Source of the DNA: Bacteroidota bacterium
Lineage (GTDB): Bacteria > Bacteroidota > Ignavibacteria > Kryptoniales > JAKASW01
NCBI GenBank assembly: GCA_021794075.1
Contig: JAJYRM010000043.1
Span: forward strand, 1 to 32,817
Direction: 5' to 3'
DNA: 32,817 bases
This document shows positions 1-32,817 of this stretch, piece by piece. A program made the translations under genes and the position numbers. Position 1 is the stretch's first letter. Each line of letters begins with the position of its first letter. The notes below the pieces were generated by a model. It searched no databases. It had not been told where the DNA came from and saw only the letters and a list, made by a program, of their open reading frames with translations.

Positions 1-90
1 GAAACGGAGGCGCATCGCTGGTTGAGAGTGGTACTTGAAAACGGGAGCGGCAGGAAGTCGAAGGGATTCGCCTTAGCCCGTGCCATCTGA
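1..90 (+). CDS. Possible C-terminal end of a truncated upstream gene
   Basis: Frame 1 is open from the first base of the window to a TGA at 88-90, giving 29 residues that begin ETEAHRWLRVVLENG. The composition (charged, with an amphipathic start) would suit the end of a real protein, but the fragment is too short to assign to a family and the open stretch could be chance. The next gene on this strand starts 178 bases later behind its own promoter, so this would be the end of a separate transcription unit. Confidence 0.22.
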   Translation, partial: ETEAHRWLRVVLENGSGRKSKGFALARAI

Positions 91-141
91 CATGGGAAAT
101 GTAGGATCGTCTCTTTTTAAAATCAAATGTCCGGGATTTCA

Positions 142-176
142 TTGACAAAGAGGGAATAAATTGGTACAATTGTACC
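142..176 (+). promoter_or_regulatory. Sigma-70-type promoter with a palindromic operator candidate
   Basis: A perfect -35 box TTGACA (142-147) is followed after exactly 17 bases by TACAAT (165-170), five of six matches to the -10 consensus. A perfect 14-base palindrome, GGTACAATTGTACC (163-176), covers the -10 box and reaches towards the expected transcription start near 177. A dimeric repressor bound there would block RNA polymerase, so the fucosidase gene 91 bases downstream is probably regulated, perhaps by sugar. The promoter and palindrome are seen directly; the repressor is inferred and none is encoded next to it. Confidence 0.7.
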
Positions 177-267
177 GAACATTGATGGAGCTATTGAACC
201 GCTGTACGAGCCTTCATTGAACCCGGCGGACACATCGCCAAATCAGTAAATCAACCAGAGAGAGACG

Positions 268-2286
268 ATGAAACACTCTTACCTCATTAAAGTTATCGGC
301 GTAATGGCATTTGCAGCCGTTTGCCTACTTCAGCCAGTCGGCGTCACGAGATCTTTCGCTCAAACAACCACGCATCAGGACAGCGTACGAATGAGATGGT
401 GGGCGCATGCGCGCTTCGGAATGTTCATCCACTGGGGAATATATTCAGTCCCCGCTCACGCGGAATGGTATATGAACAACGGCCATGTCCCGCGTGCCGT
501 CTACGAGAAATATGCGAAGGAATTTGACCCGACCAAGTTCAACGCCGACACTTGGGTGAAGATCGCAAAGAATGCAGGCATGAAATATCTGGTCATTACA
601 TCAAAGCACCACGACGGTTTCTGTATGTTCAACACAAAAGCCACAAACTACAACGTCGTGAAAGATACGCCATGGCACAAGGACCCGTTGAAGGCTCTGA
701 GCGCGGCGTGCCGTAAGTACGGCGTTCACTTCGGCACCTATTACTCTATCATGGATTGGCATAGCCCTTATCAGGGAGCGAGCGATCCTAATCCTGAGCA
801 TCCGACCTACAACCCGACCCACTTCAAGCCGGGGAAGAAGGGCGCGTATATCAAATACATGAAAACTCAGCTTAGAGAACTGATCACCCAGTATCATCCC
901 CAGATCATGTGGTTTGACGGCGGATGGATGGAAGGTTGGACACCTAAAGACGGAAAAGATATCTACAATTACCTTCACAAACTCGATCCGAGCCTGATAA
1001 TCAACAATAGGCTCACGGGTGCGGGAGATTATGAGACGCCTGAACAGCAGATTCCTCCTAATGGTATACCCGGCCACTATTGGGAGACCTGCATGACAAT
1101 AAACGACGACTGGGGATACAACGCGGCCGACAGCAATTTCAAATCTTCTGAGACGTTAATTCGCAACCTCATAGACATAGCCAGCAAGGGTGGCAATTAT
1201 CTCCTGAACGTTGGACCGACCGCAATGGGGGTAATCCCGAAGCCAGAGGTGGACCGCCTCGATACGATGGGGACGTGGTTGAAAGCCAACGGAGAGGCGA
1301 TTTACGGAACGACGGCAAGTCCCTTTACGACTCAGCTTCCATGGGGGCGCTGCACGCAGAAGCCCGGAACATTATTCTTCGAAGTGTTCGACTGGCCCAA
1401 AGATGGTAAGCTTGTGATCCATGGGGTTCATAGCAAGCCGGAGCGCGCATTTATTCTTTCCGACAAGGAGAGAACCACGTTGAAGGTAAGTCGCCGCGGG
1501 GATGCTCTGGTCGTCAATGTCCCGGATCGGGAGCCAGACAAGATTTGCACGGTTGTGGCGCTCGAGTTTGCGGGTAAACCGGTAGTCTATAATCCACCTG
1601 TAGTAGGTCCGATGATGAAATCGTTTCTGTCATCGACGGTTTTCACGATCAGCCCCGCACCGGGGACCGAGATTCGTTATACTCTGGACGGGCAGACGCC
1701 CACCGTCGGCTCACCGCTCTATTCACATCCCGTCACGATCACTGATCCCATGACGGTGACCGCCTGTTATTTCCGTGACGGCCAAGCGGTCAGCGGAACA
1801 TCTTCGGCGACATTCACAAAATTGGAAGCGAAGCCGGCGGTTTCTCTAAATGGTCCTTCCAGCGGCGTCGAGTACAAATATTTCACGGGCGAATGGACCT
1901 CGGTGCCCGATTTCACTAATCTCAAGCCTGTGCGGGAATCAGTCATGCCGGATTTTGCCCTGCCGAAGAAGAGAGCGCTTCAGTACTACGCGATAGAGTA
2001 CATGGGATATGTCTATGTACCGGTGACCGGGGTTTATACTTTTTACACTAGCTCGGATGATGGGAGCAACCTTTACATCGGTAACGATCTCGTTGTCAAC
2101 AATGATGGGCTTCATGGAATGACGGAGGAACACGGCATCATAGCTCTTGAGAAAGGGTTTCATCGAATACGCGTCGGTTATTTCCAATCGCAGGGAAGTG
2201 ATGGCTTGGAGGTGAAATACGAAGGGCCGGGGGTCGGGAACAAACCTATTCCTATTCCCGATACGGTAATTTATTTCAAGAGGTAA
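268..2286 (+). CDS. Secreted GH29 alpha-L-fucosidase with chitobiase-type and PA14 domains
   Basis: This 672-residue enzyme should remove alpha-L-fucose from glycans outside the cytoplasm. Residues 1-31 are a signal peptide (KV near the start, a hydrophobic stretch, probable cleavage near SFA|Q). The GH29 catalytic domain spans about 40-350 and shows the family blocks HARFGMFIHWGIYS (47-60), SKHHDGFCMF (112-121), MWFDGGW (214-220) and NYLLNVGP (310-317). Asp217 in the WFDGG block is the expected nucleophile. A beta-sandwich follows, then a chitobiase/beta-hexosaminidase C-terminal-like repeat (about 455-516, with IRYTLDGQTPT) and a PA14 domain (about 535-655, with YTFYTSSDDGSNLYI), which probably binds carbohydrate. 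The start is the first ATG before the signal peptide; the ribosome site (AGAGAG) is weak. It stands alone behind a palindrome-bearing promoter and converges on the next gene. Confidence in the family is high; the natural substrate is unknown. Confidence 0.93.
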   Translation: MKHSYLIKVIGVMAFAAVCLLQPVGVTRSFAQTTTHQDSVRMRWWAHARFGMFIHWGIYSVPAHAEWYMNNGHVPRAVYEKYAKEFDPTKFNADTWVKIAKNAGMKYLVITSKHHDGFCMFNTKATNYNVVKDTPWHKDPLKALSAACRKYGVHFGTYYSIMDWHSPYQGASDPNPEHPTYNPTHFKPGKKGAYIKYMKTQLRELITQYHPQIMWFDGGWMEGWTPKDGKDIYNYLHKLDPSLIINNRLTGAGDYETPEQQIPPNGIPGHYWETCMTINDDWGYNAADSNFKSSETLIRNLIDIASKGGNYLLNVGPTAMGVIPKPEVDRLDTMGTWLKANGEAIYGTTASPFTTQLPWGRCTQKPGTLFFEVFDWPKDGKLVIHGVHSKPERAFILSDKERTTLKVSRRGDALVVNVPDREPDKICTVVALEFAGKPVVYNPPVVGPMMKSFLSSTVFTISPAPGTEIRYTLDGQTPTVGSPLYSHPVTITDPMTVTACYFRDGQAVSGTSSATFTKLEAKPAVSLNGPSSGVEYKYFTGEWTSVPDFTNLKPVRESVMPDFALPKKRALQYYAIEYMGYVYVPVTGVYTFYTSSDDGSNLYIGNDLVVNNDGLHGMTEEHGIIALEKGFHRIRVGYFQSQGSDGLEVKYEGPGVGNKPIPIPDTVIYFKR

Positions 2287-2301
2287 GAAGCATCATCCGA
2301 T

Positions 2302-3024
2302 TTACATACTCGCGGGATCGATTTCTTCAGGATCCCCGCTCAGATTATTCAGCATAATCGACATATAATCGTTATCGGTCTTTATTGAATTTCTATTGGA
2401 TAGTATGGTCTGTCCGTCCTGAACATATTTGTCCGGCGCGAGTTCATGTCTGCCGTTTCTTACCATCTCGTCAAGCGACTTCTCGGTGACTTCGAGATGA
2501 AACTGAAGCCCGACTATCCGCTCATCCAGTACGAATCCCTGGTTCCCGCAAGCTTCTGATAAAGCGATTCTGATGGAACCGGAAGGGAGATCGAACGTCT
2601 CTCCGTGCCAATGGAAAGCGGTAAGGCTTTCGGGGAGGAACCCGGTTGTCGCAACACCTTTGTTTTCCTTAGTGGTCATTATCGGAAACCACCCTATCTC
2701 TCTATGTCCGTTTTTTCTCACCGGAGCGCCGAGCACTTCGGCGAGTAACTGTGCACCGAGACAAATGCCCAATATGTTCTTCTTAGCTTTGATGGCTTTT
2801 TCGACGAAACGCTTCTCGCGATTGAGCCAGCCAAATTTGTTCTCGTCGTAAACACCCATAGGTCCTCCCATGATGACAAGCGAATCAAACATTGAGAGAT
2901 CGGGGAAGGAATCGTCTTCGTAGAGTCTCGTCGATGAAACGCGAACTCCGTTTTCTTTCGCCCAGTCGAGTATGCTTCCTTGCGTTTCGTAAGCGACGTG
3001 TTGAATGTAGAGTAATGTGTTCAC
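2302..3024 (-). CDS. Class I glutamine amidotransferase (GMP synthase-like domain protein)
   Basis: A 240-residue stand-alone class I glutamine amidotransferase fold. The nucleophile elbow GICLGAQ places the catalytic cysteine at residue 88, and QFHLEVT supplies His176 and Glu178 to complete the triad. The block AFHWHGETFDLPSGS (136-150) is typical of the small GMP synthase-like amidotransferases that lack the synthetase part. Such proteins hydrolyse glutamine or related gamma-glutamyl compounds; the true acceptor or substrate is not known. The last 35 or so residues, after the domain, are polar and unassigned. The gene converges with the fucosidase gene, the two stop codons being only 15 bases apart, with no room for a classical terminator. 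It is unlikely to be true GuaA, which is about 500 residues long. The family call is sure; the function is open. Confidence 0.85.
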   Translation of the reverse strand: MNTLLYIQHVAYETQGSILDWAKENGVRVSSTRLYEDDSFPDLSMFDSLVIMGGPMGVYDENKFGWLNREKRFVEKAIKAKKNILGICLGAQLLAEVLGAPVRKNGHREIGWFPIMTTKENKGVATTGFLPESLTAFHWHGETFDLPSGSIRIALSEACGNQGFVLDERIVGLQFHLEVTEKSLDEMVRNGRHELAPDKYVQDGQTILSNRNSIKTDNDYMSIMLNNLSGDPEEIDPASM

Positions 3025-3243
3025 TGATGTTTCGAGACCTTAAGTAATTTGGGCTTTATGCTACTCCGCTCATTTTCAAAGCGTGCCTTTAGTTTAGTCG
3101 TGCCTGATTAAGAATACAAATACCGAATAGCGCCTCGACATCCCGTGTACTGCTCGAATTCGCAAAGAGCTGATAGCTAGATCGCGGCTCCGGGATTCAT
3201 CCTTCCTTCGGGAATCTTAACCCTCAATAGCCACTAATGGGAG

Positions 3244-4005
3244 TTACTTCTCCGCGACGACGAGTATCTCGAAGTCCTCGGTCATGAGTCTGTCCTTCCT
3301 GCTGAACGCTCCCAATTCTGCACCGAATATGCCAATTGTCCTGATTCCGAGCGACGACAGCATCAAGGTGATTTCTGACGGAGCGTAGTAACGCTCGTCG
3401 CACCGTAATTCTCGCGCGACACCGGAGTCGTCGTCGACACTGGTGATATTGTGGTCTCTGATTGTCATGAGGTCGAAACTCAAGCCGTCATACTTTATCA
3501 CTTACTCGCCTGCGTTGGCGTCCATAAAGTCCTTCACGGAATGGAAGAGCGGAAACAGTGTGTTCAGGATCGTGAAGATTAATTTTCCTCCCAGCATCAG
3601 TGCGCTCGCCGCGCTCTCAAGTATCTTGAAGTTCATCTCATGGGTTTCCATGAGATGGAACGCTCCTTCGCAGAGCATGATGGCGAGGTCGAATTAACTC
3701 TCAAAGTCTAGTTCCCTTGCGTCTCCCTGGCGGAAAACCACTTTCACGCCCGCGGCAGCCGCCTCTTCCTTCGCCCGCGCGATCATGAAGTCTGAAAGGT
3801 CGATGCCTGTCCCACGATAACCTGGCATCGCCAGTTCTATGGAATGGCATCCCGTCCCGCATCCGATGTCAAGTATCCGCGTCCCTTTGTTTTTGATAAT
3901 CTCATCCTAAATGAAACTGCATTCTCCGATAGTGCCTTGGGTGAACGGCTCTTTGTCATACTTCGCGGAGTAATTTTCGAAAAGCATTTCATACCATTGC
4001 TTCAT
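3244..4005 (-). pseudogene. Class I SAM-dependent methyltransferase broken by three in-frame stops
   Basis: Reading the minus strand from an ATG at 4005 gives one continuous 254-codon frame ending in TAA at 3244-3246. It has the complete layout of a small class I methyltransferase: KQWYEMLFENYSAKYDKEPF at the N terminus, the SAM-binding glycine loop ILDIGCGTG, the acidic loop end GTGIDLS, then FDLAIMLCEGAFHLMETHEM and, at the end, RYYAPSEI and GAFSRKDRLMTEDFEILVV. Three stops interrupt it: TAG at 3907-3909, TAA at 3694-3696 and TAA at 3502-3504. No insertion or deletion has shifted the frame, so this is decay by point mutation only, probably recent. Annotation software would find only the last 85 codons (3244-3501, from a GTG). 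Stop reassignment is unlikely because TAG and TAA end intact genes elsewhere in the window. The substrate of the ancestor is unknown. Confidence 0.85.
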
Positions 4006-4118
4006 ATCAACCGCTCCGGTAACTAAAGTCTTATGTCACTGAATTAATTGAAGAGAAGCCTTTGATTCTGAAAACCCTGACGTGGGAAAGTTAGGATGGC
4101 TGTTTGGGATAGTCAATT

Positions 4119-5621
4119 CTATCGGGATAATTTCGACGGACGATGTCCGGCCTTCGCCTTGGCGTATTCACCTTTAAAATATTCCGCCGCCGCGCGGTGA
4201 TCGACGATGGGTAAGGGGTAGTCCTTCCCAGGGACAACGCCGGTCTCTTCTTGAAGCGCGGGACTCATTCGGGCCGGTTCGTGTACGTATTTGGGCGGGA
4301 CTTTCCGAAGCTCTGGTACCCATTCCTTTATGTATATCCCTTCCGGATCGAAGCGGCGAGATTGGATTACCGGATTGAATATTCGAAGCGGGCGCGGATC
4401 TACGCCGGTGGATGCGGACCACTGCCAGCCACCGACGTTGGATGCCTTCTCTATGTCCAGAAGCTTCGTAGCGAAGTACATCTCGCCGTGCCGCCAGTCG
4501 ATGAATAAATCTTTTGTTAGGAATGAAGCCGTCACCATCCTCACTCTATTGTGCATCCATCCTGTCGCATTGAGCTGCCGCATGCCGGCGTCCACGAGAG
4601 GAAAGCCGGTTCGCCCCTCTTTCCACGCTTTGAAGGCCCTTTCGTCGAAAGCCCATTTTAACAGGTCGAACTGATTCCTGAAATTTCGCTCAGCGGTGTA
4701 AGGAAAGTGGTACAAGACATGCGTGTAAAATTCTCGCCATATCATCTCTGACAGAAGTTTCTCGGTCGAAGCGGACATTCGCTCGCTGGCGTTCAGAGAC
4801 AATTCGGCAAGGTCCCAATACATTCTCACCGGCGATATACAGCCGAAGCGCAGATAAGGAGACATCTTGCTCGTCCCGTGGACCTGCGGTAGGTCTCTGG
4901 CATCCGCGTAACTGAGAAGCCTTTCCCTGAGAAACGAATTCCATCTATTGGAGGCGTTCTTCTCTCCTCCGCGAACGATCGGGCTGACGATCAACCTTTC
5001 TCTGCCAAGTTCCTCCCCCCCAGGGATTGGCTCGCTCGAGAGCCTCGGAGTTGTAAACCTGGAAGGCTTACCGAGAGGCTTGGGCTTTGGAAGCTTGCGC
5101 CACCTTGCCGCAAAAGGGGAGAAGACGGCGTACGGTCCGCCGTTGGATGTCTTTATATCTTCCGGATGGTGTATGGTTACATCATCGAACGATTTCACGT
5201 CGATGCCATATCCCGAGAGAAACTTCGTAGCGGCGAGGTCGCGCGCCATGGCGCTCGGCTCGTAATCCCTGTCGAAGTAGACAGCGCGTGGATGCGTTTC
5301 TCCAATGATCGTTGAGAAGACATCCGTAAGAGTCCCTGTTCTTACGATGAGTCTCCCGCCGATCTCTTCGATATTTGTTGCGAGATCTTGAAGACACTCC
5401 GCCTGGAAATCGAAAACCGCCCCGTCGCTCTTAATCCCTTCAATCAGCTCCGTGTCCACAATGAAAATCGGAATGACCGGCAGTCCGGTCGAAGCGGCGT
5501 GAAAAAGGGCAGGGTTATCCCTGACTCTGAGGTCTCGCCGAAACCAGCAGATAATTGGGCGCGGATTATCAGACTCAATAACTTCTGTATCCTTTCCAAC
5601 GTCTCGCTTGCGATTTGTCAT
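4119..5621 (-). CDS. phrB: Deoxyribodipyrimidine photolyase (class I CPD photolyase type)
   Basis: This 500-residue flavoprotein should use blue light to split UV-made pyrimidine dimers. The N-terminal antenna-binding alpha/beta domain opens with IICWFRRDLRVRDNPAL (23-39). The C-terminal FAD domain has TSKMSPYLRFGCISPV (250-265), WMHNRVRMVTASFLTKDL (355-372) and GGWQWSASTGVDPRP (397-411). Trp323, Trp376 and Trp399 align by spacing with the electron-transfer triad W306, W359 and W382 of E. coli PhrB. The length fits the family (about 470-500), with a short basic extension at the end (KAGHRPSKLSR). It is the last gene of the nine-gene carotenoid cluster, and its start overlaps the crtZ stop by four bases. 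The sequence does not say whether the antenna is a pterin, a deazaflavin or absent, or settle CPD versus another dimer. Confidence 0.93.
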   Translation of the reverse strand: MTNRKRDVGKDTEVIESDNPRPIICWFRRDLRVRDNPALFHAASTGLPVIPIFIVDTELIEGIKSDGAVFDFQAECLQDLATNIEEIGGRLIVRTGTLTDVFSTIIGETHPRAVYFDRDYEPSAMARDLAATKFLSGYGIDVKSFDDVTIHHPEDIKTSNGGPYAVFSPFAARWRKLPKPKPLGKPSRFTTPRLSSEPIPGGEELGRERLIVSPIVRGGEKNASNRWNSFLRERLLSYADARDLPQVHGTSKMSPYLRFGCISPVRMYWDLAELSLNASERMSASTEKLLSEMIWREFYTHVLYHFPYTAERNFRNQFDLLKWAFDERAFKAWKEGRTGFPLVDAGMRQLNATGWMHNRVRMVTASFLTKDLFIDWRHGEMYFATKLLDIEKASNVGGWQWSASTGVDPRPLRIFNPVIQSRRFDPEGIYIKEWVPELRKVPPKYVHEPARMSPALQEETGVVPGKDYPLPIVDHRAAAEYFKGEYAKAKAGHRPSKLSR

Positions 5622-6094
5622 TTTGAAAGAGTGATCCGTTTGAAGTATCGACGCGAGACAAGAAAAAGGAACCCATAATTGCCTCTCCCGCGGTGATGAT
5701 CAAGATGAGCGGCTATGATCGAGTCAAGATATTTGTTCTTGTAATTGCCCAGAATCCGGAGCCGCTGATGAACCACGATATCGTGGAACCAGAAATACGC
5801 CATCCCATATAGAGCGATTCCCACGCCCGCGAAGAAGAGAAGACTGAACCCGTCCGCCGCTCCCACCGCGATTAGCGCGACGCTCGGCAGGGCAAAGAAA
5901 AGCGCGAATAGGTCGTTCCTCTCGAGTCGATTGTGATCAGGCATGTGGTGATCCTTGTGCAATACCCACAGGAAGCCGTGCATCACGTACTTGTGTGTTG
6001 CCCATGCCGCAGCTTCCATAAGAAGGAAGAAGAACAAAACGATCGACGCTCTCAGGATGAAATCGGTGAGTGTCATGATAATCTTCTCCGTCAA
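5618..6094 (-). CDS. crtZ: Beta-carotene hydroxylase, CrtZ-type di-iron membrane enzyme
   Basis: A 158-residue membrane protein of the fatty acid hydroxylase superfamily, expected to add 3-hydroxyls to beta-ionone rings and turn beta-carotene into cryptoxanthin and zeaxanthin. The histidine clusters that hold the two irons are complete: HKYVMH (34-39), HKDHH (46-50), HDIVVH (104-109) and HLDHH (130-134). Hydrophobic segments lie at about 10-30, 63-80 and 83-104. The start used here overlaps the crtB stop by four bases (ATGA); an internal Met7 is a possible alternative. The C terminus (FLFLVSRRYFKRITLSK) is shorter than in some homologs, but all ligands lie before it. It sits between phytoene synthase and photolyase in the same transcription unit, which supports a carotenoid rather than a lipid substrate. 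A rival call is a generic sterol-desaturase family enzyme. Confidence 0.88.
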   Translation of the reverse strand: MTEKIIMTLTDFILRASIVLFFFLLMEAAAWATHKYVMHGFLWVLHKDHHMPDHNRLERNDLFALFFALPSVALIAVGAADGFSLLFFAGVGIALYGMAYFWFHDIVVHQRLRILGNYKNKYLDSIIAAHLDHHRGRGNYGFLFLVSRRYFKRITLSK

Positions 6095-7050
6095 TATATG
6101 TTGACTTTGTCTGTCTGTTCAGTGATCGCGTTTCCCTGACAGATCTCCTTTTCGCGGGGCGTTGATACCGAGAATTTACTCTTCACCATAATCGCCAATT
6201 TCCCGGGAAGCGGTACCACCGGTCTTGAAGAAAAGACGTCGTAGTTTTGCTTTTCAATCTCCATAAGTATGTTGGCGTAAATTTCCGCGGCGGCCCTGAT
6301 CGAATGCCTCCCTCTTTTGGAAAGCAGCTCGATACCTCGATGAGCGTCCTGGTAATAGCCGCGGGCCCTCGCGATTTCGAACTTCATCAGATCCACGAAG
6401 TGTTCCGTGATTCTGCAGTTCGCTATATCTTCCCGTGTCACGCCGAAGCGTTCCAGGTCGTCGGCGGGGAGGAAAATCTTTCTGTGAAGCTGCCAGTCCT
6501 CGTTGATGTCGCGGAGTATGTTTGTAAGCTGCATCGCGATGCCGAGAGACTCAGCGTGCTGAAATGCGGCTTCATCGCTGAAGCCGATCACATGGGTCAT
6601 CATGACGCCCACGACGGACGCCACCTGGTAACAGAACTTGCGGAGCGAATTGAAGTCGGCGTAAGAATCCGTCTGAATGTCTGACTGAACTCCATCTATG
6701 AGCTCGAGCGGCAGACTTATCGGTATCTCCCTCTCGATCGCGACGTGGACGAACGCGTTCATGATGGGGTTTTGAGACTCCCCGCTATCATATGCCGATC
6801 TCAGTTCGTCCCGCCAGTGTTCCAGCTCTTGTGTTATTTTGTCCACGCTTCTTTTTCTTGGAGAGTCACCGATGTTGTCAGTATAGCGACAGAAGCCGTA
6901 AAGTGCGAACACATCGCGTCTCAAACCGGCAGGCATGAGGAATGTCGATAGATAGAATCCTTTCGAGAAGACTTTCGTCATTTCACGGGACCATTTAAGC
7001 GACAGCTTTAAATGCTCCAGCCTGTCAGAATTCGGAGAAGTGAGATTCAT
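6091..7050 (-). CDS. crtB: Phytoene synthase
   Basis: This 319-residue enzyme condenses two geranylgeranyl diphosphates to phytoene, the first committed step of C40 carotenoid formation. Both aspartate-rich magnesium-diphosphate sites are present: DNIGD at 58-62 (a variant of the more common DDxxD) and DINED at 181-185 within QLTNILRDINEDW. Further family blocks are the FSKGFYLSTFLMP start (28-40), ALYGFCRYTD (49-58) and RKIFLPADDLERFGV (190-204). The tail after about residue 285 is polar and probably disordered. The start codon overlaps the crtI stop by four bases. A squalene or diapophytoene synthase is the main alternative from sequence alone, but the linked crtI, split lycopene cyclase and crtZ favour C40 chemistry. 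No GGPP synthase is encoded in the cluster, so its substrate must come from elsewhere. Confidence 0.93.
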   Translation of the reverse strand: MNLTSPNSDRLEHLKLSLKWSREMTKVFSKGFYLSTFLMPAGLRRDVFALYGFCRYTDNIGDSPRKRSVDKITQELEHWRDELRSAYDSGESQNPIMNAFVHVAIEREIPISLPLELIDGVQSDIQTDSYADFNSLRKFCYQVASVVGVMMTHVIGFSDEAAFQHAESLGIAMQLTNILRDINEDWQLHRKIFLPADDLERFGVTREDIANCRITEHFVDLMKFEIARARGYYQDAHRGIELLSKRGRHSIRAAAEIYANILMEIEKQNYDVFSSRPVVPLPGKLAIMVKSKFSVSTPREKEICQGNAITEQTDKVNIY

Positions 7051-8540
7051 CTTAAATCCTCCTCTATTCTCTCTGCCGCCAGCGAGCCCGAGATGATGAC
7101 CATTGGAATGCCGTTCCCAGGAACGGTGCTCGCGCCGGCGAAATAAACATTGTTAAGTGTCTTCGACTTGTTTTGAGGCCTGAAATAGGCGGATTGGAAG
7201 AAGGAATGGCTTAGCCCAAACGCCGATCCTTTCCAGAGATTGTACTCGTTTGCCCATGCATCCGGCGTAAATGTCTTCTCATAAACTATATGGTCACGGA
7301 TATCAGTCATGCCGAGTCTGTCGGACATCCTGTTTAATATCCTTTCCCTGAATGCGAGCTCATCTCTGTTCCAATCGATATTGGGCGTCTTGTGTGGAAC
7401 GGGGACCAGCACGTAGATGGAATCCCCGCCTTCCGGCGCGAGTGATGCATCGCTCCTGTTTGGAATGCAGACGTAAAAAGCAGGATCCTCCGGGAGTATC
7501 TGCCTTTTGAAAATGTCGTCCAGGTTTAGCTTGTAGTCTCCCGAGAAGACGACGTTGTGATGCAGGAGGTGCTTATACTGCTTGTCCGTGCCGAGGTACA
7601 TCATGTAGGCCGACGACGATGACTTCAACTCACCAGAATTCGGGACAGCGTTTTTCTTGGGCGTTTCGTCGAGGAGCGTCTCGTACGCGTAAGGGAGATC
7701 CGCATTTACAAGGTAGACATCGAAAGTCTCTCTTTCTGAATGATTGATGACAAGAGATGACGCGTGGTCTCCATCCTTCTCAATCTTCGTCACTTCGGAA
7801 TTGTACCTGAATTTAACGCCGTATTCGACAGCGATTTCTTGGATGCTTTCCACAATTTTGTACATTCCCCCCACAGGGAAGTAAATACCCTCGCCGCTTT
7901 CCATGTAAGTCACGACACCGTAGACTGACGGCGCCTCAAAAGGTGATATCCCCAGATACATTGTCTGGAAGCTGAAGAGCATCTTTAGCCGCTCGTCCCG
8001 GAAATAGTTGCTGACCCGCCCGTAAAGTGATCCAAGCATTTTCAATGTTGCTAGGTAATAAAGAGATTTCGGATTTATGAAGTCCGATAGCCGCCTGTAA
8101 TTTCTGTCCACGAAATTTGGGATAGTAAGCCTGTAGAGCCTCGAGAGATAACTGAAGAATTTCAAATACGATTCTATATCCGCGTCACCGTTCAGCTTCT
8201 CCCTGATCTCATTTGTCATCATCGCGATGTTCGTGCTGGAGTTGAACTCCGTTCCGTCCGCGTAGAAGACCCGATAGCTCGGTTCGAGCAGCTTCAGCTC
8301 CATGTAGTCTTCAATATTCTTGTCGAGTTTTTTGAAAAGTTTCCTGAGGGAACTCAGCATAAGGAGAAGGGTTGGGCCGGTGTCAAATTTGAATCCTTCC
8401 TCTGTCACCAGCCTGTTCATCCTTCCTCCCGGCGCCGCGTTCTTTTCGAAGACGGTCACGTCATGGCCGTTCTTGGCAAGCAAAGACGCTGCCGATAAAC
8501 CCGCGAGACCGGCTCCGACAATGGCAATCTTCTTCTTCAT
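7047..8540 (-). CDS. crtI: Phytoene desaturase (CrtI type)
   Basis: A 497-residue FAD-dependent desaturase that introduces conjugated double bonds into phytoene, most likely yielding lycopene for the cyclase encoded upstream. The N-terminal Rossmann dinucleotide site reads [17 protein letters not shown] (5-21), followed by [13 protein letters not shown] (31-43). The C-terminal bacterial phytoene dehydrogenase signature is visible as [20 protein letters not shown]. The length is normal for the family. It lies between folE and crtB, overlapping each by four bases, so the three are probably translated in a coupled way. The number of desaturation steps (neurosporene versus lycopene) cannot be read from the sequence; the presence of a lycopene cyclase in the same unit argues for lycopene. 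Confidence 0.94.
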
Positions 8541-9199
8541 CTTCCCGACCCTTTCAGCGAGTTGAAGAACCTTTCCTGCATCTTCGGGTCGCTTTCAAAA
8601 GCGCCGGTGAAATATGTCGTAGCGGTGGTAGAGTTTTGCTTCTCCACTCCGCGCATCATCATGCACATGTGAGAAGCCTCCGCCGAGACGGCTACTCCCT
8701 TAGGTTCAAGCGTCTCCTGAATTAGATCGGCAACCTGTTTCGTCATCCTCTCCTGCACCTGCAGGCGTCTGGCAAGCGCGTCCACCGCTCGCGGTATTTT
8801 GCTCAAGCCGACGATCTTTCCGTCCGGAATGTAAGCGACATGAACCTTCCCGAAGAAGGGGAGCAGGTGATGCTCGCAGAGCGAATAGAACTCGACGTCC
8901 TTCACAAGCACCATACTATCGAAGTCTTCCTCAAACACCGCGGCTTTCAGGAGTCCCGCGGGATCCGTCTCGTAACCGCTCGTAAGGAAATCCCACGCTT
9001 TCGCCGCGCGCTCCGGAGTTTTCAGAAGTCCCTCCCTGTGAACATTCTCACCTGCCCGAATTATCAGGTCGCGATAACTCGCTTTTGCAATCTCAAGCCC
9101 GGATTCGGAAAGTATCTCGTCCGAGACGATTGTATCTGTAATAAACGACCGGAAACCTTCCCGTTCGTCTCTGCCCAATGTCATTGGGTAGCTGTTCAT
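8537..9199 (-). CDS. folE: GTP cyclohydrolase I
   Basis: This 220-residue enzyme converts GTP to 7,8-dihydroneopterin triphosphate, the first step to folates and other pterins. The zinc ligands fit the E. coli spacing exactly: Cys108 and His111 in [11 protein letters not shown], and Cys179 in HMCMMMRG. The substrate-site blocks [20 protein letters not shown] (117-136) and [15 protein letters not shown] (146-160) are present. The first 35 or so residues are an N-terminal arm of ordinary length. The gene is embedded between crtYd and crtI with four-base overlaps on both sides, which is unusual for a folate gene. The likely reason is co-supply of a reduced folate or pterin when light induces the operon, for example as photolyase antenna cofactor. 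That role is inferred; the enzyme call is secure. Confidence 0.95.
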
Positions 9200-9492
9200 A
9201 TTTGTTCCTTTCTTTTTACAAACTCGTATATGGAAATCGTAGACGTTATGAGTGAAAAACCATAAATAAAATCTTCTACGGGGATGGAGAAAAATCTGAT
9301 GTTGAGCATTTCGGCCGGGTTATAGGTCACAACAGGGAGCGCCGTCAGAATGCCGTTGCAAATCAGGAAACCTAACGTCATGAAGCCGATGAAAATGAGA
9401 AAGTGACGCGTCATGATGATCCTGGTACGAAGAAATAACATATCGAGCGCAAGCGTAACTATCGCGGAAATCACAGCGGGTATCGTGTACAT
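9196..9492 (-). CDS. crtYd: Lycopene cyclase subunit, CrtYd type
   Basis: A 98-residue integral membrane protein with about three hydrophobic segments (3-22, 29-50 and 75-90). The block [15 protein letters not shown] (67-81) is the hallmark of the CrtYd half of the carotenoid cyclase family found in actinobacteria, myxobacteria and, as fused forms, in archaea and fungi. With CrtYc it should cyclise lycopene ends to beta-ionone rings. The start at 9492 lies 22 bases inside the end of crtYc, a longer overlap than elsewhere in the operon, and the stop overlaps folE by four bases. An internal ATG at codon 18 would remove the overlap but also cut the first membrane helix, so the longer form is preferred. 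Confidence 0.85.
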
Positions 9493-9812
9493 TCTCTATA
9501 CACCTTCCGGTATCCCGTCGCTTCCCAAACCAATAGCGATGTAACCGGCACGGCGACGAAAAATAAGATCTCTTCAAGCGGTAGTCCTTCAAACTTGATG
9601 TCCATTACATAGGCTGGGTTGAATCCCCAAACATTTGCGCGTACAGCCAGGATATCCCACAAAGTAAAAACTATCGCGACTATTGCCACCGAGATGATAA
9701 TCGCACCCGCATTTTTCCGGAAGCCGAGTCGTGAGTCACTCATTTTGTAGAGGAAGGGGAAAAGTATTATCAAGTCTACTCCCAGGTACGTGAGATGTCC
9801 AAAGATTTCCAC
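9471..9812 (-). CDS. crtYc: Lycopene cyclase subunit, CrtYc type
   Basis: A 113-residue integral membrane protein, the partner half of the heterodimeric lycopene cyclase. The start GHLTYLGVDLIILFPFLY (5-22) and the blocks FTLWDILAVRANVWGFNP (49-66) and GLPLEEILFFVAVP (76-89) are characteristic of CrtYc domains. Three hydrophobic helices are evident. Translation begins at a GTG (9812-9810) whose G is the last base of the TAG stop of the upstream epimerase gene, giving a TAGTG junction. Together with CrtYd it would convert lycopene through gamma-carotene to beta-carotene; single-ended cyclisation cannot be excluded. The following crtZ suits a beta-ring product. Confidence 0.88.
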   Translation of the reverse strand: MEIFGHLTYLGVDLIILFPFLYKMSDSRLGFRKNAGAIIISVAIVAIVFTLWDILAVRANVWGFNPAYVMDIKFEGLPLEEILFFVAVPVTSLLVWEATGYRKVYRECTRYPL

Positions 9813-10741
9813 TATTCGGTTTCCCCAGTTGAGAGTAGTTGCCGAATCGATCTCTTAAGATCTTCGTGCCCGAAAGTGAAACCTGACGACGCGAGTCGCG
9901 AAGGGACGATGCGCTGACTTGGAAGAACCGTTTCTTCGGCCATCTTCCCCATTACTAATTTCAGGAAAATGGATGGCACTTTTAGAAGCGTGGGGCGCCC
10001 GAGCGCTGCGCCTATCGCGCCGCAAACATCCTTCATACGAGCAGAGTATGGCGAGACAAGGTTATAAATCCCTGTCGATGCGGGGTTCGTAAGGAGAAAG
10101 TAAATAGCCTCAATCTCGTCTAAGTAATGTATCCAGGGAAGCCACTGTTTGCCGGAGCCGAGGACAGCACCGAAAAGGAACTTGTAAGGCATCGCGAGTT
10201 TCGGGAGAGCGCCTCCTCCCGAAGAGAATACGACGCCGGTTCTTATGATTACGCGGCGAACTCCCATCGATTCTACTCCCTTTGTGGAGTCTTCCCATTT
10301 GCTCACAACATCGGCCAGGAATCCTCTCCCTTGCGGAGATGCTTCGTCAAGTATCTCTTCCCCCCTCGTGCCGTAGAATCCCACTGCCGATGCCTGGACG
10401 AGGATCCTCGGCTTGTGCGACATTGAGGCGGTCACATCCATAACAAGTCTCCCTGCGGATAGCCGGCTTTGCAGGATTCGATCACGCTTGTTCGTTGTCC
10501 AGAGAGAAGAACCGATGTTTTCTCCCGCAAGATTTATCATCGCGTCGATTCCGTCAAGCTCTGAGGCGAGTTCGCGGATATTGCCTGCGTCCCACCTTAA
10601 CACGCTGACTTTGTCGCCGAACTCTGACCTCCCTCGTTCGACGTTCCTCGATAACACGATAACAGTGTGTCCCTTTTCTATAAGGGAATGGACGAGACCT
10701 TTTCCAATGTACCCCGTCGCGCCTGTGATGCCGATCTTCAT
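9812..10741 (-). CDS. TIGR01777-family NAD-dependent epimerase/dehydratase
   Basis: A 309-residue extended short-chain dehydrogenase of the TIGR01777 (SDR39U1-like) group. The nucleotide site is GITGATGYIGKGL (3-15). Other family blocks are MINLAGENI (68-76), VQASAVGFYGTRGEE (115-129) and a C-terminal DUF1731-like end (FLKLVMGKMAEETVLPSQR). No reaction has been firmly assigned to most members of this family, so none is claimed here. It is the second gene of the carotenoid cluster: its ATG overlaps the regulator stop by four bases, and its stop shares a base with the crtYc start. In other bacteria such genes recur in light-regulated operons with photolyase and folE, which suggests a link to photoprotection. 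Family call high, function unknown. Confidence 0.88.
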   Translation of the reverse strand: MKIGITGATGYIGKGLVHSLIEKGHTVIVLSRNVERGRSEFGDKVSVLRWDAGNIRELASELDGIDAMINLAGENIGSSLWTTNKRDRILQSRLSAGRLVMDVTASMSHKPRILVQASAVGFYGTRGEEILDEASPQGRGFLADVVSKWEDSTKGVESMGVRRVIIRTGVVFSSGGGALPKLAMPYKFLFGAVLGSGKQWLPWIHYLDEIEAIYFLLTNPASTGIYNLVSPYSARMKDVCGAIGAALGRPTLLKVPSIFLKLVMGKMAEETVLPSQRIVPSRLASSGFTFGHEDLKRSIRQLLSTGETE

Positions 10742-11631
10742 TTTGTCACCGCCGATTGTTCATCAATAAATTCTTTATGGATCGCCATGCAATCCGCAAT
10801 GTTCTCCGATAGCACGTCGCATTTCAGACGTCCCGAAAATCGTCCGGGTATTCCGGCACCTCCCACTATTGTAAGCGCGCCTACCTTCTTTGCCGCGGGA
10901 ACTATCTTGTTATTTATTCCGTACACAAACTTCCTCTCGTCTTCCACAGTGTTGGCGCTGATCGCGACGAGGTGGGGCTTTTTTGCCCTGATGAAGAGAG
11001 CAAGATCGTCGGTCGGAATATCCTGTCCAAGGTGGAATACCTTCCACCCTTCAGAGGTCAAGTAGCTTGCGATGCAGGTGATCGCTATGTCATGAGTCTC
11101 ACCCTCAAAGCAGCTGACCACCGCCGAAAGTCCGTTCGGCTCTTTGAGATGTATTTCGGACTGAAATCTGAAGAGCGCGGACTTGATAGCCTGCGTCGCC
11201 AGGTGCTCTGCGTCCACGCGCAGCGTCCCGTTTTGCCAGCCTGTGCCGATATCCACCAGTGCCGGGAAGAGAAGCTGATTATAAAGCATGATTATGTCGG
11301 GTTGCGAAATTAGTCCCGTCCGAAGGAGTCTTTGAACTTCGAAAGAGTCTCCCTGTAAAGCCGCCTCCTTGAGTGCTGGGACAAGCACGTCGACGAAACC
11401 GGCGCTGAGATGCGCCTGCACGTCTTTTTTGTCGAATTCCGCCAGTGAAAGCGCGGGCACGTTCATCTGGTTCGCATGGATGAATTTCAGGACGCTTCTG
11501 ATTGGAAATTTCCTGTGGCCCCCTTTGGTCTTGATGCATTCGATGAATCCGCTGTCCGCCCATCTTTTTACGGTGGACTCGTTGACCGAGAGTAGATCCG
11601 CCAATTCCCTTGTTGAGTAACTGTTTTTCAT
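10738..11631 (-). CDS. carH: CarH/LitR-type B12-binding MerR regulator (probable light sensor)
   Basis: A 297-residue regulator. Residues 1-55 form a MerR-type winged helix (STRELADLLSVNESTVKRWA, then GGHRKF). Residues 78-160 look like the four-helix bundle that caps cobalamin, and 165-290 is a B12-binding Rossmann domain. The defining CarH motif W-x9-EH is exact: Trp132, then Glu142 and His143. The lower-ligand motif appears as ETHDIA (178-183), with His180 in place but Ala183 where E-x-H-x-x-G would have Gly. In known CarH proteins, adenosylcobalamin drives a tetramer that represses in the dark, and light breaks the complex. Here it is the first gene of the operon it probably controls, so autoregulation is likely. 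The ATG has AGGA 13 bases upstream. An oxygen or B12-level sensor is the main alternative. Confidence 0.88.
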   Translation of the reverse strand: MKNSYSTRELADLLSVNESTVKRWADSGFIECIKTKGGHRKFPIRSVLKFIHANQMNVPALSLAEFDKKDVQAHLSAGFVDVLVPALKEAALQGDSFEVQRLLRTGLISQPDIIMLYNQLLFPALVDIGTGWQNGTLRVDAEHLATQAIKSALFRFQSEIHLKEPNGLSAVVSCFEGETHDIAITCIASYLTSEGWKVFHLGQDIPTDDLALFIRAKKPHLVAISANTVEDERKFVYGINNKIVPAAKKVGALTIVGGAGIPGRFSGRLKCDVLSENIADCMAIHKEFIDEQSAVTK

Positions 11632-11647
11632 TTTGACCGTTATTCCT

Positions 11648-11665
11648 GTTTTGCACGTTTTGCAC
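11648..11665 (-). repeat. Tandem 9-base repeat at the operon start site, operator candidate
   Basis: Two perfect head-to-tail copies of GTTTTGCAC (plus-strand reading; GTGCAAAAC on the coding strand) occupy 11648-11656 and 11657-11665, right over the predicted transcription start. CarH-type regulators are known to bind tandem direct repeats across their promoters, so this is a good candidate for a binding site. The period of 9 differs from the 11 bases reported for Thermus CarH, so the match is only by principle. Confidence 0.5.
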
Positions 11666-11669
11666 GATT

Positions 11670-11698
11670 AATATAGCTGGGCGCCGCGGCGTTGTCAA
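11670..11698 (-). promoter_or_regulatory. Sigma-70-type promoter of the carotenoid/photolyase operon
   Basis: On the minus strand a perfect TTGACA (11698-11693) is followed after 17 bases by TATATT (11675-11670), five of six matches to consensus. The expected start of transcription is near 11663, giving a leader of about 32 bases before the regulator ATG at 11631. The spacer contains a perfect 10-base palindrome, CGCCGCGGCG (11682-11691), in otherwise AT-rich DNA. So strong a core promoter fits a unit held off by a bound repressor. Confidence 0.75.
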
Positions 11699-11873
11699 GA
11701 GGGAAAGAAATTAATTTTGTGTTAAGCGTGGGGGCCTAAAGCCAGCGTAAAAACCAAAGCATGTCAGCCCGTCTTCTAACGAAGCGAACTGATGAATTAT
11801 CGGTTCATGTTTGGGTCACCGTTAACTATATTGAGAAGTCTTGCGAGTAATAAATATGATCAGGGTGTAATTA

Positions 11874-13346
11874 ATGATAACCGACGGCGTCAAAAAGAAG
11901 CTGAGAGAAATCTTCGGCAAATCGAACTACCTCGATTCCACTGAGGACAGGATCGCCTATTCATACGATGGAACAGCGCTCCTGTCTTCGATGCCCGATG
12001 CGATCGTGATCCCTTCTTCTGTGGAGCACATAAGTCGGCTGATGAAGCTCGCGAACGATGCGAAGTTCGCCGTAATCCCCCGCGGCTCAGGAAGCGGACT
12101 CAGCGGCGGGTCGATACCGTCGGAAAACTCCGTGGTCCTCCTGATGAGTAGGTGGGATAAGGTTATTGAACTTGACAGGAACAATCTCACGGCTTGGGTG
12201 GAGCCGGGGGCGATCACAGGTAAATTCCAAACGCTAGTAGAATCTCATGGTCTGTTTTATCCGCCGGACCCGGGCAGTTCGCAGATATGCACTCTCGGAG
12301 GAAACGTTGCCGAGAACGCGGGAGGGCTGCGAGGACTCAAATACGGCGTGACGAAGAACTATGTCCTCGGTTTTGAAGTCGTGCTCGCCAGCGGGGAAGT
12401 GATGCGCATCGGCGGGAAGAACATGAAGGACGTCGCGGGGTACAATTTGAAAGATGTCCTAATCGGGTCCGAGGGGACTCTCGGAATCTTCACAAAGATA
12501 CTACTCAAGCTTATCCCTCTTCCTCAAACCGGCAGGACACTGCTCGCATTTTATGATTCAATAGCAGGCGCCGCGGAGACAGTCTCCGCGATAACAGCCG
12601 CAAGGATTATGCCGGCGATGCTGGAGTTTCTAGACAATGCTACAATACGTGCGGTCGAGGATTTCGCGCATCTCGGTCTCGACAAGGAAACCGGCGCGAT
12701 ACTCCTTGTCGAAGTTGACGGTCCGCGTTCCGCCGTTGAGGAGGATGCGTCAGCCATCGAAGCAATTTGCGTGAAATCCGGAGCGAAGAGTGTCCGCCTT
12801 GCGAATGACGAAGCCGAGGGCACAAAGCTGAAATCCGCGAGGAAGTCCGCCTTCTCGGCTCTTGCCAGGATTCGCCCGACGACCATCCTCGAAGATGCCA
12901 CTGTTCCGAGGAGCGAGCTCGCCACCATGGTCGATTTCATAAACGTGACGGCAAAGAAACATGACATCGAGATAGGGACCTTTGGCCACGCTGGCGACGG
13001 CAACCTTCATCCGACGGGACTTACCAACGAACGCGACCATGCCGAGATAGCGCGCATCGAGTCGGCGTTCGAAGAGATCTTCAGGAAAGCGGTGGACCTT
13101 GGCGGAACTATAACTGGCGAGCATGGAGTCGGTCTGGCCAAGAAGAAGTTCATGGAGTCGCTCTACGATACGCCGTTCATAAAAATGATGAAGAAAACGA
13201 AGGAGATGCTCGATCCGAACTGTGTGTTGAACCCGGGGAAGATCATTTCAGTCGCTCCGCGTTGCGAAGGGGCGCTGCCGAAAAGCCGCGAACAGATAGA
13301 GAAACTCACGTCCCAAATGGAAAATCCATCGGAGGCCTACTTCTGA
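11874..13346 (+). CDS. glcD: FAD-linked glycolate/D-lactate oxidase subunit (GlcD-like)
   Basis: A 490-residue flavoprotein of the vanillyl-alcohol oxidase fold that oxidises a 2-hydroxy acid such as glycolate or D-lactate. The FAD-binding PCMH domain shows PRGSGSGLSGGSIP (69-82) and CTLGGNVAENAGGLRGLKYG (139-158). The C-terminal FAD oxidase domain has FGHAGDGNLHPTG and TGEHGVGLAKKKF, with the usual metal and substrate histidines. The ATG has AGGGTG upstream. The stop overlaps the next start by one base (TGATG), and that gene encodes the iron-sulfur partner, so the two should form one electron-transfer complex passing electrons to the quinone pool. No GlcE-like subunit is present. The pair could equally be a D-lactate dehydrogenase; the substrate cannot be decided from sequence. 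The gene diverges from the carotenoid operon. Confidence 0.88.
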   Translation: MITDGVKKKLREIFGKSNYLDSTEDRIAYSYDGTALLSSMPDAIVIPSSVEHISRLMKLANDAKFAVIPRGSGSGLSGGSIPSENSVVLLMSRWDKVIELDRNNLTAWVEPGAITGKFQTLVESHGLFYPPDPGSSQICTLGGNVAENAGGLRGLKYGVTKNYVLGFEVVLASGEVMRIGGKNMKDVAGYNLKDVLIGSEGTLGIFTKILLKLIPLPQTGRTLLAFYDSIAGAAETVSAITAARIMPAMLEFLDNATIRAVEDFAHLGLDKETGAILLVEVDGPRSAVEEDASAIEAICVKSGAKSVRLANDEAEGTKLKSARKSAFSALARIRPTTILEDATVPRSELATMVDFINVTAKKHDIEIGTFGHAGDGNLHPTGLTNERDHAEIARIESAFEEIFRKAVDLGGTITGEHGVGLAKKKFMESLYDTPFIKMMKKTKEMLDPNCVLNPGKIISVAPRCEGALPKSREQIEKLTSQMENPSEAYF

Positions 13347-14680
13347 TGAATCTCCAGGATTCCAAAATAAAATCCGTTTCCAATCGCGAAGCGGCGAAGT
13401 CCACGGCGCCGGACGGAAGATTTCATCTGGCAATCTCGGAAGAGCTCATTACCCAGTGCATGCACTGCGGTCTTTGCCTTTCGGTCTGTCCCACATACGC
13501 GCTCACCGGACTCGAGAGAAGCTCGCCGCGCGGGCGAATCCGTCTGATGAAGAGTGTGATGGATGGTACAATACCGGTTACCGGGACTTTCGAGTACGAG
13601 ATGAATTTCTGTCTCGACTGCCAGGCCTGTCAGACCGCCTGTCCGGCCGGTGTGAAATACGGCGAACTCGTCGAGGCGGCGAGGGAATATATTCAGGTGA
13701 ACAAGAAGGGGTTTAAGCTCAAGCGCCTTCTTCTAAAGAATTTCTTCATGGGGAGGAGCGGCTTGCGCGCGGTCGCTACCGTGCTTCGCTTCTATCAGAA
13801 AATCGGACTTGAAAAGGTTGTGATCTTCCTCTCCAGAATTGTCCCGATTGGTATTCTAAAGCGCGCAAGGCTCCTTCCGCAGCTGTCGGATAAATTCGCG
13901 ATAGATGTGCTCCCTGAAATGGTGGAGCCAAAGAGCGCCGAACGTGGAAAAGTCGCCGTGCTGACGGGTTGCGTTATGGACGCCATGTTCGCAGAAGCCA
14001 ACCTGGATACTGTCGATGTGCTTCGCGAAAACGGATGGCGTGTCGCCGTTCCTCACGAGCAGGTATGCTGCGGATCCGTAAACGGTCACGCCGGCGACAA
14101 TGAAACGGCACGGACACTTGCGATGAAAAATATCGAGGTGTTTGAAAACACCGGCGCTCAATATTACGTAGTGAATTCGGCAGGGTGCTCCGCCTTCATG
14201 AAGGAGTACGATAAGTTGCTAGCGGATAATCCTGAATACTCGGAGCGAGCAAAGCGGTTTTCAACGCGCGTGAAGGAGTTCTCTGAATTTATCCATGAGA
14301 CCGGATACCGGAAGCCGAAGGCGAAATTTGGGTCCACGGTTACTTACCACGAGGCGTGCCACCTGGTCCATACGCAGAAGATAAGCGCTCAGCCGAGGGA
14401 AATTGTGAAGGATCTCGCGGGCGACAATTACCGGGAGTTGAATGAGGCCACTTGGTGCTGCGGAAGCGCGGGGATTTATAATGTCGTGCACTACGACGAA
14501 GCCGCGAAACTTCTCGATCGAAAATTGGATAACATAAACAAATGCGGTGCCCATACTGTGATAACAGGGAATCCCGGCTGCCTGGCGCAGATCGCGGCGG
14601 GCGCGAAAAATGACGGCATGGATATGGATGTCATCCACCTTGCTACCGCACTGAACAGGCTCTACAAAACGGAGAAGTGA
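13346..14680 (+). CDS. glcF: Iron-sulfur glycolate/lactate oxidase subunit (GlcF-like)
   Basis: A 444-residue electron carrier of the GlcF/heterodisulfide-reductase-like group. Two ferredoxin-type 4Fe-4S sites are visible: Cys38, 41, 44 and 48 in CMHCGLCLSVCP, and Cys89, 92, 95 and 99 in CLDCQACQTACP. Two cysteine-rich (CCG) domains follow, with GCVMDAMF then QVCCGSVNGHAG in the first and EACHLVH then WCCGSAG in the second. The frame is open further upstream, but ATG 13346 is chosen because GGAGG lies at 13331-13335 and it forms a TGATG junction with the preceding stop; a start at 13262 would overlap that gene by 85 bases. It should accept electrons from the flavoprotein subunit encoded before it. 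No membrane anchor is evident. Confidence 0.9.
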   Translation: MNLQDSKIKSVSNREAAKSTAPDGRFHLAISEELITQCMHCGLCLSVCPTYALTGLERSSPRGRIRLMKSVMDGTIPVTGTFEYEMNFCLDCQACQTACPAGVKYGELVEAAREYIQVNKKGFKLKRLLLKNFFMGRSGLRAVATVLRFYQKIGLEKVVIFLSRIVPIGILKRARLLPQLSDKFAIDVLPEMVEPKSAERGKVAVLTGCVMDAMFAEANLDTVDVLRENGWRVAVPHEQVCCGSVNGHAGDNETARTLAMKNIEVFENTGAQYYVVNSAGCSAFMKEYDKLLADNPEYSERAKRFSTRVKEFSEFIHETGYRKPKAKFGSTVTYHEACHLVHTQKISAQPREIVKDLAGDNYRELNEATWCCGSAGIYNVVHYDEAAKLLDRKLDNINKCGAHTVITGNPGCLAQIAAGAKNDGMDMDVIHLATALNRLYKTEK

Positions 14681-14683
14681 CGG

Positions 14684-15358
14684 GTGATTCCGTTAAAAGA
14701 CAAGAATCCATCTTATGGGTTCCCGGTCGTAAACTATCTCCTTATAGCGGCAAATGCCGCGGTCTTTTTCTATGAGCTGTCGCTTGGTACTGGATTGGAT
14801 GCTTTCTTCCTGAAGTATGGCCTTGTGCCGAGCAAATATTTTGAGATGATGTCTCACCACACGCACCTATTCGCAAGGTACGTACCGTTCTTTACGTCAA
14901 TGTTCATCCATGGCGGCTGGCTTCACATCATTGGGAACATGTGGTTCCTTTTTATCTTTGGCGACAATGTGGAAGACAAGCTCGGCCATCGGAACTATCT
15001 AGTCTTCTACGTGTTGAGCGGCCTCGCTGCCGGGGCCCTGCAAGCCTACCTCTCGGCCAGCTCTTCGATACCGACCATCGGCGCGAGCGGAGCGATCTCC
15101 GGTGTGCTCGGAGCTTACGTTGTAATGTTTCCGCGGGCGAGGATAGTCACGCTCATTCCGATATTTATAATATTCGATATCATAGACGTGTCAGCGCTTC
15201 TTTTCATAGGCTTCTGGTTCATGATGCAATTCTTAAGTGGCGTCGAATCGGTGGGCCAGGGAATGTCTGGCGGAATCGCCTGGTGGGCGCACGTCGGCGG
15301 ATTCATCGCGGGCATACTGATGGTGCCTGTCTTCAAAAGGAGACGATACGCGATTTGA
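14684..15358 (+). CDS. Rhomboid-family intramembrane serine protease
   Basis: A 224-residue, six-helix membrane protein. The rhomboid dyad is complete: Ser135 in IGASGAISGVLGAY and His203 in WWAHVGGFIAG. The loop-1 block FIHGGWLHIIGNMWFLFIFG (74-93) carries the conserved His and Asn that shape the oxyanion site. Such proteases cut within or next to membrane segments of other proteins; the substrate here is unknown. Translation starts at a GTG three bases after the glcF stop, so it is probably made from the same transcript, although no direct functional link to glycolate oxidation is known. Family assignment is secure. Confidence 0.92.
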   Translation: MIPLKDKNPSYGFPVVNYLLIAANAAVFFYELSLGTGLDAFFLKYGLVPSKYFEMMSHHTHLFARYVPFFTSMFIHGGWLHIIGNMWFLFIFGDNVEDKLGHRNYLVFYVLSGLAAGALQAYLSASSSIPTIGASGAISGVLGAYVVMFPRARIVTLIPIFIIFDIIDVSALLFIGFWFMMQFLSGVESVGQGMSGGIAWWAHVGGFIAGILMVPVFKRRRYAI

Positions 15359-15636
15359 AAATCTTGGGCGATTTGTCTAAACTTCACAAAGTAAGGAACA
15401 GACCGATGGGCCATTCACGTTACTAACGAGGAGGAGCCAGACCAAAACCGTGATGCGATCGAAAGTGTCGAACCTGTATTCACTGTTTCACCCGCACCAT
15501 CGACTAGCTGATTTCCATCATCCCGTTCAATTCGTTAGAGACCGCCGCGCACTGGCTGGGCCTCGGATCTACTCGGACTTAATCTCATTTACGGATTCAT
15601 CCAGGAACTGCTAAGGTAATTGCCGGAACGGACTTC
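15359..15636 (+). other. Intergenic gap, no gene supported
   Basis: This 278-base stretch between the rhomboid and histidine kinase genes holds no convincing reading frame, promoter or terminator. A short open segment ending DLLGLNLIYGFIQELLR just before 15621 has protein-like composition but lacks a start and is only 27 codons long, so it may be a gene remnant or chance. Confidence 0.4.
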
Positions 15637-18600
15637 ATGAAAGTACTATACGTAGAAGACGATCAAGCTGATGTCAGGCTTGTAAGGCACGAGCTTAATA
15701 CGGGCTTGGGATTTGAAGTCGATGTGGCGTCTTCTTGTGAAGAGGCGAGGTCGAAACTTGCCGGGAACTCCCGCTACGATGTCGCGCTGGTCGACCTGCG
15801 ACTGCCGGACGGCGACGGAATGTCCGTAGTGAGCGAGATCAGGGAACGCGGACTCCTCATCTGCATTGTCGCCATCACCGGTTATGGGGATGAAGATAAA
15901 GTGGTGTCGGCGTTGAAAGGGGGAGCGGACGATTACGTAGTCAAGACTGGTAGACACTACAGTGAACTCCCTTCGATACTTAAGAGAAACCTGCAGGAGT
16001 ATCGGCTTGGAATGTCAAGAGGCAGCAGCGGATTCCGTTTACTGATTGCGAGCCACGATCGAGCGACGGAACGTCTGTTGAACGATTACTTTGAACGAAG
16101 GGCGTCCCATATCCGGCTGGAAATAGTAAGGAATTTGCCCGACCTGAGAGCATTTGTAGGCGCGGAGAAGGTTCCATTCGATGTCCTGCTTATTGACTAC
16201 GCTTTACCGGGATTGAATTTGCCTGACTTCATCAAGGAATTTCGAGGGGGGAAGGGGCATACCAACCCTATAGTAATAATCGCGGATGAAGGAGATCAGG
16301 AAACTGCAGCGAGTACTCTTAGGATCGGTGTGGACGATTATGTCGTAAAGGGCGATTCCTATCACACGCGATTGCCGGGGATTCTCGAGAGCGCTTATCA
16401 AAAAACGAGACTCCTGCGGGAACAGACAGCGCTCAGGCAAAGCGAAGAAAGATACCGTACGCTCACCGAATTGATCTCCGATTATACCTATGTTCTAGTT
16501 CTCGGCGAGGACGGCAAATTCTCGAGCGAATGGCTGTCAGAAACTTTCGAGACAATTTTCGGCTACAGTCGTGCCGAGATCGTCGATAGGGGCGGATGGC
16601 AGAGCGTAGTTTACGATCCGGACCTTCCTGTCTTGAGAGAGCATTTTAGAAAGGTAATAGAAGGGAATTTTGACGTTGCCGAATTCAGGCTTGTGACCCG
16701 ATCTGGAGAGCCTCGCTGGCTAAGAGACTCGGCCAAGCCGGCATGGGATCCTGTCGCAAAAAGAGTCGTTAGAGTATATGGCGCGGCCCAGGATATGACC
16801 GAGCGAAAGAAAACCGATGACGAGATTCGACGAAGCGAGGCGAAATTCAAGGAGCTTGCCGATTTCCTCCCGCAACCGGTTTTTGAAATAGATGAATCGC
16901 GCAAAATAGGTTTCGCGAACCGTGCATGCTTGGATGTATTTGGGATCTCAGAGGAAGACTTCGCGAGGGGAAGGAGCCCGCTAGACTTCGTGTCTGCCGG
17001 CGACAGAAGAAAAGTTGCTGAAGATATCGAGAAAGTGTTTAGGGGATTGTCCGTGGAGTCGGAACGATACACGGCTATCGACAAGAGCGGGCGGCGTTTT
17101 CCCGTGCTCATCTCGGCAAGCGCGATAGTTCACGACTCTCGAGTGGTCGGCCTTAGAGGTATACTTGTGGATTTGACTGAGCTGGCGGCGGCAAACGAAG
17201 CCCTGGTCGCCAGTGAAAGTAGGTATAGATTTCTTCTCGAGAGTTCAGCCGACGAATTTTTCATGCTTGATGAAAATGGGACCTTCCTGCAGGTCAACGA
17301 AGCGGGATGCGAAAAACTCGGCTACACTCGTGATGAGATTATCGGACAGAATGTAACTAAGATCCTCGCGCCGGAGCTCGCGTCGAGGGCACAGGACAGC
17401 TTGAAGCGGGTGTTTGTCGATTTGGAGTCTACGCTTGAATCCGTACATATGAAGAAGGACGGCACCAGGATACCCGTCGAAGTGCGCGCGAAGGTGGTCG
17501 ATTTCGACGGTAAGAAGGCGCTACTATCGTCCGCGAGAGACTTGACAGAAAGGAAAAAGGCTGAAGACGCGATCGCCGAGCGAAGCAGACAATTGACGAT
17601 TTTGTCTAATGCGACTGTAAAGATAAACGCCGTGTTAAACGTTAGCGATATCCTCCGGACGCTTGTGGCTTCGGGAATTGAGCTCGTGGGCGCGACTGCC
17701 GGAACTGTCGGCCTCATAGAAGACGGGGTGCTCGTGTTCAGGGAATACAACAGGTCTGGAGATGTCATACCAATCGATGTGAGGTTCGCTCCGGGTCAGG
17801 GAACTCCTGGCTTTGTAGTGGCAAGTAAACTTTCGAGGATCAGCAATGACTCGAAACACGACCCGCTCGCGATTAGGGAACTACACGAGAAGTTTGGGAT
17901 ATACAACCTGGTAGACGTCCCGATCGTGAGTAGAAAGGGAGATGTCCTGGGGGCCTTCGCGATTCATAATGGCAAGGATGGAAAACGGTTTACTGAAAGC
18001 GACGTTGAAATGCTTGAGGGACTTGCCGCAAGTGCCGCGGTGGCTTTGGAAAATGCGAGACTCCTTACAGGTATGACCAAGGCCGAGGCGGCTATTCGGG
18101 AAAGTGAAGAGAAATTCAGAACCCTTGTCGAATCATCCATGATAGGAGTCTACATTGTGCAGGAAGGCCGCTTCGTTTACGTCAACCCGGCCATGCAGAG
18201 GATGTTCGGACTATCGGCGAAGGAATTTTTAGCCCTGCGATCGATGATGGATACCGTGGCGATTGAGGACAGGGACTCGGTTTCCGAGAATATGAGGAGG
18301 CTGTTCGACGGCCAAACTGAGTTTTTTAAGTACGACTTCAGCGCGCTGAAGAAGTCGGGCCAAAGATTGCGCGTGGAGATGATCGGCTCGATCACCACTT
18401 ATCACGGCAAGCCCGCAGTTATCGGCACGGCAGAGGACATTACCGAACGCAAGCTCTCCGAGGAAATGCTCCGGCGCTCGGAAGAGAGGTACAGAAATCT
18501 TTTCGAGGAGTCTCTCGATACGATCTATCTCACGACGCCATCCGGAAAAATTCTCGATATTAACTCCGCCGGTGTCAAAATGTTTGGATTTGGTTCAAGA

Positions 18601-19995
18601 GACGAGATGCTTGAACTGGAAAGCGTCGCCGGTCTCTATGAGAATCCGGATGACAGACGCCAGGAGCTTGCCGTCCTCGAAGCTGAAGGTATCATTAGGG
18701 ATAACCAGATTTTGATGAAAAGGAAAGACGGTACCCTCTTGATAGTCCAGGACTCTTCGGCCGTGATTCGAAACCAGGCGGGGGAAATAGTCGCTTATCG
18801 CGGAATACTGAAGGACGTTACAGAAAAAAAGAAACTCGAGGAGCAGCTTCTCCAGTCTCAGAAACTCGAAAGCCTTGGGCAGTTGACCAGTGGAATAGCT
18901 CATGACTTCAACAATGTGCTGGGAGGTATAATAGGATTCACGGAATTGGCGCTCGGCAAAATCGAGAAAACGCACCCTGTTAACAATTACCTGATGCGGA
19001 TCTACGGTCTGGCCGATAGAGCGGCGAAAATTACGAAGCAGCTTCTCGCGTTCGCGCGACGCCAGATATTGATGCCGAAAGATATTGATCTCAATGAACT
19101 CATCGGCAATATGCTGGAATTCCTGAAGCGGTTGTTGGGTGAGCAAATTCGAATAGAGTTCGCTCCGGGCGAGCAAATTAAAACTATTCACGCCGATCCA
19201 TCCCAGATAGAGCAGGTGATTCTAAATCTGGCCGTGAATGCTGGTGACGCTATGCCTGAAGGAGGAGTGCTCGCAATATATATAGGGACCGTTGAGCTGG
19301 ACGACTCCTATTGCCGGACTCACCCGGATGTGAAGCAGGGAGAATATGTCGTGATGAGCGTGAGCGACACTGGAGTTGGCATCGCTCCGGATGCAATTGA
19401 GAAGATTTTCGAGCCGTTCTTTACGACAAAAGAGGTTGGAAAAGGGACTGGACTTGGCTTGTCTGTCGTTCATGGAATAGTCAAACAGCATGGCGGCACC
19501 GTAAACGCTTACAGCGAAACGGGCCGAGGAACGACTTTCAAAGTATATTTTCCTGCCGTCAACCGGGTAGCCGAGCAGGTGCCCGAGAAACATCGTGACC
19601 TGGAGTCAATAAGCAAGGGTTTCGAGACCATTTTGGTGGTGGAGGACAACGATGAGCTGAGAGAATTCATGAAGACGCTTCTGACGGAAAGCGGTTACAC
19701 GGTCCTCACAGCGACTGACGGGGAGGAAGGTCTCGCGGTATTTGACGCCCACCCTCAGGAAATCTCGCTCGTAATTTCAGATGTGGTCATGCCAAATTTG
19801 AATGGCAGGGAATTTAGAAATGCGTTGGAGCAAAAGTATCCAGGCAGGAAATTCCTATTTATAAGCGGCTATACAGACAGCGCGGTGCAGCGCGGATTTG
19901 TGCTGGACGATAAGATTGATTTTCTCCAGAAGCCCTTCAGCGCGTTCGAATTTTCAGATATGGTAAGAAATATCCTGGACCGCTCCTCCCGATAG
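15637..19995 (+). CDS. Multi-PAS/GAF hybrid sensor histidine kinase with three receiver domains
   Basis: A 1452-residue cytosolic signalling protein; no membrane helix is visible. In order: receiver 1 (1-120; acidic pair Glu7-Asp8-Asp9, phospho-Asp53, Lys103), receiver 2 (about 133-255; Asp187, Lys238), PAS domains at about 270-390, 400-515 and 525-640, a GAF domain (about 650-810), PAS domains at about 822-940 and 948-1063, HisKA (about 1075-1145; phospho-His1089 in GIAHDFNN), an HATPase domain (about 1185-1307; N box NLAVNAGDAM, DTGVGIA, GTGLGLSVVHG) and receiver 3 (about 1329-1450; Asp1382, Lys1432). Each PAS unit ends in a DxTERK-like linker. Two N-terminal receivers ahead of five sensor domains suggest that other kinases feed into it. 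The final receiver suggests onward relay to an unlinked phosphotransfer protein, as no response regulator lies nearby. The stimulus is unknown. Confidence 0.93.
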   Translation: MKVLYVEDDQADVRLVRHELNTGLGFEVDVASSCEEARSKLAGNSRYDVALVDLRLPDGDGMSVVSEIRERGLLICIVAITGYGDEDKVVSALKGGADDYVVKTGRHYSELPSILKRNLQEYRLGMSRGSSGFRLLIASHDRATERLLNDYFERRASHIRLEIVRNLPDLRAFVGAEKVPFDVLLIDYALPGLNLPDFIKEFRGGKGHTNPIVIIADEGDQETAASTLRIGVDDYVVKGDSYHTRLPGILESAYQKTRLLREQTALRQSEERYRTLTELISDYTYVLVLGEDGKFSSEWLSETFETIFGYSRAEIVDRGGWQSVVYDPDLPVLREHFRKVIEGNFDVAEFRLVTRSGEPRWLRDSAKPAWDPVAKRVVRVYGAAQDMTERKKTDDEIRRSEAKFKELADFLPQPVFEIDESRKIGFANRACLDVFGISEEDFARGRSPLDFVSAGDRRKVAEDIEKVFRGLSVESERYTAIDKSGRRFPVLISASAIVHDSRVVGLRGILVDLTELAAANEALVASESRYRFLLESSADEFFMLDENGTFLQVNEAGCEKLGYTRDEIIGQNVTKILAPELASRAQDSLKRVFVDLESTLESVHMKKDGTRIPVEVRAKVVDFDGKKALLSSARDLTERKKAEDAIAERSRQLTILSNATVKINAVLNVSDILRTLVASGIELVGATAGTVGLIEDGVLVFREYNRSGDVIPIDVRFAPGQGTPGFVVASKLSRISNDSKHDPLAIRELHEKFGIYNLVDVPIVSRKGDVLGAFAIHNGKDGKRFTESDVEMLEGLAASAAVALENARLLTGMTKAEAAIRESEEKFRTLVESSMIGVYIVQEGRFVYVNPAMQRMFGLSAKEFLALRSMMDTVAIEDRDSVSENMRRLFDGQTEFFKYDFSALKKSGQRLRVEMIGSITTYHGKPAVIGTAEDITERKLSEEMLRRSEERYRNLFEESLDTIYLTTPSGKILDINSAGVKMFGFGSRDEMLELESVAGLYENPDDRRQELAVLEAEGIIRDNQILMKRKDGTLLIVQDSSAVIRNQAGEIVAYRGILKDVTEKKKLEEQLLQSQKLESLGQLTSGIAHDFNNVLGGIIGFTELALGKIEKTHPVNNYLMRIYGLADRAAKITKQLLAFARRQILMPKDIDLNELIGNMLEFLKRLLGEQIRIEFAPGEQIKTIHADPSQIEQVILNLAVNAGDAMPEGGVLAIYIGTVELDDSYCRTHPDVKQGEYVVMSVSDTGVGIAPDAIEKIFEPFFTTKEVGKGTGLGLSVVHGIVKQHGGTVNAYSETGRGTTFKVYFPAVNRVAEQVPEKHRDLESISKGFETILVVEDNDELREFMKTLLTESGYTVLTATDGEEGLAVFDAHPQEISLVISDVVMPNLNGREFRNALEQKYPGRKFLFISGYTDSAVQRGFVLDDKIDFLQKPFSAFEFSDMVRNILDRSSR

Positions 19996-20097
19996 GAAGA
20001 ACCAGCAGCTGATTCATTAAGAGAATACAGCGGCGCGACTCTGTTCCCCCATCCATGTCAATGAAAAGACTTTAATCTCGTTTTAACCATTTCTTCC

Positions 20098-20126
20098 TTG
20101 CCAATATATGAGTGTTTCTTTAAAAT
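20098..20126 (+). promoter_or_regulatory. Sigma-70-type promoter of the glucoamylase-pentose phosphate operon
   Basis: TTGCCA (20098-20103) and TAAAAT (20121-20126) are 17 bases apart, each matching five of six consensus bases. Transcription would start near 20133, with AGAGGA (20141-20146) as ribosome site nine bases before the ATG at 20156. Confidence 0.55.
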
Positions 20127-20155
20127 GAATCGACGGAAAGAGAGGAAATTATCTT

Positions 20156-22543
20156 ATGTCGAGTTCAAACATGGCACCGGGTTGGCCGGGCATACCAGCA
20201 AGATGGACATCCAGCGCGAAAGAGGGAATCGGTGTAGCATATGCAGGAGTAAGTCCCGTCTGGTTCACACTTTCTCACGGGATACTAAACGAGGTGTATT
20301 ATCCGCGTATGGATCAGGCCATGATCCGAGACGCGGAGCTAATTGTAACAAGCGGAAACAATTTCTTTTCTGAAGAAAAGAGAGATACAAAACATTCCGC
20401 TTCATTCATGGAGCCGGATGTACCAGCTTATCTTCTCACAAACAAGTGTTTTTATGGTCGATATATAATTGAGAAGAACGTAATAACGGACCCGCGACGC
20501 CCAGTCGTCCTTCAAAGAGTGAAGTTCACTCCGCTTACGGGCGATCTTTCCGACTACATGGTACATGCTATACTATCGCCCCACATAGCCAACAGAGGCG
20601 CGGAAAACACCGGATGGATCGGCGAATTCAAAGGGAGGCAAGCTCTTGCAGCTTCGAGAGACGGCTACGCGCTAGCCATGATTGCCTCCGTGCCTTTCAA
20701 GAAAGCCTCGGCAGGCTTCGTCGGCAGTTCGGACGGTTGGATGGATCTGAAGGCCAATAGGCAACTTACCAGGCTTTACGAAAAGGCCGAGAACGGTAAT
20801 ATTGCTCTCACCGCGGAGCTTGACTTGTCGTCAACGAACGGGGAATTCTTGCTCGCACTCGGTTTCGGAAGAACCCCTGACGAGGCAGCGCACCACGCAA
20901 TCGCTTCCTTGTTCGACGGCTTCGACAGCTCTTACGAACGATATGTCAAATTTTGGGAAACATGGAACAAGGATAAAGTGAGGCCGAAACAGAAGGCTCG
21001 TCTCTCCGGGATAAGCAGAGTGGTGCTAAAGGCTCACCTCGGAGTCTACATGCCGGGCGGAATTATCGCGAGCCTTTCCATACCATGGGGCTTCTCAAAA
21101 GGTGATGATGACCTTGGCGGGTATCATCTTGTCTGGCCGCGCGACATGGTTGAGGCAGGCGGTGCCTTTCTTGCTTTCGGAGCAAACGACGAGGTGAGAC
21201 AGGCGCTGACGTATCTAGAAGCGACACAGGAGATAGATGGCCATTGGCCGCAGAATATGTGGATGGACGGGAGAGCATACTGGGGTGGTATACAGATGGA
21301 CGAAACCGCTCTTCCCATACTCCTCGTCGATCATGCCTTCAGGAAAGGTGCTCTAAACGCGGAAGATCTCGAACGCTTCTGGCCGATGGTGCGCAGGGCG
21401 GCAGGCTTCGTCGTGAGAAATGGTCCCATCAGCCAGCAGGACCGATGGGAGGAAGATCCGGGTTATACTCCATTCACTCTCGCCGCCGAAATTGCAGGCC
21501 TTGTCGTTGCCGCCGAATACGCGAGACGATTTGAAAATGACAAAATGGCTGACTACCTTTTGGAGACGGCCGACGCCTGGAACTCCAGCATTGAAAGATG
21601 GATTTATGTAACCGACACCAAACTCGCGCGTGAACTCGGAGTGGAAGGCTACTACGTCCGCATTTCCCCCATCGACGTCGCTGAATCCGGTTCACCTAAG
21701 GATGGCTACGTGCCGATAAAGAACAGGCCTCCAGCAGACACCAATATGAAAGCGACTCACATTGTCAGTCCTGACGCACTCGCGCTTGTTCGGCTCGGAC
21801 TTCGAGATGCATCCGATCCGAGAATAGCGAACACGGTGAAGGCAATCGACAAGTTGTTGCGCGTCGAAACACCTGCCGGTCCTTCATGGCACAGATATAA
21901 CGACGACGGCTACGGCGAGCACGAAGATGGTACACCCTTTGACGGCACCGGAGTAGGGAGAGCATGGCCTCTTCTTACTGGAGAGAGAGCGCACTACGAA
22001 CTCGCGAAAGGAAATAAGGCCGTCGCCGAGAAGCTTTTGAAGGCGATGGAATCGTTCGCTGGCGATGGCGGACTTCTCCCGGAACAAGTATGGGATTCAC
22101 CTGACATTACGGAGAAAGAGCTCTTCTTCGGTCGCCCTTCAGGGTCTGCAATGCCGCTTGTCTGGGCGCATGCTGAATACATCAAGCTTGTGAGGTCGCT
22201 TGAAGATGGCGCGGTCTTCGATAGGCCGCCACAGACCGTGCAAAGATACATCAAGGAAAAACATCCGTCCGCCTTTGCGTCGTGGAGATTCAATCATAAA
22301 ATAAGATCTATAAAAAATGGGTTGAAACTGAGAATAGAAGTTCTCGCCCCCGCGGTTGTTCATTGGTCGTCCGATGAATGGAAAAATGTCCACGACACGC
22401 GGACCAACGATACCCAGCTCGGGCTTCACGTCGCGGATATCGACTTTTCAGAAGAGAACGAAGGCGGAAAAATTTTGTTTACTTTCTATTGGAGAGAGTC
22501 GAATAACTGGGAAGGAACAAACTTCGCAGTTTCAATCGAATAA
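20156..22543 (+). CDS. Intracellular GH15 glucoamylase-like enzyme (glucodextranase type)
   Basis: A 795-residue glycoside hydrolase expected to release beta-glucose from the non-reducing ends of alpha-glucans. Residues 1-270 form the N-terminal beta-sandwich typical of prokaryotic glucoamylases and glucodextranases. The (alpha/alpha)6 domain covers about 285-690, with HLVWPRDM (324-331), IQMDETALP (379-387) and ISQQDRWEEDPGYTPF (425-440), where Glu432/Glu433 include the catalytic acid. LLPEQVWD holds the catalytic base Glu643. A further beta-domain of about 100 residues closes the protein. There is no signal peptide, so it acts on internal glycogen or imported maltodextrin. It opens an operon with three oxidative pentose phosphate genes; gnd starts 12 bases after its stop. 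Trehalose or dextran hydrolysis, both known in GH15, are alternatives. Confidence 0.88.
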   Translation: MSSSNMAPGWPGIPARWTSSAKEGIGVAYAGVSPVWFTLSHGILNEVYYPRMDQAMIRDAELIVTSGNNFFSEEKRDTKHSASFMEPDVPAYLLTNKCFYGRYIIEKNVITDPRRPVVLQRVKFTPLTGDLSDYMVHAILSPHIANRGAENTGWIGEFKGRQALAASRDGYALAMIASVPFKKASAGFVGSSDGWMDLKANRQLTRLYEKAENGNIALTAELDLSSTNGEFLLALGFGRTPDEAAHHAIASLFDGFDSSYERYVKFWETWNKDKVRPKQKARLSGISRVVLKAHLGVYMPGGIIASLSIPWGFSKGDDDLGGYHLVWPRDMVEAGGAFLAFGANDEVRQALTYLEATQEIDGHWPQNMWMDGRAYWGGIQMDETALPILLVDHAFRKGALNAEDLERFWPMVRRAAGFVVRNGPISQQDRWEEDPGYTPFTLAAEIAGLVVAAEYARRFENDKMADYLLETADAWNSSIERWIYVTDTKLARELGVEGYYVRISPIDVAESGSPKDGYVPIKNRPPADTNMKATHIVSPDALALVRLGLRDASDPRIANTVKAIDKLLRVETPAGPSWHRYNDDGYGEHEDGTPFDGTGVGRAWPLLTGERAHYELAKGNKAVAEKLLKAMESFAGDGGLLPEQVWDSPDITEKELFFGRPSGSAMPLVWAHAEYIKLVRSLEDGAVFDRPPQTVQRYIKEKHPSAFASWRFNHKIRSIKNGLKLRIEVLAPAVVHWSSDEWKNVHDTRTNDTQLGLHVADIDFSEENEGGKILFTFYWRESNNWEGTNFAVSIE

Positions 22544-22555
22544 GGAGATAATGAA

Positions 22556-23464
22556 ATGAAAATAGGACTTATAGGTTTAGGTAAAATGGGAGCCAATATG
22601 GCAAAAAGGCTCCTTCAGGGGGGACATAAAGTAGTTGGCTTTGACAGAGACCCTCAGGCGGTGAAAAAGATCGTTGAAGACGGAAATGAAGGAGCGAGTT
22701 CAATAGATGATCTGCTTAAGAAACTTCCCGATCCGAAGATAGTCTGGATAATGGTGCCGGCTGGGAAGCCCGTTGACGACACGATAGACCTTCTAATCCC
22801 CAAGCTTAAAGCGGGAGACGTGCTCATCGACGGAGGAAATTCTTACTACAAGGATTCGGTCCGCCGGGCGAAGAAGCTTTCAGATCATGGCATTAGCATG
22901 ATTGACGCCGGTGTGAGCGGAGGAATATGGGGTCTGAAGGAAGGCTACAGTATGATGGTTGGAGGAGATGCCAAGGCTGTCAATCTATTGAAGCCGGTTT
23001 TCGAAACTCTCGCTCCCGGAAAAGAAAAGGGGTGGGGGCACGTCGGACCAAGTGGCTCCGGCCATTTTGTTAAGATGGTTCATAATGGAATTGAGTATGG
23101 TCTAATGGAAGCCTATGCCGAGGGTTTCGAGCTCCTCAGGAAGAAAAGCGAATTTGACCTCGACCTTCACCAGATAGCGGAGGTGTGGCGGTTCGGAAGT
23201 GTCGTGAGGAGCTGGCTCCTCGATTTGACGGCCGACGCTCTTAAGAAGGACCAGGATCTCAAAGACGTCGCCCCGTTTGTCGCCGATTCAGGCGAAGGGC
23301 GATGGACCGCTTTTGAAGCGATAGATCTTGGCGTGTCACTTCCCGTCATAACTCAGTCACTTTATGAAAGATTTTCGAGTCAGGATACAGAGGAATTCGG
23401 CGGGAGACTCCTGGCGATGATGAGGCACGAATTTGGCGGACACGCCGTCAAGGAGGGAAATTAA
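22556..23464 (+). CDS. gnd: 6-phosphogluconate dehydrogenase, decarboxylating (short form)
   Basis: A 302-residue enzyme that oxidises and decarboxylates 6-phosphogluconate to ribulose 5-phosphate. The dinucleotide site is GLIGLGKMGANMAKRL (4-19). DAGVSGGIWG (117-126) is the substrate block, and GHFVKMVHNGIEYG (169-182) carries the catalytic Lys173 and Glu180. At about 300 residues it belongs to the short bacterial class, which often prefers NAD, rather than the 470-residue NADP class. AAGGAG (22542-22547) lies eight bases before the ATG. An extra ATG at 22551 reads only ATG-AAA-TGA and overlaps the true start. It lies between the glucoamylase gene and zwf. Confidence 0.93.
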   Translation: MKIGLIGLGKMGANMAKRLLQGGHKVVGFDRDPQAVKKIVEDGNEGASSIDDLLKKLPDPKIVWIMVPAGKPVDDTIDLLIPKLKAGDVLIDGGNSYYKDSVRRAKKLSDHGISMIDAGVSGGIWGLKEGYSMMVGGDAKAVNLLKPVFETLAPGKEKGWGHVGPSGSGHFVKMVHNGIEYGLMEAYAEGFELLRKKSEFDLDLHQIAEVWRFGSVVRSWLLDLTADALKKDQDLKDVAPFVADSGEGRWTAFEAIDLGVSLPVITQSLYERFSSQDTEEFGGRLLAMMRHEFGGHAVKEGN

Positions 23465-23465
23465 T

Positions 23466-24908
23466 ATGAATTCAAAAAGAATCCCTCCATATCTGCTCGT
23501 GATCGTCGGAGGTACCGGCGACCTGGCGCGGAGGAAACTTCTCCCAGCCATCTGCAAGCTTCGGGAAAGGCATCTTTCGGAATTCCTACTCATCGGGGCG
23601 GGGACCGGCAAGAAACATAATGACGAGAGTTACCGAGACTTCGTAGCGAGGTCTGCCGAAGAGGAAGGCCTCGATATGAACGTGAGGACCGAATCATTCG
23701 ATTGGGTTTATTACCACTCTGTCGGAGGCGGATCACTGGAAGAATACAAGTCGCTTTCCGACAGGATATTGGAACTCGAAAAGAAATCGAATTTAACTGG
23801 CAATAGGATATTCTATCTCGCAGTCCCGCCATCAGTATTTCCCAACGCTATCAAGAATCTCGGCGAGGTCGGACTTAACAAGAGCCAGGGAGATATCAAA
23901 CTCGTTGTCGAGAAACCGTTCGGACAGGACCTCCAGTCCGCGCGCGAATTGAACGCGCTGGTGCACAACTACTTCAATGAATCGCAGATATATAGAATCG
24001 ACCATTATCTCGGCAAAGAAACAGTTCAGAACCTGATCGCTTTCCGCTTCAGCAACGCTATGTTTGAATCGCTGTGGAACAGAGACCGTATCGAACGTGT
24101 CGAAATAACCGTCGCAGAGACTGTTGGCGCGGAACACAGGGGTGGATACTATGACAGGGTCGGCGCACTCCGCGACATGATTCAGAATCACCTCACACAG
24201 ATTACGACGCTCACCGCGATGGAAGTGCCGACGGCGCTCGAGGCGGACGCGGTTCGCCACGAGAAGGTCAAGGTGGTGAAGGCGATTTCGCCGATCTCTC
24301 CCGACAACGTCGTTTTCGGTCAGTACATGCGCGGCGCGGTGGAGGGGAAGGAAGTGGAAGGTTACCTTGAGGAAGAAAGAGTCAGCCCCGATTCAAAGAC
24401 GGAAACATATGTCGCGCTGAAACTCAACATCTCGAACTGGCGCTGGCAGGGAGTCCCATTTATCCTCCGGACCGGAAAAAGAATGTTTAAGGGAATAACC
24501 GAAGTCGCGATAACATTCAGGCGTCCTCCGGTTTCAATTTTCCGACAATTCTCAATCAGGGATATCCAGCCGAATAAATTGATCATGACTCTCCAGCCCA
24601 ATGAAGGCTTTGACCTCTCCTTCAAGGTGAAAGAACCGGGCGACGCTTACAGACTTTCCACTCAGCGACTCCATTTCCAGTACGGAGAGGTGTTCGGCAG
24701 AATACCGGACGCCTACGAAACTCTTCTCCTCGATGTCTTGAGAGGAGACCAGACGCTGTTTGTGCGTGCTGATGAGGTTGAAGCTTCATGGGAGCTTTAC
24801 ACTCCGCTGCTGTCACAAAAGTTCGATGTGCATAAATACGCGTCGGGCACTTGGGGACCAGTCGAAGCTGAAAGGCTGCTGGAAGGAGAAAAGTGGTCAA
24901 CGTTATGA
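23466..24908 (+). CDS. zwf: Glucose-6-phosphate 1-dehydrogenase
   Basis: A 480-residue enzyme oxidising glucose 6-phosphate to 6-phosphogluconolactone with reduction of NAD(P). The N terminus carries the nucleotide fingerprint VIVGGTGDLARRKLLPA (12-28). The active-site block RIDHYLGKETVQN begins at residue 177, with its His-Tyr and Lys for phosphate binding and catalysis. ATG 23466 is chosen over an upstream in-frame ATG at 23433 because AAGGAGGG (23450-23457) lies eight bases before it and only one base separates it from the gnd stop. The length is typical. Position in the operon gives the order gnd, zwf, pgl. Confidence 0.96.
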   Translation: MNSKRIPPYLLVIVGGTGDLARRKLLPAICKLRERHLSEFLLIGAGTGKKHNDESYRDFVARSAEEEGLDMNVRTESFDWVYYHSVGGGSLEEYKSLSDRILELEKKSNLTGNRIFYLAVPPSVFPNAIKNLGEVGLNKSQGDIKLVVEKPFGQDLQSARELNALVHNYFNESQIYRIDHYLGKETVQNLIAFRFSNAMFESLWNRDRIERVEITVAETVGAEHRGGYYDRVGALRDMIQNHLTQITTLTAMEVPTALEADAVRHEKVKVVKAISPISPDNVVFGQYMRGAVEGKEVEGYLEEERVSPDSKTETYVALKLNISNWRWQGVPFILRTGKRMFKGITEVAITFRRPPVSIFRQFSIRDIQPNKLIMTLQPNEGFDLSFKVKEPGDAYRLSTQRLHFQYGEVFGRIPDAYETLLLDVLRGDQTLFVRADEVEASWELYTPLLSQKFDVHKYASGTWGPVEAERLLEGEKWSTL

Positions 24909-25636
24909 GAGGGGAACTGAAAAGATTCCCAAATCTTGACGAACTAAGCAAAGCCGCGGCAGCGAACATGGCCAGCCTGATCGAAGAAGCTGTCGGAAAA
25001 AGGGGAAGCTGCTCAATCGCTCTTTCAGGAGGCAACACCCCGAGGACACTCCACCATCTCCTCGCCACTCGTCACCGCGACGAAATCCCTTGGGGTTCAG
25101 TTCAAATTTTTTTCGGTGATGAACGGTACGTGCCTCACTCCGACAAAAGCAGTAATTATCTGATGGCTAAGGAGACGCTGCTGGATCTTGTCCCGATTCC
25201 AGAAGCAAACATCCATGCAATTCGGACGGATCTGTCCGGGCCGCAGAAGGCAGCCGCGACATACGAGAGGACACTCAGAAAGTTTTTTCAAGATGTTGGG
25301 AGCACATTCGATTTGCTCCTCCTCGGAATGGGTAAGGAGGGGCACACAGCTTCACTTTTCCCGCATTCGAAAGCTTTGGATGAGTGTCGCAAATGGGTGA
25401 TGGCTGTCGATGTCCCGGCGACCCCATCCAAGCGGATCACGACTACCTATCCTCTCCTCAATAGGTCGGCGTCAATATATTTTCTAGTAACCGGCAGCGA
25501 CAAGACTGCTGCGTTGCGGGAAGTTCTGGACAGTGAAAGTGATTACCACATCTTCCCGGCGAGGGGAATTGAATCGGTCAATGGCAGGCTTGTCTGGTGG
25601 GTTGATTCGTCGGCTTATCCGGTCGATATAGCCTGA
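24905..25636 (+). CDS. pgl: 6-phosphogluconolactonase
   Basis: A protein of about 243 residues of the Pgl/DevB sugar-isomerase-like family, which hydrolyses 6-phosphogluconolactone to 6-phosphogluconate, the step between the two dehydrogenases encoded upstream. Family blocks are SIALSGGNTPRTLHHLL, VQIFFGDERYVPHSDKSSNY and LLLLGMGKEGHTASLFP. Two starts compete: ATG 24905, which gives the ATGA overlap with the zwf stop common in this genome, and GTG 24893, which has AAGGAG only four bases upstream and would add four residues. The shorter form is given, with low certainty on that point. The frame ends without a clear terminator. Confidence 0.93.
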   Translation: MRGELKRFPNLDELSKAAAANMASLIEEAVGKRGSCSIALSGGNTPRTLHHLLATRHRDEIPWGSVQIFFGDERYVPHSDKSSNYLMAKETLLDLVPIPEANIHAIRTDLSGPQKAAATYERTLRKFFQDVGSTFDLLLLGMGKEGHTASLFPHSKALDECRKWVMAVDVPATPSKRITTTYPLLNRSASIYFLVTGSDKTAALREVLDSESDYHIFPARGIESVNGRLVWWVDSSAYPVDIA

Positions 25637-25807
25637 GAGCTAGAAGTGTGACGAACCGCACGCCAGTAGGGGCTTTCTTGCGATTGTCCTACCCCCCTTT
25701 TCCTCTGATTTTGGCACTGTTTCGTTGGAAAAGCCCACCAAATTTTTAGTGTAATCGAGTCCCCTGCTGAAATTTTATAAGTTTCGCAAAATCAATAGGT
25801 TAGCGTC

Positions 25808-25836
25808 TTGACTTTTCCGAAGCTTTTTGTTATTAT
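25808..25836 (+). promoter_or_regulatory. Sigma-70-type promoter of the purC operon
   Basis: TTGACT (25808-25813) is followed after 17 bases by TATTAT (25831-25836), each a five-of-six match. The region between -10 and the ribosome site is T-rich. The predicted transcription start is near 25843, and GGAGG (25852-25856) precedes the TTG start of purC at 25861. Confidence 0.65.
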
Positions 25837-25860
25837 TTTTAGAATTTCAGCGGAGGTTTA

Positions 25861-26604
25861 TTGGCAAAAAAGGAAAAAAGACTGATTCTCTCCAGAGGGA
25901 GTTCGAAGGTTCTTTACTTGCTTCCTCAGGATGATCTTCTCTTGGCTGAATTTCGACCGGAGTTAGGGGTTGACGGGAAGAAGGTTCTTAAGATTAAAGA
26001 CAGGCCGAAGATCGCCGCAGAATTGCAGGCCTTCATTTTCGCTTACCTTGAGACTTACCAGATACCCACACACTTTTTCAGCCAGACAGGAAGTGAACTT
26101 TTCATTAAGAGGCTGAACGTAATCCCGGTTGAAGTGACCGTGAGAAACATTGCTTCGCAGTCCTTTGCCAAACGGTTCAAACATTTTAAAGCAAAGCAGC
26201 AACTCGATTTTCCTGTGTTCGAGCATCTGCTTAAAGATGAGAACGGCGAACAATTTGTCAACGAATCTTACCTGTATGCGTTGCAGTGCGTGACACCGGA
26301 TGAATTCCGGACGATGAATCGGCTTGCCAGTAAAGTTGACGCTGTCATGAAGAGTTTTATGGAAAGGCGGGGATTCACCCTCGTCGATATTACGATGAAG
26401 TTCGGTAAGTATAAGGGCGTGATAATGCTCGGTGATGAGATTTCACCTGAAAACATGACTGTGATCGACAACGCGACCGGCGAAGAAATTTCCGTTTCGG
26501 CTTCTCGCGATTCGCGCGAGGCGTCAAAATATTATCAGTTGGTTTACTCCCGGATTCTCCCTTCTGCATCGCGTGGCGCTGCGGCGCCTAAGCGCAAGGC
26601 TTGA
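25861..26604 (+). CDS. purC: SAICAR synthetase, divergent form
   Basis: A 247-residue protein of the PurC fold, which joins aspartate to CAIR in purine synthesis. Recognisable blocks are YQIPTHFF, NVIPVEVTVRNIASQSFAKR (91-110) and LGDEISPEN. Several normally strong motifs are altered: the nucleotide loop reads GSSKVLY where GKAKxxY is usual, and the DITAFNAxK region is replaced by FRPELGVDGKK. The central acidic substrate loop is also remodelled. The length is near normal. It starts at TTG 25861 with GGAGG four bases upstream. Linkage to purS and purQ three genes on supports a purine role. The divergence could mean a lineage-specific variant or altered activity. Confidence 0.78.
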   Translation: MAKKEKRLILSRGSSKVLYLLPQDDLLLAEFRPELGVDGKKVLKIKDRPKIAAELQAFIFAYLETYQIPTHFFSQTGSELFIKRLNVIPVEVTVRNIASQSFAKRFKHFKAKQQLDFPVFEHLLKDENGEQFVNESYLYALQCVTPDEFRTMNRLASKVDAVMKSFMERRGFTLVDITMKFGKYKGVIMLGDEISPENMTVIDNATGEEISVSASRDSREASKYYQLVYSRILPSASRGAAAPKRKA

Positions 26605-27275
26605 CGGAAATGTTCCCTAAGTTGGCACGTTACGGATCCGACGTGATAGCGGTAGTCCTCGTCGCGTGCGTTTTGTTGGTTTTTGTTTCCTTTCTGGTCC
26701 CAATCCAACCGGTTAAGATAGCTCTGGATTTTGTCGCGTTGCTGGCCTCCGCGTTTACGCTTTACTTCTTCCGTGACCCGGACCGAGTCCCACCGATAAC
26801 AGGCGACGAAGTCATAATTGCTCCCGCCGATGGAAAGGTTGTCTTTGTCGGCGAGACGGAAGAGAAGGAATTTCTGAAATCAAGGGCCTTGATGGTAAGC
26901 ATATTCATGTCGCCGGCAAACGTGCATGTCAACAGGATGCCGATGAACGGCGAAGTGAAATTTCTGAAATATGTAAAGGGCGAATACATCGTAGCGTTCG
27001 ACGAAAAGTCGAGCGAGAGAAACGAGCGGATGCTGATCGGGCTGGAAAATAAAGGACAGCGACTTCTCTTCAAGCAGATTGCGGGCTTCATCGCGAGAAG
27101 GATCGTGTGCGAATTGACAGAGGGGCAGAAGGTGAACGCGGGCGACAGATTTGGGATGATAAAGTTCGGTTCGCGAGTCGATGTGATGCTTCCCCTCAAT
27201 TGCAAAGTTAAAGTTAAGTTTGGCGATAAAACGTTTGGCGGCAGCACAATCTTGGGAGTCCTGCAAAATGAGTAG
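26601..27275 (+). CDS. psd: Phosphatidylserine decarboxylase proenzyme, short type
   Basis: A 224-residue pyruvoyl enzyme that converts phosphatidylserine to phosphatidylethanolamine. Two hydrophobic segments near the N terminus (about 14-35 and 38-56) anchor it. Blocks of the short, archaeal-like Psd group are FFRDPDRVPP (56-65), VIIAPADGKVVFVG (71-84) and SPANVHVNRMPMNG (104-117). Self-cleavage should occur at Gly190-Ser191 in KFGSRVDVMLP, the serine becoming the pyruvoyl group. The listed TTG start overlaps the purC stop by four bases; an ATG nine bases further (26610) is an equally plausible start. The next gene supplies its substrate. Confidence 0.92.
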   Translation: MTEMFPKLARYGSDVIAVVLVACVLLVFVSFLVPIQPVKIALDFVALLASAFTLYFFRDPDRVPPITGDEVIIAPADGKVVFVGETEEKEFLKSRALMVSIFMSPANVHVNRMPMNGEVKFLKYVKGEYIVAFDEKSSERNERMLIGLENKGQRLLFKQIAGFIARRIVCELTEGQKVNAGDRFGMIKFGSRVDVMLPLNCKVKVKFGDKTFGGSTILGVLQNE

Positions 27276-28062
27276 AAAGCGAAAGTACAACATCCATATT
27301 TCCCGGGCGGTCATCCCGAACTTCTTCACGATACTGAATATGTTCTCGGGTTTCATGTCCATCCTCTCTGCCTCGAACCACGATTTTGTGTCGGCTTCGT
27401 GGCTGATCGTGCTCGCCGCGATATTCGACAGCCTGGATGGCATGATGGCGCGTCTCACGAAAAGTTCAAGCGAGTTCGGCGTCGAGCTCGACTCACTTTC
27501 AGATCTGGTGTCGTTCGGCGTTGCCCCGTCTTTTATGATCTATCAGATAGGGCTTCACAGCCTCGGGCCGATAGGGACGCTGGCGAGCGCGATGGTAATG
27601 GTTTTCGGCGGACTCCGCCTTGCCCGGTTCAATGTTCAACTGGTCGGTTTTGACAAGAGTTTTTTCAAGGGTCTACCTATTCCTTCCAGCGCGATCATGA
27701 TCAGCTCTTTTATTCTTCTCTTTTATGATCGAAGCATTGGCTGGTTGAGTCCCAATGCGGCGCCTTTTCTTCCGGTCTTAGCGGTGGCGCTGTCTCTCCT
27801 TATGGTCAGCACGGTAAGATACGATACCATTCCAAAGTTCAGCAAAAGAGCCATAAAGGCGCATCCGTTGAAGTTTACAATTTTCACCATCGGTGTGGCG
27901 ATTACGATAGCGACCATGGGCAAGGCGCTGTTTTGGCTCTTCCTGCTGTACATTGTCGGTGGACTCATCCGCTGGCTGGCAGAGCACATTAAGGCGCTCG
28001 TCTCTCACCGAAAACCGGAGGAAGACGAAGAGGATGTTGAATTGAGCAGTTTTGATATCTAG
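27268..28062 (+). CDS. pssA: CDP-diacylglycerol-serine O-phosphatidyltransferase
   Basis: A 264-residue, multi-helix membrane enzyme that makes phosphatidylserine from CDP-diacylglycerol and serine. The CDP-alcohol phosphotransferase motif is complete and correctly spaced: Asp57, Gly58, Ala61, Arg62, Gly71, Asp75 and Asp79 in DGMMARLTKSSSEFGVELD. ATG 27268 is chosen because GGGAG lies upstream and the overlap with psd is only eight bases; a start at 27220 would overlap by 56. The C-terminal tail is strongly acidic (EEDEEDVELSSFDI). psd and pssA adjacent form a complete route to phosphatidylethanolamine. Confidence 0.94.
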   Translation: MSRKRKYNIHISRAVIPNFFTILNMFSGFMSILSASNHDFVSASWLIVLAAIFDSLDGMMARLTKSSSEFGVELDSLSDLVSFGVAPSFMIYQIGLHSLGPIGTLASAMVMVFGGLRLARFNVQLVGFDKSFFKGLPIPSSAIMISSFILLFYDRSIGWLSPNAAPFLPVLAVALSLLMVSTVRYDTIPKFSKRAIKAHPLKFTIFTIGVAITIATMGKALFWLFLLYIVGGLIRWLAEHIKALVSHRKPEEDEEDVELSSFDI

Positions 28063-28071
28063 GAGGATTAG

Positions 28072-28386
28072 TTGTTCAAAGCAAGAATAGAAGTCACTCT
28101 GAAAAGTAAAATCCTTGACCCTCAGGGGAAGGCGATAGAAAGCAGTTTGAGAAACCTTGGCTTCACAAAGTTGAGCAAAGTGAGGACAGGAAAAAACATA
28201 GACATAGTTGTCGATGAGCCTGATGCGGAAAAAGCGTTGGAGCTGGCGAAGTCCGCGTGCGTGAAGCTTCTCGCGAACCCGGTGACTGAGGAGTACGAGG
28301 GGGAGCTCTTTGATATGTCGGGTAAATCGGTTGCGAAATTTTCGAGCTCCAACTCCTCGCGTTCCGAAGTTAAGGTGAAATCGTGA
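28072..28386 (+). CDS. purS: FGAM synthase subunit PurS
   Basis: A 104-residue small subunit of the three-part formylglycinamidine ribonucleotide synthase (PurS, PurQ, PurL). The core [20 protein letters not shown] (2-21), then SLRNLGF and VRTGKNIDI, is typical. PurS is usually about 80-85 residues, so the Ser- and Lys-rich end from about residue 82 is an extension. It starts at a TTG behind AGGAGGA (28061-28067). Its stop overlaps the purQ GTG by four bases, which suits the need for matched subunit amounts. PurL is not in this window. Confidence 0.92.
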
Positions 28387-29078
28387 CTGGGAAAGTCGGC
28401 GTAGTAGTATTCCCCGGATCGAATTGCGACATGGATGCGTATAACGCTTTTGGAAGTGTCCTCAACCAGAAGGTGGAACTTATATGGCATAAGGAAACGA
28501 GCCTTAGCGGCGTCGATGTAGTGGTGCTCCCCGGCGGCTTTTCGTACGGCGATTATCTGCGCGCCGGTGCCATAGCGCGTTTTTCGCCTATCATGACCGA
28601 GGTCATTAAGTTCGCGGCGAAGGGGGGACTTGTCATGGGTATTTGCAACGGTTTTCAGGTGCTTGTCGAAGCTGGACTCCTTCCGGGTGCTCTCCTTAGA
28701 AACGCGAACCTGAAGTTTGTGTGCAAACAGGTTTATTTGAGGACCGAGACTACCTCTTCTCCTTTTACATCTGGTCTTGAGAAGGGGCAGGTACTGAAAG
28801 TGCCGATAGCTCATGGCGATGGAAATTTTTACGCGGACGAGTCAACGCTGAAGAGTCTTGAGGACGGCGATCAGATTGTGTTCAGATACTCGAGTCTTAA
28901 CGGAGAGATTACGCCGGATTCGAATCCGAACGGTTCAATTCATAACATCGCTGGAATTGTAAACGCAAGGCGAAATGTCTTGGGAATGATGCCGCATCCT
29001 GAGCGCGCCAGCGAGCAGATACTTGGAAGCGCGCAGGGTAAGGCTGTTTTGAAGTCGGTCGTGCAAAGTCTAAATTGA
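28383..29078 (+). CDS. purQ: FGAM synthase glutaminase subunit PurQ
   Basis: A 231-residue class I glutamine amidotransferase that releases ammonia for formylglycinamidine ribonucleotide synthesis. Diagnostic blocks are [14 protein letters not shown] (7-20), [18 protein letters not shown] (49-66), the nucleophile elbow MGICNGFQ with Cys88, and MMPHPERAS with His205 and Glu207. Start is GTG 28383, overlapping the purS stop (GTGA). The length is normal. It is followed closely by tatA genes, probably on the same transcript. Confidence 0.96.
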
Positions 29079-29096
29079 GGTAAAGTGGAGGCTGCC

Positions 29097-29273
29097 ATGT
29101 TTGATTTTGGCCCAACAGAGATAATCCTCATAATCGTTGCGCTCCTTCTCCTTTTTGGCGGGAAGAAGCTGCCTGAGCTCGCTCAGGGCATCGGTAAGGG
29201 GATAAAGGAATTCAAGAAGGCTGTTAAGGAACCAGAAGAGCAAGAGGAAAAAAAGGAAGAGAAGAAAGACTAA
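29097..29273 (+). CDS. tatA: TatA-type twin-arginine translocase protein, copy 1
   Basis: A 58-residue protein with the TatA plan: a short N-terminal part with a membrane-facing Glu (PTEIILII), one helix to about residue 20, the hinge FGGKKLPELAQGIGKGIKEF, an amphipathic helix and a highly charged tail of Glu and Lys. ATG 29097 is preferred, as GGAGG (29087-29091) sits five bases upstream; a GTG at 29085 in the same frame overlaps that site. TatA forms the pore-like assembly that exports folded proteins. It follows purQ by 18 bases. No tatC lies in the window. Confidence 0.9.
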   Translation: MFDFGPTEIILIIVALLLLFGGKKLPELAQGIGKGIKEFKKAVKEPEEQEEKKEEKKD

Positions 29274-29294
29274 ATAGGGGGAAAGGGCAAAGAG

Positions 29295-29567
29295 ATGTTT
29301 GAGAATCTTGGGTTTGGTGAGATCCTCCTGATAATCATCGTGATCGTTGTATTCTTCGGACCCAAGCGCATACCGGACATAGCGCAATCAATCGGCAAGG
29401 GTATCAGGGAGTTTAAGCGGGCGATGAAAGATGTTCAGGACGAAGTCTCCACCGCGATGAGCGATAAGCCCAAAGAGTCACCGACGCCGCAGAAGAAGCT
29501 CGAAACGTCCGCTCCGTCGCAGACGATAACGTCCGAAGGCAAGGCGAAAGTCGAGATTAAGCCGTAA
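29295..29567 (+). CDS. tatA: TatA/B-type twin-arginine translocase protein, copy 2
   Basis: A 90-residue protein of the TatA/TatB family. The helix LGFGEILLIIIVIVVFFGP is followed by KRIPDIAQSIGKGIREFKRA and a longer polar tail rich in Ser, Pro, Thr and Lys. Glu9 holds the polar position before the helix. The FGPKRIP hinge and the longer tail set it apart from copy 1 and bring it close to copy 3, and it could serve as the TatB-like partner. It starts 21 bases after copy 1 with a purine-rich site upstream. Confidence 0.87.
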   Translation: MFENLGFGEILLIIIVIVVFFGPKRIPDIAQSIGKGIREFKRAMKDVQDEVSTAMSDKPKESPTPQKKLETSAPSQTITSEGKAKVEIKP

Positions 29568-29967
29568 CCACTTATTGAATCTGTCTTGGTCGGTCGGTTC
29601 GAGAGGGGCAAAGGTAACTTCGGTGAGGTTTGAAGTCCGACCGCGCGGGGAAATCAATTGTGACAAACTTTGGCTTTCAGGCAGCTTCGAGCCGGTCGGG
29701 AGACACGCAGCGCGCCGGCCCCGCCAGTTTTCATAGATAAGCCCCGTCATTGACGACACGGAAGCAAATACCTCGGAAGGGGATTGTCTGAGGTTCATGC
29801 CATTGATTTGCCTATGAAGCTCCAATGGCTTTGAAGATAGCCTTGATAATTTTAAATTAGTCATGTTACAATGCGCCAGGTTCTGAAGACGCGTTGACGT
29901 TCTATAGTGTTTCAGATGAACTTAACTCAAATGGAGCGTGTATCAAGCGGCTCCGGAGTACAATCAG
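29568..29967 (+). other. 400-bp gap, possible remnant of a carbohydrate-binding domain gene
   Basis: No intact gene is supported here. On the plus strand a frame is open across 29584-29733 and includes VTSVRFEVRPRGEI followed by KLWLSGSFEPVG, which resembles the first strands of a starch-binding or similar beta-sandwich domain. It has no good start codon and ends in TAG at 29734. An overlapping minus-strand frame (29478-29864) reads back into the tail of TatA copy 2 and looks like a shadow. The promoter for the following gene lies at 29843-29872. Confidence 0.25.
29843..29872 (+). promoter_or_regulatory. Sigma-70-type promoter before the third tatA, gatA and sucD
   Basis: TTGATA (29843-29848) and TACAAT (29867-29872) match consensus at five of six positions each, with an 18-base spacer rich in A and T. 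Transcription would start near 29879, leaving a leader of about 90 bases before the preferred ATG at 29968. Confidence 0.5.
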
Positions 29968-30228
29968 ATGTTGGATGATTTTAGTATCGGCAAAATCCTT
30001 CTTATTCTTGTTCTGGTACTCATCTTTTTTGGCCCGAAGAAGATACCAGATATAGCCCAGTCGATCGGGAAAGGAATCAGAGAATTCAAGAAGGCGATGA
30101 GCGATGTCTCGGAGGAGATAAAGAAGCCTGTTTCAGACGATGCGAGATCCGCATCGACTAAAGCGGTGGATCCTCCCTCCCAGCAGAATCCAAGCGCCGA
30201 GTCCAAATCAAATTCCGAACTTAAGTAA
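29968..30228 (+). CDS. tatA: TatA/B-type twin-arginine translocase protein, copy 3
   Basis: An 86-residue TatA/B family protein. The N terminus MLDDFSIGKILLILVLVLIF leads into the FGPKKIPDIAQSIGKGIREF block, nearly identical to copy 2, then an acidic and Ser-rich tail. The polar residue ahead of the helix, Glu in copies 1 and 2, is Lys9 here, which is unusual. ATG 29968 is chosen because CGGAG (29954-29958) lies nine bases upstream and it gives the standard short TatA start; a GTG at 29938 would add ten residues. It lies just before gatA, behind its own promoter. Confidence 0.85.
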   Translation: MLDDFSIGKILLILVLVLIFFGPKKIPDIAQSIGKGIREFKKAMSDVSEEIKKPVSDDARSASTKAVDPPSQQNPSAESKSNSELK

Positions 30229-30237
30229 TAGCAGGTT

Positions 30238-31659
30238 TTGACGGATACATATCAGAATTTCAGAAAAAGGCTTCTCAACGGAGAAGCCTCGTGCAAGGGT
30301 GTTGTCGAGAGTTACCTCCAGCGCGCGAAGTCCAAGTCGAGCTTGAATGCTTTTCTTCAGCTCTTCGATGAATCAATCGAAGCCGCGGGGAAGATCGACG
30401 CTAAGGTCGAAGCGGGTAACGCGGGCAAACTCGCTGGGCTTGTGCTTGGCGTTAAAGACATAATCGCGGTAAAAGACAAGCGACTCACCTGTGGCTCCAG
30501 GATACTGGAGAATTTCAATTCGGTTTACGATGCCACGGTAGTGGAACGGCTCGAAGCTGAGGACGCGATCATAATTGGAAAGACCAACATGGACGAATTC
30601 GCCATGGGATCTTCATCCGAGTATAGCGCGTTCGGCCCCGTGCTGAACCCGGTGGATACGGCAAGGGTCCCAGGCGGTTCAAGCGGCGGAAGCGCTTCGG
30701 CTGTGGCCGCCGAGCTGTGCCACGTCGCACTCGGCACCGATACGGGCGGTTCCATCCGACAACCGGCATCGTTTTGCGGAGTTGTGGGCCTGAAGCCGAC
30801 TTACGGCCGCGTCTCAAGGTACGGGCTCGTTGCGTACGCCTCATCATTTGATGTGATAGGCCCAATCTCAAACTCAGTATACGATGCCGCGTTGATCATG
30901 GAGGTCATGGCCGGCCACGATGAACGCGATTCTACCTCGGCCGAGAGACCTGTCCCATCTTACACTTCGTTGCTCGGCCACGATGTGAAAAACTTCACCG
31001 TCGGAATCGCGAAGGAAGCATTGAGCTCAGGGATCGCGGATGACGTCAGGCAGACTGTCGAGAAACAGATCGATGGTCTCAGGGCAGCCGGCGTGAAAAT
31101 AAAGGAAGTGTCGCTCAGCCATCTCGACTACACGATTCCCGCGTATTATATTCTTGCCACTGCCGAAGCTTCTTCCAATCTGGAAAGGTATGACGGCGCG
31201 CGCTACGGGCATAGGAAGCAAGGCGCGGACGAACTCGAAGAAATGTACGCCGAATCGAGAACTGAGGGATTCGGTCCGGAAGTAAAGCGAAGAATAATGC
31301 TCGGCACTTTCGTCCTTTCTGCCGGATATTACGACGCTTACTACAAGAAAGCCCAACGCGTCCGCCGAGTAATCAAGAAAGACTTCGACGACGTGTTTCG
31401 GGAAGTCGACGCCATAATTATGCCGACCGCCCCGACAACCGCCTTCAAAATCGGCGAGAAAACTTCAGACCCGGTTAAGATGTATTTATCAGATATATTC
31501 ACTGTCTCCGCGAACCTTGCCGGCATACCGGGCGTGTCAATACCAGTCGGTAAGGACTCGTCGTCATTGCCCATCGGACTTCAGCTGCTTGGAAGGCAAT
31601 TCGAGGAGGAGACAATCCTGACTATAGCAAACCATATCGAACAATCTTTGAAGAGCTGA
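30238..31659 (+). CDS. gatA: Asp-tRNA(Asn)/Glu-tRNA(Gln) amidotransferase subunit A
   Basis: A 473-residue amidase-signature enzyme, the glutaminase of the GatCAB complex that corrects Glu-tRNA(Gln) and/or Asp-tRNA(Asn). The Ser-cisSer-Lys triad has the spacing known from GatA: Lys73 in GVKD, Ser148 in PGGSSGGSA and Ser172 in GTDTGGSIRQPASFCG. Other blocks are IGKTNMDEFAMGSSSE (113-128) and LKPTYGRVSRYG. It starts at a TTG with a weak AGG upstream, ten bases after the tatA stop. gatB and gatC are not nearby. sucD follows after 12 bases. Confidence 0.96.
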   Translation: MTDTYQNFRKRLLNGEASCKGVVESYLQRAKSKSSLNAFLQLFDESIEAAGKIDAKVEAGNAGKLAGLVLGVKDIIAVKDKRLTCGSRILENFNSVYDATVVERLEAEDAIIIGKTNMDEFAMGSSSEYSAFGPVLNPVDTARVPGGSSGGSASAVAAELCHVALGTDTGGSIRQPASFCGVVGLKPTYGRVSRYGLVAYASSFDVIGPISNSVYDAALIMEVMAGHDERDSTSAERPVPSYTSLLGHDVKNFTVGIAKEALSSGIADDVRQTVEKQIDGLRAAGVKIKEVSLSHLDYTIPAYYILATAEASSNLERYDGARYGHRKQGADELEEMYAESRTEGFGPEVKRRIMLGTFVLSAGYYDAYYKKAQRVRRVIKKDFDDVFREVDAIIMPTAPTTAFKIGEKTSDPVKMYLSDIFTVSANLAGIPGVSIPVGKDSSSLPIGLQLLGRQFEEETILTIANHIEQSLKS

Positions 31660-31671
31660 AAGAGAGCTAGC

Positions 31672-32634
31672 ATGAGTATCCTGATTGACAAATCGACGCG
31701 CCTTGTTGTCCAGGGCATAACGGGAGGGGAAGGTTCCTTCCACACGGAACAAATGATCGAGTACGGAACGAAGGTCGTTGGCGGCGTAACACCGGGCAAG
31801 GGTGGAACCAAACATTTAAATTTGCCGGTCTTCAACACTGTCGCGGAAGCTGTCGAAAAGGAAGGGGCCAATACTTCCGTCATATTTGTCCCTGCCGCGT
31901 TCGCGCCGGATGCGATCGTGGAAGCCGCGGACGCGGGCGTAAAGCTCGTTGTCTGCATAACCGAAGGTATTCCAGTTAAGGACATGGTAGGCGTCTACGA
32001 CTACTTGAAAAAGAAAAATGTCAGGATGGTCGGACCCAACTGTCCCGGAGTCATATCACCGGGAAAGGCAAAAGTCGGCATAATGCCCGGCTTCATCCAC
32101 AGGAAAGGGAGCGTCGGACTGATATCGAGAAGCGGGACTCTTACTTATGAAGCGGTCGCGCAGGTAACCGCGCAGGGATATGGACAGTCCACGTGCGTCG
32201 GCATAGGCGGGGACCCAATAATTGGAACGAAGTTTATCGACGCGCTTCAGCTTTTTAGGGATGATGAGCAGACTGAAGCGGTGGTGATGATCGGAGAGAT
32301 CGGAGGAACAGCCGAGGAAGAGGCCGCCGCGTACATAAAGAAGTATTTCGACAAACCTGTCGTGGGGTTCATAGCGGGACGCACGGCGCCTCCGGGAAGA
32401 AGAATGGGACACGCGGGCGCGATCATTTCCGGCGGGCATGGAACCGCGGATGAAAAGATGGGCGCGATGAAGAAAGCGGGGATAGTGGTTGTGGAGAGCC
32501 CGGCGTTGATCGGGCAGGCCATCGCAAAGGTCCTCGGTTCGAAATCCAAGAAAAAGGCAACCGTCACGGTGAAGAAGCCGGCGGCGAAGTCAAAGGGTTC
32601 GAAAGCTCGCTCAAAGGCAGGAAAGAAAAAATAA
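31672..32634 (+). CDS. sucD: Succinyl-CoA synthetase alpha subunit with a lysine-rich tail
   Basis: A 320-residue TCA-cycle enzyme subunit that carries the phosphohistidine and binds CoA. The CoA-binding part has [20 protein letters not shown] (13-32) and [10 protein letters not shown] (36-45). The ligase part has [11 protein letters not shown] (121-131) and [20 protein letters not shown], with His247 as the phosphorylated residue. The conserved protein ends near residue 289 (AKVLGS), matching the usual 290. It then carries about 30 extra residues, nearly half lysine, with alanine and serine, like a histone H1-type tail. The start ATG has only a weak site (AGAGAG). The beta subunit gene is not in the window. 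Enzyme identity is certain; the role of the tail is unknown. Confidence 0.96.
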
Positions 32635-32715
32635 CACTGGAGGAAAGTCGGTTGACAAATTACATGTGCCTGCCGACTCTTACAAAAAAAACTTGAAAGG
32701 AATTGTGGAACGTAT

Positions 32716-32817
32716 ATGAGTCGTACGCTTGCAATATTGAAACCAGATTGTGTAAGAAGGAATCTTGTCGGAGAGGTAATCGCACGAATTCAGAAAGCCA
32801 ATTTTAAGATAGTCGGT
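32716..32817 (+). CDS. ndk: Nucleoside diphosphate kinase, N-terminal part cut by window end
   Basis: The last 34 codons in the window read [20 protein letters not shown] and continue to the edge. The TLAILKPD start, with its active-site lysine, and the following [19 protein letters not shown] are typical of nucleoside diphosphate kinase, which balances NTP pools by phosphate transfer through a histidine further on. The preceding 81 bases contain a TTGACA (32652-32657) but no good -10 box at the right distance, so its promoter is unclear. Confidence 0.93.

Follow-up and report, generated by a model that had tools for sequence, protein, structure and literature searches.

Tandem 9-bp repeats as a putative operator for a B12 photosensor with a BldC-like DNA-binding domain in Kryptoniales

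The tandem 9-bp repeats that follow the promoter of a gene run for carotenoid synthesis, folE and photolyase in a Kryptoniales genome are probably the operator of the regulator encoded downstream, such that an adenosylcobalamin (AdoCbl) tetramer would repress from contiguous 9-bp sites in the dark and would be released by light. We give this reading a probability of roughly 0.76, a value that covers the whole statement, that is, operator, repression by the dark tetramer and release by light jointly. The stretch of DNA that was analysed (the window) comprises 32,817 nucleotides of contig JAJYRM010000043.1, and it was compared with orthologous loci, congeneric genomes and known regulators.

The promoter and its 9-bp units

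The sequence-only reading had described a minus-strand promoter (TTGACA, a 17-nt spacer and TATATT), which is indeed found at 11698-11670 and scores 11/12, together with two perfect tandem 9-mers, which are present as copies of GTGCAAAAC at 11665-11657 and 11656-11648 on the minus strand. This is the sole perfect adjacent 9-mer tandem in the whole window, where it shows up in two registers; a Markov-1 model predicts a mean of 0.175 per window and P ~0.001 for the 242-nt intergenic region. The array exceeds these two 9-mers, since four in-phase 9-bp units occupy 11669-11634 between the -10 hexamer and the start codon of the regulator gene (Table 1). Units 3 and 4 are weak, and the window's own unit 3, which by eye overlaps a possible Shine-Dalgarno sequence (AGGA), scored under the 2-bit unit threshold.

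Table 1 Features of the promoter, regulator and downstream genes in the window
Feature	Position	Strand	Basis
-35 hexamer TTGACA	11693..11698	-	identical in 6/6 intact congeneric promoters
Promoter spacer, 17 nt	11692-11676	-	sequence
Palindrome CGCCGCGGCG in spacer	11682..11691	-	chance, outside the system
-10 hexamer TATATT	11670..11675	-	sequence, promoter score, congeneric conservation
Putative operator unit 1 AATCGTGCA	11661..11669	-	de novo motif, scan, congeneric conservation, in-phase statistics
Putative operator unit 2 AAACGTGCA	11652..11660	-	de novo motif, scan, congeneric conservation, in-phase statistics
Putative operator unit 3, degenerate AAACAGGAA	11643..11651	-	in phase
Putative operator unit 4 TAACGGTCA	11634..11642	-	in phase
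Regulator, 297 aa	10738..11631	-	domain searches, sequence, structure prediction
TIGR01777-family oxidoreductase	9812..10741	-	family match
Lycopene cyclase domain protein, first	9471..9812	-	family match
Lycopene cyclase domain protein, second	9196..9492	-	family match
GTP cyclohydrolase I, folE	8537..9199	-	family match
Phytoene desaturase family, crtI-like	7047..8540	-	family match
Phytoene/squalene synthase family, crtB-like	6091..7050	-	family match
Membrane protein, His-rich motifs, read as crtZ-like hydroxylase	5618..6094	-	by eye and place; no Pfam/NCBIfam match
DNA photolyase	4119..5621	-	family match

A perfect 10-bp palindrome in the spacer, also pointed out from the sequence alone, is present as described (11691-11682). 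It occurs in the window's promoter only, being absent from all five other intact congeneric promoters, and perfect 10-bp palindromes number 33 in the window against 36 expected. On this non-conservation and the expected number of palindromes it was rejected as an operator, and its position in the spacer is read as a coincidence.

The finding named beforehand as speaking against the repeats was their not being conserved where relatives retain the operon; they are kept in 6/6 congeneric genomes with an intact regulator. Across these six promoters (window included), mean pairwise identity is 1.00 for the -35 hexamer, 0.94 for the -10 hexamer, 1.00 for repeat 1 and 0.90 for repeat 2; in the spacer it is 0.51, the same as in the 40 nt upstream (0.51). 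In a search of 13 congeneric genomes, sites with 0-1 mismatches turned up in all six that have an intact regulator and in 0/7 of the rest, always at this promoter, and no such site elsewhere in the 13 genomes indicated a wider regulon in the window's genus. A 2-mismatch site common to four genomes was set aside because it overlaps an opposite-strand open frame of 297-430 codons. crtB was found in only 4/13 congeneric genomes, all four among the six with an intact regulator, and since the genomes are related and crtB is present in four of these six, the co-occurrence of regulator and site is to be read as an association.

Several congeneric loci deserve individual description. The regulator gene of G006 (L041, 9960-10500) is broken, with a large internal part lost, and the promoter is short of exactly one 9-bp unit; crtB was not found in this genome. 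In G002, the regulator was recognised only in part and the site is changed at two positions. In G009 (L171, 10050-10546), the DNA between the first lycopene-cyclase gene and the crtZ-like gene is missing together with the adjoining part of each, and regulator, operator and photolyase are retained. The congeneric locus L051 (Candidatus Kryptoniota) encodes a regulator 76% identical to that of the window.

Period, motif and promoter phase among orthologues

Orthologous loci were taken as the best 30 matches of one search, the best 80 of 102 of a second and 30 matches of a third, for a set of 141 loci. The titles of the records include Kryptoniota, Ignavibacteria, Calditrichota, KSB1, Marinimicrobia and Latescibacterota. 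Two records titled proteobacteria look mis-binned, L072 from its closeness to the Calditrichaceae locus L071 and L094 by impression. No regulator frame was obtained from L011 and L041, which both hold the broken G006 gene, leaving 139 frames; L086 was dropped for too little upstream DNA, and a filter at 85% identity yielded 100 non-redundant upstream regions. Both the KRW pattern used in one orthologue search and the frame pattern select for intact DNA-binding domains, and the presence of KRW in the regulators of 99/100 regions is therefore not an independent result.

A motif-free self-match scan of the 100 regions resolves a 9-base period. At lag 9 the mean z is 1.76, with z above 3 in 28 regions and the best lag in 44, and lag 18 follows with a mean z of 1.07 and 7 regions over z 3. 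Every other lag from 5 to 20 stays at a mean |z| of 0.3 or less, with z above 3 in at most two regions. In coding DNA of these loci, taken as a control, the mean z was 0.47 (2/100 over z 3), and far upstream it was 0.35 (0/95). Expectation-maximisation from random starts arrived at AAACGTTCA, and, from there, at the tandem model AWACGYNCA-AWACGYNCA. At a score of at least 10 bits, this tandem motif is present on the sense strand of 73/100 regions and the antisense strand of 10/100, compared with 1.6 per 100 in shuffles, and some of the 10 antisense matches are sites of divergent genes. A motif trained on 41 regions was recovered in 26/44 held-out regions (0.5 expected) and in 3/15 of a further held-out group (0.1 expected); 25/100 of the 226-nt regions are without a site at 10 bits.

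Canonical CarH genes of the phylum served for comparison (28/30 loci; L187 and L191 were excluded as matches without a DNA-binding domain), and the tandem 9-bp motif was found in 0/28 of their upstream regions. Taken as an 11-bp control, the same set gave a mean z of 0.09 at lag 11, with 1/28 over z 3, and TnnACA twice at period 11 in 3/28 regions; as no clear lag-11 signal appears, the control shows only the absence of the 9-bp site there, and the CarH genes in the set may not be self-regulated.

Could the regulator be a conventional CarH, bound to 11-bp TnnACA repeats or to the GC palindrome, and the 9-mers be incidental? The combination of a B12 photosensor with a carotenoid operon is that of CarH systems. 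However, the 100 orthologue regions give no lag-11 signal (mean z -0.04, 0 over z 3) and carry TnnACA twice at period 11 in just 2/100 cases, for which reason the 11-bp reading was rejected, and the palindrome is not conserved. The protein argues in the same direction, as it scores 64.8 bits with the NCBIfam CarH equivalog NF052513, under the cut-off of 400, and CarH is absent from the sequence matches of its DNA-binding domain at E up to 1. We therefore regard an ordinary CarH as extremely improbable. The earlier suggestion that a 9-base period would reflect a binding mode unlike the 11-bp CarH operator gains support, at the level of sequence, from the many orthologues that conserve the period and from a DNA-binding domain of BldC type; the palindrome, offered with it as an alternative element, fell away.

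Where a promoter was recognised, the placement of the repeats is tied to it. The 226-nt regions of 75 loci hold a site, and two strict promoter geometries were recognised in this set; their windows of 0-2 and 4-7 nt were picked after the table of sites had been viewed. In the first geometry (24 loci), unit 1 follows the -10 hexamer at a distance of 0 nt in 6 loci, 1 nt in 14 and 2 nt in 4, and the likely start codon lies at no fixed distance (about 29-51 to the nearest upstream ATG in loci that have one). In the second (13 loci), the array stops short of the -35 hexamer by 6 nt in 12 cases and by 5 nt in one, and the promoter spacer there is always 17 bp. Arrays hold four units in the first geometry and two in the second, and 38/75 loci have no promoter in either geometry recognised by the rule used. 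Although weak, the last two units of the four-unit array, which took no part in fitting the motif model, recur in phase: the unit-3 place scores positive in 75% of 24 loci and the unit-4 place in 65% of 23 loci. Places between units 3 and 4 are positive in at most 5% of loci, nearly all out-of-phase places are negative, and a fifth in-phase unit is absent from the first-geometry loci. An array of four units would suit a tetramer.

An alternative hypothesis places the function of the repeats in the RNA, as elements of the 5' leader that affect translation or stability, and not in the DNA as an operator. The window's repeats do lie in the predicted leader, where the overlap of unit 3 with the possible Shine-Dalgarno sequence would fit such a role. 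However, the spacing is fixed to the -10 hexamer and not to the ATG, the repeats of the 13 second-geometry loci sit upstream of the -35 hexamer and would be untranscribed from that promoter, and divergent crt-side promoters have repeats too, which together make a leader RNA element very unlikely.

These divergent arrangements occur in L071, L072, L088 and L090, where the promoter opposite the regulator has its own copy just past its -10 hexamer; with copies at both promoters, one intergenic region would hold two operators. The first gene on the opposite side reads as crtI in L071 and L072, as a small exported protein ahead of crt genes in L088 and as lycopene cyclase in L090. For 31 distant loci, chosen by hand, the neighbouring genes were checked against those of the window, and the genes beside extra sites were read by eye. 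Such extra tandem 9-bp sites lie directly upstream of ECF-sigma-factor-like genes at L064 9771 (minus) and L111 8533 (minus), which suggests a cascade. Two more paired sites near repeat-like exported protein genes in the Calditrichaceae record L101 (13823/13887 and 16572/16636) suggest a wider regulon in that record.

The regulator and its gene run

The regulator is composed of a BldC-like winged helix (HTH_17, residues 5-53), a four-helix B12-binding_2 domain and a Rossmann B12-binding domain. HTH_17 is the best model for the DNA-binding domain (40.7 bits), with MerR_1 at 23.2 bits just above its cut-off of 21.6, and it matches 28/28 orthologues (MerR_1 matches 27 as well) versus 0/12 canonical CarH proteins. 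A sequence search with the DNA-binding domain alone, at E up to 1, found CtMerR and BldC. Because a structure search with the whole model was filled by B12 domains, the DNA-binding domain was modelled alone (pLDDT 91); its best structural match is BldC (6amk; Z 9.1, 1.1 A over 51 residues), compared with Z 6.3 for the CarH DNA-binding domain. Eight residues of this domain are invariant in 28 orthologues (T20, K22, R23, W24, T35, G37, H39 and R40) and align with T27, T29, R30, W31, T42, G44, H46 and R47 of BldC, whose numbering was taken from residue names in the literature, a sequence alignment and the BldC sequence. According to the literature, these BldC residues include phosphate contacts and the base-reading arginine as well as residues of the head-to-tail interface and the wing. 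Since several of the eight also occur widely in MerR proteins, they support a likeness to BldC and do not prove it, and the NCBIfam BldC subfamily model NF033787 gives 41.5 bits, under its cut-off of 77.

The sensor part carries all of GxxW, EH, GxxH and GxxxP, named as light-response elements in PMC11796333, and W132, E142, H143 and H180 are the equivalents of CarH W131, E141, H142 and H177. Its structural matches are CtMerR (Z 23.8), photocobilins and CarH, with the fold of the cobalamin-binding part (CBD) at Z ~16 to TtCarH. A glutamine at the place of TtCarH H132 makes a bis-His light state unlikely; CtMerR is reported to be without the equivalent histidine as well, and its CBD still monomerises (PMC11796333).

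Three orthologues, L010, L131 and L134, keep the 9-bp operator and are without the W-x9-EH B12 signature; they are possibly light-blind descendants. The operator retained in them means that the DNA site is no proof of light control, and that it goes with the DNA-binding domain and not with the sense of light. They thereby lend weight to a reading in which the regulator binds the operator and B12 or light is not the signal in this organism, or in which the protein activates, for which the copy 5-6 bp before the -35 hexamer in 13 loci could position an activator. At those loci, activation instead of repression is possible. For the window, however, the intact photosensor elements, the carotenoid, folE and photolyase genes downstream and an array that covers the predicted start site speak against this alternative; we consider it unlikely and retain light-released repression as the preferred reading.

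The regulator heads a same-strand run of carotenoid, folE and photolyase genes (Table 1), which are presumably co-transcribed, with folE lying inside the carotenoid/photolyase operon. folE and phrB are reported to be light-induced under a class II LitR in Pseudomonas putida (PMC9758184). Elsewhere in the window, 15637-19995 holds a 1452-aa frame that by eye resembles a multi-sensor hybrid histidine kinase whose two ends bear receiver domains.

A model of the switch and its relation to known systems

How would such a protein switch its own promoter? By analogy with CarH, CtMerR and BldC, we hypothesize that a CarH-type AdoCbl photosensor is joined to a BldC-like winged helix, each copy of which would read one 9-bp unit, AWACGYNCA, in a head-to-tail arrangement. 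In the dark, the AdoCbl-bound tetramer would set its DNA-binding domains on contiguous units from the -10 hexamer nearly to the start codon, presumably including units 3 and 4, and would cover the start site, such that the regulator's own gene and the carotenoid, folE and photolyase operon are off. Light would break the Co-C bond, the tetramer would come apart and the operon would be expressed.

A broader proposal, which we hold tentatively and at slightly under even odds, is that these proteins form a widespread class of B12 light switches, represented in the records with the titles listed above. In this class, light would break a BldC-like head-to-tail row on up to four 9-bp sites, repression in the dark would include promoter bending of the BldC type, and AdoCbl tetramers of one kind would have been combined with heads of two different geometries, 9 and 11 bp. 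The model proposes the missing operator of CtMerR-type B12 photoreceptors and predicts target genes in mostly uncultured phyla. It would also offer a second operator, of shorter period, for green-light gene switches, and it opens to experiment the question of how a single kind of AdoCbl tetramer accommodates 9-bp heads in one family and 11-bp heads in another.

In the mostly open-access literature that was searched, no report of a 9-bp-repeat operator for a CarH- or CtMerR-type B12 photosensor was found. A full-length homologue among the known systems is CtMerR of Chloracidobacterium thermophilum (PDB 8jbs/8jbt; E 9.6e-35), which matches in domain order and in kind of DNA-binding domain and shares 27-28% identity in CBD structural alignments. 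The CBD of CtMerR is described as an AdoCbl tetramer that dissociates in light, with a response to green light; no description of its operator or target genes was found in the accessible text of the same source (PMC11796333). With CarH of Thermus thermophilus (CarH/LitR class I), the regulator shares the AdoCbl photosensor motifs and tandem direct repeats at a carotenoid promoter. CarH operators are described as 11-bp repeats (PMC9304148), nnnnTnnACAn, whereas the units here are the 9-bp AWACGYNCA; the DNA-binding domain here is BldC-like (HTH_17), the place of H132 is taken by Q, and the array lies after the -10 hexamer, unlike that of CarH, which lies over the -35. For CarH proteins that are hard to purify, chimeras built on the TtCarH CBD have been employed (PMC9304148).

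Streptomyces BldC has the corresponding HTH_17-like winged helix with conserved DNA-contact and interface residues, and each of its protomers is reported to bind one 9-bp direct repeat (PMC5859096). Here the 9-bp direct repeats are a sequence pattern of similar skeleton (CAATTCGGA versus CAAAACGTG), and the operator matrix gives the BldC site whiI_opt, CAATTCGGA-CAATTCGGA, a score of 11.4 bits, which 2% of shuffled units also reach. BldC is described as a protein of 68 residues that has no sensor domain and is a monomer in solution (PMC5859096), in contrast to the present regulator of 297 residues with its B12 domains. The proposed switch would pair a known photosensor with a known kind of DNA-binding head on a 9-bp operator.
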